This document shows, in pieces, positions 1-64,000 of a DNA stretch of 64,000 bases (the first letter of the stretch is position 1; each line of letters starts with the position of its first letter). The notes under the pieces were generated by a model. It did no database searches. It saw nothing but the letters and a program-made list of their open reading frames with translations, and was not told the origin of the DNA. This DNA is from Oscillospiraceae bacterium (GTDB lineage: Bacteria; Bacillota; Clostridia; Oscillospirales; Oscillospiraceae). Position numbers and translations under genes: made by a program. The DNA is taken from the NCBI GenBank assembly GCA_017452505.1, contig JAFTMI010000035.1, positions 1 to 64,000 on the forward strand, written 5' to 3'.

Positions 1-1596
1 AATTATGTGATGCTGGAATACGGCCAGCCCATGCACGCTTTTGACTATCGCTATGTGGGCGAGGGCAAGATCATCGTCCGGGAAGCCGAGGCCGGCGAAA
101 CCCTCACCACGCTGGATGGCAACCTGCGGTTGCTCAAGCCCGGTATGCTGGTGATTGCCGATGAGAACAAACCCATCGGCCTGGCCGGTATTATGGGCGG
201 TGAGAACTCCGAAATTTTGGATGACACCACCACCGTTGTCTTTGAATCTGCCAACTTTAACGGCACTTCCATTCGTCAGACTGCTTTGGCCTTGGGTATG
301 CGTACCGAGTCCTCCGGTAAGTTCGAAAAGAACCTGGATCCTCTGATGACCGTTCCTGCTGTGCAGCGCGCCTGTGAGCTTGTCGAGCTGTTGGAGTGCG
401 GCGATGTGATGGATGGTATCATCGATATCGTTAATTTCGTTCCCACGCCTAAAACCGTGCCACTGGAGGTCGAGAAGATTAATAACCTGTTAGGCACTAC
501 CATCTCCCGTGAGGAAATGATCAAGTATCTGAACCTGTTGGAGATCCCCGTTGATGGTGATATGCTCCAGATCCCCTCCTGGCGTCCGGATTTGAACTTG
601 ATGGCTGATATTGCAGAGGAAGTTGGCCGCTCCTACGGTTATAACGAGATTCCCACCACCGAGTTCAAGAATGCAACCCAAGGCGGCTACACGCCCGCAA
701 TGGAACTGGAGACCGCCGGTGGCCGTCTGTGCCGCGCTTTGGGTTACAGCGAGATCATCACCTATTCTTTCGTATCTCCCGCTATCTTTGACCAGATCCG
801 TCTTCCCAAGGACGACACCCGCCGCAACACCTTAAAGATTCAGAATCCCTTGGGTGAGGACACCTCCATCATGCGTACCACTGCCCTGCCCTCCATGCTG
901 GATATTCTGTCCCGGAACAGCGCTTACCACAACAAGGCCGCAAAGCTCTATGAGCTGGCAAAGATCTATCTGCCCACCGAGGGCGAGGTTCTTCCCCAGG
1001 AGCCTAAGATTCTTGTTTTAGGCACCTACGGTGCGGGTGAAACCTTCTTTACTCTGAAAGGTGAGCTGGAAGCGATCTTTACCGGCCTGCGGATGCCCAA
1101 GGCAAGCTACGTTGCCGTGAAGGACAATCCCTCCTATCATCCCGGCCGTTGCGCCAAGGTCAGCATCAACGGCGTGGAGCTGGGTTATATGGGTCAGATC
1201 CATCCTCTGGTTGCCAAAAACTACGGCATGGACAGCGAAGTTTACTGCGCTGAGATCAACTTTACTGCACTGATGGCTCTGCGCAAGCCCGAGCCCACCT
1301 ACACTCCCCTGCCCAAATATCCCACTGTTTCCCGTGACTTGGCTGTGGTCTGCGATGAGGAGATTACTGTTGGTCAGGTTGAGGAAGTTATCGAAAAGGC
1401 TGCCGGCAAGCTGCTGCGGAATATCCGTCTGTTCGACATTTATCGTGGCACCGGTGTTCCCGAAGGCAAAAAGAGTATGGCCTTTGCTCTGGAACTGCGT
1501 GCCGATGACCGTACCCTCACCGATACGGACTCTGAGCAGGTAGTTTCCAAGGTTTTGGAGGCTCTGAAGACCTCTGTAGGCGCAATTCTTCGCTAA
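1..1596 (+). CDS. pheT: Phenylalanine--tRNA ligase beta subunit, C-terminal part (5' end outside window)
   Basis: Large subunit of the alpha2-beta2 cytoplasmic enzyme that charges tRNA-Phe. The reading frame is open from base 1, so the first ATG in the window is internal and the gene begins upstream. The fragment (about 531 residues) runs from the B3/B4 editing domain ([19 protein letters not shown]) through the B5 domain (around [16 protein letters not shown]) and the catalytic-like core to the C-terminal ferredoxin-fold anticodon-binding domain ([18 protein letters not shown] to the end). The order matches the family and the end is normal. pheS is expected just upstream, outside the window. 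No clear hairpin follows the stop, and a sigma-A promoter for the next gene starts within 30 bases. Confidence 0.96.
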
Positions 1597-1622
1597 TTTT
1601 TCAATATTTTTACTGGAAACCC

Positions 1623-1651
1623 TTTACACCGGCGTTTTTTTGGGTTATAAT
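1623..1651 (+). promoter_or_regulatory. Sigma-A promoter for ireB
   Basis: TTTACA (1623-1628), a 17-bp spacer and a perfect TATAAT (1646-1651) lie just downstream of pheT. This makes ireB a separate transcription unit. Confidence 0.75.
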
Positions 1652-1683
1652 ATCTGCACCATTCGGAAGGAGGCTATGACGCA

Positions 1684-1941
1684 ATGGATAATAAGCAATG
1701 TACCATTAAGTTTAGAGTTCCCGGCGACGAAAAGGAAGATATGCATACTATCCTCCGTGGCGTCTTTGATGCTCTGAACGAAAAGGGCTACAATCCCATC
1801 AATCAGATCGTTGGCTATCTGCTTACTGAAGATCCCACCTATATCACCAATTACAATAATGCTCGCAGCAATATTTGTAAGATTGACCGTGACGAACTTC
1901 TGCAGGAACTGGTTCGCTGCTATCTGTTTGAGAACACCTAA
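1684..1941 (+). CDS. ireB: IreB family regulatory phosphoprotein (UPF0297/DUF965)
   Basis: Small cytosolic protein of 85 aa, the usual length for this family. In Enterococcus faecalis IreB is phosphorylated by the PASTA kinase IreK and is a negative regulator of cephalosporin resistance. The family signature is clear: TIKFRVPGDE near the N-terminus, ALNEKGYNPINQIVGYLLTE in the middle and NARSNICKIDRDELLQEL at the end. Thr7 (in CTIKF) lies where the N-terminal phosphorylated threonines of the enterococcal protein occur. An AAGGAGG ribosome-binding site lies about 10 nt upstream. In many Firmicutes ireB is followed by ruvX and a DUF1292 gene; here neither follows. Confidence 0.93.
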   Translation: MDNKQCTIKFRVPGDEKEDMHTILRGVFDALNEKGYNPINQIVGYLLTEDPTYITNYNNARSNICKIDRDELLQELVRCYLFENT

Positions 1942-1947
1942 TTCAGA

Positions 1948-1979
1948 CGGGAGGCTTTTGCCGCCGCAAAGGCCTCCCG
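1948..1979 (+). terminator. Stem-loop after ireB
   Basis: CGGGAGGC and GCCTCCCG are extended inward by TTTTG/CAAAG, giving a 13-bp stem. A short spacer and a T6 run follow. It is a probable terminator or partial attenuator between ireB and the next gene. Confidence 0.6.
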
Positions 1980-2004
1980 ATTTCCATTTTTTAAGGAGGT
2001 CATT

Positions 2005-2286
2005 ATGTCCGAAGGATTGATGTATAAAGGGCATCCTTTGATGCGCAAGGAAAACTTTGTTTACTACGGTTCTATGGCAGACAGCCACATTGTTATGCTG
2101 CAGATCCTGGAAACCAAGAAGGTCAACGATGTGGATATTGCCACCCGCGTTTCCGTACAGCTTCAACTCACCGATCCTACAGCAAAGAGCCGTGACCGGG
2201 TTGTGAAAAAGAGCGAAAAGCCCGGTTTCTACACCGCCCTGGATGTGGGTGCTGTTTGGCTGGAGCGAGCCTTGGCCGGTAAATAA
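2005..2286 (+). CDS. Conserved hypothetical protein, 93 aa
   Basis: Not recognised. It is a soluble protein of mixed alpha/beta character with no signal peptide, membrane segment, cysteine motif or known domain. It begins SEGLMYKGHPLMRKENFVYY; the C-terminal third is basic (AKSRDRVVKKSEKPGF) and then helical (VGAVWLERALAG). Start choice is firm: a perfect AAGGAGG lies 7 nt before the ATG. It sits between ireB and spoVAD, separated from each by a hairpin, so it is either monocistronic or reached by readthrough from ireB. Codon use looks like its neighbours. I infer no function. Confidence 0.8.
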   Translation: MSEGLMYKGHPLMRKENFVYYGSMADSHIVMLQILETKKVNDVDIATRVSVQLQLTDPTAKSRDRVVKKSEKPGFYTALDVGAVWLERALAGK

Positions 2287-2291
2287 ATTTT

Positions 2292-2326
2292 AAAAACTGT
2301 CAACACAGGCTGTGTTGACAGTTTTT
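2292..2326 (+). terminator. Intrinsic terminator after the 93-aa gene
   Basis: A 16-bp perfect stem (AAAAACTGTCAACACA and its complement) with a GGC loop ends in T6. It isolates spoVAD from the upstream genes. Confidence 0.9.
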
Positions 2327-2328
2327 TA

Positions 2329-2357
2329 TTATATTCTTTACAATTTGCAGCATAATA
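2329..2357 (+). promoter_or_regulatory. Candidate sigma-G (forespore) promoter for spoVAD
   Basis: CATAATA (2351-2357) fits the sigma-G -10 consensus CATNNTA. TTATA, 17 bp upstream, fits four of five bases of GYATR. No good sigma-A promoter is seen. In B. subtilis spoVA is sigma-G dependent. The predicted leader would be short, about 14 nt. Confidence 0.5.
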
Positions 2358-2377
2358 GCAGAAAGGACGGTGCTATT

Positions 2378-3391
2378 ATGGGAAATCAAAAATGCGGGAA
2401 ACACAGCTTTATTTTAGATAAGCCACCGGTAATCACCACCTGGGCCAGTGTCGCAGGTAAGAAAGAATCGGAAGGTCCATTGGCAAGCACCTTTGATATC
2501 ACAAAAACAGATTCCTATTTCGGGGAAAAAACATGGGAACAGGCAGAAAAACGGATGCAGCAAATTGCGCTGGAGCAACTGAGCAAAAAAGCAGGCATAC
2601 CCAAAAGGGATTTTGGTTTGGTCTTTTCCGGAGATCTGCTGAACCAGTGCATTGGTTCTTCTTTTACGTTGCGAAACACTGGCATACCACATATTGGTTT
2701 ATACGGAGCTTGCTCGACCATGTCTGAGAGCCTTCTGCTGGCCTCTATGGCTGTTGGGGGCGGTTTTTTTGACAAGGTAGTCGCGATGACCTCCTCACAT
2801 TTTGCCAGCTCTGAGCGGCAGTACCGCTTTCCTCTCGGCTATGGCGGACAGCGGCCTCCAACAGCCCAATGGACTGTCACCGGTTCCGGCGCAGCTCTTG
2901 TTTGCGCCGGTGGAAAGGGCCCCAAGATTACCGGCTGTACCGTTGGTACTGTAACAGACTTAGGAATCAAAGATGCCAACAATATGGGTCCTGCCATGGC
3001 ACCTGCAGCCCTGGCAACAATTCGTACCCATTTTGAAGATATGAAAACATCTGCAGAAGATTTTGATTTGATTGTCACCGGTGACTTAGGGCAACTGGGC
3101 AAAGAAGCACTCCTTACAATTGCGCAAAAAGAAGGCATTTCCCTTGGCGGCAAATTGATGGACTGCGGAACACAGGTATTTGATTTACTGAAACAAGATG
3201 TACACTCCGGCGGCTCCGGATGCGGATGCAGCGCCATTGTGCTTTGTGGGCATCTGCTGAACCAGCTAAACAGCGGAAAACTGAAAAAGATACTTTTCTG
3301 CGGCACAGGCGCTCTGCTTTCCCCGGTCTCCACACAACAAGGGCTTCCTATTCCGGGCGTATGTCACGCAGTTTCTATTTGCGGAGGATAA
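2378..3391 (+). CDS. spoVAD: Stage V sporulation protein AD
   Basis: SpoVAD is the dipicolinic-acid-binding, thiolase-fold subunit of the SpoVA channel. The channel loads Ca-DPA into the forespore core and releases it during germination. The product (337 aa from the chosen ATG) carries the family pattern throughout: SFTLRNTGIPHIGLYGACST (thiolase-like active-site region), FASSERQYRFPLGYGGQRPP, VTGDLGQLGKEAL and a Gly/Cys-rich SGGSGCGCSAIVL near the C-terminus. The upstream in-frame ATG at 2312 lies inside the preceding terminator, so the ATG at 2378, after GAAAGGACGG, is preferred. spoVAE follows after one base. spoVAC, normally directly upstream, is absent here. Confidence 0.95.
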   Translation: MGNQKCGKHSFILDKPPVITTWASVAGKKESEGPLASTFDITKTDSYFGEKTWEQAEKRMQQIALEQLSKKAGIPKRDFGLVFSGDLLNQCIGSSFTLRNTGIPHIGLYGACSTMSESLLLASMAVGGGFFDKVVAMTSSHFASSERQYRFPLGYGGQRPPTAQWTVTGSGAALVCAGGKGPKITGCTVGTVTDLGIKDANNMGPAMAPAALATIRTHFEDMKTSAEDFDLIVTGDLGQLGKEALLTIAQKEGISLGGKLMDCGTQVFDLLKQDVHSGGSGCGCSAIVLCGHLLNQLNSGKLKKILFCGTGALLSPVSTQQGLPIPGVCHAVSICGG

Positions 3392-3392
3392 T

Positions 3393-3749
3393 ATGGATTA
3401 TTTGAAGGCTTTTATTGTTGGCGGCATTCTCTGTGTCATCGGTCAAATTCTTATTGACAAGACAAAACTGACACCCGCAAGAATCTTGGTAAGTTATGTA
3501 GTTGCCGGCGTAATTTTAGGCGGTATTGGATTATACAAGCCCCTGGCTGATTTTGCAGGTGCGGGTGCAACAGTTCCTCTCACCGGATTCGGCTACACCC
3601 TTGCAAACGGCGTTAAAGAAGCCATAGCAAAAGACGGCGTAATTGGGATTTTTACCGGCGGATTAAAGGCTACTGCCGGTGGTATTACCGCGGCAATCGT
3701 TGCGGGATTATTGGTAAGCTTAATTTTTAAGGCTAAGGATAAATCTTAA
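3393..3749 (+). CDS. spoVAE: Stage V sporulation protein AE (SpoVAEb type)
   Basis: Small integral membrane subunit of the SpoVA dipicolinate channel, 118 aa, normal length. Several hydrophobic segments are visible: residues about 3-20, 29-46 and 92-112. Family motifs include AFIVGGILCVIGQILIDKTK and TGFGYTLANGVKEA. It starts one base after the spoVAD stop and its ribosome-binding site (GCGGAGGA) overlaps the end of spoVAD, so the two are translationally coupled. It acts in the inner forespore membrane with SpoVAC and SpoVAD. Confidence 0.95.
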   Translation: MDYLKAFIVGGILCVIGQILIDKTKLTPARILVSYVVAGVILGGIGLYKPLADFAGAGATVPLTGFGYTLANGVKEAIAKDGVIGIFTGGLKATAGGITAAIVAGLLVSLIFKAKDKS

Positions 3750-3801
3750 ATGAATGGGTATACTATCCTGGGGTAACCCAATGATACAAACGGAGGAAAT
3801 T

Positions 3802-3924
3802 ATGATGAATAACCAGAACAAGAATCAGAACAATCAGAACAACAACCAGAACAACAACCAGAACAACAACCAGAATCAGAACAATCAGAACAATAACCAG
3901 AACCAGAACAGAAACAGCCGCTAA
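3802..3924 (+). CDS. 40-aa Asn/Gln low-complexity protein next to spoVA
   Basis: An open frame of 40 codons with a good ribosome-binding site (GGAGG, 5 nt before ATG). After MM it consists almost entirely of Asn and Gln, with one Lys, and ends in NQNRNSR. The DNA is a degenerate tandem array of aac/aat and cag codons. Asn is written with both codons and the frame is never broken, which suggests selection at the protein level. It lies 52 bases after spoVAE, and a sigma-G-like pair (GTATA at 3758, AATGATA at 3780) sits between them. I recognise no family. A spore-associated structural or coat role is a guess from position only. Confidence 0.6.
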   Translation: MMNNQNKNQNNQNNNQNNNQNNNQNQNNQNNNQNQNRNSR

Positions 3925-3930
3925 AAGCAA

Positions 3931-3958
3931 ACCGCCGAAGGGGATCCCCTTCGGCGGT
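3931..3958. terminator. Perfect 28-bp palindromic terminator, mainly for addA
   Basis: ACCGCCGAAGGGGA and its exact reverse complement abut with no separate loop bases. On the minus strand a T-rich stretch (TTGCTTTTAG) follows, so it ends the addB-addA transcript. On the plus strand the T run is poor, although the hairpin follows the Asn/Gln gene closely. Confidence 0.75.
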
Positions 3959-3963
3959 AACTA

Positions 3964-6900
3964 TTAGATCACATCCACAAATCGGTCTAATGCAAAGAAA
4001 TACAGCATCGCGGATTTTACGGGCATCTTGTAAATTCGGGACAGTGCATCAGCATAAGAAACCACCTGAGATCGATATTTTTGCGTAACCCTTTCCAATG
4101 TTTCCTCAGTTACATAGTCCGTCTTAAAATCCAAAACCGTAATGCCATCATCTTCCAAAATGGCGCAGTCAACAACGCCCTGAAACAGGACTTGCTCCTC
4201 TTTGGTATCCGGATAAAACTTAGTAGCATCTTCCAAAATTGAGAATTTATATTCCCGTAGAACATTTTGTGATTGCTGCAGCTTTCTTCCGATAGGAGAT
4301 GCAAACAAGGCTGCAATCTTGCTGCAATCCACCATATCTGCCTGCTCCCGGGATATCCTCTGTTCCTGAACTAACCTACCCAGTTCTGCTTGAATTTCCT
4401 CTACATGATTGCACCTGTCAAAGGAAAGATATTGCAAAACAGCATGGGTTGCCGTGCCATGAGCTTTTCCGTCTTTCATTCCAGAAGAGCCAGGCTTCCG
4501 GAATATCGCTGACACAATTTCATTTGAACCGTCAGCAATCTCATTATCCAAAGCACGCCCTTTTAACTGGGTCGCTGTCAGCTTGGAGGGTATCTTTGTT
4601 GCGCCAATATAGTCGTATTTGAATTTGAGATTCGAAGAAAGCTTTTCCATGACATCCGTCTGAACCTGCTGTTCAGTCTCTTCCGACACCGATCGACTCT
4701 GTGTTGCTTCAGCACGAACCACCGCAATTTCCCAGGTTTTTTCCCGCACTCCGGCGCAATCAGGGTGACCGGCAAGGGCAAAAAATGCACCGGCTTCTGT
4801 CCTGGTAAGGGCGGTTTGCAGTACCCAATCACCGGGACAGTCAACCTCTGCAGACAGAAGTTTTCTGTCCGTCATATCCAGACGCATAGCAATGTTTTCC
4901 AGCTTATCACCCAGCTTTTTATCTGCGTAGGTCATGATCAGTCTATCTCTCGCCCGTGTCATCGCCACATACAGTACGCGAAGCTCCTCAGAAATACCTT
5001 CCCGCTGAATCTTTACACTGATCGCCTGTTTCGCAAGCGTAGGATACCGAACCCGGAGTTTTGTATCTACGCAGGAAAGCCCCAATCCCAGATCCTTATC
5101 GCAAAGAACTTGTCCCCGCGAACTTTCCTGATTAAACCCTCTGGAAAGACCGCACAGGAACACAACCGGAAACTCCAAACCTTTGGATTTATGAATGCTC
5201 ATGATCGTCACGCCGCCGGATGTCTGCTGTGCATTTCCCGCAAGGCCTCGTTCTTCCAACGCAGTTAAATAGGCTAAGAAACGACTGAGCTCCTTTGGAC
5301 CTGTATTTTCATAGTCGGATGCGATTTGGAAGAAGGTCTGCAAGTTGTCCAATTTTTCTGCGCCATCCGGCATTGCAGAATAAATACTCAGCAGGTTGGT
5401 TTGCGAATAAACTGCGGAAATCAGCTCAGTAACGCTTGATATTCTGGCTGTTTGACGCAGCAAACTAATTTTTTCAATGAAACTTTTGCTCTTATCATCA
5501 GTAGCAGATACTAACAGGGTGTAGATGTCTGCATTTCGGTTTGAACTGCGCAAAATTGCCAAGTCCTCAGCTGTATAGCCAAATACAGGATTTGTTAATA
5601 CAGCTGTCAGCGGAATGTCCTGTAAGGGATTGTCGATAACTTCCAGAATTGAACGAATGCCAGCAATTTCCTCTGTCTGCAGAATATCTCCTTGATCACC
5701 GGTAACGCAACGAACACCACGTGATTGCAGTGCTAACCGAAATTCTCCGCCAACAGAACCGGGACTGCGCAGCAAAATTACAATATCCTCCGGTGTAATC
5801 GGTCTAAGTGTTTCACCGCTGCGAACATAATGAGATCCATCCAAAAGCTGACAAATCTTTTCCGCAACAAAAGAAGCCTCCTCTGCATAGGTATCATTTT
5901 CAACTTCAACACCGTACAGAGAAACTTCCGGCTCATTCAAAGGTATGTGGGGTATGCCTTCTCGAAGCATTTCCGCCTCTGTGTAATCAAGTCCGCCAAC
6001 ACCCCGGCACATACAATGGCTGAACACATCATTAACAGCTTCAATCACGCCACCGGACGAACGGAAATTGTGGTTAAGAAGGACACGTCTTCCCTCGCTC
6101 GGTTTCGCTTCTTCCGCCGCCTGATATGTGTTGTACTTTTCAATAAAAATACTGGGATCAGCAAGGCGGAACTGATAGATGGATTGTTTTACATCGCCTA
6201 CCATAAAGCAATTCTGCTTTTTACCACTCAGCGCACCAAAAATGGCATCTTGGATCTCGTTGGAATCCTGGTATTCATCTACCATGATTTCACGGAACTG
6301 CGCGCCTAACTCGGTGGCAATTGCAGTAACGGAACCACGCTGTTTCCCCAAGAGGAGGTCCAAGGTATAATGCTCCAAATCGCTGAAGTCAACAACGCCA
6401 CGGTTCTTCTTTGACTGAGAATACCTCTGCTCAAATGCTTGAACCAGCCCCACAAGTCCCCTGGCTGCGGCAGTGGACTGAGAAATATCAGATAGTACTT
6501 GTTCACCGTTGTCAACAAAGTTTCGCAGGCGCTTATTGAGGCCTTCCTTGCAAGCATTACGAACAGCTTTTATCTGATCGATCAGCTGTGAATCCGTACA
6601 TTTCTTAGAAAATGCCAGCGTGCCATACTGGATATCCTTATGCGCAATGATCTCATCCCAGCTCCTGCATGCATATAACAAACGCAGTTGCTCGACTGTG
6701 GCTGAAAGAAGCGCAGCTGGTTTTTCCATTCCGTCAGCAGCCCCAGCTGCAGCGGCACAGCACTCCATTGCACTGATTTGCAAAGCCAAATAGGATTTCA
6801 AATCTGCAATCAAGTAAGCGCCCCACGGTGTATTTTCCGCTCCGGTATCATCCGAAACCGTATTCTCAACACACCAAGATAACCATTTTTCCGGATTTAG

Positions 6901-7461
6901 GTGACATTTTGCACTGGTATAAACCTTCAGAATGATCTGCGGAATCAACTTGTCATCCCGTCCAAGCCCCTGAGAATCAATCAGCGCACGAAAATCCGCA
7001 TCATTTTCAGCATTCTCATATGCATTCTCCAGGGTCTGCTCCAAGGCCTTCAACTGAAGCTCTGTGCACTCACTCTCCTCAGCAACGCGGAAATCACTGG
7101 TAATATCCAACCGGTAGGCATATTGCCGCAATACATCCGAACAAAAACCGTGTACTGTGGATATTTTAGCAAGATACATTCGCTGCATCTGCTGTTGTAG
7201 ATGCCGGTTAGTAGGATCGGCAGCAATCAATTCTGACAGCTTTGATGCGATTTTACCGCGCAGCTCTGCAGCTGCCGCTTTCGTGTATGTAATAATCAAA
7301 AAGTCATCGATATTTGCAGGATCGTTAACATTTTGGATATAGCGCATCAAACGGTCCACCAGCACCTTGGTCTTACCGGAACCAGCTGCCGCGGAAACGA
7401 GCAGTTTTCCACCTTGGTTTTCAACCGCTTGCCGCTGTTGCGGTGTTAACTTTTCAGCCAT
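3964..7461 (-). CDS. addA: ATP-dependent helicase/nuclease subunit A
   Basis: Helicase-nuclease subunit of AddAB, which resects double-strand breaks for RecA-dependent recombination; it is the functional equivalent of RecBCD. The product has 1165 aa, within the family range. Superfamily 1 helicase motifs are visible: Walker A SAAAGSGKTKVL (residues about 23-34), Walker B MVDEYQDSNEIQ, NHNFRSSGGV and the motif V/VI region (TIMSIHKSKGLEFPVVFL, VLYVAMTRARDRL). The C-terminal RecB-like nuclease keeps VDCAI, LDFKTDY and YRSQVVSYADAL. The start overlaps the addB stop by 8 nt, giving translational coupling. Confidence 0.97.
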   Translation of the reverse strand: MAEKLTPQQRQAVENQGGKLLVSAAAGSGKTKVLVDRLMRYIQNVNDPANIDDFLIITYTKAAAAELRGKIASKLSELIAADPTNRHLQQQMQRMYLAKISTVHGFCSDVLRQYAYRLDITSDFRVAEESECTELQLKALEQTLENAYENAENDADFRALIDSQGLGRDDKLIPQIILKVYTSAKCHLNPEKWLSWCVENTVSDDTGAENTPWGAYLIADLKSYLALQISAMECCAAAAGAADGMEKPAALLSATVEQLRLLYACRSWDEIIAHKDIQYGTLAFSKKCTDSQLIDQIKAVRNACKEGLNKRLRNFVDNGEQVLSDISQSTAAARGLVGLVQAFEQRYSQSKKNRGVVDFSDLEHYTLDLLLGKQRGSVTAIATELGAQFREIMVDEYQDSNEIQDAIFGALSGKKQNCFMVGDVKQSIYQFRLADPSIFIEKYNTYQAAEEAKPSEGRRVLLNHNFRSSGGVIEAVNDVFSHCMCRGVGGLDYTEAEMLREGIPHIPLNEPEVSLYGVEVENDTYAEEASFVAEKICQLLDGSHYVRSGETLRPITPEDIVILLRSPGSVGGEFRLALQSRGVRCVTGDQGDILQTEEIAGIRSILEVIDNPLQDIPLTAVLTNPVFGYTAEDLAILRSSNRNADIYTLLVSATDDKSKSFIEKISLLRQTARISSVTELISAVYSQTNLLSIYSAMPDGAEKLDNLQTFFQIASDYENTGPKELSRFLAYLTALEERGLAGNAQQTSGGVTIMSIHKSKGLEFPVVFLCGLSRGFNQESSRGQVLCDKDLGLGLSCVDTKLRVRYPTLAKQAISVKIQREGISEELRVLYVAMTRARDRLIMTYADKKLGDKLENIAMRLDMTDRKLLSAEVDCPGDWVLQTALTRTEAGAFFALAGHPDCAGVREKTWEIAVVRAEATQSRSVSEETEQQVQTDVMEKLSSNLKFKYDYIGATKIPSKLTATQLKGRALDNEIADGSNEIVSAIFRKPGSSGMKDGKAHGTATHAVLQYLSFDRCNHVEEIQAELGRLVQEQRISREQADMVDCSKIAALFASPIGRKLQQSQNVLREYKFSILEDATKFYPDTKEEQVLFQGVVDCAILEDDGITVLDFKTDYVTEETLERVTQKYRSQVVSYADALSRIYKMPVKSAMLYFFALDRFVDVI

Positions 7462-10400
7462 GACTGCTCATCTCCTTTTCGATATCATCCCAGAATTTCT
7501 GAGAGGTGATTGCTGCGTAATCCCGCCTTCCTTCCACGGTTGCTTCGTGGCAGACTGCACCATAGGGGCAGAATGCACAAGCATTATGTCGCCCACCTCT
7601 GGTGTAGGGGTTGGGATCAACACAGCCGGAAGCAATATCGTCCACCATTTTACCCAAGAGTGCGAAGATATAGGCCTTCAGCAGCTTTAACTGCTCGGAA
7701 TTTGCCAAATCACCGGATACTGTGCCGTCTTTTTTTCTGGTATAGGAAAGACGCATCGGCTTTTCACTGTGCTCCATCGCAGCAAGGACGGATTCATCAC
7801 TGAGCAGCAAACCCTTTCTCTTCCAAAGCTTCTGTCTTTCCTTTTCAGCCTCAGCCATATCAGCCCTGCCGTCCAAAGCGACGATGGGTACTCGTGCCGG
7901 AAAATACTGCACACCGGCAGCTACCGGATTCTCGCCCAACAGATCCGTTCCTTTTTCTTCTAATGCAAACAGATACAGCAGCATCTGCAAACCCAGTCCG
8001 TTATAGATATCACAGTAGTCAAAATCTTTTTTACCGGTCTTATAGTCAACGACACGGTAATAGGTGCGACCATCCTGTGTCCAGGCATCCACTCTGTCCA
8101 CAAAACCCCGCAAACGGGCAGACATTGTTCTGCCTGCAATATGGATCGCATCCATTTCTTTATCCTGACCAAATCCCAACTCAAAGGCAATCGGAGCAAA
8201 TTCCGATTCATGCAGCTCTTCCCACAATTCAGCAATTATCATTTCCAGTTCCTGAGCATTTCTGCGGAACAGGTAGCTAAGCCGCTGCGAGTCGATTTGA
8301 CTAAAATGCTCTGCAATGTACCGCAAAGAAAATTCGTTAGCAATCTCGAGAGCCTTCTCCAAAGTAACCTTATGGAATCCACCCAGCTCCATAATTTTCC
8401 GTCCTATATCTTCCAGCACCGCATGAACATAGGTACCAAATTCCGCCGGGTCAACTGTTGCCGGCTTGCGTTCTTTCAGCTTTAGTCCGTATTTTAAGAA
8501 ATACGCCAAACGGCAATCTGCAAGCTTGTCCACCTGGGATGCAGACAGGTTCAGTGTCTGGCCGTAAAGCTTGCTGACCGCATTGGAAGAGAGCTGTCCC
8601 AAATCACGGTCAATTCGACCCTTGAGAGTCTGATATTCCTCTAATATGTCCAGTGTTTCCGCTGTGGATTTGTCATTCACTCTGGACAAAAATGCGCTGA
8701 CTTCCATAGCTTCGGTTGTTGCAACGCCGATCGGCGACACCTCTGCTTCTCCGCCGGCCATCTCACTGAGCCTTCGATACAAATAAGACGGCTGCGCAGA
8801 ACAGGAAACACAAACCGTGTCTGTTGCGCTGCTTAGCACGCCGTAAATCTCCGCAAACTCCGCTTGCAACCCTTCCATTGCGCCACCGGTCAACGGCACA
8901 CCCAATGTCCGCAACTGCGTTCTCTCCCGATCCGATAGAATACCCATTGCCCCACCGTATGTGGGGAATACACCCTCATTTGCGCCTAACACCAGCAAAT
9001 GCTTGGTTTGGTGACAACGCATTGCACTGACAGGACCAACCGTTACAGCATCCAGCACAGCGGGAATCGTACCCACATCGTACTGACTCAGCAGCAGTCT
9101 CAGCAACCGTGTAAAGGTTTGGGCATCCCAGTGGGCATGTCCAAGCATATCTGATAGCTGTTCCAAGGCTGTTAGTAATATCTCCCAAAGCTGCGAGAGA
9201 ATTTGGCTGTTGCGCAAGTCACCGGAAGCCTCCAATTGTAATGAGAGCTCCTCAAGTCTAGCATTCAGATTGACTTCCTCTAAGAATACATACAGACCAT
9301 CCACAAGCTGCTGTAGGCAAACCGCTTCCTTAAAAGCTTTGCCCAATGCAACCAATGGTGTTAACGCACGCTGCCGTAATTGGTTCAATTCAGCAAGCCT
9401 TGCTTTGTCTTCTTCCTTCCAGAAGCTACTTAAGCCTTCGGGGTGGTTTGTCCACTCTTTTCCCCACTGATTGCCGGTAAGCTTCCACAGCAAGGCGTAG
9501 TTTTCTACTCTATCGCATTGGGTCACGGAAAGAGGAGAAAGCGGCGACTTTAAGTATCGCAGTACATCTGTCTGCTCAAAGCCTTGCACCGCAGCATCGA
9601 TGGCAGAAAGCACCGTTGACATAACGGATTTGCTTAAAATATCCTCAGTTCCGGATAGATAGACAGGAATATGATACCTGTCCAAAATCATATTCAGTAC
9701 ATTGGCATAAGCCGCCATATCCGGGCAAACAATGCTGATATCACGGTATCGGCAGCCGCCACGCACCAGTTCCATAATCTTTTCACCGACTGCATGGCAC
9801 TCTGCATATACAGAATCCGTAGTATAGACCTGTAACGATTCTGAGCGAGTTATGATTTTGCCTTGATAAAGCATAGGCAAAACAGCTTGTATCCCTTTTT
9901 CTTCCGGATTGACTGTAATTATCTGTGTCTGTACACCTGCAGCCTTTGCAATCCGTAAAAGCTCACCCGCAGTTGCTCCTGCTTTCTCAAATGCTGGATT
10001 TTGTGAGTCTGCACAATCACAGTTTAAGCTGACAACAACAGAATCACTCTCTGAAATCAAATGCGCCAAAATAGCTGTGTGCTGCCGGGTAAAATCCGGA
10101 AAGCCGTCTATGTAAAAACTATGTTTCTTCGAAAAGTCACTGACTTCCAGTTGCTCCAGCAGCCAGGTCATTTGATCCCGGGGATCCCGTTTTCCCTGGG
10201 CGCAAATCGCGTCATATGCTTCCAAAATCAAGGACAATTCTTCTAATTTTTGGGCAAAACTACCCTCTGTTCTTTTGCTTGCTGAAAGCAAATCAGCAGG
10301 TGTAATGCAGCAGCGCTTAAACTCGTCCACAGCATCCAGAAGCCCGGTCAAAAAATCCGGTCTGGTCTCTACCGCTGCATAGGCCTTCAGTTTGCTATGC

Positions 10401-10699
10401 AATTGACGGGTAGCAGATGCCATAGCCACTAATCGGCCGCCATTATCCAGACATTCCGGTGCGCCGTGACCGGCGACATCCGCAACACGTTTTGCCAGCC
10501 TTGTAAAGGTAAGAACCTCAGCAAAACGGCTGGCAGCATCACCAGCCACAGCACAAAGGCGGCGCTCCGTGTCGTGGCTGACCAACTCCGGAACCATAAA
10601 GACCACGCCGGTCTTTTCGGCAGAAACATCTTGTGCGATCATATCAAGAACCTTATTGCGATTAGCGATCCAATCCGTTCCCAACAACAAACTCAGCAT
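7454..10699 (-). CDS. addB: ATP-dependent helicase/nuclease subunit B
   Basis: Partner of AddA: nuclease and Chi-recognition subunit with a helicase-like fold. 1081 aa, near the family length. The C-terminal nuclease motifs (VVDYKTGKKDFDY, LQMLLYLFAL) are intact. The four Fe-S cysteines are recognisable: one in LADCRLAYFLKYGL and three in ACAFCPYGAVC (C-x2-C-x5-C). The N-terminus begins LSLLLGTDWIANRNK, where many AddB proteins have a P-loop (G-x-x-G-x-G-K-T), so the AddB nucleotide site appears lost. It is first in the operon, with GAGGAGG before the ATG, and overlaps addA by 8 nt. Confidence 0.95.
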   Translation of the reverse strand: MLSLLLGTDWIANRNKVLDMIAQDVSAEKTGVVFMVPELVSHDTERRLCAVAGDAASRFAEVLTFTRLAKRVADVAGHGAPECLDNGGRLVAMASATRQLHSKLKAYAAVETRPDFLTGLLDAVDEFKRCCITPADLLSASKRTEGSFAQKLEELSLILEAYDAICAQGKRDPRDQMTWLLEQLEVSDFSKKHSFYIDGFPDFTRQHTAILAHLISESDSVVVSLNCDCADSQNPAFEKAGATAGELLRIAKAAGVQTQIITVNPEEKGIQAVLPMLYQGKIITRSESLQVYTTDSVYAECHAVGEKIMELVRGGCRYRDISIVCPDMAAYANVLNMILDRYHIPVYLSGTEDILSKSVMSTVLSAIDAAVQGFEQTDVLRYLKSPLSPLSVTQCDRVENYALLWKLTGNQWGKEWTNHPEGLSSFWKEEDKARLAELNQLRQRALTPLVALGKAFKEAVCLQQLVDGLYVFLEEVNLNARLEELSLQLEASGDLRNSQILSQLWEILLTALEQLSDMLGHAHWDAQTFTRLLRLLLSQYDVGTIPAVLDAVTVGPVSAMRCHQTKHLLVLGANEGVFPTYGGAMGILSDRERTQLRTLGVPLTGGAMEGLQAEFAEIYGVLSSATDTVCVSCSAQPSYLYRRLSEMAGGEAEVSPIGVATTEAMEVSAFLSRVNDKSTAETLDILEEYQTLKGRIDRDLGQLSSNAVSKLYGQTLNLSASQVDKLADCRLAYFLKYGLKLKERKPATVDPAEFGTYVHAVLEDIGRKIMELGGFHKVTLEKALEIANEFSLRYIAEHFSQIDSQRLSYLFRRNAQELEMIIAELWEELHESEFAPIAFELGFGQDKEMDAIHIAGRTMSARLRGFVDRVDAWTQDGRTYYRVVDYKTGKKDFDYCDIYNGLGLQMLLYLFALEEKGTDLLGENPVAAGVQYFPARVPIVALDGRADMAEAEKERQKLWKRKGLLLSDESVLAAMEHSEKPMRLSYTRKKDGTVSGDLANSEQLKLLKAYIFALLGKMVDDIASGCVDPNPYTRGGRHNACAFCPYGAVCHEATVEGRRDYAAITSQKFWDDIEKEMSSHG

Positions 10700-10758
10700 A
10701 AAAGGCTCCTCCTCTTTTTTTCTATATCATAACACAAGCTTGGTCCAATTTATAGGGA

Positions 10759-11373
10759 CTAATTAAATAATCTTTCTATTTTCCCGAAGCAATCCAGGAT
10801 AAAAAATCGAAAATTCTTTCCACCTGCAAGCGAGTTTCCAAGTTCATCGGAGAAACCTGCAGACACAGCTGTATCTTGGAATCCGTCAGAGGTCGCCGGC
10901 AGACACAGCGACGGAAATACCACGCACCACCAATTTTTGCCATTTCCCTCACCAATTTGAATTCTGAGAGAATCATAGACACCTGCAGGTAAGGAAAATG
11001 TTTCGTAGTGTCGTGTATCAAACGTTTCCGAACCAAGATAAACAGCCGCTCTGTCCTCTTTTCCCTGTTCTTGTAGTACCGCATTGGCAACCTGCTGGAT
11101 TGAAGATAGATTATCTGCAACAAATTCCATTGCCTGCTTCTTATTTGCAAAATCCTTCACAAAAGGTTGTAAGTAGCCTACAACGGCATCTTTTACCTGC
11201 AGTTTAATATCTTGATCTTCACTGGAATCAGAATTTGCCACCACATGAAGTCTAATCAAGTTTTCTTGCAAAACCTTCTTATCTTGCCAAACATCTGCCA
11301 TCCAAACAGTAGATAGAAGCAAAATCATACAAGCCAAAATTTTGATAAGTTTTTTCATAAAAACACCGTCCAT
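10759..11373 (-). CDS. spoIIR: Stage II sporulation protein R
   Basis: Secreted forespore signal that triggers SpoIIGA to cleave pro-sigma-E in the mother cell. The product has an N-terminal hydrophobic segment (IKILACMILLLSTVWMADVW) that would export it to the intermembrane space. The family hallmark follows: ENLIRLHVVANSDSSEDQ, then KLQVKDAVVGYLQPF and a C-terminal WWCVVFPSLCLPA block. About 204 aa, normal length. Two starts are possible: the ATG at 11373 (GGAG 10 nt upstream) or the one at 11358 beginning KKLIKIL. An inverted repeat overlaps the first start. It lies downstream of ispE on the same strand. Confidence 0.93.
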   Translation of the reverse strand: MDGVFMKKLIKILACMILLLSTVWMADVWQDKKVLQENLIRLHVVANSDSSEDQDIKLQVKDAVVGYLQPFVKDFANKKQAMEFVADNLSSIQQVANAVLQEQGKEDRAAVYLGSETFDTRHYETFSLPAGVYDSLRIQIGEGNGKNWWCVVFPSLCLPATSDGFQDTAVSAGFSDELGNSLAGGKNFRFFILDCFGKIERLFN

Positions 11374-11398
11374 TCTGAAATAACTCCAGTATGGACGG
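11366..11398 (-). promoter_or_regulatory. Inverted repeat over the spoIIR start region
   Basis: CCGTCCAT (11391-11398 read on the minus strand) and ATGGACGG (11366-11373) form an 8-bp stem. The 17-nt loop holds the GGAG. The first possible start codon is inside the 3' arm and TGTTTTT follows. It could hide the start codon or act as a weak terminator after ispE. Confidence 0.45.
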
Positions 11399-11410
11399 AA
11401 TTTTCAAAAA

Positions 11411-12268
11411 TTATACAGGTTTGGCAATAAATACCTGCGGATAGTTTTCTTTCAGCATATTACAAATCACTGCTGCGAACTCAAAATCCGGTACAATGGC
11501 GAATACAGCAGAACCGGAACCGGTCATTTGCTGGGTTATAGAGCCATAGCTATTAAATATGGATTTAATGTAATTCAGTTCCAGGTGATCGGCAGTTACA
11601 ACGGGATCGAACACATTGTAAACATTTTCCGCAATTTTGCCCAAATCACCGGCCAACAACGCACTCTCCATTGCCTGGTGATCCGGTCTTTTGGCAATCG
11701 CGACCTCATCAATTTTCCTATAAAGCTCCGGGGTTGATACAGAAAAATCCGGTTTGCACACCACAAAACAACAGTCGGGCAGATCCGGCAGTTTTCTTAA
11801 GCGCTCTCCCCTGCCTTCCACCATAGCCGTACCACAAAGAACACAGAACGGCACATCACTGCCCACAAGAGCGCCGATCTCCGCCAATGCCATAATGGAA
11901 AGCGGATTGCCGTAATGCCGGTTCAAAGCCCGCAAGACAGCTGCAGCATCTGCGCTGCCGCCACCCAGGCCAGCCTCCATAGGAATTCGCTTAGTGATAC
12001 GGATTTCCAAACCGGTTGTTGTTCTTTTTGTCTGTTCGAAGAACACTTCAGCTGCCTTCCATGCAAGATTACGACCATCCGTCGGAATACCATCAACATC
12101 AATTTTGAGCACCCAGTGTTTACCTGTATCCACATCAATTTCCACATCATCACGAATGGAAATTGTCTGCATTACACTCTTTAAGTCATGATATCCGTCC
12201 TTGCGCTTTCCCAAGACATCCAATGTTAAATTGATTTTTGCAAATGCACCCTCATATAAAGTCGTCAT
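11411..12268 (-). CDS. ispE: 4-diphosphocytidyl-2-C-methyl-D-erythritol kinase
   Basis: GHMP kinase of the MEP isoprenoid pathway; it phosphorylates CDP-ME at the 2-hydroxyl using ATP. The N-terminal motif AFAKINLTLDVLGKRKDGYH carries the catalytic Lys/Asp region. The glycine-rich ATP loop is MEAGLGGGSADAAAVLRAL, and the C-terminal GHMP motif is QMTGSGSAVFAI. 285 aa, normal. The ATG at 12268 is chosen because GGAAGGA lies 8 nt upstream; the earlier in-frame ATG at 12289 has no such site and would add an atypical extension. Confidence 0.96.
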   Translation of the reverse strand: MTTLYEGAFAKINLTLDVLGKRKDGYHDLKSVMQTISIRDDVEIDVDTGKHWVLKIDVDGIPTDGRNLAWKAAEVFFEQTKRTTTGLEIRITKRIPMEAGLGGGSADAAAVLRALNRHYGNPLSIMALAEIGALVGSDVPFCVLCGTAMVEGRGERLRKLPDLPDCCFVVCKPDFSVSTPELYRKIDEVAIAKRPDHQAMESALLAGDLGKIAENVYNVFDPVVTADHLELNYIKSIFNSYGSITQQMTGSGSAVFAIVPDFEFAAVICNMLKENYPQVFIAKPV

Positions 12269-12297
12269 ATCAATTATCCTTCCAGGCATTTTAATGT

Positions 12298-12326
12298 ATT
12301 ATAACGAATTCTTCGCAATTTTGCAA
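12298..12326 (-). promoter_or_regulatory. Sigma-A promoter for ispE
   Basis: TTGCAA (12326-12321), a 17-bp spacer and a perfect TATAAT (12303-12298) on the minus strand. Confidence 0.85.
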
Positions 12327-12395
12327 CGGTTTGCATATTTTATTTTCAGCGGGACAAAATACCACTACCCAAACTTGTAAATGGAGGTAAACCAT

Positions 12396-12602
12396 ATGGA
12401 CACTCTAGCACTGATCTTATCCATTATCGGCTCTGTAAACTGGGGACTTGTGGGCCTGTTCAAATTTGACCTGGTCGCCTGGATCTTCGGCGGTCAGACC
12501 GCTGCCATCAGCCGTATCATCTATGCTGTTGTCGGCCTGGCTGGACTGTGGTGCTTGACCCTTTTGTTCCGCAGAAACCGTATTGGCCTTAACGGTGAAT
12601 AA
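12396..12602 (+). CDS. DUF378 family small membrane protein
   Basis: 68-aa protein with two hydrophobic helices (LALILSIIGSVNWGLVGLF and IIYAVVGLAGLWCLTLLF) and a short basic tail. The motif IIGSVNWGLVGLFKFDLVAW is the DUF378/YuzA signature. These are uncharacterised inner-membrane proteins, often linked to stress or sporulation gene sets. The ATG at 12396 is selected by GGAGGT about 7 nt upstream. It is transcribed divergently from ispE and appears monocistronic, because a strong hairpin follows. Confidence 0.9.
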   Translation: MDTLALILSIIGSVNWGLVGLFKFDLVAWIFGGQTAAISRIIYAVVGLAGLWCLTLLFRRNRIGLNGE

Positions 12603-12606
12603 GAAA

Positions 12607-12636
12607 GAAGCCGAAATGCAAATGCATTTCGGCTTC
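12607..12636. terminator. Bidirectional terminator between convergent genes
   Basis: A 14-bp perfect stem (GAAGCCGAAATGCA) with a 2-nt loop lies between the DUF378 gene and the minus-strand zinc-ribbon gene. Confidence 0.8.
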
Positions 12637-12650
12637 TAAAATACTTAGTT

Positions 12651-13967
12651 TCAGTTAAGCTGAACATAGTCCATACGAACCCAGCCTGTGGCGGTCTTGC
12701 CCCACTGCATGCCGGTGCTGTCATTTTTTGTTTCAGTAATTGTAACTTGTTGACCTAAGGCCAAAACGCCCGTCTTTGCAAACTCCGTACCTGCATCGGA
12801 GCGGACATTCACACTGACCTGGACATTGACAATCTTACCAGTCAGATTAACCGGTGTACCGACATTTCCACCATCCTCGGTGGTACCGCCGCTAACAATG
12901 CCGCCACCGTCCTCGGACACACCGCCGTTACCGACAGTGCCGCTGCTTTCCCGGAACATGCAACGAATCAAGCATGTGACCTTCTGACCCGCATATTCTG
13001 CGTGAACCTTAACGGGTTCCGTACTTCCACCTACAGCAGTAACCCAACCGTCTACGAAAGTAACAACGGATTCGTTCTCACTGGTAAAGGTCACCTTATC
13101 CTTGGGAACAGAGCCGCTGTACAATTCCCATTTTTCACCCTGGTACTGCATGGTGATATCATTACGGTTCAGTCGAATATCCGTGCCGGCCACAGTAGGA
13201 GCTGTAGTTGCCGTAGGATCAGTAGTATCGGTGGGCGCAGTCGTATCAGTAGAACCGGTTGCATCAGTTTCCGTTGTAGTGGTAGGCGCTGTAGTTGCCG
13301 TAGGATCCTCCTCAAATTGGCAATAAACAGTGCAGACCTTTTCCGCTTCACCGCACTTAATGATGATTTTTGTTTCGCCGTCAGCAACAGCAGTAATGCT
13401 GCCCTTTTCATTCACAGTAGCAATCTCAGGATTCTCAGAAGCGAAGGTTACTGCATCCTTGGTGTTTGCGGGCTGAAGCTTGTAGCTGAGCAGGTGTGCA
13501 TCGCCGGCCTTGCTCAAAATCACCATATCTGTATCCAAAACAATACCCTTACAGGAAAGATCCAGTTGACTGCCTGTAGGCGTTGTGGTGGGGTTGTTTC
13601 CAGTACCGGCAATAGGTCCAAAGAAGCCTACCGCAATATAAATCACAACGCCAATGATTGCAAGCAACAGGACAATTGCGGCAATCACCAGTCCGCGGCT
13701 GTTGCGGGGTTCCTTTTCACCATTGTCCGCAACGGGAGCGGACTTCGCAGCAGTGCTGCTGCCGTTGGTCTTGTTGCGTTTCTTAACATTGGATTTGGAA
13801 AAACGTCCGCCTTTGACATAAGTATAACCGGATGCGCCATTTCCGTCTGTATTGATCTCATTCGTTACACGCTGAACATCCCCGGGGCGCACACATCCGC
13901 AAACGGGACATTGCTTCGCAGTTTCCGAATAGGAAGTTCCACAAATATCGCAAATAATTTTACTCAT
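12651..13967 (-). CDS. Zinc-ribbon, single-pass membrane protein with two Ig-like (BIG2) domains and an SH3-like domain
   Basis: 438 aa. N-terminal cytosolic zinc ribbon with CDIC (residues 6-9) and CPVC about 11 residues on, then a basic low-complexity stretch, one membrane helix (about 92-116, LVIAAIVLLLAIIGVVIY) and an extracellular part. The ectodomain has one BIG2-like repeat (ASENPEIATVNEKGSITAVA), a Thr/Ala/Asp-rich stalk (about residues 220-260), a second BIG2-like repeat (SENESVVTFVDGWVTAVGG) and a C-terminal bacterial SH3-like domain (VSVNVRSDAGTEFAKTGVL). The start is fixed by AGGAGGT 8 nt before the ATG at 13967. It is divergent from the pseudokinase gene with back-to-back promoters. 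Exact function unknown; wall binding or sensing is inferred. Confidence 0.85.
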   Translation of the reverse strand: MSKIICDICGTSYSETAKQCPVCGCVRPGDVQRVTNEINTDGNGASGYTYVKGGRFSKSNVKKRNKTNGSSTAAKSAPVADNGEKEPRNSRGLVIAAIVLLLAIIGVVIYIAVGFFGPIAGTGNNPTTTPTGSQLDLSCKGIVLDTDMVILSKAGDAHLLSYKLQPANTKDAVTFASENPEIATVNEKGSITAVADGETKIIIKCGEAEKVCTVYCQFEEDPTATTAPTTTTETDATGSTDTTAPTDTTDPTATTAPTVAGTDIRLNRNDITMQYQGEKWELYSGSVPKDKVTFTSENESVVTFVDGWVTAVGGSTEPVKVHAEYAGQKVTCLIRCMFRESSGTVGNGGVSEDGGGIVSGGTTEDGGNVGTPVNLTGKIVNVQVSVNVRSDAGTEFAKTGVLALGQQVTITETKNDSTGMQWGKTATGWVRMDYVQLN

Positions 13968-14019
13968 TCTATATACCTCCTGGATGGCAGGTTGCCCTGC
14001 ATAAATCAATTTCAGCTAC

Positions 14020-14048
14020 ATTATAGCATTTCTTGTTGAATAAAACAA
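14020..14048 (-). promoter_or_regulatory. Sigma-A promoter for the zinc-ribbon gene
   Basis: TTGTTT, 17-bp spacer, TATAAT on the minus strand (-10 at 14025-14020). Its -35 lies 11 bp from the -35 of the divergent promoter. Confidence 0.75.
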
Positions 14049-14059
14049 CTATAAATCTG

Positions 14060-14088
14060 TTGCTTTTTTTAGAAATTTATTTTATAAT
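14060..14088 (+). promoter_or_regulatory. Sigma-A promoter for the pseudokinase gene
   Basis: TTGCTT (14060-14065), 17-bp spacer, TATAAT (14083-14088). It would give an AT-rich leader of about 100 nt. Confidence 0.75.
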
Positions 14089-14199
14089 TAGTGTGTATTT
14101 GTATGTGCTCATATTTTTGTCAAATATATGAAAATAATTGTATTTTTAATATTATATTTCAGTAAATCAACTTAGATTTTTTACAAGGAGGCGATGACT

Positions 14200-17121
14200 T
14201 TGTCTGAACCAAAACTTATATCCCCTCTATTGGATGGCATGATTATGGGTGATCCTATCAACGAACACCATGGTATTTATTGCTGCCCTGCCATAAAGGA
14301 AGATACCGACGAAAAGTACATCGTAAAAATCATCTCTGTCCCTGCCTCTCCTGCGCAAATGGATGCTCTTTTGCTTACTGGTGCTTATCCGAACGAGGAA
14401 GCTGCTCTTGCCTACTACAAGGAAGTCGCTGACGAGATTATTGCCGAAATCGATATTCAAAAGCGTTTGTCCGAACAAGAAGGCTATATGCCCTATGATG
14501 CATGGCAATTGGAGCCCAAGGAAGACGGAAAGGGCTATGACATTTACCTCCTGCGTAGATATAACCGCACCCTCGAAACACATTTTAAGCGCCACGTTTT
14601 TACCCACCTGGATGCTCTGAACTTAGGCCTGGACCTGTGCGCGGCTATGTCTGTCAGCAGAAGAAGCGGTTACTTGTATGTGGGCTTAAAGCCCGGCAAC
14701 ATTTTTGTTACCGATCAGCTTCAATACAAGGTCGGCGGTCTGGGATTTATGAAGCTGGACTCCCTCAAGTATATGTCCCTACCGGAAAAATCCCGCAGCA
14801 TTTATACACCAGCAGAGATCAGCGATGCTTATGCCGCGCTGAATACTACAATCGATATTTATGCCATTGGTTTGATCCTTTATCAAGCATACAACAATGG
14901 CGAACTCCCCTTTAACGACGAAATCGCTCCCGGCGATAAGCTGCCTGCGCCTTTATATGCTGATTACGAAATGAGTGAGATCATCTTAAAGGCCTGCGAT
15001 CCCGATCCGGCTGAACGCTGGCAGGAACCCACCCAAATGGGTCAGGCCATAGTGGCGTATATGCAGCGTAACGGTGCATTGGACGCGCCCATTGTTCCTC
15101 AACCTGCTCCCGAGGAAAATGTAACCGAGGACAATGTCCCATCGCAAGTCGAAGAAACCCCTTCCAAAACCGAAGAAACACCCGAACCGGCTGAAGCAAC
15201 CGAAAGCCAAGAGGCAAATACCGTTGATGCGGATGAAGAAGACAACACCTTAGTTACTGATGAACTGGCAGATGTCCCCTCACTCTCCGATGTTACTGTT
15301 GAAGATTTGGATTTAACCGGCGACGAGACCGATTACGAAGAACTGACCGGCGAAGTAACGGAAATGCTGGCCCAGGCAGATGAGTTGGCTACACTCTCTG
15401 TGCCCGAGCCTGTGAGTGTCCCGGATTATATTGAACTTCCCGAATTGGAGCCTATTGAAATAGAGCCCGAAACACTCGATTCTGAAGAAGATGCGCCTGA
15501 AGCAGAAGAAACCGAAAACAATTCCGAAGATCCTGCAGAGGATGACAGCGAATCGGAAGAAACCGACGAAGACGAGCCATCAGAGGAAAGAGCAAAAAAA
15601 CATCATTGGGTTCGCAATACCATTATCGTTCTGCTTATAGCTGCCTTGCTGGCTGCAGGTTATTTCATCTATAAGCACTTCTTTGTTATCAATGTCGATT
15701 CCGTTTCTCTAAACGGTTCCAAGGACTCCTTGGTTGTGAACATTGAAACTGCAGATGATGAAACACTGTTGCAAGTTATCTGTGTTGATACCTACGGTAA
15801 TCAAATTCCCGCATCAGTGATAGAGGGAAAAGCAGAATTTAAGGAGCTCGCCCCCAACACTGCATACAATATAAAAGTCGTTGCCAGCGGATATCGTCAA
15901 GTTTCCGGTGTCGGTGCCCTTACCTACTCCACTCCCGTTCAGTCAAATATCGTGCATTTCGATGCGATCACCGGCGCCACCGATGGAAGTGTTATTCTGA
16001 ATTTTACTATCGATGGCCCTGACAGCGAAAAATGGACTGTAAGCTATTCCACAGAAGGCGAAACCGAACGTACCGCGGAAATGATTGCCCACAGAGCCAC
16101 CGTTAGCGACCTAACCGTCGGAAAGGAATACAAGTTCCGCTTGGTACCCAAAGAAGATCTGTATATTACCGGTGAAAGTGAAATTCTTTACACTGCACGG
16201 AAAGTTATCAAAGCGGAGAAAGTAAATATTGTAAGCTGCATAAACAATGAGCTGGTTGTGAAATGGGCTGTGCCTGCGGGCGAAAAAGTAACCGCTTGGC
16301 AAGTCTCCTGCGTCGGTGGCTCCTACAACCAAACTGCTACTGTGACGGACACCACAATGACCTTCAAAAACCTTGATCATACTTCTAATTTTATCGTCGA
16401 GGTAAAAGCCGAAGGTATGAGTGAGGGCGTCAAAAAAGACATTCCGGCTAACTCCATTACAGTGACCGATATGAAGGCAGACAACAGCAAGTCCGGTACA
16501 TTGAACTTCACTTGGAATACCAGCCAGCCGATTCCCAAAGATGGTTGGAAACTCCACTACGCAATCGTAGGTATCGAACAAAAGGAAAGCATTGCTTGCG
16601 ATAAAAACGAAGCAACGATCTCTTCCCTTCTTCCCAATGTAACATACCGCGTTTGGCTGACCGATGCAAAAGATGTTCCTTTATTGGGCTCCGATTTGGA
16701 GGCCAAAACTGCCGCAGGATCTGATTACAGTCAAAAAGTAGGCCGGTACGAACTGAAGCGCAGCGATTTGGTATTCCATATGTGCAAAACTTCCAGCCTG
16801 CAGAATTGGAACGGCAAGAAGATAAGTGATGTAAAGTTTGAGAGCACTTTTGCTACCGGAGAAAGCGGTTCTTTCCTGATCGAACTCAAAAAGGATTACA
16901 TCACACTCAACAGTAATTCTGTTGAAATCACCTTCCTCGTTCGTAACGCTGAGTCTACTCCTGTACTCCTCAGCACAACCACAAGTACCCTTGCAAAGAT
17001 GTGGAAAAACGACTATTGCAAACTGCAAATGCCGCCTATGCCCACAACTGCCGGCACATACACAATCGATGTATATTTCAATGGTGGCTTGGCCGACACG
17101 CAACAATTCAAAATTGCATAA
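14200..17121 (+). CDS. Membrane pseudokinase with FN3-like extracellular repeats
   Basis: About 973 aa. Residues 1-295 have a protein-kinase-like fold: a beta3 Lys (YIVKIIS), a catalytic-loop remnant YVGLKPGNIFV (HRD replaced by YVG), a DFG remnant reading GLG, an APE-like TPAEI and an F-helix Asp (TTIDIYAIGLILYQ). The catalytic and metal-binding Asp are both gone, so activity is unlikely. Residues about 300-465 are an acidic Glu/Pro/Thr linker. A helix (about 473-493, IIVLLIAALLAAGYFIY) is followed by an ectodomain with three or four FN3-like beta repeats. TTG at 14200 is preferred (AAGGAGG 8 nt upstream); the ATG at 14194 leaves only 2 nt. EssB and MviN-type pseudokinases are precedents, but this is neither. 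Confidence 0.85.
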   Translation: MSEPKLISPLLDGMIMGDPINEHHGIYCCPAIKEDTDEKYIVKIISVPASPAQMDALLLTGAYPNEEAALAYYKEVADEIIAEIDIQKRLSEQEGYMPYDAWQLEPKEDGKGYDIYLLRRYNRTLETHFKRHVFTHLDALNLGLDLCAAMSVSRRSGYLYVGLKPGNIFVTDQLQYKVGGLGFMKLDSLKYMSLPEKSRSIYTPAEISDAYAALNTTIDIYAIGLILYQAYNNGELPFNDEIAPGDKLPAPLYADYEMSEIILKACDPDPAERWQEPTQMGQAIVAYMQRNGALDAPIVPQPAPEENVTEDNVPSQVEETPSKTEETPEPAEATESQEANTVDADEEDNTLVTDELADVPSLSDVTVEDLDLTGDETDYEELTGEVTEMLAQADELATLSVPEPVSVPDYIELPELEPIEIEPETLDSEEDAPEAEETENNSEDPAEDDSESEETDEDEPSEERAKKHHWVRNTIIVLLIAALLAAGYFIYKHFFVINVDSVSLNGSKDSLVVNIETADDETLLQVICVDTYGNQIPASVIEGKAEFKELAPNTAYNIKVVASGYRQVSGVGALTYSTPVQSNIVHFDAITGATDGSVILNFTIDGPDSEKWTVSYSTEGETERTAEMIAHRATVSDLTVGKEYKFRLVPKEDLYITGESEILYTARKVIKAEKVNIVSCINNELVVKWAVPAGEKVTAWQVSCVGGSYNQTATVTDTTMTFKNLDHTSNFIVEVKAEGMSEGVKKDIPANSITVTDMKADNSKSGTLNFTWNTSQPIPKDGWKLHYAIVGIEQKESIACDKNEATISSLLPNVTYRVWLTDAKDVPLLGSDLEAKTAAGSDYSQKVGRYELKRSDLVFHMCKTSSLQNWNGKKISDVKFESTFATGESGSFLIELKKDYITLNSNSVEITFLVRNAESTPVLLSTTTSTLAKMWKNDYCKLQMPPMPTTAGTYTIDVYFNGGLADTQQFKIA

Positions 17122-17150
17122 GAAATAGCAATCGTCTTAATTGCGCAAAA

Positions 17151-17180
17151 AATCCCGAAATGGTAACACATTTCGGGATT
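17151..17180. terminator. Terminator between the pseudokinase and glycosidase genes
   Basis: AATCCCGAAATG and its complement form a 12-bp stem with a 6-nt loop, followed by TTTTGTTGGTT on the plus strand. It is shared by two convergent genes. Confidence 0.85.
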
Positions 17181-17207
17181 TTTGTTGGTTGTTAAGCTAA
17201 AAAGCGA

Positions 17208-19949
17208 TCAATTAAGGGAAAGCGTGGCAGTTAACTTGACCTTTTCCGGGGTACTGGACTTCACAAACACACGGGCCTTGCCATAATGGAAACGCACCTT
17301 GTAGGACTTCTCAACCAGCTTACCCACTTTAACATAGCCGGAAATAGGCAAGCCGGAGGATTCCTGCTGTTCTGTTACCACAGTCAGATGATTTTCCCCT
17401 TCTAAGATATTGCAGTAGAATCTGTAAGGACGTATATTGCAGCAGGACACTCGACCTTGTCCACGTAGATTGTCCCCAAGCAATTCTCCATTTAAATACA
17501 CCTTTGCTGCACCTCCCAATCGCTCAAATTCCACATATTCATATCCCTTATCGTTTATAAAACGGGTCGTGAGCGTTAGTGTTTCCTTAGGCAGGCGGTT
17601 GTCACTGTTTTGTGCAACTGTTCGGAAATCGTCCTCATAACCATTGACTTTCGGCTCCTTTTCAACGTAGTCATAGCGCCTGCGGTGCATATTGGGCATC
17701 TTCATCGGCACGCTGTACATCCCGTGGTCATAATGGAAAGTGCGCAGGAAGATTGCCTCTTCCTCCAAAGGATTCTGTTCATTGTCCAGGCATGCAGGGT
17801 CGCCATTGCCCACACCAATAATCTTGCCGTTCTCCACGCAGAGATTCAGCATATTATTGGCAACGGGATTGATGTTTCCATCCGCGTCATAGGCCTCAAG
17901 TTGATAGATGGCCACATCCTCATAGGACTGAGCCGACAGCTCTGCTACACAGCGTACTTCTGCTGTTTTTCCTGCTGTACAGATTGTATCTCGGTATATC
18001 TTGCCGTTACGTTTACCCTCAGCTGTGATCTCGCCCGGCTGGAATTCCACTGTAAAGGCAGGCGCATCGAACCCAGCAACCTGCTTTGTCTCCACGGCAT
18101 TGCCATTGATATACAGCGTGACCTCCTCGCAGTTGGTAAACACATGCATAGTCACAGTTTCACCCACTTTATGATTCCAGTGGGGCGTCAGCTTTAACAC
18201 AGGCTCCTCTGTCCACCATGCCTTAAAATACCAGAAGGGCGGCTTTTCCATTCCACACAGGTCAATCGCACCAAAACTGGAAGATACATTCGTAGTAACA
18301 AAGGGGTTTGGCTCACCCCGGTAGTCAAAGCCGGTCCACATAAAGCCGCCGGCGAGCCAGGGTGTTTCCTCAAAGCGCTTCACAAAACCCTTGGGAGTTG
18401 TACCCCACGGCATTGTCACATCGCCCGCTGAGCTGAGCAAACCATTACCTAAATCGGTCCGGACTCCGCCTCGGCTGGCCACAAAGCTGGTTTCCTCCGT
18501 GCCGATTACCGGCTGATTCGGATGTTCCCTGTGATAGGTTTCCAGCCATGTACCGTCACCGGTGCCATTGCGGATATAGTTGATACCCCGCACCTCTGAC
18601 GCACCGCCTGCGCCAATGTACCATTCACCAATATTGCTACCATAGGTGACAGGACGGGTATCGTCCAGTTCCTTAGCAAGGCGGGTCATTTTTTCCATCA
18701 GTCTTCCGCTGATTGGCAGATGCTGAACCCGGAACTCTTCATTGCCCAATGCCCAGATAAAGACGCTGGGGTGATTTCTGTCCCGCTCAATCACATCAGT
18801 CAGCTGACGCACCGCCTCAGGGGAAGTGCCAAACATACGGGTCTCATCCATCACCAGCATACCTAACTCGTCACAGGCATCCAAAAGAGCTGGCGAAGGT
18901 GCATGGTGGGCGCAACGGTAGGCGTTTACACCCATTTCCTTGAGCTTTTTGATCTTGTAACGGTTTAGATTATCAGACAAAGCTATACCCACACCACCGA
19001 AATCTTGATGGATACAGGCCCCCCGTATCTTATATTCTTTGCCGTTGAGCAAGAATCCCCGTTCCGCATCAAAGGCCACTGTGCGGATTCCGAACCGCTG
19101 TGAGGTTTCCTCCGCGCCGGCCTGAATAGACAAAGTATACAAATTGGGGCTCTCCACAGTCCAATATTGGGGATTCTCCACCTGCATCTGAACCCACACC
19201 TGATGCCGATTGTAGGCCGGAATCGTCACATTTTCAGAGGCCGTGGCTACCACAGTTTTATCATCCCGGATTTCCCACTGCAGTGACAGTGTTGCCGGTG
19301 CATCGGTATCGTTGACCAGCACTGCTGTGGCATATACTGTTCCATCCAAGGCAGTTTTGACCACAGTTTGATTATATTGGAAATAGACCGGCTCTGCCAC
19401 CCACAGATTCACGTGACGGTAGATGCCCGCGCCTTCATACCACCAGCCCTCAGGCTGGTCGCTATCCACACGAACAGCAACGGAATTATCCTCGTCCGGC
19501 AGGATGTGGTCGGTAATATCCAGAATAAAGCCAGTATACCCGCTACAGTGCCGATCCATATAGCTACCGTTGACCCACACGATGGCATCGCGAAACACAC
19601 CCTCAAATTCCAAAAACACACGCTTGCCCTCCCACGCAGGGTCAAAGGCAAACTGTTTGCGGTACCAGCCCACATTGCATATTTTCTCCACCGGACTCCA
19701 GCGCTCAGTCATATAGCGGTGAAAATGAGAATTGGCCCGCGCGCCGGCAAAGGTATTCGCAGCCAAATTCTTGGGCAGGGAAACTGCCCAGTCATGGGGC
19801 AGATCAATTCTCTCCCAGTTGCTGTGATCATAAAAGCGAGCCGGTGCGCCACTGGCATCAGCGTATTTATCAAAGCCAAAAATATTAAAAGCATCCAGCG
19901 TATTGTCGAAGGTAAATTCCCAGTTATGGTCAAAATTGAACTTTTTCAC
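17208..19949 (-). CDS. Glycoside hydrolase family 2 (beta-galactosidase-like)
   Basis: 913-aa retaining glycosidase with no signal peptide, so probably cytosolic. Order: N-terminal sugar-binding jelly roll (about 1-185), Ig-like domain (about 190-290), TIM-barrel catalytic domain (about 295-600) and C-terminal beta domains. The general acid/base is Glu404 in FIWALGNEEF and the nucleophile is Glu485 in PVIGTEETSF, both standard family 2 contexts. Other signatures are WYRKQF, GVFRDAIVWVNG and NAYRCAHHAPSPALLDACDE. Start codon is GTG after GGGGGA. The exact substrate (beta-galactoside, beta-glucuronide or beta-mannoside) cannot be told by eye; the length and DUF4982-like C-terminus favour beta-galactosidase. 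No transporter or regulator is adjacent. Confidence 0.9.
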   Translation of the reverse strand: MKKFNFDHNWEFTFDNTLDAFNIFGFDKYADASGAPARFYDHSNWERIDLPHDWAVSLPKNLAANTFAGARANSHFHRYMTERWSPVEKICNVGWYRKQFAFDPAWEGKRVFLEFEGVFRDAIVWVNGSYMDRHCSGYTGFILDITDHILPDEDNSVAVRVDSDQPEGWWYEGAGIYRHVNLWVAEPVYFQYNQTVVKTALDGTVYATAVLVNDTDAPATLSLQWEIRDDKTVVATASENVTIPAYNRHQVWVQMQVENPQYWTVESPNLYTLSIQAGAEETSQRFGIRTVAFDAERGFLLNGKEYKIRGACIHQDFGGVGIALSDNLNRYKIKKLKEMGVNAYRCAHHAPSPALLDACDELGMLVMDETRMFGTSPEAVRQLTDVIERDRNHPSVFIWALGNEEFRVQHLPISGRLMEKMTRLAKELDDTRPVTYGSNIGEWYIGAGGASEVRGINYIRNGTGDGTWLETYHREHPNQPVIGTEETSFVASRGGVRTDLGNGLLSSAGDVTMPWGTTPKGFVKRFEETPWLAGGFMWTGFDYRGEPNPFVTTNVSSSFGAIDLCGMEKPPFWYFKAWWTEEPVLKLTPHWNHKVGETVTMHVFTNCEEVTLYINGNAVETKQVAGFDAPAFTVEFQPGEITAEGKRNGKIYRDTICTAGKTAEVRCVAELSAQSYEDVAIYQLEAYDADGNINPVANNMLNLCVENGKIIGVGNGDPACLDNEQNPLEEEAIFLRTFHYDHGMYSVPMKMPNMHRRRYDYVEKEPKVNGYEDDFRTVAQNSDNRLPKETLTLTTRFINDKGYEYVEFERLGGAAKVYLNGELLGDNLRGQGRVSCCNIRPYRFYCNILEGENHLTVVTEQQESSGLPISGYVKVGKLVEKSYKVRFHYGKARVFVKSSTPEKVKLTATLSLN

Positions 19950-19981
19950 AGGCCGTTTCCCCCTTTTCAGTTAATATTTTC

Positions 19982-20010
19982 ATTATAAGGGGTTCGCATT
20001 CTTTTGTAAA
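19982..20010 (-). promoter_or_regulatory. Sigma-A promoter for the GH2 gene
   Basis: TTTACA (20010-20005), 17-bp spacer, TATAAT (19987-19982) on the minus strand. Confidence 0.8.
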
Positions 20011-20107
20011 TAGTCTTCACAGTTGACTTACTCACTTTTTGACACCCGTAACTTTCGAGTGGGAGTACCAACCACAGCGACTTTTTTATCAAATTTTGAA
20101 AAAACCC

Positions 20108-20136
20108 TTGCAAAATCATATGTAGCGTGGTATAGT
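20108..20136 (+). promoter_or_regulatory. Sigma-A promoter of the aromatic operon
   Basis: TTGCAA (20108-20113), 17-bp spacer, TATAGT (20131-20136). Transcription should start near 20143, just ahead of the leader peptide ribosome-binding site. Confidence 0.85.
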
Positions 20137-20166
20137 AACTGCATACTTATCATTTGGAGGCCAATT

Positions 20167-20235
20167 ATGGTCACTTCTGTAAATGCTGCATACAGCTACT
20201 TTTATTACTATTACTTTTTTAACGAAGAAAAGTAA
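20167..20235 (+). CDS. Tyr/Phe-rich leader peptide of the aromatic amino acid operon
   Basis: 22-codon open frame with a strong ribosome-binding site (GGAGG, 6 nt before the ATG). The peptide starts MVTSVNAA, then Y-S, then eight consecutive aromatic residues (YFYYYYFF), ending NEEK. In all there are six Tyr and three Phe codons. It lies between a sigma-A promoter and an intrinsic terminator that precedes aroF, the classic layout of ribosome-mediated attenuation as in the E. coli pheA and trp operons. The peptide itself likely has no function. Its translation would report the supply of charged tRNA-Tyr and tRNA-Phe. Confidence 0.9.
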   Translation: MVTSVNAAYSYFYYYYFFNEEK

Positions 20236-20312
20236 TAGCGATTTGTGCTGCATTTATTTTTGTAAGTCGTATTGTCAGACGCTGCACAGGATCGTATCTG
20301 TGCAGCGTTTTT
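20208..20312 (+). promoter_or_regulatory. Transcription attenuator of the aro operon
   Basis: Three pairings can be drawn. (1) CTATTACTTTT (20208-20218, in the Tyr/Phe codons) pairs perfectly with AAAAGTAATAG (20228-20238). (2) Antiterminator: GCGATTTGTGC (20238-20248) pairs with GCACAGGATCGT (20284-20295), with one bulged G and G-U pairs. (3) Terminator: CGCTGCACAG (20280-20289) pairs with CTGTGCAGCG (20298-20307), followed by TTTTTAT. A ribosome that finishes at 20235 would cover the antiterminator's left arm and favour termination. One stalled on the aromatic codons would leave that arm free. The mechanism is inferred from these pairings. Confidence 0.85.
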
Positions 20313-20331
20313 ATATTTAGGAGATGTTGTT

Positions 20332-21333
20332 ATGATTGCTGTATTGAAACAGGGTACTACCCCAGAACAAACCGAACATCTGATCAAGTGGCTCAAGAAT
20401 ATGAGCCTGGATGTACATGTTTCTCACGGACAAGAAGTCACCATTCTTGGTTTGGTTGGCGATACCAGCCGTGTAGACATTGAACTATTAAAAAGTTTGG
20501 AGATCGTGGCAACGGTAAAGCGAGTTTCCGAACCTTTTAAGCAGGCTAATCGAAAATTCCACCCCAACGACAGTGTTATTGACTGCAGCAATGTAAAAAT
20601 CGGCGGCGGTAATTTTGCTATGATTGCAGGTCCTTGTTCTGTAGAAAGCGAAGATCAGATCATTGAGGTTGCACAAGCCGTAAAGGCAGCCGGCGCTGAC
20701 ATTCTCCGTGGCGGCGCGTTTAAGCCCCGCACTTCACCCTACGCCTTCCAAGGACTGAAGGACCAAGGCATTAAACTTCTCTTAGAGGCTAAGAAGGCCA
20801 CCGGTATGCCAATCATTACCGAAATTATGAATATTCGTACTCTGGATCTTTTTGAGGACGTGGATATCATTCAAGTTGGCGCCCGTAATATGCAGAACTT
20901 TGACCTGCTGCAAGAATTGGGCAAAACCCAAAAGCCTATTCTATTGAAGCGTGGTCTTGCCAACACCTTACAGGAACTGTTGATGAGTGCAGAGTACATT
21001 ATGAGCGAGGGCAACGAAAATATTATCCTCTGCGAGCGTGGCATCCGCACCTACGAAACCTATACCCGTAACACACTGGATCTGTCCGCTATTCCCGTTT
21101 TACACGAACTGTCTCACTTGCCTGTAGTTATCGACCCCAGCCACGCAACCGGCCGTGCAGCCTTGGTTCCCCCCATGGCAGTCGCTGCAGCCGCAGCCGG
21201 CGCTGACGGTATTATGGTAGAGGTTCACAACAATCCTGCCTGCGCAATGTGTGACGGCGCACAGTCCCTAACTCCTGTACAGTTTGATGAATTGAACCAA
21301 AAAGTGCAAAAAATCAGAGAGGTAATAAAATGA
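20332..21333 (+). CDS. aroF: 3-deoxy-7-phosphoheptulonate synthase (DAHP synthase, type I-beta)
   Basis: First shikimate step: PEP plus erythrose 4-phosphate gives DAHP. The 333-aa product has an N-terminal ferredoxin-like regulatory domain (residues 1-70), typical of the type I-beta subfamily, where aromatic products bind. A TIM-barrel catalytic domain follows: MIAGPCSVES, LRGGAFKPRTSPYAFQG, DIIQVGARNMQNF, ILLKRGL, CERGIRTYE and DPSHATGR. The ATG at 20332 is chosen (AGGAGA upstream); the earlier ATG at 20272 would place the terminator hairpin inside the coding region. First gene of an eight-gene operon; tyrA overlaps it by 4 nt. Confidence 0.96.
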   Translation: MIAVLKQGTTPEQTEHLIKWLKNMSLDVHVSHGQEVTILGLVGDTSRVDIELLKSLEIVATVKRVSEPFKQANRKFHPNDSVIDCSNVKIGGGNFAMIAGPCSVESEDQIIEVAQAVKAAGADILRGGAFKPRTSPYAFQGLKDQGIKLLLEAKKATGMPIITEIMNIRTLDLFEDVDIIQVGARNMQNFDLLQELGKTQKPILLKRGLANTLQELLMSAEYIMSEGNENIILCERGIRTYETYTRNTLDLSAIPVLHELSHLPVVIDPSHATGRAALVPPMAVAAAAAGADGIMVEVHNNPACAMCDGAQSLTPVQFDELNQKVQKIREVIK

Positions 21334-22160
21334 ACGTAGGTATCCTGGGGCTTGGTTTGATCGGCGGTTCTCTCGCGAGAGCTTATTCCAAGGCCGGACA
21401 CAGTGTGTATGCCTGTGAACAGGACGAGAGTATGCTGACCTTTACGCAGCTTACCGGGGCAGTTACAGGTGTTTTGGATCACGATACCATCCCCACTTGT
21501 AATTTGATATTGTTGGCAATCTTTGCCGATGGCTCTGCACAATGGTTGAAAAGCAATGCCCATCTGATAGCTAAAGAAGCCCTTGTTATAGACTGCTGCG
21601 GTATTAAAAAAGCCATCTGTGAACGATGTTTTCCCTTGGCAGAAAAATACGGTTTCACCTTTATGGGCGGTCACCCAATGGCGGGCTCTCACAACTCCGG
21701 ATTTAAGTACAGCCGGTCCAATCTGTTCCAGGGCGCTCCTATGGTGCTTGTACCCTCCCAGTTTGACGATCCGGAGCTTTTGCAACGGGCAGTTGATGCG
21801 CTTGAACCCTGCAAATTTGGTTCTTACTCCGTTACAACCGCCGAAGAACACGACAAGATGATCGCATTTACATCACAAATGCCCCACATCGTCAGCAATG
21901 CATTCATTAAATCTCCCACAGCGCAGAACCACAAAGGTTTTTCTGCCGGCAGTTACAAGGATCTGACCCGTGTTGCCTGGCTGAATCCCCAAATGTGGGC
22001 GGAATTATTTATGTCCAACAAGGAAAATGTGCTTTTTGAGTTAGAATCCTACATCAAAAATCTGGAAGCATATAAAGATGCCATTGTTCGGGACGATGAG
22101 AATACACTGATTGCCCTTTTGGATGAGGGACGCAAACGCAAGGAAGAGGTGGACGGATGA
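21330..22160 (+). CDS. tyrA: Prephenate dehydrogenase
   Basis: Oxidises and decarboxylates prephenate to 4-hydroxyphenylpyruvate with NAD(P), the committed Tyr step. 276 aa. Rossmann motif at the N-terminus (VGILGLGLIGGSLARAY), catalytic-region HPMAG (in FMGGHPMAGSHNSGF) and the helical C-terminal domain with FTSQMPHIVSNAF. There is no C-terminal ACT domain, so feedback control by Tyr through such a domain is not expected. It starts with an ATGA overlap with aroF and ends 4 nt into aroB. Confidence 0.94.
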   Translation: MNVGILGLGLIGGSLARAYSKAGHSVYACEQDESMLTFTQLTGAVTGVLDHDTIPTCNLILLAIFADGSAQWLKSNAHLIAKEALVIDCCGIKKAICERCFPLAEKYGFTFMGGHPMAGSHNSGFKYSRSNLFQGAPMVLVPSQFDDPELLQRAVDALEPCKFGSYSVTTAEEHDKMIAFTSQMPHIVSNAFIKSPTAQNHKGFSAGSYKDLTRVAWLNPQMWAELFMSNKENVLFELESYIKNLEAYKDAIVRDDENTLIALLDEGRKRKEEVDG

Positions 22161-23194
22161 AAAACATCAAAGTTACCGCATCCAAAAGCTACGATGTTTT
22201 GATTGGTGTGGGCTTACTGAATAACTTGGGCCAACAACTTTTATCCGTGCTGAATAAAACCTGCAAAATTGCCATTATCAGTGACAGCAATGTTTGGCCT
22301 TTATACGGAAAAATCGCAGAATCCGCCTTGACCAACGCCGGGTTTTCCGTGGTAAATTTTGTATTTCCTGCAGGCGAGAGCAGCAAAAATGCCGATACAT
22401 ATATAAACATTCTCAACTTCCTTGCAGAAAACCATCTGACCCGTTCCGATGCGGTGCTTGCTTTGGGTGGCGGTGTTACAGGCGATATGACCGGCTTTGC
22501 TGCTGCAACATTTCTGCGCGGCATCCGGTACATTCAAGTTCCCACTTCCCTGCTGGCAATGGTTGATTCCTCTGTGGGCGGCAAAACTGCCATTGACCTA
22601 CCTGCCGGAAAAAACTTAGTAGGCGCATTCTACCAACCCAACTTGGTTTTGTGCGACCTGGATACGTTGAATACACTCCCTGATTCCGTTTTCAGTGACG
22701 GCTGCGCCGAAGTGATCAAATACGGAGTTTTATACGACCGGGAATTATTTGACCATTTATCTGACAAAGGTCTTGGCTTTGACCGTGAAGCCGTCATTGC
22801 CCGGTGCGTGGAACTGAAGCGAAATGTGGTTGCTGAAGATGAATTTGATACCGGCGCAAGACAGAAGCTGAATTTAGGCCACACCATCGGTCACGGCGTG
22901 GAAGCGCAAAGTGATTTTTCCATCACGCATGGACAGGCAGTTGCCATTGGTATGGCCATTGTTTCAAAAGCAGGCTGTCCGGCAATTTATGCCGAACTGT
23001 GTGCCGTTTTGGAGAAATTTATTTTGCCTACAACCACCGTTTTTTCTGCAAAAGATCTGTACACCAGCGCCCTTTCTGACAAAAAACGCTCCGGAGGTAC
23101 AGTGAATCTAATTATTCCCCGGGAAATAGGACATTGTGAAATCGTCCCCACCCCTGTGGAAAAGCTGGAATCCTTTATCGAAGAAGGTCTGTAA
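22157..23194 (+). CDS. aroB: 3-dehydroquinate synthase
   Basis: NAD- and metal-dependent conversion of DAHP to 3-dehydroquinate, second shikimate step. 345 aa, normal. Motifs: PAGESSKN, ALGGGVTGDMTGFAAATFLRG (NAD binding), PTSLLAMVDSSVGGKTAID, and metal ligands around EVIKYG, LNLGHTIGHGVEA and ITHGQAVAIGM. ATGA overlap with tyrA; aroA starts one base after its stop. Confidence 0.96.
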   Translation: MKNIKVTASKSYDVLIGVGLLNNLGQQLLSVLNKTCKIAIISDSNVWPLYGKIAESALTNAGFSVVNFVFPAGESSKNADTYINILNFLAENHLTRSDAVLALGGGVTGDMTGFAAATFLRGIRYIQVPTSLLAMVDSSVGGKTAIDLPAGKNLVGAFYQPNLVLCDLDTLNTLPDSVFSDGCAEVIKYGVLYDRELFDHLSDKGLGFDREAVIARCVELKRNVVAEDEFDTGARQKLNLGHTIGHGVEAQSDFSITHGQAVAIGMAIVSKAGCPAIYAELCAVLEKFILPTTTVFSAKDLYTSALSDKKRSGGTVNLIIPREIGHCEIVPTPVEKLESFIEEGL

Positions 23195-23195
23195 T

Positions 23196-24392
23196 ATGGA
23201 CATTACCATACTGCCCGGTGCCTTAAGTGGTACCGTCCGGGCAATACCCTCCAAATCCCAAGCCCACAGGTTGATGATATGCGCTGCTTTTTCTGACAGA
23301 CAAACCATGCTTGAATGTCCGCAAACCAACGCTGACATCGAAGCAACTGCCCGCTGCTTGAATGCCTTGGGCGCAAATATCCGGCGTACAGACGACGGAT
23401 ACATTGTCGATCCTGTTAAGGATATACCGCAAAGGGCCGTACTGGACTGTGGTGAAAGCGGTTCTACGCTGCGATTTTTATTGCCTGTAGCCTGTGCTTT
23501 GGGTGTGGAAGCTACTTTTCAAATGCAAGGCCGTCTTCCCTATCGGCCACTGTCACCAATGTGGGAAGAACTGGAGAGAATGGGTTGTAGCTTGACCCGT
23601 CCTACCGAAACAACGATCCTTACAAGCGGCAGGTTACATTCCGGAGAGTTTTCTCTCAGCGGCAAGGTTTCCAGCCAGTTTATTACCGGACTACTCTTCG
23701 CTACCGCCTTACTGGGCGGTGCAAGTCAAATTACCATCACCGATACGCTGGAATCCAAATCCTATGTGGATATGACACAGATGGCTCTAAGCATTTTCGG
23801 TGTTAATACGGATAACTACCGCGTTAAGGGCAACTTTCCTTTCCAATCCCCCGGAAATTTGACAGTTGAAGGCGATTGGAGCAACGGTGCTTTTTGGCTA
23901 GCAGCGCAGGCTCTCGGTAACCCCCTTTCTGTCACCAATCTTGACTTAGGCTCTCCCCAAGGTGACAGGGCTTCTGTAAAAATACTGAGAAATTTAGAAG
24001 ATAACATAACTGTTTCCGCAGCAGATATTCCCGATTTGGTACCGGTTTTAGCTGTTGTTGCCGGTGCAAAAAAGGGAGCAGTCTTTACGGATATTGCCCG
24101 TCTGCGATTGAAAGAATCCGACCGTGTAGCATCAGTTTGTAATATGCTAAACACTTTGGGTGCGAATGCTTTTGCGGATGAAAACACATTGACCGTGCAA
24201 GCGGGAAAATACCACAACTGTACCATCGATGCTGTAAATGACCACCGCATTGCAATGTCCGCTGCCATAGCGGCTACCGTTGCAGACGGACCTATAACCA
24301 TCTTAGGTGCGGAATGCGTAGCAAAATCCTATCCTGCATTTTGGCAGGTATACAAAGAATTAGGAGGCAAGTATGAGCAGCACATACGGTGA
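23196..24392 (+). CDS. aroA: 3-phosphoshikimate 1-carboxyvinyltransferase (EPSP synthase)
   Basis: Adds enolpyruvate from PEP to shikimate 3-phosphate. 398 aa, somewhat shorter than the roughly 430-aa standard. PSKSQAHRLMICAAF carries the substrate-binding Lys/Ser, and DCGESGSTLRFLLPVA replaces the common LGNAGT stretch, a class II-like variant. SGKVSSQFITGLLFA, RLRLKESDRVA and VNDHRIAMSAAIA follow. The ATG at 23196 follows the aroB stop directly and has GAAGAAGG upstream; the longer in-frame start would lie inside aroB. The DCGESGST variant may affect glyphosate sensitivity, which is inference only. Confidence 0.95.
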   Translation: MDITILPGALSGTVRAIPSKSQAHRLMICAAFSDRQTMLECPQTNADIEATARCLNALGANIRRTDDGYIVDPVKDIPQRAVLDCGESGSTLRFLLPVACALGVEATFQMQGRLPYRPLSPMWEELERMGCSLTRPTETTILTSGRLHSGEFSLSGKVSSQFITGLLFATALLGGASQITITDTLESKSYVDMTQMALSIFGVNTDNYRVKGNFPFQSPGNLTVEGDWSNGAFWLAAQALGNPLSVTNLDLGSPQGDRASVKILRNLEDNITVSAADIPDLVPVLAVVAGAKKGAVFTDIARLRLKESDRVASVCNMLNTLGANAFADENTLTVQAGKYHNCTIDAVNDHRIAMSAAIAATVADGPITILGAECVAKSYPAFWQVYKELGGKYEQHIR

Positions 24393-25449
24393 AAAGCTGA
24401 AGCTTTCCATATTTGGACAATCCCACGGGCCCGCCATCGGTATGACATTGGACGGAATTCCTGCCGGTCTTCCCGTTGATTTTGAGGCATTGAATGCCTT
24501 TATGGCTCGACGGGCTCCCGGCCAGGGAAGTTTTGCAACATCACGAAAAGAGGCCGATCAGCCGGAATTTCTCTCCGGCCTTGTAGACAGCTTCACTTGC
24601 GGCGCACCGCTGTCTGCCATTATCCGCAACACAAACACCCGCTCCGGGGATTACAGCAACCTCAAGGACTGTCCCAGACCCGGTCATGCAGACCTCCCTG
24701 CACAAATCAAATACAAAGGCTTTCAAGATGTTGCCGGCGGCGGACATTTTTCCGGTCGTCTTACCGCACCTTTGTGCATTGCCGGCGGTCTGTGCAAGCA
24801 GTGGTTGGGAAAAAAGGGCATTCACATTGGCGCTCATATCAGTTCCGTTGCAGGAATTACTGACAAGCTCTTTGATCCGGTATCGCCTGATCTTGCCGCC
24901 GTGCAGGACGGATTCCCGGTGATAGACCTCTCTGCTGGCAAAAAGATGCTTGCTGAGATTGAAAAAGCAAAAGCTGATAGTGATAGCGTCGGCGGTACAA
25001 TTGAATGCGCCATTACCGGCCTGCCTGCCGGATTGGGTGAGCCTATGTTCGGTGGTCTAGAAAGCAAGCTCGCACAAATCATTTACGGCGTTCCCGCTGT
25101 GAAAGGGTTGGCGTTTGGCTCCGGCTTTGCCGGCAGTGAACTCCGTGGCAGTGAAAACAACGATCCCTATACCATCACAGATAACAAGATTACAACCATT
25201 ACCAATAATGCCGGTGGCATTTTGGGTGGCATCACTACCGGTATGCCTTTGATTTTTAAGGTCGCTATTAAGCCCACACCTTCCATCTCCCGGCTGCAGC
25301 AATCTGTGAGCCTTGATCGCATGGAGCAGCAAGAACTGTCCGTGCAGGGCCGTCACGACCCCTGCATTGTGCCCCGGGCAGTTCCGGTCATCGAAGCCGC
25401 AACAGCAATTGCTATTTTTGATATATGTTTACTGGACGGTAAGTTTTAG
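24373..25449 (+). CDS. aroC: Chorismate synthase
   Basis: FMNH2-dependent loss of phosphate from EPSP to give chorismate. 358 aa. Signature sequences: SIFGQSHGPAIGMTLDGIPAG at the N-terminus, ARRAPGQGSFATSRKEAD, RPGHADLPAQIKYKG, AGGHFSGRLTAPLCIAGGL and C-terminal GRHDPCIVPRAVPVIEAATA. It overlaps aroA by 20 nt, with its ribosome-binding site (AGGAGG) inside the end of aroA. Confidence 0.97.
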   Translation: MSSTYGEKLKLSIFGQSHGPAIGMTLDGIPAGLPVDFEALNAFMARRAPGQGSFATSRKEADQPEFLSGLVDSFTCGAPLSAIIRNTNTRSGDYSNLKDCPRPGHADLPAQIKYKGFQDVAGGGHFSGRLTAPLCIAGGLCKQWLGKKGIHIGAHISSVAGITDKLFDPVSPDLAAVQDGFPVIDLSAGKKMLAEIEKAKADSDSVGGTIECAITGLPAGLGEPMFGGLESKLAQIIYGVPAVKGLAFGSGFAGSELRGSENNDPYTITDNKITTITNNAGGILGGITTGMPLIFKVAIKPTPSISRLQQSVSLDRMEQQELSVQGRHDPCIVPRAVPVIEAATAIAIFDICLLDGKF

Positions 25450-25460
25450 GAGGAATCACA

Positions 25461-26603
25461 ATGGATTTGAAAGATATCAGAACACAAATTGATGCCGTCG
25501 ACGATGAGCTTGTTCAGCTTTTCGTCAAGCGCATGAATTTATCTGCACAGGTCGCAGATTACAAAAAAGCAAACAACATGCCTATTTATATACCTGCCCG
25601 GGAGCGGGAGATCTTACAGGATGTGGCTGCGAAAGCCGGACCGGAAATGGCAAATTATACCCGGGTGCTTTACTCTATGCTCTTTGAGCTGAGCAGAAGC
25701 TATCAGAGCAAGCGCAACTCCGAAATTACTCCCTTGTATCAAAATATCACCGCATCCATCGACAAGACCGAAAAGCTCTTCCCCCAAGCACCTATGGTTG
25801 CCTGCCAGGGCGTAGAAGGCGCTTATTCTCAAATTGCCTGCGAGAAGATTTTTAAATCGCCGATGATTATGTATTTCAAGAACTTTGATGGTGTTTTCAA
25901 TGCCATTGAACAGGGTCTTTGCCAGTACGGCATTCTGCCCATTGAAAACTCTACAGCCGGTTCTGTGAAAAAGGTCTATGACCTGATGATCCATCATAAC
26001 TTCTCCATTGTGCGAACCTTCCGAATGAAGGTGGATCACAATTTAATTGCCAAACCCGGTACTAAGCTCTCTGACATAAAAGAAGTTTACTCCCATGAGC
26101 AAGCTATCAGCCAATGTGGTGATTTCTTGAAGACTATGCCCGGAGTGAAGGTAATTCCTGTTGAAAACACCGCCGTTGCAGCTGAAACCGTCGCTAAATC
26201 AGGCAGAACAGACATTGCCGCTATCGCCAGCCATGCCTGCGAAGAACTGTATGGTCTTAAGAGCCTGGCAGATTCCGTGCAGGATGAGGGCAACAATCGT
26301 ACCCGCTTTATCTGCATCAGTAAGAATTTGGAGATATATCCCGGCGCAGATAAGACCAGCATTATGATGATTCTACCCCACAAGCCCGGCGCGCTTTACA
26401 AGGTGCTGGCCCGTATGTATGTGCTGGGTATCAACGTTATAAAACTGGAATCCCGGCCTTTGCCGGATAAGGATTTCGAGTTTATGTTCTATTTCGATCT
26501 GGAGACCTCCATTTATTCTGAAGAGTTTGTCCAGCTGATGTGCGAATTGGACGATCTTTGTGAAGAATTTAAGTATCTTGGAAGCTATACCGAGGTGGTA
26601 TAA
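25461..26603 (+). CDS. pheA: Bifunctional chorismate mutase / prephenate dehydratase
   Basis: 380-aa fusion that makes prephenate from chorismate and then phenylpyruvate. Residues 1-85 are an AroQ-type helical chorismate mutase (IDAVDDELVQLFVKRMNLS). Residues about 110-290 are prephenate dehydratase (CQGVEGAYSQIACEKIF, YGILPIENSTAGSVKKVYD, NRTRFICIS). The C-terminus is an ACT domain (PGALYKVLARMYVLGINV, then ESRP), the usual Phe feedback site. The chorismate mutase also supplies tyrA. AGGAGG precedes the ATG 11 bases after aroC. Confidence 0.96.
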   Translation: MDLKDIRTQIDAVDDELVQLFVKRMNLSAQVADYKKANNMPIYIPAREREILQDVAAKAGPEMANYTRVLYSMLFELSRSYQSKRNSEITPLYQNITASIDKTEKLFPQAPMVACQGVEGAYSQIACEKIFKSPMIMYFKNFDGVFNAIEQGLCQYGILPIENSTAGSVKKVYDLMIHHNFSIVRTFRMKVDHNLIAKPGTKLSDIKEVYSHEQAISQCGDFLKTMPGVKVIPVENTAVAAETVAKSGRTDIAAIASHACEELYGLKSLADSVQDEGNNRTRFICISKNLEIYPGADKTSIMMILPHKPGALYKVLARMYVLGINVIKLESRPLPDKDFEFMFYFDLETSIYSEEFVQLMCELDDLCEEFKYLGSYTEVV

Positions 26604-27827
26604 ATGAAATGCGGATTACTGGGCAGAACTCTGGGCCACAGCTATTCACCGCAAATTCACAGCTATTTGGGTGATTATCCCTATACCCTCTTTGAGAAGG
26701 AACCGGAGGATGTGGGAAGTTTCCTGAAAAACGGCGATTTCACAGCCATCAATGTAACAATCCCTTACAAAAAGGATGTTATGCCCTACTGCGCCGAGCT
26801 GACAGATTGTGCGAAAAAGATGGGTGCTGTCAATACCATTGTTCGCCGCACTGACGGTGCATTGATCGGCCATAATACCGATTACTTTGGACTGCATTAC
26901 ACCTTTAACCGTATGGGGCTTTCACTAACCGGAAAGAAAGTTTTGGTACTTGGCAGCGGTGGCGCATCTGTAACAACCGTAATTGTCTTAAAGGAACTGG
27001 GTGCAAATGTGGTAATCATCTCCCGCACCGGTGAGAACAACTATACCAATTTACATCTGCACAGGGATGCAGCAGTCATCGTAAACACCACCCCAGTGGG
27101 TATGTACCCAAATGCCGGTGTTTCTCCGGTGGATTTGGATATGTTCCCAAGCTTAGAAGGTGTACTGGATATTATTTATAACCCAGCAAGAACAAAGCTT
27201 TTGCTCGACGCTGCTGAAAGAAATATCCCCTGTGAAAACGGACTTTGGATGCTGGTTGCCCAGGCCAAAGAAGCTGCTGAATGGTTCACCGGCACAAAAA
27301 TCAGCGATGATGTCATTCCCGAAATCTATGACAAAATGTGCAAGCGAATGGAGAACATCGTACTGATTGGAATGCCCGGCTGCGGAAAATCTACAATTGG
27401 CAAATTACTTGCCCAAGAACTGAACCGCGAATTTATAGATGCTGATGCAGAAATTGTAAACGAAGCGGGTATGTCTATTCCCGAAATCTTTGAAACGCAG
27501 GGAGAAGAGGGCTTCCGCAAAATTGAAATGCAGGTACTGACAAAATTAGGTCAAAAATCCTGTCTTGTGATTGCTACCGGCGGTGGCTGCGTCACCAAGG
27601 CGGAAAACTACCCACTTTTGCACCAAAATGGCACGATTTATTGGATCAAGCGGGATATTGCTTCCCTGCCCACTGACGGAAGACCCCTTTCCCAAGCAGG
27701 CAAGCTGGAGCAAATGTATAAGGTCCGCAAACCTTTATACGAACAGTTTGCAGACTGTGCTGTGTCCAACGATAACTGCCCGGGCGATGCTGTTGCCAAG
27801 ATCTTGAAAGGACGAAACGACAAATGA
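26604..27827 (+). CDS. aroE-aroK: Shikimate dehydrogenase / shikimate kinase fusion
   Basis: 407-aa two-domain protein. Residues 1-245 are shikimate dehydrogenase: GHSYSPQIHSYLG (shikimate Ser residues), NVTIPYKKDV (catalytic Lys), GHNTDYFG (catalytic Asp) and the NADP loop VLGSGGASVTTVIV. From Met249 a complete shikimate kinase follows: P-loop IGMPGCGKSTIGKLLA, FIDADAEIV, GFRKIEMQVL, ATGGGCV and the lid Arg in DGRPLSQAG. One polypeptide thus carries two steps that are not consecutive with aroQ but are consecutive with each other (dehydroshikimate to shikimate to S3P). It starts directly at the pheA stop. Confidence 0.96.
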   Translation: MKCGLLGRTLGHSYSPQIHSYLGDYPYTLFEKEPEDVGSFLKNGDFTAINVTIPYKKDVMPYCAELTDCAKKMGAVNTIVRRTDGALIGHNTDYFGLHYTFNRMGLSLTGKKVLVLGSGGASVTTVIVLKELGANVVIISRTGENNYTNLHLHRDAAVIVNTTPVGMYPNAGVSPVDLDMFPSLEGVLDIIYNPARTKLLLDAAERNIPCENGLWMLVAQAKEAAEWFTGTKISDDVIPEIYDKMCKRMENIVLIGMPGCGKSTIGKLLAQELNREFIDADAEIVNEAGMSIPEIFETQGEEGFRKIEMQVLTKLGQKSCLVIATGGGCVTKAENYPLLHQNGTIYWIKRDIASLPTDGRPLSQAGKLEQMYKVRKPLYEQFADCAVSNDNCPGDAVAKILKGRNDK

Positions 27828-28258
27828 AAATTTTAGTCTTAAACGGCCCCAATATTAATATGCTTGGTATTCGTGAGCCTGGCATTTACGGAAAGCAGAC
27901 CTTTGCCGATCTTTTGGATTTGTTGAACAAAACCGCTATAGAAACCGGCATTGAAATTGATCAATACCAATCCAATCACGAAGGGGCTCTTGTAGACAAG
28001 ATCCAAGCTGCTTACGGGAATTACGATGGTATCGTTATCAATCCGGCAGCCTACACCCACACCTCAGTTGCCATTTTGGATGCGTTGAAATCCGTTTCGA
28101 TTCCCGCTGTGGAAGTGCACATCTCTGACGTGGATTCCCGGGAAGCATTCCGGCAGATCTCTTATGCGGGTATGTACTGCGAGAAAACCATAAAAGGTCA
28201 AGGATTGGACGGCTATCGGCAAGCAATCATATATCTTATAGAAAAGTACGGTAAATAA
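27824..28258 (+). CDS. aroQ: 3-dehydroquinate dehydratase, type II
   Basis: Reversible trans-dehydration of 3-dehydroquinate to 3-dehydroshikimate by the dodecameric type II enzyme. 144 aa, normal. LNGPNINMLGIREPGIYG (the flexible loop with catalytic Arg and Tyr), YQSNHEGALVDKI, INPAAYTHTSVAI and EVHISDVDSREAFRQ are all conserved. ATGA overlap with aroEK. Last gene of the operon; a strong terminator follows. Confidence 0.97.
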   Translation: MKILVLNGPNINMLGIREPGIYGKQTFADLLDLLNKTAIETGIEIDQYQSNHEGALVDKIQAAYGNYDGIVINPAAYTHTSVAILDALKSVSIPAVEVHISDVDSREAFRQISYAGMYCEKTIKGQGLDGYRQAIIYLIEKYGK

Positions 28259-28260
28259 TG

Positions 28261-28290
28261 AATACCCATCGGTTGATACCGATGGGTATT
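28261..28290. terminator. Terminator of the aromatic operon
   Basis: A 13-bp perfect stem (AATACCCATCGGT), a TGAT loop and TTTTTAT. It also serves the convergent GNAT gene. Confidence 0.9.
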
Positions 28291-28291
28291 T

Positions 28292-28741
28292 TTATAGACT
28301 GATTCGTAAGGTATTACTGCGCTGGGTCACCGTACCGTCGAGATAGGTGGCTGAATCCGAAATGATCTCAAATCCGCATTTTTTATGCAGCAAAAGGGAT
28401 GCTCTGTTGCGTTTTTCAACATGAGAGTAAACATACTTATAATCTGTAGCTCGCAAATAATCCAAAAAATGCATCAAAAGGCTGTATGCATATCCCTTTC
28501 TCCGTTCATTGGGCGCTGTTTCCAGGGAATGTAATAGCGCTCCATTTTGGCATCGCTCCAATCGCACCGCTGCTTTGTACTCAGAAGCCTCTACCCATAC
28601 AGCATAAACCGCATCACTCTGACGAAAGAAATCCTCACGAAGGTAGGATAAAAAATCCAATTCATCCCAATTATGTTCCTTATATATAGCAAGCAGCTGC
28701 TCAGAATCCAGCTCTGCCATTGTGTAGATTAGTTTCAGCAT
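28292..28741 (-). CDS. GNAT family N-acetyltransferase
   Basis: 149 aa from the chosen start. C-terminal acetyl-CoA fold: LHSLETAPNERRKGYAYSLL (the R-x-x-G-x-A/G loop binds CoA) and NRASLLLHKKCGFEII. The acceptor substrate is unknown. The ATG at 28741 directly follows the tsaD stop (TGA-T-ATG), making it the last gene of the cysS-polA-rimI-tsaD cluster. The longer in-frame ATG at 28783 lies inside tsaD and would be out of line with the family. Confidence 0.85.
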   Translation of the reverse strand: MLKLIYTMAELDSEQLLAIYKEHNWDELDFLSYLREDFFRQSDAVYAVWVEASEYKAAVRLERCQNGALLHSLETAPNERRKGYAYSLLMHFLDYLRATDYKYVYSHVEKRNRASLLLHKKCGFEIISDSATYLDGTVTQRSNTLRISL

Positions 28742-28742
28742 A

Positions 28743-29759
28743 TCAGAGTGTTTCACCAATGATGGACTTGGTCGCAAAAGCATTTAAGGACATATCAGCC
28801 ACATTGCCTGCCAAATATTCATAATAACCTTGTGCTCCGATCATCGCAGCATTGTCACCGCACAGAGAAAGAGGCGGCAAATACACCTCAGCGCCCAGTT
28901 TTTCAGCAGCGACAAGAATGTCCCGACGAATCCTGGAATTAGCAGCCACTCCGCCGGCAACGGCCAGTTTCTTATAACCGGTCTGCTCCAGCGCCATTAC
29001 CACGCGAGGCACTAAAGTGTCGGAAACTGCGCTGCAGAACGAGGCGCAAAGACTGTTTATGTCCAGTTCCTCCCCTACCTGCTCATTATGGTGAATGAGA
29101 TTCAGCGCAGCGGTTTTGAGGCCCGAAAAACTCATGTCATAGGGATTTGCACCGGGCTTGGACCGAGGCAGTGGATATTTTGTATCGTCACCGGTGGATT
29201 CTGCTTTATCCAACGCTGCACCACCAGGGTACGGCATACCCAATACGCGGCCCACCTTATCAAAGCACTCACCGGCTGCATCGTCCAGGGTCGTTCCCAA
29301 TATTTCCATTTTAGTATAGTCCTGCACATCCACGATCATCGTATGACCACCGGAAACAACCAAGCACAAAAAGGGCGGTTTCAGTTCCGGATAGGCTATA
29401 TAATTAGCAGCAATATGCCCTCTAATGTGGTGCACAGGAATAAGCGGCTTATTCAAAGCCATAGCTGCTGCTTTGGCAAAATTTACCCCTACCAAAACCG
29501 CACCGATCAAACCGGGCGCATAGGTTACAGCGATAGCATCGATATCCTGCCGGGAAAGGCCTGTTTTTTTAAGAGCTTGATCCGCAAGGCCATAGATTGC
29601 CTCAATATGCATCCGGGAAGCAATCTCTGGTACAACACCGCCGTAGATACGGTGCAGGTCTACCTGAGATGCGATACAGTCTGTTAAAACCTTGCGGCCA
29701 TCTTGAACGATGGCTACAGCGGTTTCATCGCAGGACGATTCAACTGCCAGGATATTCAC
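28743..29759 (-). CDS. tsaD: tRNA N6-threonylcarbamoyladenosine transferase subunit TsaD
   Basis: Transfers the threonylcarbamoyl group to A37 of ANN-decoding tRNAs, with TsaB and TsaE. 338 aa. ASKHA fold motifs: ILAVESSCDETAVAIV, metal-binding HHIRGHIAANYI, LVVSGGHTMIV, DDAAGECFDKVGR and AGGVAANSRIR. The start codon is GTG directly after the rimI stop; AAGGAG lies in the last rimI codons. rimI next to tsaD is a common pairing. tsaB is not seen in the window. Confidence 0.96.
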   Translation of the reverse strand: MNILAVESSCDETAVAIVQDGRKVLTDCIASQVDLHRIYGGVVPEIASRMHIEAIYGLADQALKKTGLSRQDIDAIAVTYAPGLIGAVLVGVNFAKAAAMALNKPLIPVHHIRGHIAANYIAYPELKPPFLCLVVSGGHTMIVDVQDYTKMEILGTTLDDAAGECFDKVGRVLGMPYPGGAALDKAESTGDDTKYPLPRSKPGANPYDMSFSGLKTAALNLIHHNEQVGEELDINSLCASFCSAVSDTLVPRVVMALEQTGYKKLAVAGGVAANSRIRRDILVAAEKLGAEVYLPPLSLCGDNAAMIGAQGYYEYLAGNVADMSLNAFATKSIIGETL

Positions 29760-30197
29760 TTAAATCAGCTCCTTTCTCAAAATCAGTGCGTCCTCACGGG
29801 GGTTATGGTAATACTTAGGGCGACGGCCAACCTGTGCAAAGCCCAAGCTTTCATATAGGGCAATAGCAGGCGCATTGGAAACACGCACCTCTAACAACAA
29901 AGCAATTACCTTATTCTGCTGCAAATGCTCCACAAGTGCATTTACCAGTGCCTGTCCAATGCCTTGCCGTCGGTAATCCGGTGATACCGCAAGATTCATC
30001 ATATCCGCTGCATCCAGTACAGTTTGCGAACCAACATAGCCGGCAACCTCGCCGTCCACTTCGGCCACTAACCAATAGGATAAGGGATTCATGACCTCGG
30101 ATGCAATACTGTTTTCACTCCAGGGATCGGAAAAACATATTTTTTCCAACTCTGCAATGGCAGCCACATCCCCTAAATTCATTTTTCTGATAATCAT
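29760..30197 (-). CDS. rimI: Ribosomal protein S18-alanine N-acetyltransferase
   Basis: 145-aa GNAT enzyme. RimI acetylates the N-terminal Ala of S18 in E. coli. Typical start MIIRKMNLGDVAAIAELEKI and CFSDPWSENSIASEV, then the CoA loop DYRRQGIGQALVNALVEHL and NAPAIALYESLGFAQVGRR. Its position between polA and tsaD, abutting both, supports the assignment. Other GNAT substrates cannot be excluded. Confidence 0.9.
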   Translation of the reverse strand: MIIRKMNLGDVAAIAELEKICFSDPWSENSIASEVMNPLSYWLVAEVDGEVAGYVGSQTVLDAADMMNLAVSPDYRRQGIGQALVNALVEHLQQNKVIALLLEVRVSNAPAIALYESLGFAQVGRRPKYYHNPREDALILRKELI

Positions 30198-32723
30198 TTA
30201 CTTCGCCTCGTACCAGCTCTTTCCCCATTTGGCTTCCGCCATCAAGGGAACCTGCAGCTGGGCTACTTGCTCCATCTCGCGGCTTATGAGTTCAGCCACC
30301 TGCTGCGCAATTTCTTCGGGGCACTCCACGATCAGTTCATCGTGAACCTGCAGAAGTAGTTTTGCATCGGGGAATTTTTCAGAAAGGGCTTGATCAACCT
30401 TGATCATTGCCAGCTTAATCAGATCGGCAGCTGTGCCCTGGATCGGTGTGTTCAAAGCGATTCGCTCACCGCTTTGACGGATATTGAAATTACTGCTTTT
30501 CAGCTCGGTGATCTCTCTGCGACGACCATACATTGTCTGAGTAAACCCTGTTCGGGCGGCATCAGCCACCACCTGCTTCATATAGGCTTTCACGCCGGGA
30601 TAATTGGCAAGGTAGCTTTCAATATACGCTTTCGCCTCATAACGGCTGACCCCGATATCCTCCGCCAAAGAAAACTCGGAAATACCATAAACAATGCCAA
30701 AATTGACTGCCTTTGCGTGTCGGCGTTGCAACGGGGTCACCTGCTCAGCAGGCACAGAAAACACTTGAGATGCCGTAACCGTGTGGATATCCATACCACT
30801 GCGGAAGGCCTCCTGCATAGTCAGATCGCCTGCAATGTGGGCAAGGACACGCAACTCGATTTGGCTGTAATCAGCATCTACCAAGACACAGCCGGGCTTG
30901 GGAATAAACATTTTACGGATCTCCGCACCCAAATCAGTCCGCACAGGGATATTCTGCAGATTGGGCTCTGTGGAAGAAAGTCGGCCGGTAGCGGTTACCA
31001 AATTTTGGAACGTAGTGTGAATCCGTCCGTCCTCACCAACGGCTTTCATCAAGCCCTCTGCATAGGTGGAGTTCAGCTTGGTAAGCATTCGGTAATCCAT
31101 AATTGCCGGAATGATGGGGTGTTTGTCTTTCAGCTTTTCCAGCACCTCTGCATTGGTGGAATAACCGGTTTTTGTCTTCTTAACAGGAGGTAACCCAAGC
31201 TTATCAAAGAGTAATTCGCCCAGCTGCTTGGTAGAATTGATGTTAAGCGGCCCATCAGCGTATCCGAAGATCAAGGTTTCGCAATCCGCAATCCGCTGAG
31301 AAAGCATTTTGCCAAACTGCTGAAGCTGTTCTTTGTCGATAGCGACACCGGCCTTTTCCATCTTATAAAGCACGGGACACAGGGGTAGTTCGATCTCATA
31401 ATACAAACTCTCCATCCCCTGTTTTTTCAGTTCGGCATCCAGCACCGGATATAAATTCCACAATGCTTGCGCGCAAGCATTGGCATCGTTATCATCCACA
31501 TTGATACCCAAATGATTGACAGCCAGCTTAGAAACCGGATACTCCGATGCAGACGGGTTCAAATCATAGGCAGCCAATGCTGTATCGAATGAGAACTCCC
31601 CATAGCCAACCCCCATATTATCCAATGCGTGCATTGTGGATTTCATATCGTGGCAGATATGATTGCCCACAGGTAGTGTCACACCCATCTGCACTTCCAG
31701 CGGTGTTAATACACAAACACCTTCACTGCATGCAACACCAAGTGTGCCATCGGGGGCTAAATAGACTGCGCACTGGGTTTCCTTATCCGGAAGGCAATCC
31801 AGCTGGGGTAATTCTTTTACTTCGGTGGCTACAGGTGTAGCCGAAAGGCCGGCATCCCGCAAGCCGTATTTATCGATCAGACGCACAAATTCCAATCTCT
31901 GGAAAATTGCATACAGTTCCTGCTTGTTATATGGCTGCACAATGGCATCTTTCGGTTCAAAATCAATGGGTGCATTGCAACGAATCGTTGCTAAATCATA
32001 GGATAGAACCGCATTATCTTTACTGCTTTCCAGCTTTTCGCGCAGCTTTGGACGTATAGATGCATCAGCCAAATTCTCATAAACACCATCTAACGAGCCA
32101 AATTTCGAAAGGAGTTCTGTTGCTGTTTTTTGACCAACACCTGCAACGCCGGGGATGTTATCAGACGAATCACCCATCAGTGCCTTCATGTCGATCAGCT
32201 TTTTGGGCTCAAAGCCATATTCCTCCCGGAATTTATCCACATCGTAGAGAGTTGCGGTAGTTTGACCCATCTTACTGATGACCAGCTTCACATGAACGTT
32301 CTTGTCAATGAGCTGTAAGCTGTCACGGTCACCGGTTACGATCACGCATTCCCATTCATTGTTGCTGCAAATACGGCTTACAGTGCCGATCACATCATCG
32401 GCCTCCCAACCCTGGCAAGCATAGATGGGGATATTCATTGCGGTCAGAACCTGTTTTATCACAGGCATCTGCTGCACCAGTTCCTCGGGCATAGGATGCC
32501 GGGTGGCCTTATAGCCGTCATACATTTTATGGCGAAAGGTGGGGCCATGCAGGTCAAAGGCAACACAGACAGCATCCGGTTGCTCCTCCTTCTCCATCTT
32601 CTCCAAAATGTTTAGAAAACCGTAGACAGCATGGGTGAAAAGCCCCTCACGATTGGTAAGGGGCTTGACACCGTAATATGCACGGTTTATAACACTGTTT
32701 CCGTCAAGGATCAGCAGCTTCAT
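30198..32723 (-). CDS. polA: DNA polymerase I
   Basis: 841-aa family A polymerase for Okazaki fragment processing and repair. The 5'-nuclease domain (residues 1-290) has LILDGNSVINRAYYG, GWEADDVIG and the helix-hairpin-helix DNIPGVAGVGQKTATELL. The middle domain (about 300-450) has the exonuclease fold but lacks the DxE of motif Exo I (VYLAPDGTLG there), so proofreading is probably lost, as in Bacillus Pol I. Polymerase motifs A (VDADYSQIELRVLAHIAG), B (RRHAKAVNFGIVYGI) and C (LLQVHDELIVE) are intact. The ATG at 32723 overlaps the cysS stop (ATGA) and has TGGAG upstream. Confidence 0.96.
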   Translation of the reverse strand: MKLLILDGNSVINRAYYGVKPLTNREGLFTHAVYGFLNILEKMEKEEQPDAVCVAFDLHGPTFRHKMYDGYKATRHPMPEELVQQMPVIKQVLTAMNIPIYACQGWEADDVIGTVSRICSNNEWECVIVTGDRDSLQLIDKNVHVKLVISKMGQTTATLYDVDKFREEYGFEPKKLIDMKALMGDSSDNIPGVAGVGQKTATELLSKFGSLDGVYENLADASIRPKLREKLESSKDNAVLSYDLATIRCNAPIDFEPKDAIVQPYNKQELYAIFQRLEFVRLIDKYGLRDAGLSATPVATEVKELPQLDCLPDKETQCAVYLAPDGTLGVACSEGVCVLTPLEVQMGVTLPVGNHICHDMKSTMHALDNMGVGYGEFSFDTALAAYDLNPSASEYPVSKLAVNHLGINVDDNDANACAQALWNLYPVLDAELKKQGMESLYYEIELPLCPVLYKMEKAGVAIDKEQLQQFGKMLSQRIADCETLIFGYADGPLNINSTKQLGELLFDKLGLPPVKKTKTGYSTNAEVLEKLKDKHPIIPAIMDYRMLTKLNSTYAEGLMKAVGEDGRIHTTFQNLVTATGRLSSTEPNLQNIPVRTDLGAEIRKMFIPKPGCVLVDADYSQIELRVLAHIAGDLTMQEAFRSGMDIHTVTASQVFSVPAEQVTPLQRRHAKAVNFGIVYGISEFSLAEDIGVSRYEAKAYIESYLANYPGVKAYMKQVVADAARTGFTQTMYGRRREITELKSSNFNIRQSGERIALNTPIQGTAADLIKLAMIKVDQALSEKFPDAKLLLQVHDELIVECPEEIAQQVAELISREMEQVAQLQVPLMAEAKWGKSWYEAK

Positions 32724-34135
32724 ACTTTTCTCCATTTTGCACCCTGGGGCGTATCAATAATTTCAATACCGCGAGCCTTCAGCTCATCACGGATACGGTC
32801 TGCCTCAGCATAGTTCTTTTCCTTCTTTGCCTGGGTACGGGCAGCAACCAAAGCATCGATCTCAGGATCAGCAGAGGCAGCCGCTTCTTCAGCTTGCTGT
32901 TTCTTCAGCTTTTCTGCAGCAGAAACGAGATTGAGGCTCAATACCTTGTCAAAATCAGCAATGGCAGCCAACTTGGTAGCATCATTGCATTTTGCCTTCA
33001 GCACATCATAAACAGCAGTGACGGCAACGGAGGTATTCAAATCACCCTCCAGTGCCTTTACAAAACGCTGCTTGAGCTCAGCAAATGCATTGGCATCCAC
33101 TTCACCCTCGTCTTTGAAGGCAGCGATCTTGGCAACCATCTTATTGTAGGCAACTACAGCGTTGTCAAGATTTTCCCATGTAAATACCAGGTTCTTGCGG
33201 TAATGGCTCTGAAGGCAGAACAGACGGTAAGCCATCGGATCATAGCCCTTTTTCTCCAACAGGGACACCGTGAGGAAATCACCCTTGGACTTGCTCATCT
33301 TACCGGATTCGTCATTCAGATGCATCACATGGAACCAGTAATTGCACCACTTGTGACCCAGGTAGCTTTCAGACTGAGCAATCTCATTGGTATGATGGGG
33401 GAACGCATTATCAATGCCACCGCAATGAATATCCAGATCCTCGCCCAAATGCTTCATAGAGATGCAGGAGCATTCAATATGCCAGCCGGGGTAACCAACA
33501 CCCCAGGGAGAATCCCATTTCAGCGCCTGATCTTCGAACTTGGACTTTGTAAACCATAAAACAAAGTCATTCTTGTTCTTCTTATTGGTATCTTCTTCCA
33601 CACCCTCACGGACGCCGGTAGCCAAGTCCTCCTCGTCGTGATCGTTGAAGACATAGTACTTATCCAGCGTAGAGGTATCAAAATAGACATTTCCTCCGAC
33701 AAAATATGCCTTACCATTATCCAGCAGTGTCTGAACCATATGGATATATTCATCAATACAGTTGGTAGCAGGCTCAACCACATCGGGCCACTTGATGTTC
33801 AGCTTGTCACAGTCTGCACGGAAAGCCTCGGTGTAATACCGGGCAATATCCATAACGGACTTATTCTCCCGCTTGGCGCCCTTGAGCATTTTATCCTCGC
33901 CGGTATCTGCATCGGAAGCCAAGTGACCCACATCGGTGATGTTCATTACGCGCCGAACATTGTAGCCAACATAGCGCAAGCTTTTCTCCAGAACATCTTC
34001 CATAATATAGGTACGCAAATTACCAATATGGGCATAGTGGTACACCGTAGGACCACAGGTATACATCTTCACCACATCGGGAGAATTTGGCTGAAACAGC
34101 TCTTTCTTATGGGACAGGGAATTATAAAGATACAT
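32720..34135 (-). CDS. cysS: Cysteine--tRNA ligase
   Basis: 471-aa class I synthetase. Motifs: zinc ligand Cys in MYTCGPTVYHYAHIGNLRTY (HIGH variant HIGN), a second Cys region WHIECSCISMKHLGEDLDIH, HHTNEIAQSE and KMSKSKGD (KMSKS loop). The C-terminal helical anticodon-binding part ends with RIRDELKARGIEIIDTPQG, typical of the family. It follows a Cys T-box leader. First gene of the polA-rimI-tsaD cluster, with GGAGG before the ATG. Confidence 0.97.
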   Translation of the reverse strand: MYLYNSLSHKKELFQPNSPDVVKMYTCGPTVYHYAHIGNLRTYIMEDVLEKSLRYVGYNVRRVMNITDVGHLASDADTGEDKMLKGAKRENKSVMDIARYYTEAFRADCDKLNIKWPDVVEPATNCIDEYIHMVQTLLDNGKAYFVGGNVYFDTSTLDKYYVFNDHDEEDLATGVREGVEEDTNKKNKNDFVLWFTKSKFEDQALKWDSPWGVGYPGWHIECSCISMKHLGEDLDIHCGGIDNAFPHHTNEIAQSESYLGHKWCNYWFHVMHLNDESGKMSKSKGDFLTVSLLEKKGYDPMAYRLFCLQSHYRKNLVFTWENLDNAVVAYNKMVAKIAAFKDEGEVDANAFAELKQRFVKALEGDLNTSVAVTAVYDVLKAKCNDATKLAAIADFDKVLSLNLVSAAEKLKKQQAEEAAASADPEIDALVAARTQAKKEKNYAEADRIRDELKARGIEIIDTPQGAKWRKV

Positions 34136-34162
34136 AGTTTTTCCTCCAATTTTAATAAAAAA

Positions 34163-34351
34163 CGCCTCTTATGCCGCTGGCACAAGAGGCGGGTCAAACA
34201 ACTCGCGGTTCCACTCTTATTTATCACTCAAAACAGATTCGCTCCCGGACGCACTTTCCTGCCACCGACACCACCCGGGCTTACAGCCGACGACCCGAGC
34301 TCTCTGAAGGATTGGATGCAGTACTCTTTCCGTTCACAGCGATATTTAATT
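34163..34351 (-). ncRNA. T-box riboswitch (Cys) upstream of cysS
   Basis: On the minus strand a leader of about 190 nt contains the T-box core GAGTGGAACCGCG (34216-34204). It ends in a terminator, CGCCTCTT paired with AAGAGGCG (34191-34163), followed by T6. The likely specifier codon is TGC (34253-34251, in the context AAAGTGCGTC), which codes for Cys. The bulge reads TGGA, complementary to the UCCA end of tRNA-Cys (discriminator U73). Uncharged tRNA-Cys would therefore stabilise the antiterminator and allow cysS transcription. AGAGAGC and GGTGT elements of stem I are also present. This leader plus the lipoprotein promoter fill the 320-bp gap between cysS and the next gene. Confidence 0.92.
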
Positions 34352-34357
34352 GTAAAT

Positions 34358-34387
34358 ATTTTACCATTAAATTACCGGTTTTGTCAA
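34358..34387 (-). promoter_or_regulatory. Sigma-A promoter of the T-box-cysS unit
   Basis: Perfect TTGACA (34387-34382), 18-bp spacer, TAAAAT (34363-34358) on the minus strand. Confidence 0.8.
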
Positions 34388-34395
34388 GAATATCA

Positions 34396-34424
34396 TTGCC
34401 CAATAGCGGGAAATATGGTATAGT
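34396..34424 (+). promoter_or_regulatory. Sigma-A promoter of the lipoprotein gene
   Basis: TTGCCC (34396-34401), 17-bp spacer, TATAGT (34419-34424). Confidence 0.65.
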
Positions 34425-34456
34425 ATAGTTAAATTATATCCAGCGGAGGGAATAAT

Positions 34457-35593
34457 ATGAAAAAACAGATCGCAATTATTCTTGCACTTTCCATTTCAAT
34501 TGCTTTAGTCGGCTGTACAAAAACCCCTGCCAACAACCCAAAACCTACCGAAACTATCGTACCCACACAAACCACCACAGCTACAAAGCCCACCGCACCC
34601 ACCGGACCTGCTGAAACTATGATTGCCGTGGATGTAGGTGTTACTACCCAAGATACAACAGCTGAGGACGGAACCGTTCTGTTCCAGCATACCAACCAAA
34701 AAATGCATTTGATTTTGAACAACGCAGAAGTGGCCGACAAAATCACAAAGGATTTTCTCAACAGGTTGGATATTGAACAGGATGCTGCCACTGTTGAAGC
34801 TGCCGCAAAAGCTGCATATAACGGTAACGCAAACTGGATGCCTTATTTCTACGGCTTCACCTATAACCCCCAAAGAATTGACCAAAAGGTTTTAAGCTTT
34901 TACGGAGACAGAGTCAAATTCACCGGTGCTGCTCACCCCGAGCGTTCCCGCAAGGGCGTGAGTTATGATCTCGCTACCGGCGATGTACTGACCCTTGCCA
35001 GCGTTATGACCACCCAGGCAACTACCGAGGATTTCTGTAAGCTGGTTTTAGATGCCCTTGCTGAGCGTGCAGAGGGTGATTTCCTGCGGGAAGGCTACGC
35101 TGAGGATGTAAAGCGGCGATTTACCGTTGATCCAACCCAGGACGAAAATTGGTATTTCACCACCACCGGTCTGTGCTTCTATTTTGACCCCTACGAAATT
35201 GCGCCCTACACCTCCGGTGTAATCACTGCTGAGATCCCCTATGAAAAGTTAGCCGGTCTTGTGCATGCAGACTACCTTCCCGGTACCCGCGCAGCTGCAA
35301 ACGGCAAGGTTGCCATCTCCGTCTTTACCTCTGAGTTGGCCGAAAACTTCACCCACACTGCTGAACTGGTTATGGATCCCGAAGGCAAGATGTACCTGGT
35401 GCATACAGAGGGAGCTGTACAGGATATCCGTATCACCTTCACAGATGGCGACGAAAGCTATACTGTATTTGCAGCAAACAGCCTGTCTGACGGCGAAGCC
35501 ATTATGGTACAGGCCAAGGAAGATGCTGCCAAGAATTTGCAACTAAGTTATTCTTCCGACGGCAAAATCGCCAAAATCCAGATTGCAAAATAA
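34457..35593 (+). CDS. Lipoprotein with DUF3298 (RsiV/PdaC-like) domain
   Basis: 378 aa. Signal peptide IAIILALSISIALVGC ends in a lipobox (LVGC), so the mature protein is anchored outside the membrane through Cys20. A Thr/Pro-rich stalk follows (residues about 22-60). Residues about 75-260 resemble the DUF4163/DUF3298 pair of B. subtilis RsiV and PdaC: FYGDRVKFTGAAHPERSRKG, YDLATGDVLTLASV and a final GLCFYFDPYEIAPYTSG. The last 100 residues form an extra beta-rich domain. In RsiV this fold binds lysozyme, but no sigma factor gene is adjacent here. Ligand unknown; monocistronic by its own promoter and terminator. Confidence 0.85.
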   Translation: MKKQIAIILALSISIALVGCTKTPANNPKPTETIVPTQTTTATKPTAPTGPAETMIAVDVGVTTQDTTAEDGTVLFQHTNQKMHLILNNAEVADKITKDFLNRLDIEQDAATVEAAAKAAYNGNANWMPYFYGFTYNPQRIDQKVLSFYGDRVKFTGAAHPERSRKGVSYDLATGDVLTLASVMTTQATTEDFCKLVLDALAERAEGDFLREGYAEDVKRRFTVDPTQDENWYFTTTGLCFYFDPYEIAPYTSGVITAEIPYEKLAGLVHADYLPGTRAAANGKVAISVFTSELAENFTHTAELVMDPEGKMYLVHTEGAVQDIRITFTDGDESYTVFAANSLSDGEAIMVQAKEDAAKNLQLSYSSDGKIAKIQIAK

Positions 35594-35597
35594 TACT

Positions 35598-35626
35598 TCC
35601 CGGAAGGTGTGACATACCTTCCGGGA
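35598..35626 (+). terminator. Terminator after the lipoprotein gene
   Basis: TCCCGGAAGGT and its complement with a 7-nt loop, then T5. Confidence 0.9.
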
Positions 35627-35636
35627 TTTTTAGAAA

Positions 35637-35665
35637 TTGCTATTTTATGCATTGTGTGTTACAAT
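35637..35665 (+). promoter_or_regulatory. Sigma-A promoter for the methyltransferase gene
   Basis: TTGCTA, 17-bp spacer, TACAAT (35660-35665). Confidence 0.65.
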
Positions 35666-35690
35666 CGAAAAAAACACTATGGGAGCTGCT

Positions 35691-36848
35691 ATGAAAGAAG
35701 TACTTACCTATGTAACCGAGAAACAAACACTCCGTAAGCTGACTTTAAGCAAATGCGCAGACAGCAATATTTTGCGTACCACCGGTCGGCTGATTGAAAT
35801 CAAGAGTATTCCCTATCTTGCATTGGAAAGCTTTTATGCTGACGGCAAGGTGCACCAAAAGAATATCCCCTTGGGTGAAGTTGCAGAAACAATTTCTGCG
35901 CTTATTCCTGAGCAGTATAAGCAACTGAATATCGCCACTACCAACGGTGACTGCGAAGTAAAGGTTTCCAAAAAAGGGAAAATCACTGTTATTGACCGAA
36001 TTAAGAAGGACAATGTTATTTCCGTAGACTTGAATCACAATCGACAAAAGCAGTATATTATTCCTGCTGATACCCCCGTGGATTTCTTGATTGCATTGGG
36101 GGTACAAGATCCGACCGGTTTTATCTACGATAAAAAGCGCTCAAAATTTCGTCAGATCAACCGTTTTTTAGAAATCGTTGCTGATGTGGAAAGCAATATT
36201 CTCACCGATGATGAACTGTATATTCTCGATCTTTGCTGCGGCAAAAGCTACTTGAGTTTTGCTGTATATTATTATTTTACAGTTATTCGCGGCAGCAAAG
36301 TTACAATGGACTGTGTTGACCTAAAAAAAGACGTCATTGAATACTGCGCGTCAGTTGCTGAAAAGCTTCATTATGACGGTCTTCACTTTGTTGCAGGCGA
36401 CATTCGTGACTTTCCTGTTCGCCGCACACCGGATCTGACCGTGTCGCTCCACGCCTGCGACATTGCAACAGACATTGTCCTGGCAAAAGGTATGGATTCC
36501 GACTCCCGGGTCATTCTGTCCACCCCCTGCTGCCACCACGAAATGATGCACCAGCTAAAACCCACCGGTGCCTTTACAGATTTCCTGCTGGAACACTCCA
36601 TTCTCAAGCAGAAGTTAGCGGATGCAGCAACCGATGCGCTACGCTGCAAGGTTTTGGAGATCAACGGTTACGATGTAACCGCCTTGGAGTTGATTGACCC
36701 CGAAGAAACGCCAAAAAATGTACTGATTCGCGGTATAAAGCGCAACAACATAAGTAACGCTAAGATTGAAAAACTAAAAGCTGAGTACCAAGGAATCTGC
36801 GATATATTAGGTATTCACCCCTATCTTTGGGACGGATATGTGAAATAA
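35691..36848 (+). CDS. Class I SAM-dependent methyltransferase (Methyltransf_32-like)
   Basis: 385 aa from the ATG that follows GGGAG at 35681-35685. The C-terminal half is a Rossmann methyltransferase: motif I ILDLCCGKSYLSFAVYY, an acidic residue after beta2 (DCVDLKKDV), VAGDIRDF and the motif IV-like ILSTPCCHHEMMHQL. The Cys-Cys-His-His there recalls the Methyltransf_32 group, some of which act on RNA or protein. The N-terminal half (about 170 residues) is a less conserved domain rich in beta strands and Lys. Substrate unknown. Monocistronic, between strong terminators. Confidence 0.82.
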   Translation: MKEVLTYVTEKQTLRKLTLSKCADSNILRTTGRLIEIKSIPYLALESFYADGKVHQKNIPLGEVAETISALIPEQYKQLNIATTNGDCEVKVSKKGKITVIDRIKKDNVISVDLNHNRQKQYIIPADTPVDFLIALGVQDPTGFIYDKKRSKFRQINRFLEIVADVESNILTDDELYILDLCCGKSYLSFAVYYYFTVIRGSKVTMDCVDLKKDVIEYCASVAEKLHYDGLHFVAGDIRDFPVRRTPDLTVSLHACDIATDIVLAKGMDSDSRVILSTPCCHHEMMHQLKPTGAFTDFLLEHSILKQKLADAATDALRCKVLEINGYDVTALELIDPEETPKNVLIRGIKRNNISNAKIEKLKAEYQGICDILGIHPYLWDGYVK

Positions 36849-36882
36849 AGAAAAAGCCACGTTGTAACGTGGCTTTTTCTTT
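36847..36882. terminator. Bidirectional terminator
   Basis: 17-bp perfect stem (AAAGAAAAAGCCACGTT) with a 2-nt spacer, overlapping the methyltransferase stop codon. It ends both that gene and the convergent isomerase-like gene. Confidence 0.9.
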
Positions 36883-36923
36883 ATGCTTTAGCAACGAGGC
36901 TTGTTTCTTAAATACTGCTCATC

Positions 36924-37763
36924 TCAGGCATTGATGCCAATCTTTTGCGAAAACACCGTTAACGGCTTGCCCTCAAAAATTTCCTTTGCATTCCGGGCAA
37001 AATCAGCGCAGGTCAGGTCACGGTCACGGAGTATGGTCTTGGGACATTTGGGGCTGATCTCATACATCCAGGCGCCGGTATAGCCTACTTCCAACAAGGT
37101 CTTATACAAATCATACCAAGGAATATCACCCTCGCCAGGCAACCAATGACGCTCGTCAATATAGTCATAGTCGGAAACATGGATTGTTACGATCTTATCG
37201 CCCATGCGCTTAACAAAAGACAGAATATCTTCGCCCAACAGATGATTGGTATCAAAACAAACTTTCAACTTATCATTGGCAGAGAGGATATCTAAAAGTT
37301 CATCAGAACAATTGCCCAAGCACCGTCTGGGAAGATCCTCCACACAGATCGTGCTTCCGTAATTTGCAGCAAAATCAGCAAGCTGCGAAAGGCTTTCTTT
37401 CGCAATTGCTAAGGTATCTGCCCGCTTAACGGGATCATCCGGCAGTTCTGTGCTGGCGTGGGTGACAAATTTATGAATTCCAATTTCGCTGGCCTGTTTG
37501 ATCAGTTCGCAAATATACTCCAGAGAGCACAAGCGCCAAGCTCTGTCAGCATTGGCAATATCCGTTGTCTGAAACGGAATGTGGTATGACCAAAGCTCAA
37601 CACTGTATTTTTCGCTATACTGTTTCAGAGCCTTATAGTCCAAATGTTTATAATCCGGCCAGCCCGGAGAAATCTCAATGGCTTCAATGCCGTGCTTAGC
37701 ATAGTCTGCAAAAAGTTCCTCATTGATTTTTTTACCTGCGCTGGACATACCGATCTTTAACAT
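36924..37763 (-). CDS. Sugar phosphate isomerase/epimerase family protein (xylose isomerase-like TIM barrel)
   Basis: 279 aa, AP endonuclease 2/xylose isomerase-like barrel. Metal-binding and catalytic features fit the family: CVEDLPRRC (Glu), CFDTNHLLGEDI (Asp/His), VTIHVSDYDYIDERHWLPG (His, then Asp/His) and a final MYEISPK (Glu). No signal peptide. Members include sugar epimerases, inosose isomerases and endonuclease IV relatives. The motif set and the length favour a carbohydrate isomerase, but the substrate is not readable. Start has GCGAGGG 7 nt upstream. Monocistronic. Confidence 0.85.
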   Translation of the reverse strand: MLKIGMSSAGKKINEELFADYAKHGIEAIEISPGWPDYKHLDYKALKQYSEKYSVELWSYHIPFQTTDIANADRAWRLCSLEYICELIKQASEIGIHKFVTHASTELPDDPVKRADTLAIAKESLSQLADFAANYGSTICVEDLPRRCLGNCSDELLDILSANDKLKVCFDTNHLLGEDILSFVKRMGDKIVTIHVSDYDYIDERHWLPGEGDIPWYDLYKTLLEVGYTGAWMYEISPKCPKTILRDRDLTCADFARNAKEIFEGKPLTVFSQKIGINA

Positions 37764-37798
37764 AAGAATCCCTCGCTTTCAGCGTAACTAATGTATCA

Positions 37799-37827
37799 AT
37801 TATACAAAATAGAAATCAGAAGTGCAA
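37799..37827 (-). promoter_or_regulatory. Sigma-A promoter for the isomerase-like gene
   Basis: TTGCAC, 17-bp spacer, perfect TATAAT (37804-37799) on the minus strand. Confidence 0.8.
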
Positions 37828-37884
37828 TACAATATTTCTCTATAGCTACAAATACTATCGTATCAGCTAAAAGGAGGAAATAAT

Positions 37885-38856
37885 ATGTGCACTGCTATTA
37901 CATTTCGTACCAAGGATCACTATTTTGGCAGAAATTTAGATTTCGAATATGGGTTCGGCCAAGCCGTCGTCGTCACACCCAGGAATTATCCATTTACTTT
38001 TCGGAAATCTGTGTCGATGGAAAATCATTATGCTATTATCGGAATGGCAGTTGTAGACCAAGGATATCCCCTCTATTTTGACGGCACAAATGAAAAGGGT
38101 CTTAGTATGGCAGGACTCTATTTCCCGGGAAATGCCGTATATCAGCCGGTGAAGCCCAGAATGAATAATATCACACCCTTTGAATTTATCCCCTGGATTT
38201 TGGGCGATTGTGAAAACATCACACAGGTAAAAGAAAAATTACGCAATTTGAACTTGATAGACATTGCTTACAGCGAACACTATCCGTTGTCACCTTTGCA
38301 TTGGATCATAGCTGACCGGGATACCTCTCTTGTGGTTGAGCCCATGGCTGACGGTATACAAGTTTTTGAAAACCCTGTAGGAGTACTAACCAACAACCCA
38401 CCATTCGATTTTCATTTGCACAATCTGACCGGGTATCTGAATCTTACCCGTGAAGAACCAGAAAGCCGCTTTGCTCCAAACTGCAAATTGTCACCGTACA
38501 GTCGCGGTATGGGCGCTATTGGACTGCCCGGTGATCTATCCTCCCCTTCCCGTTTTGTAAGAGCAGCATTTGTGAAACTGAACTCTGTATGCGAGGAAAA
38601 CGATACTGCTTCTATCAATCAGTTTTTCCACATTCTTGGATCTGTTTCCCAGCAGGAAGGCTGCGCAAGGGTAGGCAGTGCCTTCGAAAAAACTATCTAT
38701 GCAAGCTGCTGCAACACCGATAACGGAATCTATTATTACACCACCTATGAAAACTCGCAAATCACCGGTATATCTATGCACAACACTGACCTGGATTGTT
38801 GTAAAGTATCGATTTTTCCTCTCATCACTCAGCCCCAGATCCGGATGGAAAACTAA
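37885..38856 (+). CDS. Choloylglycine hydrolase family protein (bile salt hydrolase / penicillin V acylase type)
   Basis: 323-aa Ntn hydrolase, no signal peptide. Starts MCTAITF, so Met removal exposes the nucleophile Cys2, followed by FGRNLDFEY with the conserved Arg and Asp. Further active-site signatures: Asn in VLTNNPPFDFHL and the Arg region LPGDLSSPSRFVRAAF, which is close to that of known bile salt hydrolases. In gut bacteria such enzymes deconjugate glycine- and taurine-linked bile acids; relatives cleave penicillin V or N-acyl homoserine lactones. The loops that set specificity cannot be judged by eye. Strong AAAGGAGG site; monocistronic. Confidence 0.9.
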   Translation: MCTAITFRTKDHYFGRNLDFEYGFGQAVVVTPRNYPFTFRKSVSMENHYAIIGMAVVDQGYPLYFDGTNEKGLSMAGLYFPGNAVYQPVKPRMNNITPFEFIPWILGDCENITQVKEKLRNLNLIDIAYSEHYPLSPLHWIIADRDTSLVVEPMADGIQVFENPVGVLTNNPPFDFHLHNLTGYLNLTREEPESRFAPNCKLSPYSRGMGAIGLPGDLSSPSRFVRAAFVKLNSVCEENDTASINQFFHILGSVSQQEGCARVGSAFEKTIYASCCNTDNGIYYYTTYENSQITGISMHNTDLDCCKVSIFPLITQPQIRMEN

Positions 38857-38884
38857 AAAGCTCTGCCCATATAGGCAGAGCTTT
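38857..38884. terminator. Bidirectional terminator
   Basis: AAAGCTCTGCC and its complement with a 6-nt loop, between two convergent genes. Confidence 0.85.
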
Positions 38885-38885
38885 C

Positions 38886-39386
38886 TCATTCTTTTATTGC
38901 GTTTATAATATAATTACCTACCTCATTGGGCTCAATTCCCAGCACCAGGGAAAACTCTTCGCCAAGCAAATTTTCTGCATCCCGCAGAAAATTCACATCG
39001 CACAGGTGCAGCCGCCGCTCCTGCGCCAACAGGATTTCCTTGTGAATGTGCAGCGCTCTTACCATTGACAGCAGTGCCACTCTGTCACCGCCGGTAATCA
39101 ATTCCCGGTATTTCTGCTTTCTCTGGTTTTCATCTTCAATCCACACATCCAAGGTTGCTTCCGGTGAAGAAATAAGTTCGTCCAACTGTTGCTTATTCAG
39201 AATCGGTTTCATTTTTGACACAGCTGCTGCATTCTGCGTAGGCACATAGTAACGATCGTCGGTATGCTTTACCGGCTCCAGGACATAGTACTCAACGCTG
39301 TTGCAGTCAATTCGACGAACTTCCCGTCCTAAAATTCTGCACACACCGTGCATTCCATAAACAACAAAATCTCCCTGTTGAAACAT
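38886..39386 (-). CDS. CarD family transcriptional regulator
   Basis: 166 aa. The N-terminal RNA-polymerase-interacting Tudor-like domain starts FQQGDFVVYGMHGVCRILG and includes VEYYVLEPV and YYVPTQNA. The C-terminal part is a helical DNA-binding bundle (LITGGDRVALLSMVRALH, FLRDAENLLGEEFSLVLG). CarD proteins bind the RNA polymerase beta subunit and stabilise the open promoter complex, often at rRNA promoters. The ATG at 39386 is chosen because GAGGTGA precedes it; the earlier ATG at 39443 adds a non-family extension. A TATAAT lies about 20 bases upstream of the start. Confidence 0.92.
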   Translation of the reverse strand: MFQQGDFVVYGMHGVCRILGREVRRIDCNSVEYYVLEPVKHTDDRYYVPTQNAAAVSKMKPILNKQQLDELISSPEATLDVWIEDENQRKQKYRELITGGDRVALLSMVRALHIHKEILLAQERRLHLCDVNFLRDAENLLGEEFSLVLGIEPNEVGNYIINAIKE

Positions 39387-39607
39387 ATCTTCACCTCTCA
39401 CCCTTGGTGCTTTCATTATAACATAATAAAAACAGGATTTCACATAGGAAAAACGCCCAAATTCACAGCGCCTCTTATGGTATAAAATTCATAAAAATGA
39501 CGTATCAGTTAAGCTTTTTCCATTTTCATCGAAATTCGAAAATTTCCTCTTTATTTACGGAAAATTTTGTTATATAATGTGTGTGAGTATTATTTGGAGG
39601 TTTTCCC

Positions 39608-40378
39608 ATGAGAATCGTCATCAAAATCGGTACAAGCACACTGGCCTACCCCACCGGCCACTTAAACATCCGCCGGGTAGAAGAGCTGTGCAAGATCGTC
39701 AGTGATATTAAGAATGCCGGCAACCAGGTAATCGTGGTTTCCTCCGGCGCTATTGCAATGGGCATCGGCAAATTGGGTCTGCGGGAGCGGCCCAAGGATA
39801 TCCCTACCAAGCAGGCGGCGGCCGCTGTTGGTCAGTGTGAATTGATGTATGTATATGATAAGCTGTTCAGCGAGTTTAACCACACAGTTGCTCAGCTGCT
39901 GATTACCAGTGAAGATGTGGAAAACGAAACACGGCACAACAATTTCAGCAACACCCTTACCCGTTTGATGGAACTGGATGCCATTCCCATTATTAACGAA
40001 AACGATACTGTTGCTACCAAGGAAATCGTCATCGGCGATAATGATACCCTTGCCGCCATTGTTGCCCAAAGTGTGAAAGCAGACAAACTGGTGCTTTTAT
40101 CCGATATTGACGGTCTGTACACCGCAGATCCCCACAAGGATCCCGATGCCAAGCTGATCCCCGTTATCAACAACATTGATGAAAAGATTTTGGCCTTAGG
40201 CGGTGGCAGCAGCACAAATCTTGGCACCGGCGGAATGGCTACCAAGCTGGAAGCAGCCAAGATCTGTATGTCCTGCGGCTGCGATATGATCATCTGCAAC
40301 GGCGAAAAGCCGGAGAATCTTTATGCCATTATGGACGGTAAGGCCATTGGCACCACCTTTACGGAGAAGAAGCTATGA
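39608..40378 (+). CDS. proB: Glutamate 5-kinase (short form without PUA domain)
   Basis: First step of proline synthesis: ATP-dependent phosphorylation of glutamate. 256 aa, covering only the amino acid kinase domain; E. coli ProB has 367 aa with a C-terminal PUA domain. Motifs: [68 protein letters not shown] and [13 protein letters not shown]. The end is clean and overlaps proA by ATGA, so the short form is native. First gene of proBAC; GGAGG lies 8 nt upstream and a TATAAT near 39570. Confidence 0.95.
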
Positions 40379-41613
40379 CGAATATGCTGCAAGCTGCAAA
40401 AGCAGCAAAATCTGAAATTGCCCGTCTGTCCACGGAGCAAAAAAACAATGCCCTGCTTGCAATGGCAGATGCCTTAATCGCTCGGCAAACCGAAATCCTT
40501 GCCGCCAATGCCGCTGATCTGGAACAGGCAAAGAACAGTATCTCCCCTGTTATGTTGGACCGCCTGCGTCTGACGGAAGACCGAATTGCCGGTATGGCAA
40601 AAGGTATTCAGGAAGTAGCTGAACTTCCCGATCCGGTGGGTCGACAGCTTAGCGAATATGTCCGCGCAGACGGTTTGAAGATCAAGAAGGTTTCTTCCCC
40701 CATCGGTGTGGTTGCCATCATCTATGAGAGCCGTCCCAATGTGACCAGTGACGCCGCTGCCCTCACTTTGAAGAGTGGCAACGTCTGTATCCTCAGAGGC
40801 GGTAAAGAGGCTTACCGCTCTGCCAGCGCCATTGTAGAGGCTCTGCGTATGGGGTTGAAGACAGTTGGCATCAACGAAAATGCTGTCAACTTAGTCGGCG
40901 ACACCTCCCGTGAGAGCGCCACTGCGCTGATGAAGGCCCAGGGATTTGTGGATCTGCTGATCCCCCGGGGCGGCGCAGGTCTTATCAACGCCTGTGTGCA
41001 GAACGCAACCGTTCCCTGTATTGCAACCGGTACAGGCATCTGCCACATCTATGTGGAGAAGTCCGCAGATTTGGATATGGCATTGAACATCATTGAGAAC
41101 GCAAAGACAAGCCGCCCAAGTGTTTGTAACGCCGAGGAAGTCCTGCTTGTGGATAATGAAATCGCTACTGAATTCTTACCTAAGCTCTACGATCGGCTCG
41201 TTACAAAGCGTTCTGCGCCTGTTGAGCTGCGCTTGGATGAAACCGCTGCCAAGATCATTCCTGGTACGCCTGCCGGTCCTCTGGACTTTGATACGGAATT
41301 TTTGGATTACATTCTTGCTGTGAAATGCGTCAGCGGTGTTGAGGATGCTGTTGCTCACATTGCTGAACACTCCACCGGTCACAGTGAAGCCATCATTACC
41401 AATTCCGAAGATGCTAAGGCTATCTTCACCAATTGTGTCGACAGCGCTGCGGTTTATGTAAATGCATCGACCCGGTTTACCGACGGCGGCGAGTTCGGCC
41501 TCGGCTGCGAGATGGGTATTTCCACACAAAAACTCCACGCAAGAGGGCCTATGGGACTGCAGGAGCTGACAAGTTACAAGTACATTATCACCGGCGAAGG
41601 CCACATCAGATAG
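40375..41613 (+). CDS. proA: Glutamate-5-semialdehyde dehydrogenase
   Basis: NADPH-dependent reduction of glutamyl 5-phosphate. 412 aa, normal. Signature: [39 protein letters not shown], the nucleophile Cys in [15 protein letters not shown] and C-terminal [20 protein letters not shown]. Substrate is likely channelled from ProB, with which it overlaps by 4 nt. Confidence 0.97.
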
Positions 41614-41623
41614 GAGTTTAGTT

Positions 41624-42412
41624 ATGAAATATGGATTTATTGGCTGCGGCAATATGGGTGGCGCTATCGCACGAGCCCTGTCCTGCAGTACTAAAGATAT
41701 TATGCTGTCGGATTTCTTCCCCGAGAAGGCCGCTGCTTTGGCAGAAGAACTGGGATGTAAGAGTGGCGACAATCAGACCGTGGTTTCCACCTGTGACCGG
41801 GTCTTTTTGGCTGTCAAGCCTCAGGTGATGGCTGATGTGCTGGCACCCTTGCAAAGTGCATTTGCCGAGAAAAAGCCCCTGGTAATTACTATGGCCGCGG
41901 GCATTACCCGCGACCGCATTGAGCAGCTGATCGGCACACACCTGCCCATCATCCGCATTATGCCCAACACGCCTGTAATGGTAAATTCCGGTATGATTCT
42001 GTACTGCCATAATGATTTGGTGGACAATTCTTTGTTAGCAGACTTCCTGGCGGATACTGTTCCTTGCGGTCAGTGGGATAAACTGGATGAAGAACTGATT
42101 GACGCTGCCGGTGTTGTTTCCGGCTGCGGTCCTGCTTATATGTACATGTTTATGAACGCATTGGCAAAGGGCGCGGCAGCCTGTGGTGTTCCCCAGGACA
42201 AGGCTTTGTCCTATGCCGCTGCAACAATGATCGGCGCTGCCAAAATGGTGCAACAGACCGGCGAAGACCCCGAGGTTCTTAAAAACAACGTCTGTTCCCC
42301 CGGCGGCAGCACCATCGCCGGTGTACGGGCCTTAGAGGCCGCAGACTTTGACAAAGCAGTTCTCGACTGTGTTTGCGCAGCCTATAAGCGAAACCAAGAA
42401 CTTGGAAAGTAA
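41624..42412 (+). CDS. proC: Pyrroline-5-carboxylate reductase
   Basis: Final step of proline synthesis. 262 aa. NADPH-binding GFIGCGNMGGAIARAL, LAVKPQVM, IIRIMPNTPVMVNSGM and the helical dimerisation domain with GCGPAYMYMFMNALAKGA and VCSPGGSTIAGVRALE. Ten bases separate it from proA, with AGGAG. Last gene of the proBAC operon. Confidence 0.97.
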   Translation: MKYGFIGCGNMGGAIARALSCSTKDIMLSDFFPEKAAALAEELGCKSGDNQTVVSTCDRVFLAVKPQVMADVLAPLQSAFAEKKPLVITMAAGITRDRIEQLIGTHLPIIRIMPNTPVMVNSGMILYCHNDLVDNSLLADFLADTVPCGQWDKLDEELIDAAGVVSGCGPAYMYMFMNALAKGAAACGVPQDKALSYAAATMIGAAKMVQQTGEDPEVLKNNVCSPGGSTIAGVRALEAADFDKAVLDCVCAAYKRNQELGK

Positions 42413-42446
42413 AAATCAGCCACCGATTATTCGGTGGCTGATTTTT
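42411..42446. terminator. Bidirectional terminator between proC and serA
   Basis: 16-bp perfect stem (AAAAATCAGCCACCGA), TTAT loop, with T5 on either strand. Confidence 0.92.
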
Positions 42447-42448
42447 AT

Positions 42449-43615
42449 TTATTTATCGATTTCTCTTACCCGGATGACACCTTCGATCTTGGTCAGCTTT
42501 TCGATAGCCGCCTTAGAAGGAACGCTGTCCAGATCCAGCATTGTGTAGGCATAATCGCCCTTACTGCGGTTCACCAAATCAGAAATATTGATGTGTTCTT
42601 CCGACAGTACAGTGGTGAACTGACTCAGCATATTGGGGATATTCTTGTGTAGGATCGTCACACGAGCTGCCTTAGAGCAGACGCCCATATCGCAGTTGGG
42701 GAAGTTTACAGAGTTCACAATGTTACCGTTCTTCAGGTAGTTCATCACCTGCTTAACAGCCATCTTGGCACAGTTGTCCTCAGACTCCTCCGTGGAAGCA
42801 CCCAGGTGCGGAATGGCCACAACACCTTCCATACCGGCAGTTCTGTCATTGGGGAAGTCGGTGATGTAACGACGGACCTTGCCGGATTTCAGTGCTTCTT
42901 CCATTGCATCATCGTCAACCAGCAGATCACGGGCGAAGTTCAAGACCACAACGCCGTCCTTCATCTTGGAAATAGCTTCTGCGTCAATCATACCCTTTGT
43001 ATCGGGCAGCAAAGGCACATGCAGGGTAATAATATCACTGTTGGCATAAATCTCATCACGGGTCTTAACCGGGATAATGTTGCTGTCCAGATGCCAAGCA
43101 GCATCAATGGAAATAAAGGGGTCACAGCCGTAAACATTCATACCCAGTTTGATAGCAGCATTGGCCAAGGGACCACCAATAGCGCCCAAACCGATAACGC
43201 CAAGGCTCTTACCTGCAATTTCATGTCCGGCAAACTGAGACTTACCCTTTTCCACCTGCTTGCCTACATCGGGTGTATCCTTAATGGTCTGCACCCAATT
43301 GATGCCGCCAACTACATCACGGCTACCCAGCAGCATACCGCAAAGAGCCAGCTCCACAACACCGTTGGCATTAGCGCCGGGGGTATTGAAAACCACGATA
43401 CCTTCCTGTGCACAGCGGTCCAGGGGAATATTGTTGACACCAGCGCCGGCTCTGGCGATAGCCAAAAGCTCGGGAGCGAAGGTCATATCGTGCATAGCGG
43501 CGCTGCGGACAACAACGGCCTGCGCCTTATCAATTTCCTCGGTCTTTGCAAATTCGTCTGTCCACAAGGCAGTACCCTTGTCGGAAATTTTATTTAAGTA
43601 ATGATACTGAAACAT
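42449..43615 (-). CDS. serA: D-3-phosphoglycerate dehydrogenase
   Basis: Oxidises 3-phosphoglycerate to 3-phosphohydroxypyruvate with NAD. 388 aa, the shorter form with a C-terminal ACT domain and no ASB domain. NAD loop LGVIGLGAIGGPLANAA, AGAGVNNIPLD, catalytic Arg in LNFARDLLVDD and His in VAIPHLGASTEESEDN. The ACT domain (NIPNMLSQFTTVLSEEHINI) probably binds Ser. Third gene of apgM-serC-serA. Confidence 0.96.
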   Translation of the reverse strand: MFQYHYLNKISDKGTALWTDEFAKTEEIDKAQAVVVRSAAMHDMTFAPELLAIARAGAGVNNIPLDRCAQEGIVVFNTPGANANGVVELALCGMLLGSRDVVGGINWVQTIKDTPDVGKQVEKGKSQFAGHEIAGKSLGVIGLGAIGGPLANAAIKLGMNVYGCDPFISIDAAWHLDSNIIPVKTRDEIYANSDIITLHVPLLPDTKGMIDAEAISKMKDGVVVLNFARDLLVDDDAMEEALKSGKVRRYITDFPNDRTAGMEGVVAIPHLGASTEESEDNCAKMAVKQVMNYLKNGNIVNSVNFPNCDMGVCSKAARVTILHKNIPNMLSQFTTVLSEEHINISDLVNRSKGDYAYTMLDLDSVPSKAAIEKLTKIEGVIRVREIDK

Positions 43616-43630
43616 ATCTATCCTCTTTTC

Positions 43631-44713
43631 TTAGGTATGGCTTGCTTCAAAAGCCTTCATAAACTCAACCAACTTTTCAACACCTTCGATGGGCATAGCA
43701 TTGTATATACTTGCACGCATGCCGCCCACGGTACGGTGACCCTTCAGGTTCTCAAAGCCGGCGGCCTTTGCAGCCTTAACAAACTCAGCGTCCAGTTCCT
43801 CGCTGCCGGTTACAAAAGGAACATTCATAAGGGAGCGGTCCTCCTTGCGGACAGTACCCTTAAACAGCTTGCTCTGATCCAGGAAATCGTACAGAATCTT
43901 AGCCTTCTTCTCGTTATGTGCCTTCATAGCCTCCAGGCCGCCCATTTTCTTCAGCCACTTAAACACCTTACCGCAGATGTAAATACCGTAGCAAGGAGGT
44001 GTGTTGTACATAGAGCCGTTGTCAGCATGGATCTTGTACTGCAGCATAGTGGGCGTGCCGGGCAGCACATCCTCGGTAATCAGGTCTTCACGGATAATGG
44101 CGATCACCACACCGGCAGGACCGATATTCTTCTGCACGCCGCCGTAGATCATACCGTACTTGGTCACATCCACAGGCTCAGACAGGAAGCAGGAGGAAAC
44201 ATCGGAAACCAGGATCTTACCCTTAGTGTTAGGCAGGGTATGGTACTTGGTGCCGTAAATGGTGTTGTTCTCGCAGATGTACACATAGTCTGCATCCTCG
44301 CTGATGGGCAGGTCAGAACAGTCGGGAATGTAAGAGAAAGTCTTGTCGGCAGAGGATGCAACAGCATTGGCCTTGCCATACTTCTGCGCTTCCTGGTATG
44401 CTTTCTTAGCCCACTGACCGGTAACGATGTAATCAGCAACGCCGTTCTTCATTAGGTTCATAGGGATCATAGCAAACTGCTGAGATGCACCGCCCTGCAG
44501 GAACAGGACCTTATAATTATCGGGAATGTTCATCAAATCCCGCAGATCAGCCTCAGCCTCATCAATGATTTCCTGATAAGCCTTGCTGCGGTGGCTCATC
44601 TCCATAACGGACATACCGGTGCCCTTATAGTCCAGCATCTCTGCTGCTGCTTCTTTCAAAACTTCCTCGGGCAGGACAGCAGGACCTGCGGAAAAATTAT
44701 ATACTCTTGCCAT
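43631..44713 (-). CDS. serC: Phosphoserine aminotransferase
   Basis: PLP enzyme converting phosphohydroxypyruvate and Glu to phosphoserine and 2-oxoglutarate. 360 aa. Typical start RVYNFSAGPAVLPEEVLKEA, then MSVMEMSHRSKAY, LFLQGGASQQFAMIPMNL, the PLP Lys in YGGVQKNIGPAGVVI and the C-terminal HRTVGGMRASIYNAM. AGGAGG lies before the ATG. It sits between apgM and serA in the same direction. Confidence 0.97.
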   Translation of the reverse strand: MARVYNFSAGPAVLPEEVLKEAAAEMLDYKGTGMSVMEMSHRSKAYQEIIDEAEADLRDLMNIPDNYKVLFLQGGASQQFAMIPMNLMKNGVADYIVTGQWAKKAYQEAQKYGKANAVASSADKTFSYIPDCSDLPISEDADYVYICENNTIYGTKYHTLPNTKGKILVSDVSSCFLSEPVDVTKYGMIYGGVQKNIGPAGVVIAIIREDLITEDVLPGTPTMLQYKIHADNGSMYNTPPCYGIYICGKVFKWLKKMGGLEAMKAHNEKKAKILYDFLDQSKLFKGTVRKEDRSLMNVPFVTGSEELDAEFVKAAKAAGFENLKGHRTVGGMRASIYNAMPIEGVEKLVEFMKAFEASHT

Positions 44714-44725
44714 TTCTATTTCCTC

Positions 44726-45922
44726 CTAAACGATAAATTCTTCTAATAAGCGATAACCTTCGCTCTGGTAGATGCCGCTGGCTTCAGCGGACTTTTCTGA
44801 GAAAACATCCACTTTCTTCTGCACCTTGGTACTGTCGTACAGCACATAAGGAACAGGATCGGATGTATGCGTGCGTTTACAAATAGGTGTGGGATGGTCC
44901 GGCAGAACAAGCATTCTGTAAGGCTCCCCTGATTCATCCAGCGCCTTTTTCACAACGGAAACGATCTTCTCATCAATTTCCGCAATGGATTGCACCTTGT
45001 GCATCAGATTGCCCTGGTGGCCCATCTCATCGGGCGCCTCCACATGGATATAGACAAAATCCTGTCCATCCTCCAGCAGCGCCTTTACAGCAGCCTGAGC
45101 CTTGCCCAAGTAATTGGTATCCAAAGAGCCGGTAGCGCCCTCGACTTCAACCACCTGCATGCCGGCACCCACCGCAATTCCCTTCAACAGATCAACAGCG
45201 GAGATCACTGTGCCGGAAAGCCCGGTCTTTTCCTTAAAGTTTTGCAATGCAGGCTTTGTACCTGCACCCCAGAACCAAAGTGAGTTTGCCTTATTTTTAC
45301 CAGCCTGTGCGCGGGCAATATTCAGCGGATGGTTGTTGAGAACCTCAAAGCTCTTTTCCATCATCGCACGGAACACGGGATTTTCCGGCAGGAACGGTCC
45401 GATCACCTGACCCAAATGGTCGTGAGGCGGCTCCAGATCCAAAATTTTACCCTTATTCCATACGGTAATATGCCGATAGCTGGTACCGGTATAGAACTTA
45501 AATTCTTCATTCTGGAAAGCCTCCCGGACAGCATCCATCAGAATGTCTGCATCCTGGGTGGAAATCTCACCGGAGCTGTGGTCCAAAATGGTCTTTTCCT
45601 CATAGGGTTCATCCTCTGACACCGTTACAATATTGCAGCGGAATATTACATCAGTATCTTTCATAGAGACGCCTACACTCAGCGCCTCCAGGGGTGATCG
45701 TCCTGAATAGCAGGTTAATGGGTTATAACCCAACACCGCCAGGTTTGCCACATCGCTGCCCGGCTTCATTGAGTCGGGTACAGTTTTTGCCAAGCCCACA
45801 GTGCCGCCAGAGGCGAGAACGTCCATACAGGGTGTTGAAGCAAACTCCATCGGTGTTTTGCCGCCAAGCTCTGCAATGGGCAAATCTGCCATACCGTCTG
45901 CAAGTACGATTACATATTTCAA
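44726..45922 (-). CDS. apgM: ApgM-type cofactor-independent phosphoglycerate mutase family protein
   Basis: 398-aa member of the alkaline phosphatase superfamily. Metal-site features: VIVLADGMADLPIAELGG (Asp), SDVANLAVLGYNP (the nucleophile is expected nearby: GRSPLEA), IHVEAPDEMGHQGN (Asp/His) and VLPDHPTP (Asp/His). As a mutase it would feed 3-phosphoglycerate to SerA and SerC, which follow in the operon. Alternatively, ApgM-like proteins in some anaerobes have been proposed as homoserine kinases, and no serB phosphatase is seen here. The start codon is TTG after AAGGGGG. First gene of the operon. Confidence 0.88.
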   Translation of the reverse strand: MKYVIVLADGMADLPIAELGGKTPMEFASTPCMDVLASGGTVGLAKTVPDSMKPGSDVANLAVLGYNPLTCYSGRSPLEALSVGVSMKDTDVIFRCNIVTVSEDEPYEEKTILDHSSGEISTQDADILMDAVREAFQNEEFKFYTGTSYRHITVWNKGKILDLEPPHDHLGQVIGPFLPENPVFRAMMEKSFEVLNNHPLNIARAQAGKNKANSLWFWGAGTKPALQNFKEKTGLSGTVISAVDLLKGIAVGAGMQVVEVEGATGSLDTNYLGKAQAAVKALLEDGQDFVYIHVEAPDEMGHQGNLMHKVQSIAEIDEKIVSVVKKALDESGEPYRMLVLPDHPTPICKRTHTSDPVPYVLYDSTKVQKKVDVFSEKSAEASGIYQSEGYRLLEEFIV

Positions 45923-45973
45923 CGCAATTCCCCCTTACTGTGTGTCTTTTTGCAGTGTACAAATGTACCTTAA

Positions 45974-46002
45974 ATAATAACACCTTTTTCGCAAAAAAAC
46001 AA
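45974..46002 (-). promoter_or_regulatory. Sigma-A promoter of apgM-serC-serA
   Basis: TTGTTT, 17-bp spacer, TATTAT (45979-45974) on the minus strand. A GTAC-ATTT-GTAC inverted repeat lies just downstream and might be an operator. Confidence 0.6.
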
Positions 46003-46078
46003 GAAGAAATCCAAAAATTATCACTTTTTACAAAACTTCACTTAGCTAAAGCAACTTTTTGGAGAAAACCATCAAAAG

Positions 46079-46106
46079 CTCCCGGCAAAGACAGCTTTAC
46101 CGGGAG
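46079..46106 (-). terminator. Terminator of asnB
   Basis: CTCCCGG-T-AAAG paired with CTTT-G-CCGGGAG around a 4-nt loop, followed by C and TTTT on the minus strand. Confidence 0.8.
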
Positions 46107-46113
46107 TTTTCAA

Positions 46114-47925
46114 TCAAATTATAGATACATGGTAGTGTTCCAACCAGAAATTGATTTGCAGCATATAGGCGATCGTTTGAGGTAGTTTCATGAGCTGTCC
46201 GTACCATGGCCACGTCAATTCTGCGCTGCACAGATTTTTCAGCGCATCCCGGTTTACAATCCCGTATATCGGCGCATCCTTTCGCTGTAAAAGTTCCTGC
46301 ATCAAGCCACTGACCGCTTCCAAATAACCGGGATCGTAAGTCTTGGGATAGGGACTCTTTTTCCGCCAAAGAACCTCTTGTGGCAATATGCCTTCCATTG
46401 CATAACGAAGAAGACCTTTTTCTTTTCCGTTATAATCTTTATACTCCCAGGGCACACCGTAGAGATACTCAGCGATCCGATAATCACAGAACGGCACGCG
46501 AACCTCCAGGCCGCAAGCCATACTCATCCGGTCTTTTCTGTCAAGCAACGTCTGCATAAACCACTGCTGATTTAAGTTTACCATTTCCTTCATCCGCCGC
46601 TCTGTGGCATCTGTACCGGGTAAAATATCGCACTCGGAAATGGTCTTGAGATACTGTTCGTTCACAAAGCTCTCCGGATCAATTGCGGATAATATATCTT
46701 TATGCAACAGTTTTGCCCTGTCTTGCGTGTTTTGTGCCCAGGGAAACCCCGCAAAGGACCTTACCTCGGGATCCCGATACCAGGGATACCCACCAAAAAT
46801 CTCATCGGCGCACTCCCCAGAAAGGGCCATTTTTACTTCTTTTCGAATTTCTCTGCAGAACAACAGCAGTGACGAATCCACATCAGCCATACCGGGAAGA
46901 TCTCTTGCGATAGTAGCTCCCTTCAACGCGTCCACCAAATCGGTAGGCTTTAGTACAGTCCAGTGGTGTCTGCACTGTAATTTCTCCTGCATTATTGCAA
47001 TGTAGCTATTGTCGGAATTGGGTTGGAATTTACCAGGCACAAAGAATTTATCATTGTTTTCATAGTCAAGAGAAAACGTATCCAGCTGTCCTTGCATTTC
47101 CTCCGCACAAATAGCAGTGATCAAGCTGGAATCCAGACCTCCTGACAAAAAAGTTCCAAGAGGGACGTCGGATACCATCTGTCTGCGAATAGCATCCGTC
47201 ACAAGCCAGCGGACACATTCAGCTGTTTCTTCAAAGGATTCTTTATGTTCTCTGTCCCGCAGCTTCCAATACTGCCACCATCTTAATTTACCCTGTGTAT
47301 AGAATCCGCAGCAGCCGGGTTTCAGCTCCAATAAGTTCTTAAATACGCCGCTACCGGGAATTCGTCCCGGTCCCAGCAAAATAAGCTGAGCCGCCCCTTC
47401 CCTGTCCAACTGCGCCGGAACACCCGGATAGGAAAGTAAAGTTTTCATTTCTGACGCAAATAGCAGTCCTCCGGAGAATTGTGTATAAAACAAAGGTTTG
47501 ACACCCATCCTGTCCCGGGCAAGAAACAGTCGCTTTTTGTTTTTTTCCCAAACACCAAAGGCAAAAATACCGTTAAATCTTTCAACACATCCCTCCTGCC
47601 ACTGCGCGTAGGCATGCAGGACAACCTCCGTATCACTCCGGGTTATAAATTCATGACCCAATGCCTGCAAAGTATCTCGCAATTCCTGGGTATTGTAGAG
47701 CTCCCCGTTGTATGTAATTACATATTCCTCCCCGGACCAGCACAGTTGCATTGGCTGCGCGCCGCCCTCCGGGTCCACGATGGCGAGTCTGCTGTGAAGC
47801 AGACAGCATTGCCGCTGCATATAGCTACCGGTGCCATCCGGACCTCGATGCTGCATCGTGCGAAGCAAAGTATCCAAAATCTGCGAATCAAAGGGTAGAT
47901 CCAGGATTCCAGCTATTGCACACAT
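46114..47925 (-). CDS. asnB: Asparagine synthase (glutamine-hydrolysing)
   Basis: 603 aa. N-terminal class II glutaminase with nucleophile Cys2 (MCAIAGILD), MQHRGPDGTGSY, and the YNGELYN and SDTEVVLHAYAQW motifs. The C-terminal synthetase has a PP-loop (LGTFLSGGLDSSLITA), ALSGECADEIFGGYPWY and DRMSMACGLEVRVPFCD. It makes Asn from Asp, Gln and ATP. Good AAGGAG site before the ATG. Monocistronic. Related enzymes amidate cell-wall precursors or other acids, but the Asn-synthase motif set is complete. Confidence 0.94.
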   Translation of the reverse strand: MCAIAGILDLPFDSQILDTLLRTMQHRGPDGTGSYMQRQCCLLHSRLAIVDPEGGAQPMQLCWSGEEYVITYNGELYNTQELRDTLQALGHEFITRSDTEVVLHAYAQWQEGCVERFNGIFAFGVWEKNKKRLFLARDRMGVKPLFYTQFSGGLLFASEMKTLLSYPGVPAQLDREGAAQLILLGPGRIPGSGVFKNLLELKPGCCGFYTQGKLRWWQYWKLRDREHKESFEETAECVRWLVTDAIRRQMVSDVPLGTFLSGGLDSSLITAICAEEMQGQLDTFSLDYENNDKFFVPGKFQPNSDNSYIAIMQEKLQCRHHWTVLKPTDLVDALKGATIARDLPGMADVDSSLLLFCREIRKEVKMALSGECADEIFGGYPWYRDPEVRSFAGFPWAQNTQDRAKLLHKDILSAIDPESFVNEQYLKTISECDILPGTDATERRMKEMVNLNQQWFMQTLLDRKDRMSMACGLEVRVPFCDYRIAEYLYGVPWEYKDYNGKEKGLLRYAMEGILPQEVLWRKKSPYPKTYDPGYLEAVSGLMQELLQRKDAPIYGIVNRDALKNLCSAELTWPWYGQLMKLPQTIAYMLQINFWLEHYHVSII

Positions 47926-47975
47926 ATATCACAACTCCTTCCTGCTATGAGTTTATGTTGCAGGCGCAAAATTGT

Positions 47976-48005
47976 GCATAAATATTGTCGCGGTCGGACA
48001 TATTA
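47976..48005 (+). promoter_or_regulatory. Candidate sigma-G promoter for the helical-bundle gene
   Basis: GCATA (47976-47980), an 18-bp spacer and CATATTA (47999-48005) match the sigma-G consensus GYATR-N17/18-CATNNTA at every fixed base. The expected start site (about 48012) leaves an unusually short leader before the likely ATG at 48021. Confidence 0.5.
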
Positions 48006-48020
48006 TTTATGGTGATGAAA

Positions 48021-48449
48021 ATGAAAGGCAGCAAGGACATCCTCTCTTCCATTCTGAAGACAACCCAAATGGGGCAAATCGGCATTCGCAGTATCTTAAA
48101 TGAGCCGCTGCAGCCCAGCCTGCGCACTGAGCTGAGAAATGAATTGCGTGAATATGACGCAATTGAGCAAGAAGTCCACGGTATAGCCAAAGAACGCGGC
48201 TGGGAACTCAAAGAGCTCAATCCAGCAATCAAAAGTATGGCCAACATGATGACTCGCACACAGTTAAGCTATGGTGAGCTGGATTCAAAGGCTGCAGCAA
48301 TGATGATCCGTGGCAATACCAGGGGTATTATCAAAGGCTACAAGAATCTAAACCAGTTCCCACCCTCAGATCGACAGGTCAATGCGTTGGCACAGCGTCT
48401 AATTGATATTGAAGAAGCAAACAATCATCTGCTCCAGGGGTTTCTGTAA
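48021..48449 (+). CDS. Unrecognised all-helical protein (four-helix-bundle type), 142 aa
   Basis: No firm family. The sequence is almost wholly amphipathic helix: ILSSILKTTQMGQIGIRSIL, a charged second helix (RTELRNELREYDAIEQEVH), a Met/Ala-rich third (IKSMANMMTRTQLSYGELDS) and a fourth ending ANNHLLQGFL. It resembles ferritin-like or DUF2383-type bundles, but the Glu/His metal ligands are not obvious. Four start codons are possible (47985 TTG; ATG at 48009, 48015, 48021); 48021 is preferred because GGTGATGA precedes it. It sits beside the cortex-lytic genes and has a sigma-G-like promoter, so a spore role is inferred. Confidence 0.65.
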   Translation: MKGSKDILSSILKTTQMGQIGIRSILNEPLQPSLRTELRNELREYDAIEQEVHGIAKERGWELKELNPAIKSMANMMTRTQLSYGELDSKAAAMMIRGNTRGIIKGYKNLNQFPPSDRQVNALAQRLIDIEEANNHLLQGFL

Positions 48450-48458
48450 ACCCCTGGA
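48433..48458 (+). terminator. Terminator overlapping the stop codon of the helical-bundle gene
   Basis: TCCAGGGGTTT, CTGT loop and AAACCCCTGGA, followed by ACATTTTTA. It separates this gene from the SleC-type genes. Confidence 0.85.
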
Positions 48459-48485
48459 ACATTTTTATCCCGCTCGCATAGCATA
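48459..48485 (+). promoter_or_regulatory. Candidate sigma-K (late mother-cell) promoter for the SleC-type operon
   Basis: AC, a 16-bp spacer and CATAGCATA (48477-48485) fit the sigma-K pattern AC-N16-CATANNNTA. The start site would be near 48492. Confidence 0.45.
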
Positions 48486-48513
48486 AGAAAGAATAATGAA
48501 AGGAGGAGATATT

Positions 48514-48897
48514 CTGGCTGATTCAGGATACATACAGGTTCACGCTTACACAAGCTACGCACAGATACCTCTGCAGGATGTTGCCGTTTCCGTCACCGAT
48601 GCCAGTGGTGGAGCGATTGCCCTGCGTCTGACGAACCGGAACGGCTTGCTGGATGCGCCAATCGAGATCGAGGCACCGAATGTTACTTCCGGTCAAAGCC
48701 CCAACACCGGCATCATTCCCTTTGCAGTGGTGAATTTATACGCCCGCCTAACCGGCTACGAAGCAATTGAAATTGAAAATCTGCAAATTTTCCCCGGCAC
48801 TACCACGGTGCAAAATTTGGAGATGATTCCTCTTTCGGAGCTCCCCCAATCCTTTAATAAATTGGAGGTGTTTCCAACTCCGTCCCAAAATCTTTAG
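48514..48897 (+). CDS. SleC prodomain-like protein encoded as a separate gene
   Basis: About 127 aa. Resembles the N-terminal pro-region of clostridial cortex-lytic SleC: GYIQVHAYTSYAQIPLQDVA, a beta-sandwich (carboxypeptidase regulatory-like), IIPFAVVNLYARLTGYEAI, then IFPGTTTVQNLEMIPLSELP. In SleC this part is joined to the catalytic domain and removed by a Csp protease; here a stop codon separates them. Start is unusual: the perfect AAAGGAGG lies at 48499-48506, inside the frame of the first ATG (48496), and fits initiation at CTG (48514) or ATT (48511). A predicted transcription start near 48492 also argues against the ATG at 48496. If the ATG is used the product has 133 aa. Confidence 0.75.
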   Translation: MADSGYIQVHAYTSYAQIPLQDVAVSVTDASGGAIALRLTNRNGLLDAPIEIEAPNVTSGQSPNTGIIPFAVVNLYARLTGYEAIEIENLQIFPGTTTVQNLEMIPLSELPQSFNKLEVFPTPSQNL

Positions 48898-48909
48898 GGA
48901 GGGTAACTC

Positions 48910-50187
48910 ATGCCAACAGTAACACCTTTTGTACCCCAGCGGATCACCGTGCATTTAGGCGCACCGTCGTCCAATGCAGAAAATGTCACTGTTTCCTTTG
49001 CGGACTATGTTAAAAATGTAGCCTCCAGCGAGATATATCCTACCTGGGACGAAAGCGCGCTGCGTGCCAACATTTTGGCCATCACTTCATTTGCGCTAAA
49101 CCGGGTATATACCGAATTTTACCGCAGCCGCGGTTATGATTTTGATATCACCAACTCTACCGCCTTTGACCAATACTTCGTAAAGGGGCGGGCTTTCTTT
49201 GAAAACATCTCCCGGTTAGTCGACGAACTCTTTAACGACTATCTGCGCAGACCGGGATTTGTAGAGCCGTTGGCTGCCAAATTCTGCAATGGCACTACCG
49301 TTACTTGCGAGGGTTTAAGTCAATGGGGCAGCCAAAACCTTGCCCAACAGGGCTATAACTCTACCCAGATCCTCCGCAGTTATTACGGTGATGTAGAAAC
49401 CGTTCTTAACGCACCAATAAGGGGTATTACTTCGTCCTATCCCGGAACACCGCTGCGTGTGGGCAGCACCGGGCCCAATGTTGTTGTAATACAGGTGTCC
49501 TTAAACCGGATAGCACAGAATTACCCGGCAATCCCTAAAATCCCAGCTGCTGACGGAATTTTTGGCCCACGCACCGAAGCTACAGTCAGAGCATTTCAGC
49601 AGATTTTCGGTCTTTCTCCGGACGGAATTGTGGGCCCCGCTACTTGGTATGAGATCGTACGGCTATATACCGCTGTCACTTCCCTTTCTGAACTTCGCAG
49701 TCAGGGGCAGCAATTCTATGCCATCAACTGGTCTGCACCCAACGCCTTGCAAACAGGAGATACAGGCGATAAGGTACGACAGCTGCAGTATATGCTATCT
49801 GTTCTCTCCGCTTATATTCCCGAGATGCCGCCTGTTTCTGTAGATGGCATTTTTGGGCAGGCTACCCGCGCAGCGGTGTTGGCTGCGCAACGGCGGTTTC
49901 GGCTTCCGGAAACGGGGGTCGTTGGTGAAGCCACCTGGGATGAGATCTATGACCAGTTCTCCGGAATTGAGAACACGACACTTCGCAGCGGCGAAACCTT
50001 CCCCCGCCCCCCGGAAGCTACAGCACCTGCAGGTGCTGTCCGGCCTGTGGGTAATTTCAGAAGAAACGGAAATCCCGCAAATTCTCAAAGGTCCAATTAC
50101 GCAAGATCAACAACAATGACCCAATTCCCCGGCCGTGATTTGAGTATCGGCGGACAGGATTCCGTCCGACAGGAGGTGGTACGATGA
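48910..50187 (+). CDS. SleC-type spore cortex-lytic protein: SpoIID/LytB domain plus two peptidoglycan-binding domains
   Basis: 425 aa. Starts like mature SleC (RITVHLGAPSSNAENVTVSF). A SpoIID/LytB lytic-transglycosylase domain follows (about 30-160): YVKNVASSEIYPTWDESALR with Glu41 at the catalytic position, ITSFALNRVYTEFYRSRGY, GLSQWGSQNLAQQGY and ILRSYYG. Two PG_binding_1 repeats follow (about 175-260 and 275-355; PDGIVGPATWYEI and TGVVGEATWDEIY). The tail is Asn/Arg/Gln-rich and disordered. No signal peptide, as expected for a spore-coat/cortex enzyme made in the mother cell. GGAGGG lies before the ATG, 12 bases after the prodomain gene. Assignment rests on recalled similarity to SleC. 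Confidence 0.85.
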   Translation: MPTVTPFVPQRITVHLGAPSSNAENVTVSFADYVKNVASSEIYPTWDESALRANILAITSFALNRVYTEFYRSRGYDFDITNSTAFDQYFVKGRAFFENISRLVDELFNDYLRRPGFVEPLAAKFCNGTTVTCEGLSQWGSQNLAQQGYNSTQILRSYYGDVETVLNAPIRGITSSYPGTPLRVGSTGPNVVVIQVSLNRIAQNYPAIPKIPAADGIFGPRTEATVRAFQQIFGLSPDGIVGPATWYEIVRLYTAVTSLSELRSQGQQFYAINWSAPNALQTGDTGDKVRQLQYMLSVLSAYIPEMPPVSVDGIFGQATRAAVLAAQRRFRLPETGVVGEATWDEIYDQFSGIENTTLRSGETFPRPPEATAPAGAVRPVGNFRRNGNPANSQRSNYARSTTMTQFPGRDLSIGGQDSVRQEVVR

Positions 50188-50729
50188 GACCGGGTGAATC
50201 TTTTGTGGAACAGCCCATTCGCAGTTTACAGACAATGCTCCGGGTAATTGCCGAGGAAGACACACGGCTGCCGACAGTTGTACCGGACGGTGTATACGGT
50301 CCGACAACTATGCAGGCTGTTTCCGCTTTTCAGCGACAATACGATTTGCCGGTCACCGGCATCACCGACCAGGCTACTTGGGATCAGATAGTCAGCATTT
50401 ACGAGTCTGCGCTTATTCGTATCAGTCCTGCAGAGCCCATTGAGATCATTATGGAGCCGGGCGAGGTCTTTCGCTTGGGTGACAGCAACGCGTATATTTA
50501 TCTGCTGCAAAGCATACTTACACAATTATCTAATGACAATCCAACCATCTCTCCGCCGGATCACAATGGCGTTTTGGACGATCCAACCAGCCAGGCCCTT
50601 GCCGCCTTCCAACTTTTAGCCGGTCTGCCTCCTACCGGTGAACTGGATAAAATCACCTGGAGGTTTCTTTCAAAGCAATTTACTTTGAGCGCCCACAAGC
50701 AAGCTAACAAACGTAATAATTTTGAATAA
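50184..50729 (+). CDS. Protein with two peptidoglycan-binding domains
   Basis: 181 aa made of two PG_binding_1-like repeats and little else. The first, about residues 5-75, has VVPDGVYGPTTMQAVSAFQ and GITDQATWDQI. The second, about 95-165, has LQSILTQLSNDNP, NGVLDDPTSQALAAFQ and GELDKITWRFL. No catalytic domain or signal peptide. It overlaps the SleC-type gene by ATGA, with AGGAGG upstream, so the two are translationally coupled. It may anchor or regulate the lytic enzyme at the cortex. The basic C-terminal tail ends KQANKRNNFE. Confidence 0.82.
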   Translation: MRPGESFVEQPIRSLQTMLRVIAEEDTRLPTVVPDGVYGPTTMQAVSAFQRQYDLPVTGITDQATWDQIVSIYESALIRISPAEPIEIIMEPGEVFRLGDSNAYIYLLQSILTQLSNDNPTISPPDHNGVLDDPTSQALAAFQLLAGLPPTGELDKITWRFLSKQFTLSAHKQANKRNNFE

Positions 50730-50763
50730 TTGTTAAATTTTTTCGATTTCCCATAAAATGCTC

Positions 50764-50791
50764 TTGATTTAGATAAAAAATGGGATATAAT
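50764..50791 (+). promoter_or_regulatory. Sigma-A promoter for the phosphatidyltransferase gene
   Basis: TTGATT (50764-50769), 16-bp spacer, perfect TATAAT (50786-50791). Confidence 0.75.
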
Positions 50792-50831
50792 TACTTTATT
50801 AAGCTGGCAACTATACTCGGAGGAAGATTAA

Positions 50832-51416
50832 ATGTTTATCAAGGATTGGAAAAAAGATATATGCTCAATTCCAAACCTGCTGAGTTTGCTGCGCTTGGTT
50901 TTAATACCTGTATATGTGACCATTTATCTGAACGCACGGTCGGCAACAGATTATTATTTGGCTGCCGGTATTTTGGCCGTATCCTGTCTGACGGACATGA
51001 TCGACGGTAAAATCGCCCGACATTTCAATATGATTACTTCTTTGGGAAAGGTGCTTGACCCTCTGGCTGACAAGTTGACGCAATTTACGCTCATTCTTTG
51101 TTTGGCTTTGAAGGTAGAAAACACACTGCTTTGGTACTTGATCGGTCTGTTTGTGCTGAAGGAGGGTTTTCAGTTGATTGCCGGCAGTCTTCGGTTGCGC
51201 AAGGGTATTATGCTCAAAGGCGCGCTGCTTAGCGGAAAAATTTGCACGACGATTCTGTTTGTGAGTCTGATCTTAATGGTTATGATGCCGGATATGCCGC
51301 TAAAAACCATTAACCTTATCACGATTATTGACGCCGTCTTTTTGCTGATTGCCTTTGTGCATTATGTGGTAGCATATTACTGTATGGACAGCAAGTTTCA
51401 GGCTGTTGAAGATTAG
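50832..51416 (+). CDS. CDP-alcohol phosphatidyltransferase (PgsA-like)
   Basis: 194-aa membrane enzyme with about five or six hydrophobic helices. The diagnostic motif D-x2-D-G-x2-A-R-x8-G-x3-D-x3-D is present: DMIDGKIARHF, then LGKVLDPLADK. The start SIPNLLSLLRLVLIPVYVTI is typical of phosphatidylglycerophosphate synthases, so CDP-diacylglycerol plus glycerol 3-phosphate is the likely reaction; cardiolipin or other head groups are possible. CGGAGGA precedes the ATG. Monocistronic. Confidence 0.88.
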   Translation: MFIKDWKKDICSIPNLLSLLRLVLIPVYVTIYLNARSATDYYLAAGILAVSCLTDMIDGKIARHFNMITSLGKVLDPLADKLTQFTLILCLALKVENTLLWYLIGLFVLKEGFQLIAGSLRLRKGIMLKGALLSGKICTTILFVSLILMVMMPDMPLKTINLITIIDAVFLLIAFVHYVVAYYCMDSKFQAVED

Positions 51417-51430
51417 TTCTACACAATAAC

Positions 51431-51464
51431 AAAAAGCCCGGTTTGGATTTTCCAAACCGGGCTT
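51431..51464. terminator. Bidirectional terminator
   Basis: AAGCCCGGTTTGGA and its complement with a 3-nt loop. The T run is strong on the minus strand (T5) and weak on the plus strand. Confidence 0.85.
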
Positions 51465-51475
51465 ATCTTTTATCA

Positions 51476-52681
51476 TTACAGACCCATTTGTTCTTTGCGG
51501 TACTGGGCGATACCCTTGCCAAGCAGTTCCATTGCCCGCTCCAATTCCTTCTGTTCAAGCACATAAGCAATACGGACTTCATTGATGCCGCTGCCAGGGG
51601 TTTCATAGAAAGGTGCGCCGGGAGCAAACATCACCGTTTCTCCATTATCAGAAAAAGCTGTTAAGAGCCAGCGCTGGAACTTATCCGCATCATCCACCGG
51701 AAGTCGTGCCATCACATAGAATGCGCCCATAGGCTCCTCGACAAGGACACCGGGAATATCACGAAGTCCCTGCACTACAGTATCTCTGCGCTTTTTATAC
51801 TCCGCCTTGGATTCTACAAAAAATTCCTTATCTACAGAATACAGCGCAGTGGCGCCAACCTGGTCCAAGGTAGCGACGGACAGTCGGGACTGGCAGAACT
51901 TCAGAATTGCCTGTTGTAGTTCTTTATTCTTCGTGATCACGCAGCCAACTCTTGCACCACAGGAAGAGAACCGCTTGGACACCGAGTCAACAATAACCAA
52001 ATTATCATCAATATCGGTGAAACGGCCCATGCTGGGAATACCGTATTTATCGTCGTAGCAGAACTCACGGTAGACCTCATCGCTGATCAGGAACAAATCG
52101 TGTTCCTTTGCCACATCCGCAATCATACGCATCTCTTCCCGGCTCAGTACGACACCGGTAGGGTTACCGGGGTTGGTGATCATAATTGCACGGGTATTCT
52201 TTGTGATCAGCTTCTCGATCCGATCCCGGAAAGCATAGCGATAACCTTCCTCCGGAGTGGTGTGAAGAGCACGGATAACGCCACCGGCAGCGTGCACAAA
52301 GGTGGTATAGTTGGGGTAGTACGGCTCGGGGATAATCACCTCCGTGTAGGGGTCAAGAATGCTTAAGCATGTGAAGAGCAGAGCCTCGCTGCCGCCGGTT
52401 GTAATGAAGATATCATCGGTATCCAGGGAAATTCCCAGCTTGGCATAGTACTTACGAATGGCATCGATCAAGGTAGGATTACCGGGAGATGCCTCGTATG
52501 CAAGGGTCTTATTATCAAACGCACGGGTCGCCTCATAAAATGCTGCCGGGGTGGGGATGTCGGGTTGGCCGATATTCAGATGGTAGATCTTCTTGCCATC
52601 CTCCTTTGCTTTTACCGCCAATGGGTGGAACTTTCGCATTGGAGAGGGTTCGCAACGGTTCGCATTGATGGAAATCTTCAT
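51476..52681 (-). CDS. Class I/II pyridoxal-phosphate aminotransferase (aspartate aminotransferase-like)
   Basis: 401 aa, fold type I. Substrate and PLP motifs: IYHLNIGQPDIPTPAAFYEA, ITTGGSEALLFTCLS, IPEPYYPNY, ITNPGNPTGVV, SDEVYREFCYDD, the PLP Lys in DSVSKRFSSCGARVG and a C-terminal Arg in NEVRIAYVLE. It probably uses Asp, Ala or aromatic amino acids with 2-oxoglutarate and could finish Tyr and Phe synthesis from the aro operon; this is inference. The ATG at 52681 is chosen (AGGAGGT, 5 nt). Its first 149 nt overlap the end of the upstream symporter gene in another frame. Confidence 0.9.
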   Translation of the reverse strand: MKISINANRCEPSPMRKFHPLAVKAKEDGKKIYHLNIGQPDIPTPAAFYEATRAFDNKTLAYEASPGNPTLIDAIRKYYAKLGISLDTDDIFITTGGSEALLFTCLSILDPYTEVIIPEPYYPNYTTFVHAAGGVIRALHTTPEEGYRYAFRDRIEKLITKNTRAIMITNPGNPTGVVLSREEMRMIADVAKEHDLFLISDEVYREFCYDDKYGIPSMGRFTDIDDNLVIVDSVSKRFSSCGARVGCVITKNKELQQAILKFCQSRLSVATLDQVGATALYSVDKEFFVESKAEYKKRRDTVVQGLRDIPGVLVEEPMGAFYVMARLPVDDADKFQRWLLTAFSDNGETVMFAPGAPFYETPGSGINEVRIAYVLEQKELERAMELLGKGIAQYRKEQMGL

Positions 52682-54059
52682 AAGTACCTCCTGTGGCAAC
52701 TTTCGTGCCATTATTTTTATAATTTACAGTGAGCTTTACAAGCTCTGGGGAAAAATATAACAAAATTATCAGATTGGGAATCGCCATAAGCCCATTTGCA
52801 ATTTCAGAAAGCGACCAAACTGTGCCCGTACTCAACACAGCGCCTAAAACGACAGAGCCGGCTTGCAGAAATACAAACTTTCTCCAAGCAGCTTCTCCAA
52901 ACAGGAATTGGGCGCAACGGGTACCGTATAAGCCCCAGCCGATGATCGTCGCAAAAGCAAGGCAACACAGTGTAAACGCCAGGGGCATATGCACCCAGCT
53001 GCCATAAATTTCCGAAAAAGCATTGGCGGTGATTTGAATACCCATATCCTGCCCATAGGGAATGGAAATACCACTGCACAAAATCACAAGTGCAGTCATC
53101 GTGCAGATCACAATGGTGTCGATAAACACTTCCATAATTCCCATAAGTCCCTGTTGCGTTGGATGGGACACCTCCGCTGATGCATGGGCAATGCCGGCAG
53201 TTCCCATACCTGCCTCATTGGTAAACACACCGCGGCATGCGCCAACACGCAGGGCAATGAATATAGAGCCTATTACACCACCTGTTACAGCCTTGGGATC
53301 AAATGCACCGGTCACAATAGCAGCGAATGCGTTGGGTATTGCTTGCGCCCGAAGTACCAACACACCAATGCATAGTAAAATGTAAAACAAAGATGCAAAA
53401 GGAACTAAGAACGCCGCTGCTGAACCAATACGCTTCGCACCGCCAAGAAGCACCAGAACCAAGAGAATCGCAAGTGCAATTCCAATTAGCAGATTCATAA
53501 AGTCTGATTCCTGGCCGCCCAGGGACCTGACTGCGCCGTTAATACCGCCCAAAACCGTATTGATCTGGGTAGCAGAACCAACGCCAAAGGCAGCAACTAC
53601 GCCGAAGAAACAATAGATACCGGCAAGCGGCTGCCATTTTTTGCCCATTCCCTGCCGGACGATATACATCGGCCCGCCCATATAGGTTCCGTCATTACCT
53701 TTTACCCGGTAGCGGACAGAGAGAACTGCTTCCGCAAATTTTGTTGCCATTCCAAGAATCGCGCATATCCACATCCAAAACACAGCACCAGGTCCACCCA
53801 AAGCAATCGCGCCTGCCACACCGGCAAGATTCCCTGTGCCAACTGTGGCAGCCAACGCAGTGCATAAGGCTTTGTAGGAAGATACGCCCTTATTGTCCGA
53901 CTTTCGCAAGGATGACAGGAATGTCCGGAGCGCATTGGGAAACATCCTGAACTGCACCCACCCTGTCCGTATACTCAGTAAGATACCCACAGACAGAATT
54001 AAGAGAAGCCCCGGTACGCCCCATACAAAACCGTTCACAGCATCCAATAGCTTAATCAT
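52533..54059 (-). CDS. Alanine/glycine:cation symporter (AGCS family) with an overlapping C-terminal tail
   Basis: 508-aa membrane transporter with about 11 hydrophobic segments that takes up Ala or Gly with Na+ or H+. Family signatures: TALAATVGTGNLAGVAGAIA, GGPGAVFWMWICAILGMATK, GGPMYIVRQGMG and FTNEAGMGTAGIAHASAEVS. The normal core ends near YFSPELVKLTVNYK. About 58 further hydrophilic residues follow, the last 50 read from the aminotransferase coding sequence in another frame. Family members usually stop near 450-470 aa, so the tail looks like an acquired extension or a frameshift. Confidence 0.88.
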   Translation of the reverse strand: MIKLLDAVNGFVWGVPGLLLILSVGILLSIRTGWVQFRMFPNALRTFLSSLRKSDNKGVSSYKALCTALAATVGTGNLAGVAGAIALGGPGAVFWMWICAILGMATKFAEAVLSVRYRVKGNDGTYMGGPMYIVRQGMGKKWQPLAGIYCFFGVVAAFGVGSATQINTVLGGINGAVRSLGGQESDFMNLLIGIALAILLVLVLLGGAKRIGSAAAFLVPFASLFYILLCIGVLVLRAQAIPNAFAAIVTGAFDPKAVTGGVIGSIFIALRVGACRGVFTNEAGMGTAGIAHASAEVSHPTQQGLMGIMEVFIDTIVICTMTALVILCSGISIPYGQDMGIQITANAFSEIYGSWVHMPLAFTLCCLAFATIIGWGLYGTRCAQFLFGEAAWRKFVFLQAGSVVLGAVLSTGTVWSLSEIANGLMAIPNLIILLYFSPELVKLTVNYKNNGTKVATGGTYEDFHQCEPLRTLSNAKVPPIGGKSKGGWQEDLPSEYRPTRHPHPGSIL

Positions 54060-54070
54060 TATTTCCTCCT

Positions 54071-54099
54071 ATCATAGCACCATTTTTTAAAATATGCAA
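54071..54099 (-). promoter_or_regulatory. Sigma-A promoter for the AgcS symporter
   Basis: TTGCAT (54099-54094), 17-bp spacer, TATGAT (54076-54071) on the minus strand, directly after the upstream terminator. Confidence 0.7.
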
Positions 54100-54105
54100 G
54101 AAAAA

Positions 54106-54131
54106 AGCAGTTTCTCTTTTGAGAAACTGCT
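54106..54131 (-). terminator. Terminator after the ArsC-like gene
   Basis: AGCAGTTTCTC and its complement with a 4-nt loop, followed by T5 on the minus strand. Confidence 0.9.
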
Positions 54132-54137
54132 ATTGTG

Positions 54138-54479
54138 TTATTCCCATTGGGCCCATACTTCCGGGCAGTAGCCCACCGTTACCTGCTTACCGTTACGCAC
54201 GATGGGCGTTCGCATCAATGCCGGGTCGTCAAAGACCTTATCTTCCTTGGCCCGGACATCATCCATATATTTCATCAAAGTGATCTCCTGGCTTTTCCCA
54301 TCCCAGTCGATCAAGTTATCAATGCCGCCAATCCCACGCAGAACTGCATCAAATTCCTTGCCGGACAGACCGAAGCGAAGCACATCCACCATTTGATATT
54401 TGATGCGTCGCTCCTTAAAATATCGCTCAGCTTTCTTTGTATCAAAACATTTGCTCTTTCCAAATATTTGTATATTCAA
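54138..54479 (-). CDS. ArsC/Spx-like thioredoxin-fold protein
   Basis: 113 aa. Starts NIQIFGKSKCFDTKKAERYF with a single Cys where arsenate reductase and Spx have C-x-x-C; here the motif is C-F-D-T. Later signatures: FKERRIKYQMVDVLRFGLSG, VFDDPALMRTPIVRNGKQVT (cis-Pro region) and GYCPEVW. It resembles the YffB/ArsC-family group, whose function is not settled. The start is a TTG that overlaps the truA stop (TTGA) with GGAGGT 6 nt upstream; the ATG at 54500 would lie inside truA with no good site. Confidence 0.83.
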   Translation of the reverse strand: MNIQIFGKSKCFDTKKAERYFKERRIKYQMVDVLRFGLSGKEFDAVLRGIGGIDNLIDWDGKSQEITLMKYMDDVRAKEDKVFDDPALMRTPIVRNGKQVTVGYCPEVWAQWE

Positions 54480-55210
54480 TATGTTACCTCCATTAGGCAT
54501 AGACCACAGGCCGGGATCAGTTCACCCGCTTCAGCGCGACTTGCGCCAAACAAAGCAGGAATACAATCCGCAGGGCGCTCTCCCCTGCCAATCTCCAGCA
54601 GCGTTCCCACCATAATCCGAACCATGTGGTGCAAAAATCCGTTACCGGTGACTGTAAAACGAATCTCGCTTTCCAGTCTTTCAATACTAAAACTTTCGAT
54701 ATAACGGACAGTGGTTTTTTTCATATGCTTATTAGCACAAAATGCAGAAAAATCATGCTGTCCCAAAAAGTCCCTTGATGCCCGGAGCATTGCATCCATA
54801 TCCACAGGTCGGGGATCGATATGGACGAATTTTCGCTCAAATACACAGGGTTCTTCACTGTTCCACAACCGGTAGGTGTAGGTTTTTGTTTTTGCGTTCA
54901 AACGGGCATGAAACCGAGGGGACACGTTCTTACAGGAATATATGCCGATATCCTCCGGCAAATAACTGCGAAGCTTAGCAAGAATTTCCTCACAGGGCAT
55001 TGTGCTTTCACAGTGAAAGCTCACAACCTGTCCCTTCGCGTGGGTTCCCGCATCGGTGCGACCGCTGGCAGATATTTCAATGGGTTCGCCTAAAATTCTA
55101 CTGAGGGTTTGTTCCAATTTTGCCTGAATGGTATTGTCAGTACCGGACAGGCGCTGCCAACCCCGGTATCGGGTTCCCTCATAGCAAATATCAAGCCGCA
55201 GATTCCGCAT
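54476..55210 (-). CDS. truA: tRNA pseudouridine(38-40) synthase
   Basis: Converts uridines 38-40 in the anticodon arm to pseudouridine. 244 aa, normal. Starts RNLRLDICYEGTRYRGWQR; the catalytic Asp is in ASGRTDAGTHAKGQVV; later FHARLNAKTKTYTYRLW, GNGFLHHMVRIMVGTLLEIG and the C-terminal PACGLCLMEV. It overlaps the upstream 42-aa gene by 20 nt and the downstream ArsC-like gene by 4 nt. Confidence 0.95.
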   Translation of the reverse strand: MRNLRLDICYEGTRYRGWQRLSGTDNTIQAKLEQTLSRILGEPIEISASGRTDAGTHAKGQVVSFHCESTMPCEEILAKLRSYLPEDIGIYSCKNVSPRFHARLNAKTKTYTYRLWNSEEPCVFERKFVHIDPRPVDMDAMLRASRDFLGQHDFSAFCANKHMKKTTVRYIESFSIERLESEIRFTVTGNGFLHHMVRIMVGTLLEIGRGERPADCIPALFGASRAEAGELIPACGLCLMEVTY

Positions 55211-55319
55211 ACTCCTTCAGTTCCTCTCTGGCCTCCCGCTCTGTGTCGGCAGAAAACAGGAATTGCCCTTTCTGATCATACACCTGAACATGACCGCTAA
55301 CATAACGAATGGAATACAT
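55191..55319 (-). CDS. Small unrecognised protein, 42 aa, at the head of the truA operon
   Basis: A short frame with a strong GGAGGT site 7 nt before ATG. It begins MYSIRYVSGHVQVYDQKGQF, continues FLFSADTEREAREELKEY and ends AESAA. Two short strands followed by an amphipathic helix are predicted by eye. It overlaps truA by 20 nt in another frame, which couples their translation. No family recognised. The good ribosome-binding site and tight packing make it a probable real gene. Confidence 0.7.
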   Translation of the reverse strand: MYSIRYVSGHVQVYDQKGQFLFSADTEREAREELKEYAESAA

Positions 55320-55348
55320 AAGCCATACCTCCTTGGTTTGTATGGCTT
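55320..55348 (-). promoter_or_regulatory. Hairpin around the ribosome-binding site of the 42-aa gene
   Basis: On the minus strand AAGCCATAC (55348-55340) pairs with GTATGGCTT (55328-55320). The GGAGGT lies at the loop/stem edge and the ATG follows at once. It may damp or gate translation. Confidence 0.45.
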
Positions 55349-55382
55349 AAGTATAAAACTACATAAGGGTAATAAAACGGAC

Positions 55383-57842
55383 TTATTCAACCACCTTGTA
55401 ATCCGCTTCTGTAATAGCTTTTTTCAGCGCCTCCACATCTGCATTTCCGGTTACGGTCACAGTCTTTGCCTGTAGGTCAACAACCGCATCCTGAGTACCG
55501 GCAACAGCCTTACAAACGGATTCCACGCGGGCCTTGCAATGCGGACACATCATTCCTTCAACCTTGATAACTACTTCCATTTTAATTTCCTCCTTCGTTT
55601 CTTCAAAAACTGCCTTGTTTTTCGCCTTAAAAAAGCGCAGACGCAACGCATTAGACACAACGAAAACAGAGCTCATACTCATAGCTGCCGCGCCAAGCAT
55701 AGGACTCAACTGCACACCAAATGCCGGATACAGCAAGCCGGCTGCTACAGGGATTCCAAGGCAGTTATAGAAAAATGCCCAAAACAGATTTTCTTTAATA
55801 TTGCGAATAGTCGCTTTACTGAGTGCGATGGCATCGGCAATTCCCGTAAGAGAATTATGCATCAGCACCACATCGGCAGATTCCACCGCAATATCCGTAC
55901 CGGAGCCAACGGTCATTCCCACATCGGCTGTAACCAAAGCCGGAGCATCATTGATACCGTCACCAACCATCAAAACACGATGGCCCTTTTGCTGCAAAGC
56001 AGAAACTGCACCGGCCTTGTCTGCCGGCAAAACATCGGATATTACCTCTTTGATTCCGGCTGCACCTGCAATCGCCTTAGCGGTTTTTTCATTGTCACCG
56101 GTGAGCATTACCACCTGCAAATGCTGTTTTTGCAATCGTTTCACAGCGTCTATCGAATCATTTTTAAGCTGATCCGCCGCAGCAATTGCACCATAATAGC
56201 GCTTTGCGGATGCAAAATATAAAGGCGTCTTCCCTTCTGCTGTCAAATCTGCATAATCGGGTACAGATATCCCCAGTTCTTCCATCAGTTTGGCATTTCC
56301 GCCATAAATCTGTTCACCGTTAATGATGCCGGTAACACCTTGTCCGGGCAACACCCGGAAATCTTCCACCGTCAGCATATTTAACGATCCGGCTTTATCC
56401 AAAATCGCCTTTGCAAACGGATGCTCAGACCGGGATTCCAGAGATGCCGCAATCGTCAGAAGTTCCGTTTCTTCCACACAGTCGGGCAAAACATCGGTAA
56501 CACCTGGAACACCCTGCGTCAAGGTTCCGGTCTTGTCCAATACAACTGTATCGACCTTGTGGAGATTCTCCAAAACCTCCGCATTTTTAAACAGCACACC
56601 CATACCGGCGCCTCTGCCTGTACCCACCATAATTGCCACAGGGGTCGCTAATCCCAGAGCACAGGGACAGGAGATCACAAGCACGGAAATTGCGGTGTTT
56701 AACGCAAATTCCAAAGATGCGCCCGCTATCAGCCATACAACCAGAGCAAGCAGTGCGATCGTCATAACGACAGGCACAAATATACCTGCAATTTTATCCG
56801 CAAGGCGGGCTATGGGGGCCTTGGAGCCGCCAGCCTCTTCTACCATCCGCACGATTTGGGAGAGTGTGGTATCCTCACCTATCTTATCAGCGCGAATCTC
56901 CAAATAACCCTCTTTGTTAATGGTTGCAGCAGCCACAGTGTCGCCTAAATTCTTCTCAACAGGAACACTCTCACCTGTCAGTGCGCTCTGGTCCACCGCA
57001 GCGCGACCGGATAAAACCGTGCCGTCCACCGGTATTGTGCTGCCGGAACGAACGATCACAATATCACCCACACGAACTTGCTCTAATGCTACAGTCAATT
57101 CAACACCGTCGCGGCGTACAACTGCAGTTTTAGGCCGCAGATCCAGCAACGCAGCGATGGCATCACCCGTTTTTCCCTTTGCTCTTGTTTCCAGAAATTT
57201 ACCCAAAGTTATCAGCGTTAGGATCATCGCGGCCGATTCAAAATACAGGTTTTCCCGGTATTTACTGACGATTTCCCACTGACCGTGACCGGATGCATAA
57301 GCCATCACAAAGAGTGCCACAATACCGTAGACCAATGCTGCAGCAGAACCCACCGCAATCAGGGAATCCATATTGGGCGCGCGATGATAAAGAGCCTTAA
57401 AACCCTTTATATAATAGCCCCTGTTCAAGTACACTACCGGCAGTGTGAGGAAAAGCTGCAGCAGTGCTGCTACAACAGCATTCTCAGGGCCATGATACCA
57501 GTCGGGTGCAGGCAAACCCACCATATGCCCCATCGTAAAATACATCAAAACACAAAGGCAAATGGCAGAACCAATAATGCGCAGTTTCATCTGTTTCAAA
57601 TCGTTATTTGTTTTTGGTTTTTTTGCTGTCTGCTTGCCGGACTGGCTGGCACCGTATCCGGCATCCTGCACAGCCGAAATAATCACCTCAGCAATATCAG
57701 CATTCTCGGCTTCAACCACCATTTTTCCTGCAAGCAAATTCACTTCAGCCTTGGTAACCCCGGGAACCTTAGCAGTCACTTTTTCCACACGGGCAGAACA
57801 AGCCGCACAGGTCATACCCGTAACATCAAATTTCAGTTCCAT
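55383..57842 (-). CDS. copA: Copper-exporting P1B-type ATPase with an additional C-terminal copper-chaperone domain
   Basis: 819 aa. N-terminal heavy-metal domain with GMTCAACSARVEKV, then eight membrane helices; CPC in LVISCPCALGLATPVAI, actuator TGES (VDQSALTGESVPVEK), phosphorylation DKTGTLTQG, the HP site in SEHPFAKAI and the hinge GDGINDAPALVTADVG. After the last helix comes a linker and a second heavy-metal domain with GMMCPHCKARVESV, like a free CopZ. Gram-positive CopA usually has its heavy-metal domains at the N-terminus. The ATG at 57842 is chosen (GGAG 8 nt upstream). No cop regulator is adjacent. Divergent from degV. Confidence 0.93.
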   Translation of the reverse strand: MELKFDVTGMTCAACSARVEKVTAKVPGVTKAEVNLLAGKMVVEAENADIAEVIISAVQDAGYGASQSGKQTAKKPKTNNDLKQMKLRIIGSAICLCVLMYFTMGHMVGLPAPDWYHGPENAVVAALLQLFLTLPVVYLNRGYYIKGFKALYHRAPNMDSLIAVGSAAALVYGIVALFVMAYASGHGQWEIVSKYRENLYFESAAMILTLITLGKFLETRAKGKTGDAIAALLDLRPKTAVVRRDGVELTVALEQVRVGDIVIVRSGSTIPVDGTVLSGRAAVDQSALTGESVPVEKNLGDTVAAATINKEGYLEIRADKIGEDTTLSQIVRMVEEAGGSKAPIARLADKIAGIFVPVVMTIALLALVVWLIAGASLEFALNTAISVLVISCPCALGLATPVAIMVGTGRGAGMGVLFKNAEVLENLHKVDTVVLDKTGTLTQGVPGVTDVLPDCVEETELLTIAASLESRSEHPFAKAILDKAGSLNMLTVEDFRVLPGQGVTGIINGEQIYGGNAKLMEELGISVPDYADLTAEGKTPLYFASAKRYYGAIAAADQLKNDSIDAVKRLQKQHLQVVMLTGDNEKTAKAIAGAAGIKEVISDVLPADKAGAVSALQQKGHRVLMVGDGINDAPALVTADVGMTVGSGTDIAVESADVVLMHNSLTGIADAIALSKATIRNIKENLFWAFFYNCLGIPVAAGLLYPAFGVQLSPMLGAAAMSMSSVFVVSNALRLRFFKAKNKAVFEETKEEIKMEVVIKVEGMMCPHCKARVESVCKAVAGTQDAVVDLQAKTVTVTGNADVEALKKAITEADYKVVE
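55578..55595 (-). promoter_or_regulatory. Internal ribosome-binding site and ATG before the CopZ-like domain of copA
   Basis: Within copA, a perfect AAGGAGG (55595-55589) lies 8 nt before an in-frame ATG (55580-55578). Initiation there would make a free 65-aa CopZ-like chaperone starting MEVVIKVEGMMCPHCK. Confidence 0.6.
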
Positions 57843-57870
57843 CCCAATCACTCCATATATACTTTCCGAA

Positions 57871-57899
57871 TTGACAATCATTCAATTTTATGTTACTAT
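57871..57899 (+). promoter_or_regulatory. Sigma-A promoter for degV
   Basis: Perfect TTGACA (57871-57876), 17-bp spacer, TACTAT (57894-57899). Confidence 0.8.
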
Positions 57900-57953
57900 T
57901 TTAGCAAAATTATAATCCGATTGCAAGTACGCACAAAGGAGAAAGATTATAAA

Positions 57954-58796
57954 ATGAAGATTAAAATTTTGTCTGACAGCACCTGCGATCTTTCAAAGGA
58001 TCTGCTCGAAAAGTATGACATCACTGTTGTCCCCCTCACTGTTATTAAAGACGATCAGGAATATTCCGACGGTGTTACAATCACCACCGATGAGATTTTT
58101 GCCCATGTAGCCGCAGGCGGCAGTCTTTGCACCACTGCTGCGATCAGTGTCGTTGATTACCAGGAGCGCTTTGCAGAATTTGCCGATAAATACGATGCTG
58201 TGGTTCACATCAATATCAGCTCCGAGCTTTCCTCCAGCTATCAAAACGCAAGTCTGGCCGCCGAAGAATTTGATAATGTGGCTGTGATCGACTCTCGCAA
58301 TCTGTCCACTGGCCAGGGTCTGGTGGTGCTGAAAGCCTGTGAATTAGCTGATTCTGTGTCCTCTCTGGAGGAAATCAAGAAAAAATTGAACGCATTTACC
58401 CCCAAAGTGGAAGCAAGCTTCCTGCTCGACAGACTGGATTATATGGTCAAAGGCGGTCGTTGCACAGCTGTCGTCGCTTTGGGCGCAAACCTGCTTGGTC
58501 TAAAACCCTGCATTGAGGTTAAGGACGGCAAAATGGGTGTAGTGAAGAAGTACCGCGGCAATTATGCCAAAAGTCTTGCCAGCTATGTAAAGGATCGCCT
58601 GGCAAACAGAGACGATCTTGACAAAAAACACCTGTTCATTACCCGCACACCGGTTTCTGACGAATGCCTGAAAGCCGTGGAAGCCGCGGTAACAGAATAC
58701 GCAGATTTTGAAAACATCTACTGGACAATTGCCGGCTGCACCGTTTCCTGTCACTGTGGACCCGGCACATTGGGTGTACTGTTCGTTAAAAAATAA
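57954..58796 (+). CDS. DegV family protein (fatty-acid-binding, FakB-like)
   Basis: 280 aa. DegV/FakB proteins hold a fatty acid while the FakA kinase phosphorylates it for use in phospholipids. Motifs: KILSDSTCDLSKDLLEKYDI, SLCTTAAISVVDYQERF, HINISSELSSSYQNASLAA, VIDSRNLSTGQGLVV and YMVKGGRCTAVVALGANLLG. The ATG at 57954 is chosen; a longer open frame runs back to 57285 but is antisense to copA and has no site. No fakA is seen nearby, so the lipid role is inferred from the family. Confidence 0.9.
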   Translation: MKIKILSDSTCDLSKDLLEKYDITVVPLTVIKDDQEYSDGVTITTDEIFAHVAAGGSLCTTAAISVVDYQERFAEFADKYDAVVHINISSELSSSYQNASLAAEEFDNVAVIDSRNLSTGQGLVVLKACELADSVSSLEEIKKKLNAFTPKVEASFLLDRLDYMVKGGRCTAVVALGANLLGLKPCIEVKDGKMGVVKKYRGNYAKSLASYVKDRLANRDDLDKKHLFITRTPVSDECLKAVEAAVTEYADFENIYWTIAGCTVSCHCGPGTLGVLFVKK

Positions 58797-58804
58797 TCTT
58801 CTAT

Positions 58805-58829
58805 ACCGCCGGAATTGATTTCCGGCGGT
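58805..58829 (+). terminator. Terminator after degV
   Basis: ACCGCCGGAA and its complement with a 5-nt loop, then TTT. Confidence 0.85.
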
Positions 58830-58830
58830 T

Positions 58831-58858
58831 TTGACTTGTATTTTTTTGGCTGTATGCT
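58831..58858 (+). promoter_or_regulatory. Possible sigma-A promoter for the ThrE-type exporter
   Basis: TTGACT (58831-58836), 16-bp spacer, TATGCT (58853-58858). Confidence 0.5.
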
Positions 58859-58893
58859 ATACTTGAATATATCAAATATAAAGAGGCTTCCTT

Positions 58894-60126
58894 ATGGATT
58901 ACGATATTTTATTGGATCTTGTAACAAACTTGGGATACAATCTGGCAATGAGCGGTGCTGAGACTTTTCGCGTTGAGGAAAGTATCAATCGCATCTTAGC
59001 TTCTTATGGAATTGAATCTGAGGTTTTTGCCATCACTAACTGTATGACCGTCAGCATCAAAACGCCTGACGGAAAAGCCATCACCCGTATGAAACGAATT
59101 GGCTTCCACGGAAACGATTTGGATGCTGTGGAGCGCTACAGCAATTTGAGCCGGCGCATCTGCTCCCAAAGGCCTGATCCGAAAACCGCATTGCAATGGC
59201 TGCAGGAAACACACCAATCCAGAGTCAACTACAAGCTGCCCCTTTACCTTTTGGGGCACATTTTGGGTGCTGCCGGCTTTGCGGTATTTTTCGGTGGAAC
59301 CTTAATGGACGCGTTATGTGCTGCTCTGTGCGGATTGCTCGTGGGTTTAAGCGATCATTTCTTCGGTAAATTCGGCACAAACCAATTTTTCAAGACCATC
59401 GTCTGCGCCTTTATTATGACTGTCGGCGGTATTATCACCGGCGTATTGGGTCTGGCCGACAACACGGACGCTGTTATCATCGGAACTTTGATGATCTTAG
59501 TGCCGGGACTGCTATTTACCAACGCAATGCGGGATATTATTTTCGGCGATACCAACTCCGGCATTAACCGCATCGTACAGGTACTGCTGATCGCAGCCGC
59601 TATCGCGCTTGGTACCGGCACAGCTTGGAATCTTTCCAATGTGCTGGGTGAAATGATGGTCAACTCCCCTACCCAGTCCTACAGCTGGATCATACAGTGC
59701 ATAGCCGCCTTTATAGGCTGCATTGGATTTTCCTTCATTTTCAACATACACGGACCGGGAATCCTTCTGTGTGCCCTTGGCGGTGCTGTTTCCTGGGGTA
59801 TTTTCTGTGTAGCGGCTCATTATGGCTGTAGTGAAACCATGTGCTATTTCCTGTCTGCTTTGAGCGCTGCAACCTATGCAGAGGCAATGGCCCGGATACG
59901 CAAATATCCCGCCATCTCCTACCTTGTTGTTTCCATTTTCCCACTGATACCCGGCTCTGGCATTTATTATACTACCAACTGCCTGGTTATGGGTGATATG
60001 TCCGGCTTTACCGATACAGGAAAGCAAACCATCGCCATTGCCGGTGTAATTGCTGTTGGCATTTTGATGATATCCACACTTGTTCGACTTTGGAACGAAT
60101 GGAAAAGAAAAAGAGCTTCGGTTTAA
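58894..60126 (+). CDS. Threonine/serine exporter family protein (ThrE, both halves fused)
   Basis: 410-aa membrane protein with an N-terminal cytosolic domain (about 1-110: NLGYNLAMSGAETFRVEESI, NCMTVSIKTPDGKAITRMKR) of the ThrE/DUF1212 type. It is followed by about ten hydrophobic helices that include the DUF3815-like second half (IQCIAAFIGCIGFSFIFN, ISYLVVSIFPLIPGSGIYYT). In many Clostridia the halves are two genes (YjjP and YjjB-like); here they are one. In Corynebacterium ThrE exports Thr and Ser. Substrate here is inferred. AGAGG lies before the ATG. Confidence 0.88.
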   Translation: MDYDILLDLVTNLGYNLAMSGAETFRVEESINRILASYGIESEVFAITNCMTVSIKTPDGKAITRMKRIGFHGNDLDAVERYSNLSRRICSQRPDPKTALQWLQETHQSRVNYKLPLYLLGHILGAAGFAVFFGGTLMDALCAALCGLLVGLSDHFFGKFGTNQFFKTIVCAFIMTVGGIITGVLGLADNTDAVIIGTLMILVPGLLFTNAMRDIIFGDTNSGINRIVQVLLIAAAIALGTGTAWNLSNVLGEMMVNSPTQSYSWIIQCIAAFIGCIGFSFIFNIHGPGILLCALGGAVSWGIFCVAAHYGCSETMCYFLSALSAATYAEAMARIRKYPAISYLVVSIFPLIPGSGIYYTTNCLVMGDMSGFTDTGKQTIAIAGVIAVGILMISTLVRLWNEWKRKRASV

Positions 60127-60139
60127 CCGAAGCTCTTTT
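60109..60139. terminator. Bidirectional terminator with the stop codon in the loop
   Basis: AAAAGAGCTTCGGTT paired with AACCGAAGCTCTTTT. The exporter stop codon lies at the hairpin tip. It also ends yajC on the minus strand. Confidence 0.85.
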
Positions 60140-60144
60140 CGTTA

Positions 60145-60540
60145 TTAGTTGTTTTCCTTAGCCGCCTTCTTGGCAGCCTTGGCCTTAGCCTTAGCTTCCT
60201 GCTTCTTCTTGGCTTCTTCCTTAGCCGCTGCGTCAGCAGTTTCATTGGTGGACAGAGCCCACTTCATCAGTTCCATACGAACCTGATCTGCGCTGGTTTC
60301 AATTACAAAGCTATCGCTCTTCACATCCACAACAGTACCAACGATACCACCGATGGTTGTGATCTTATCGCCGTTCTTCACAGCGGAACGCAGCTGCTCA
60401 GCCTCTTTCTTGCGCTTATTCTCGGGACGAATCAGCATGAAATAGAACAGAGCCACCATAATCAGCAGCATAGGCAGCATACCAATCAAACCGCCTGCAG
60501 GATTTGCCTGGGGCGCAGTTTCTTCTAAGAACAGTAACAT
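60145..60540 (-). CDS. yajC: Preprotein translocase subunit YajC
   Basis: 131 aa, one N-terminal membrane helix (IGMLPMLLIMVALFYFMLI), then RPENKRKKEAEQLRSAVKNG and GDKITTIGGIVGTVVDVKSD, the YajC signature. YajC associates with SecDF at the Sec translocon. The C-terminal 45 residues are an Ala/Lys-rich helix, longer than usual. The ATG at 60540 is chosen (AAGGAG 8 nt upstream). It lies downstream of tgt, as in many bacteria, but has its own promoter; secD and secF do not follow. Confidence 0.93.
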   Translation of the reverse strand: MLLFLEETAPQANPAGGLIGMLPMLLIMVALFYFMLIRPENKRKKEAEQLRSAVKNGDKITTIGGIVGTVVDVKSDSFVIETSADQVRMELMKWALSTNETADAAAKEEAKKKQEAKAKAKAAKKAAKENN

Positions 60541-60574
60541 TGGATTAACTCCTTTTCCTATTAATATCGTGACT

Positions 60575-60602
60575 ATTATAGCATTATTCCCATAAATTGC
60601 AA
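60575..60602 (-). promoter_or_regulatory. Sigma-A promoter for yajC
   Basis: TTGCAA, 16-bp spacer, TATAAT (60580-60575) on the minus strand, between tgt and yajC. Confidence 0.7.
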
Positions 60603-60609
60603 GCACATT

Positions 60610-61740
60610 TTAGATTCTGCGGCTTAATTTCTCAGAATGTTCACATCTGAACTGCTCAAATCTACCATTGTCCAGGGCATTACGGATCTTTTCCATCAAT
60701 TTATTGTAGAAATACAGATTGTGCATAACGCAAAGACGCATTGCCAGCATCTCCTCTGCAACAAACAGATGGCGGATATATGCCTTGGAGTAACGCCGAC
60801 ACACAGGGCAATCACATTCCGGATCAATGGGAGAAAGATCCTTGGTATACTTGGCATTTTTCAAATTGATTGCGCCCTGCCAGGTAAAAAGTCTTGCGTG
60901 GCGGGCATTGCGGGCAGGCATAACGCAGTCAAAGAAGTCCACACCACGGGCAACCGCTTCAATGATATTGGTGGGTGTACCCACGCCCATCAGATACCGG
61001 GTCTTGTCCGCAGGCATATGGGGCTCTACCGCCTCAATAATGTCATACATCTCCTCTGCGGTTTCACCTACCGCAAGGCCGCCAATGGCGTAACCGGGCA
61101 AATCCAGTTCAGCAATACGCTTCATGTGATCCACGCGGATATCCGCATAGGTGCCACCCTGGTTGATGCCCCAAAGCATCTGTTCTTTATTGACTGTATC
61201 GGGCAGCGCATTCAGTCGGGCATTTTCTGCCTTGCACCGTTCCAGCCACCGGAAAGTGCGGTCAGCGCTCTGCTTCACATACTCACGGGGCGCAGGATTC
61301 TCCACGCACTCATCAAATGCCATACAGATATCCGAACCCAGATTAGACTGGATCTGCATACTCTCCTCTGGACCCATAAAGATCTTGTGACCGTCAATAT
61401 GGGATGCGAAGGTAACGCCCTCCTCCTTGATCTTCCGCAGCGACGCCAGGCTGAACACCTGGAACCCACCGGAGTCGGTTAGGATTGGGCCGTCCCAGGT
61501 CATAAACTTATGCAGACCGCCACATTCCTTAACTAATTCATCACCGGGCCGCAGATGCAGGTGGTAGGTATTGCTCAATTCCACCTGGCAACCGATATCT
61601 TTCAAATCCTTTGCGCTTAGGCCACCCTTAATCGCGCCCTGGGTGCCAACATTCATAAATACCGGGGTCTGCACCGTGCCGTGGGCACAGGTAAATACAC
61701 CCCGCCGGGCTTTTCCCTCAGTTTTTAACAATTCAAACAT
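60610..61740 (-). CDS. tgt: tRNA-guanine transglycosylase
   Basis: Exchanges G34 of GUN anticodons for preQ1 in queuosine synthesis. 376 aa TIM barrel. Motifs: TPVFMNVGTQGAIKG, the active-site Asp in LTDSGGFQVFSL, GINQGGTYADIR, YAIGGLAVGE, DCVMPARNARHARLF (nucleophile Asp) and the zinc site CDCPVCRRYSKAYIRHLF. Directly downstream of queA, which acts next in the pathway. Confidence 0.97.
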   Translation of the reverse strand: MFELLKTEGKARRGVFTCAHGTVQTPVFMNVGTQGAIKGGLSAKDLKDIGCQVELSNTYHLHLRPGDELVKECGGLHKFMTWDGPILTDSGGFQVFSLASLRKIKEEGVTFASHIDGHKIFMGPEESMQIQSNLGSDICMAFDECVENPAPREYVKQSADRTFRWLERCKAENARLNALPDTVNKEQMLWGINQGGTYADIRVDHMKRIAELDLPGYAIGGLAVGETAEEMYDIIEAVEPHMPADKTRYLMGVGTPTNIIEAVARGVDFFDCVMPARNARHARLFTWQGAINLKNAKYTKDLSPIDPECDCPVCRRYSKAYIRHLFVAEEMLAMRLCVMHNLYFYNKLMEKIRNALDNGRFEQFRCEHSEKLSRRI

Positions 61741-61750
61741 CTTTTATCTC

Positions 61751-62773
61751 CTATAATATGCACATCGCATCGCCAAAAGAGAAGAAACGATACCGCTCCT
61801 GCACCGCCTGTTCATAGGCTGACAGCACATTTTCCCTTCCCGCAAAGGCAGACACCAGCATGACAAGGGTACTCTCCGGCAGATGGAAATTGGTAATCAG
61901 TCCGTCCATTGCCTTGAACTGATATCCGGGATAAATGAATATCTCCGTCCATTTGGATTTCTCCGCAAATGTGCCGTCCTCGTTAACCAAGGATTCCAGG
62001 GTACGGCAGGAAGTAGTGCCAACGCAAATTACTCGTCCACCAGCGGCTTTGGTTTCATTCAGCAAATCAGCAGTTTCTTTACTCATCATACAAAGCTCGG
62101 AGTGCATATGATGCTCGGAAATTTCCTCTGCTTTTACAGGACGAAACGTACCGAGACCAACGTGCAGTGTCACAAAGGCGGTTTTCACGCCCTTATTCCG
62201 GATTTTATCCAGTAATTCCTGTGTAAAATGCAAGCCTGCTGTGGGGGCTGCAGCAGAACCGACTTCACGGCTATAAACAGTCTGATACCGCTCTTGATCG
62301 GCAAGCTCCGCCTTAATATAGGGTGGCAAAGGCATCTTGCCCAGCCGCTCCAAGACTTCCAGAAAAATACCCTCAAAGTGGAATTCCACTACCCGGTTGC
62401 CATCATCTTTCACTTTCAGGATAGTTGCCGTCAATTCTCCATTACCGAAGACCACTTCCTGGCCCTCACGGAGCTTTCTGCCGGGCTTTGCCAGACACTC
62501 CCATTTCTTGTTCCCCAAATCTTTTAGCAGCAACAGTTCCACCGCGCCGCCTGTAGGACGGTGGCCCAAAAGTCTTGCCGGCAGGACTCTGGAATCGTTC
62601 ATCACCAGGCAATCACCAGGCTTCAAGAAATCTAAAATATCAAAAAAATGCTTGTGGCTGACAGAACCGGTTTCTCTGTCTAACACCAAAAGCCGGGATG
62701 TATCTCTTTGCTCCAGAGGGGTCTGTGCAATCAGTTCCTCCGGCAGGTCATACCAAAAATCACGGGTTTTCAA
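61751..62773 (-). CDS. queA: S-adenosylmethionine:tRNA ribosyltransferase-isomerase
   Basis: Builds epoxyqueuosine on preQ1-tRNA using the ribosyl group of SAM. 340 aa. Start of the family ([17 protein letters not shown]) is matched if the TTG at 62773 is the start: [26 protein letters not shown] lies 7 nt upstream of this TTG. The ATG at 62794 would add seven foreign residues. Other motifs: [50 protein letters not shown] and [18 protein letters not shown]. Confidence 0.96.
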
Positions 62774-62807
62774 ACAAACACCCTCCGAATCCAAAATTAA
62801 CTATGTA

Positions 62808-62836
62808 ATTATAGAGCATTTTTCCGCAATTTGCAA
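62808..62836 (-). promoter_or_regulatory. Sigma-A promoter of queA-tgt
   Basis: TTGCAA (62836-62831), 17-bp spacer, TATAAT (62813-62808) on the minus strand. Confidence 0.85.
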
Positions 62837-62885
62837 CAAGCAAAACATCTTCATTCTGCATAGATTGGTTTGGAGGTGTGTTTTT

Positions 62886-63755
62886 ATGACAAAACCAGTT
62901 TTTACGGGCGCTTGTACAGCCCTGGTAACACCCTTTTTAGGTGGTAAGGTCAACTATCCGATGATGGAGCAACTGCTTCGCAGGCAGATAGATGCAGGTA
63001 TTTCAGCGGTAGTTATCAGCGGAACAACCGGCGAGTCCCCTACTCTTTCTGATACTGAAAAAATCACTTTGTTTCATCGTTGCAAAGACTATGTTGGCGA
63101 CAGCTGCACCATCATTGCCGGCACGGGAACTAATTCCACAGAACACGCAATTGAGCTGAGTGTTGCAGCTGAGGAGGCCGGTGTAGACGCTTTGCTGATG
63201 GTAACACCCTATTACAACAAGGCTACCCCCGATGGTCTTGTCGCTCACTATCTTTCCATAGCCCACCGGGTCAGCCTGCCCATCATTCTCTACAATGTAC
63301 CAACACGCACCGGCGTGGACATTCCCGTATCTGTCTATCAGCGGTTATCCCGTGTTCCCAACATTGTTGGTGTCAAGGAGGCCAGCAACGATATTACAAA
63401 GATTTTACGGATTCGGCAGACCTGTGGACAAAACTTTACCATTTGGTCCGGCAATGACGACCAAATCGTTCCGGCAATGGCCTGCGGGGCTTCCGGGGTG
63501 ATCTCCGTTCTTTCCAATGTGTATCCCGAGGAAACCCAGGAAATGTGTGCAGCAGCTTTAAAAGGAGATTATAAAATAGCCGGTGAATTGCAGCGGGAAC
63601 TTCTTCCTTTGATTGATCTACTTTTCTGCGAGGTCAACCCCATTCCTGCAAAAGCTGCTATGAAATGCATCGGCTACGATTGTGGCGACTGCCGTCTGCC
63701 TCTATGCCAGTTAACCAAGGAACATAAGAAGCAAATTGAAGAATATTTCGCATAA
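62886..63755 (+). CDS. dapA: 4-hydroxy-tetrahydrodipicolinate synthase
   Basis: Condenses pyruvate and aspartate semialdehyde, the first step toward lysine, diaminopimelate and spore dipicolinate. 289 aa TIM barrel. SGTTGESPTLSDTEK (Thr-Thr), IAGTGTNSTEHAIELS, VTPYYNKATPDGLVAHY, the proton-relay Tyr in ILYNVPTRTGVDI and the Schiff-base Lys in VGVKEASNDITK. The ATG at 62886 is chosen (GGAGGT upstream); the longer open frame from 62337 runs antisense into queA. Other dap genes are not in the window. Confidence 0.95.
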   Translation: MTKPVFTGACTALVTPFLGGKVNYPMMEQLLRRQIDAGISAVVISGTTGESPTLSDTEKITLFHRCKDYVGDSCTIIAGTGTNSTEHAIELSVAAEEAGVDALLMVTPYYNKATPDGLVAHYLSIAHRVSLPIILYNVPTRTGVDIPVSVYQRLSRVPNIVGVKEASNDITKILRIRQTCGQNFTIWSGNDDQIVPAMACGASGVISVLSNVYPEETQEMCAAALKGDYKIAGELQRELLPLIDLLFCEVNPIPAKAAMKCIGYDCGDCRLPLCQLTKEHKKQIEEYFA

Positions 63756-63781
63756 AAAAGTCCCCTTATGGGGACTTTTTT
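63754..63781. terminator. Bidirectional terminator after dapA
   Basis: 12-bp perfect stem AAAAAAGTCCCC with a TTAT loop and T6 on either strand. Confidence 0.92.
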
Positions 63782-64000
63782 ACGGTTCAAAATTTTCAAA
63801 AATTGGAATCCAGCCTTCTGCTACAGCTGTATCAAAATCTTCTTTTGTGCGGATCGTCCAGGTGACGCCTTGCAGACCCCACAGCTTTCTGCACAGAAAA
63901 TTGCTGATATTCTTCCGGTCTGCAAACCGGTATGCAATGAAATCCGGGCGGGTAGCCACATTGAAGAAATTATACTTCATCAAGAACTTCACAACACCTG
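63780..64000 (-). CDS. Glycerophosphodiester phosphodiesterase family protein, C-terminal fragment
   Basis: Minus-strand frame open to the edge of the window; the 5' part is missing. The last 73 residues read like the end of a GDPD TIM barrel: ATRPDFIAYRFADRKNISNF, VTWTIRTKEDFDTAVAEGW and a terminal IPIFENFEP. The WTIRT strand and the acidic end are typical. No ribosome-binding site supports the GTG at 63992, so it is internal. Such enzymes release glycerol 3-phosphate from glycerophosphodiesters. The catalytic His and Glu residues lie outside the window. Confidence 0.7.
   Translation of the reverse strand, partial: GVVKFLMKYNFFNVATRPDFIAYRFADRKNISNFLCRKLWGLQGVTWTIRTKEDFDTAVAEGWIPIFENFEP

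Follow-up and report, generated by a model that had tools for sequence, protein, structure and literature searches.

A predicted Tyr/Phe leader-peptide attenuator ahead of an aromatic amino acid operon in an Oscillospiraceae bacterium and its clostridial relatives

In Firmicutes, control of aromatic amino acid genes is usually told as a matter of TRAP and T-box. What, then, is a short ORF with eight consecutive Tyr and Phe codons doing between a promoter-like site and an intrinsic terminator, directly ahead of a DAHP synthase gene? The locus lies in a stretch of 64,000 nucleotides from a gut clostridium (contig JAFTMI010000035.1, assembly GCA_017452505.1), here called the window, and an initial annotation made from its letters had read the layout as attenuation of the enterobacterial pheA or trp type. 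The parts of the element, their conservation and covariation and the content of the operon all agree with that reading, and on the strength of the sequence data we consider it highly probable that the leader is a ribosome-mediated transcription attenuator of the aromatic operon.

The leader element and its operon

The leader spans about 200 nt between a divergently transcribed glycoside hydrolase gene and aroF (Table 1). Its frame, ribosome-binding site and codon run can be read directly, as they had been initially, and a second in-frame stop codon, TAG, follows right after the TAA. In the six frames of the 64 kb this is the sole run of at least six aromatic residues, and with eight aromatic residues in nine the leader stands apart from the other members of a set of 562 small ORFs of the window led by a Shine-Dalgarno sequence, which reach at most five in any nine. 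The leader RNA folds 4.5 standard deviations below its dinucleotide shuffles, with 0 of 200 equally low. No Rfam family matches anywhere in the window at gathering score, and at E up to 1 the leader draws just three families, two of microRNAs and one from Dictyostelium, each scoring far below the gathering threshold.

A mechanical scan finds the promoter-like site and the terminator on either side of the ORF, as had been claimed, the latter about 22 nt from the aroF start; by chance, 1.9 promoters and 0.6 terminators would be expected in a scan of the leader region. The upstream site had been called a sigma-A promoter, a name that rests on its consensus match and its conserved position: in the genus the best site agrees with the consensus at 8 or more of 12 positions in 36/36 leaders and at 9 or more in 32/36, a score that 9.6% of shuffles reach as well, and in 35 of the 36 the end of its -10 element is separated from the ATG by 28-36 nt.

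The eight genes of the operon overlap or nearly do so and, by Pfam, cover the chorismate pathway together with the Phe and Tyr branches; no Trp-branch gene is found by Pfam among the eight. The description of an entire shikimate operon is thus right for chorismate, Phe and Tyr and leaves the Trp branch missing. The control codons, Tyr and Phe, correspond to amino acids which the operon makes. As to the organism having been called a spore former, support is limited to the Spo0A_C domain, which is present in 35 of 36 genomes searched, its own included.

Table 1. Features of the leader, its operon and the upstream neighbour in the window
Feature	Position	Strand	Basis and remarks
Glycoside hydrolase, divergent neighbour	17208-19949	-	ORF call, Pfam
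Promoter-like site, TTGCAA-17-TATAGT with TG before -10	20108-20136	+	mechanical scan; sigma-A-type
Leader ribosome-binding site, GGAGG	20156-20160	+	direct reading; similar in genus alignment
Leader peptide ORF, MVTSVNAAYSYFYYYYFFNEEK, 22 codons	20167-20235	+	ATG 20167, TAA 20233-20235
Region 1, leader codons 5' of run; can pair with region 2 without ribosome	20185-20193	+	folding; weakly to moderately supported assignment
Control codons YFYYYYFF, eight Tyr/Phe in a row	20197-20220	+	direct reading
Codon hairpin, control codons and ORF end	20208-20238 (20208-20217 with 20229-20238)	+	folding, covariation
Region 2, antiterminator 5' arm	20238-20251	+	folding, covariation, spacing
Intrinsic terminator, stem 20277-20310 (14 pairs) and T-rich tail	20277-20316	+	mechanical scan, covariation
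Region 3, antiterminator 3' arm (terminator 5' arm and loop)	20281-20295	+	folding, covariation
aroF-type DAHP synthase (PF00793 and PF18152)	20332-21333	+	Pfam
tyrA, prephenate dehydrogenase	21330-22160	+	Pfam
aroB, 3-dehydroquinate synthase	22157-23194	+	Pfam
aroA, EPSP synthase	23199-24392	+	Pfam; ATG 23199 chosen by eye, mechanical ORF from 23136
aroC, chorismate synthase	24373-25449	+	Pfam
pheA, chorismate mutase-prephenate dehydratase	25461-26603	+	Pfam
Shikimate dehydrogenase (N-terminal domain match) and shikimate kinase, one ORF	26604-27827	+	Pfam
aroQ, type II dehydroquinase	27824-28258	+	Pfam

The predicted switch and its geometry

The attenuators of E. coli work through the alternative pairings 1:2, 2:3 and 3:4. 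For the present leader, RNA folding returns both the antiterminator (20238-20248 with 20284-20295) and the extra hairpin (20208-20218 with 20228-20238) that had been drawn by the initial annotation; the former can be extended past one mismatch by 20250-20251 with 20281-20282. Antiterminator and terminator are mutually exclusive, and by folding and spacing region 2 is so placed that a ribosome stalling in the run would leave it free and one completing the ORF would mask it. We propose that, under a shortage of charged tRNA-Tyr or tRNA-Phe, the leading ribosome would stall within the run and, covering an assumed 14 nt or so ahead, would leave region 2 free to pair with region 3 as the polymerase reaches about position 20296, and that the antiterminator so formed would pre-empt the terminator and allow transcription of the operon. 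With charged tRNAs plentiful, the ribosome would reach the stop codon and cover region 2, and the terminator would form. Without a ribosome, the codons just 5' of the run may pair with region 2, with termination as the likely default. The codon hairpin probably pauses the polymerase and so synchronises it with the first ribosome. We infer leader translation, stalling, readthrough, this pausing role and the sensing of both amino acids from the arrangement. For Tyr, sensing is an assumption, since the Phe-Tyr-Phe leader aroR of Corynebacterium glutamicum is described as responding to Phe, with Tyr availability being without effect (PMC11802643).

Step-wise folding of the window leader, under the same assumption of a footprint of about 14 nt, gives the antiterminator with 12 pairs once the polymerase is at 20296 if the ribosome is placed at codon 14 or 18, and no antiterminator if it is placed at the stop codon. 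With no ribosome, region 2 pairs with the leader codons when the polymerase is at 20290, yet the antiterminator is favoured at 20296-20300, before the terminator wins, so that termination is a less than clear-cut default. In all cases of step-wise folding the completed terminator exceeds the antiterminator in stability, at -28 against -16 kcal/mol in the window, and antitermination must therefore be kinetic; a thermodynamic reading, in which the antiterminator would be the stabler of the two, was rejected, as the reverse holds in folding. Across the family, the protector pairing 1:2 is enriched, lying at or below 5 of 100 shuffles in 36 of 115 leaders, but it is weak in the genus (5/36).

The position of the antiterminator arm bears on which point of the ORF the RNA refers to. 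In 81 distinct leaders from outside the genus that have a terminator, each represented by its best antiterminator arm, this arm starts at a median of 20 nt (interquartile range 15.5-23) past the point where the aromatic codons end, and in 63 of the 81 it starts between +10 and +26, as compared to 28% for shuffled spacers. Measured from the stop codon, the same arms are spread (interquartile range -25 to +2). In some lineages the arm is translated (L127, ...RVKAICVA) and in the genus it follows the stop, while the nucleotide motif persists. This spacing and the persistence of the motif fit selection on an RNA whose placement would be set by a ribosome that stalls within the run.

Conservation and competing explanations

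The genus set consists of 36 distinct leaders, namely 30 loci from the window's own assembly and 29 same-genus genomes and six further loci, which are genus-level by 78-83% DAHP synthase identity and not by taxonomy (one is titled Faecousia sp., the others are mostly Oscillospiraceae and unplaced Clostridia and Bacillota MAGs). The set leaves out four further genomes of the genus in which DAHP synthase is matched (G010, G025, G034 and G035), and L044 (74%), which has an aromatic leader too, was excluded from the genus alignment A1. Near-identical leaders occur (L023/L025, L033/L036 and L008/L014/L037), so the 36 are not independent. All 36 distinct loci inspected carry an aromatic leader, typically ...AAQFYFxYYYFF..KK, and all 36 a terminator. 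In A1 the codon hairpin is paired to 99.7%, the antiterminator to 95.7% and the terminator to 92.5%. Both sides have changed in 7 of the 10 terminator pairs, the codon hairpin has one double change, in L028, where a Tyr codon has become Ser and the partner has changed with it, and the covariation score of terminator and codon hairpin together is reached by 0 of 500 shuffles. The signal of the antiterminator is modest because its 5' arm hardly varies within the genus: both sides have changed in 3 of 9 pairs, a count that 5 of 500 shuffles reach, as for instance in L002, whose arm has GUGU facing ACAC. The check on close relatives thus comes out as the attenuation reading had called for, with the aromatic run kept throughout and three stems paired with compensatory changes.

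Beyond the genus, a leader with at least five aromatic residues in nine is found in 87 of 104 distinct upstream regions, taken from same-genus loci and DAHP synthase relatives, and in none of the other 17, in a count that carries no shuffle control. In an evenly drawn class sample, a leader with at least six aromatic residues in nine is present at 36 of 98 DAHP synthase loci (36 of 92 genomes) and one with at least five in nine at 43 of the 98; the corresponding figures for a phylum sample are 4 and 8 of 60 loci (59 genomes). Shuffles reach these thresholds in 0.2% and 1.4% of cases, and the reverse strand in 0 and 2 of 158. The loci of both samples were picked from longer lists as the best place per genome plus a few second copies, with weaker and partial matches left out, and a few of their upstream regions are truncated, one of them to 132 nt. 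A terminator is found in 118 of 126 leaders, and in 74 of the 118 (42 of 82 outside the genus) the antiterminator duplex beats at least 57 of 60 shuffles. Among cultured relatives, Angelakisella massiliensis has such a leader, at L067.

Alignment A3 joins 30 sequences across families, which were partly picked by the motif of the antiterminator arm and are thus biased upwards. Here hairpin and terminator show double changes in 10 of 18 pairs, a count reached by 7 of 500 shuffles, and their covariation score exceeds that of every one of the 500. One hairpin pair has changed on both sides in 13 of the 30 sequences; in L127, for instance, TAT for Tyr is replaced by TTT for Phe and the pairing partner has changed to match. 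The antiterminator is 92.1% paired in A3, with a covariation score reached by 2 of 500 shuffles and three doubly changed pairs, a count reached by 105 of 500.

Could the terminator be controlled by a TRAP-like or other RNA-binding protein, or by a small-molecule riboswitch, with the aromatic peptide incidental? A terminator with an antiterminator would by itself be compatible with antitermination of any kind, and near invariance of the antiterminator arm in the genus is what a binding site would show. Then again, the aromatic run persists while the length, start and stop of the peptide vary, the antiterminator is spaced from the codon run, TRAP (PF02081, with B. subtilis as positive control) was not found in the window's own assembly, which is 82.5% complete, and no Rfam family matches at the window leader or at the 20 leader-positive loci tested. 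We regard such control as very unlikely.

Equally improbable, in our estimate, is that not tRNA charging but a peptide-specific arrest of the nascent chain, or translational coupling, is at work. The similarity of the FYYYYFF-type runs in the genus and the C-terminal Lys-Lys or Lys-Arg of most of its leaders are in line with an arrest peptide, but outside the genus the peptides differ widely in everything save aromatic density, and the lysine tail is accounted for by the hairpin partner AAAAAGUAAUAG. Coupling is ill suited to a leader whose stop is separated from the aroF start by about 97 nt that include the terminator. That a T-box reads uncharged tRNA directly at the leader, as at other genes of this genome, is scarcely credible, as the T-box model (RF00230), which finds 12 places in the same assembly, five of them over its cut-off, gives no hit at the leader even with E relaxed to 1, the ORF takes up what is a short leader, and T-boxes at gathering score stand before DAHP synthase at 2 of 55 leader-negative class loci and at 0 of 20 leader-positive loci tested.

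The T-box matches of the assembly that are over the cut-off precede a leuA-like gene, tyrS, metG, an acyl-CoA-ligase-like gene and ileS; those below it precede a TrpX-like gene, trpB (E 4e-19), thrS (twice), a TrpB-like gene and alaS, whereby the leuA-like, ligase-like, IleS, ThrS and TrpX-like proteins score below the NCBIfam cut-offs and some are incomplete. A further sub-threshold T-box of the genome search (62 bits, E 3.5e-13) lies in the window at 34182-34346 on the minus strand, ahead of an ORF that we take to be cysS. The two thrS loci (L118 and L277, at G000:C35 and G000:C67) are near-identical and each has a T-box match, with one of them scanned for its protein family; given an assembly contamination of 6.1%, they probably reflect a mixture of strains. 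At the two class loci with a T-box before DAHP synthase, L186 and L214, the scan gave no aromatic leader; here one sensing system appears to have been exchanged for another.

Reach of the family and known leaders

Do leaders of this kind, read as ribosome-mediated attenuators, serve other genes as well? A covariance model of the element, R1, was searched on an order and a class sample of 245 genomes each and matches in 26 and 17 genomes, respectively (G000 in both), a smaller number than the ORF scan would lead one to expect. Twenty matches were fetched, of which 13 lie before DAHP synthase, two before a phenylacetate-CoA-ligase-like gene and one some 450 nt ahead of tyrS, from which a small ORF, read by eye, separates it; the other four (L296-L299, E 1e-4 to 7e-4, L298 being cut by a contig end) precede no recognised aromatic gene and are probably chance hits. 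At both ligase loci, L281 (G554:C158) and L284 (G105:C53), a Phe-rich leader with the same layout of antiterminator and terminator precedes the PaaK-like gene, and the ORF after it is presumably an ACT-domain protein. The tyrS locus, L283 (G450:C16:34560-34670), has the Tyr-containing leader MTRNNVFGTGNYYCKE, the same motif and a terminator, and no Rfam family at gathering score. The E-value is strong for L281 (5e-11), and those of L284 (4.4e-4) and L283 (1.6e-4) are no better than those of the chance hits, so that these two loci rest on their visible leader, motif and terminator.

The name PaaK is approximate, since the ligases score below the NCBIfam PaaK cut-offs. An association of the leader with PaaK genes in general was rejected, as 2 of 30 loci inspected (of 128 genomes with a match) have it; both belong to one genus, a third inspected member of which is without a leader. 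As Phe can also come from phenylacetate in the rumen (PMC7356843), a Phe-sensing leader before a PaaK-like ligase would be sensible, and we offer it as a lead, not a result. Joining these observations, the clostridial leaders may form one old and mostly vertically inherited attenuator family with a Phe/Tyr regulon that comprises the aro operon widely and, now and then, the PaaK-like ligase and tyrS, alongside T-boxes that serve Trp and other amino acids. In such a family the control codons would make up one side of a conserved hairpin, and the antiterminator would be positioned from the run rather than from the stop codon. We put this forward tentatively, as a picture that falls somewhat short of being probable as a whole.

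How much of this is new? The closest relative by description is aroR-aroF of C. glutamicum, likewise a Phe/Tyr leader before an operon with a DAHP synthase gene in a Gram-positive, where stalling raises transcription, as is only proposed here (PMC11802643, PMC4046766); C. glutamicum is however an actinobacterium, and its leader has Phe-Tyr-Phe as opposed to the eight control residues of the present one (PMC11802643). Similarly, uORFC-13-1 of Acholeplasma is described as an uORF with at least one Phe codon, a ribosome-binding site and a terminator before aroF, with attenuation predicted (PMC8632094). Compared by that description, it differs in that its 24 representatives come from Acholeplasma and environmental sequences only and in that no Tyr/Phe run is part of the account given, as against the eight-codon run here (PMC8632094). 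The attenuators pheL-pheA, pheST and trpL of E. coli are summarised in PMC11802643. They share the codon run and the terminator, but respond to Phe or Trp alone and control genes of a single branch, whereas a chorismate-Phe-Tyr operon is at issue here. In low-GC Gram-positives the same type of mechanism is described for other amino acids and operons, with His leaders in Firmicutes (PMC2965389; PMC9413887, five Eubacteriales species among them) and the Leu-rich leader of the Staphylococcus aureus ilv operon (PMC5794164). The initial annotation had considered translation-coupled Tyr/Phe control of DAHP synthase notable for Firmicutes. This needs correcting in so far as leader-peptide attenuation is known in Firmicutes (PMC2965389, PMC9413887, PMC5794164) and a Phe/Tyr leader ahead of DAHP synthase is known in Gram-positives (C. 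glutamicum aroR, PMC11802643). The mechanism is classical, and even its target, aroF, is known from elsewhere, namely from C. glutamicum and Acholeplasma (PMC11802643, PMC8632094).

Among top-ranked titles and abstract openings in open-access PMC we found no report of this Phe/Tyr leader element in Clostridia. The part that appears to be unreported there is a broad clostridial leader family without an Rfam match, found in an assembly that also has T-boxes before tyrS and trpB, and with a few copies ahead of a PaaK-like ligase and perhaps of tyrS. Ribosome-mediated Phe/Tyr attenuation looks common in one large class with many gut members. For annotation, the rule would be to take a short aromatic ORF ahead of DAHP synthase as a probable leader, and the 125 distinct leaders provide a natural series for probing the geometry of attenuators.
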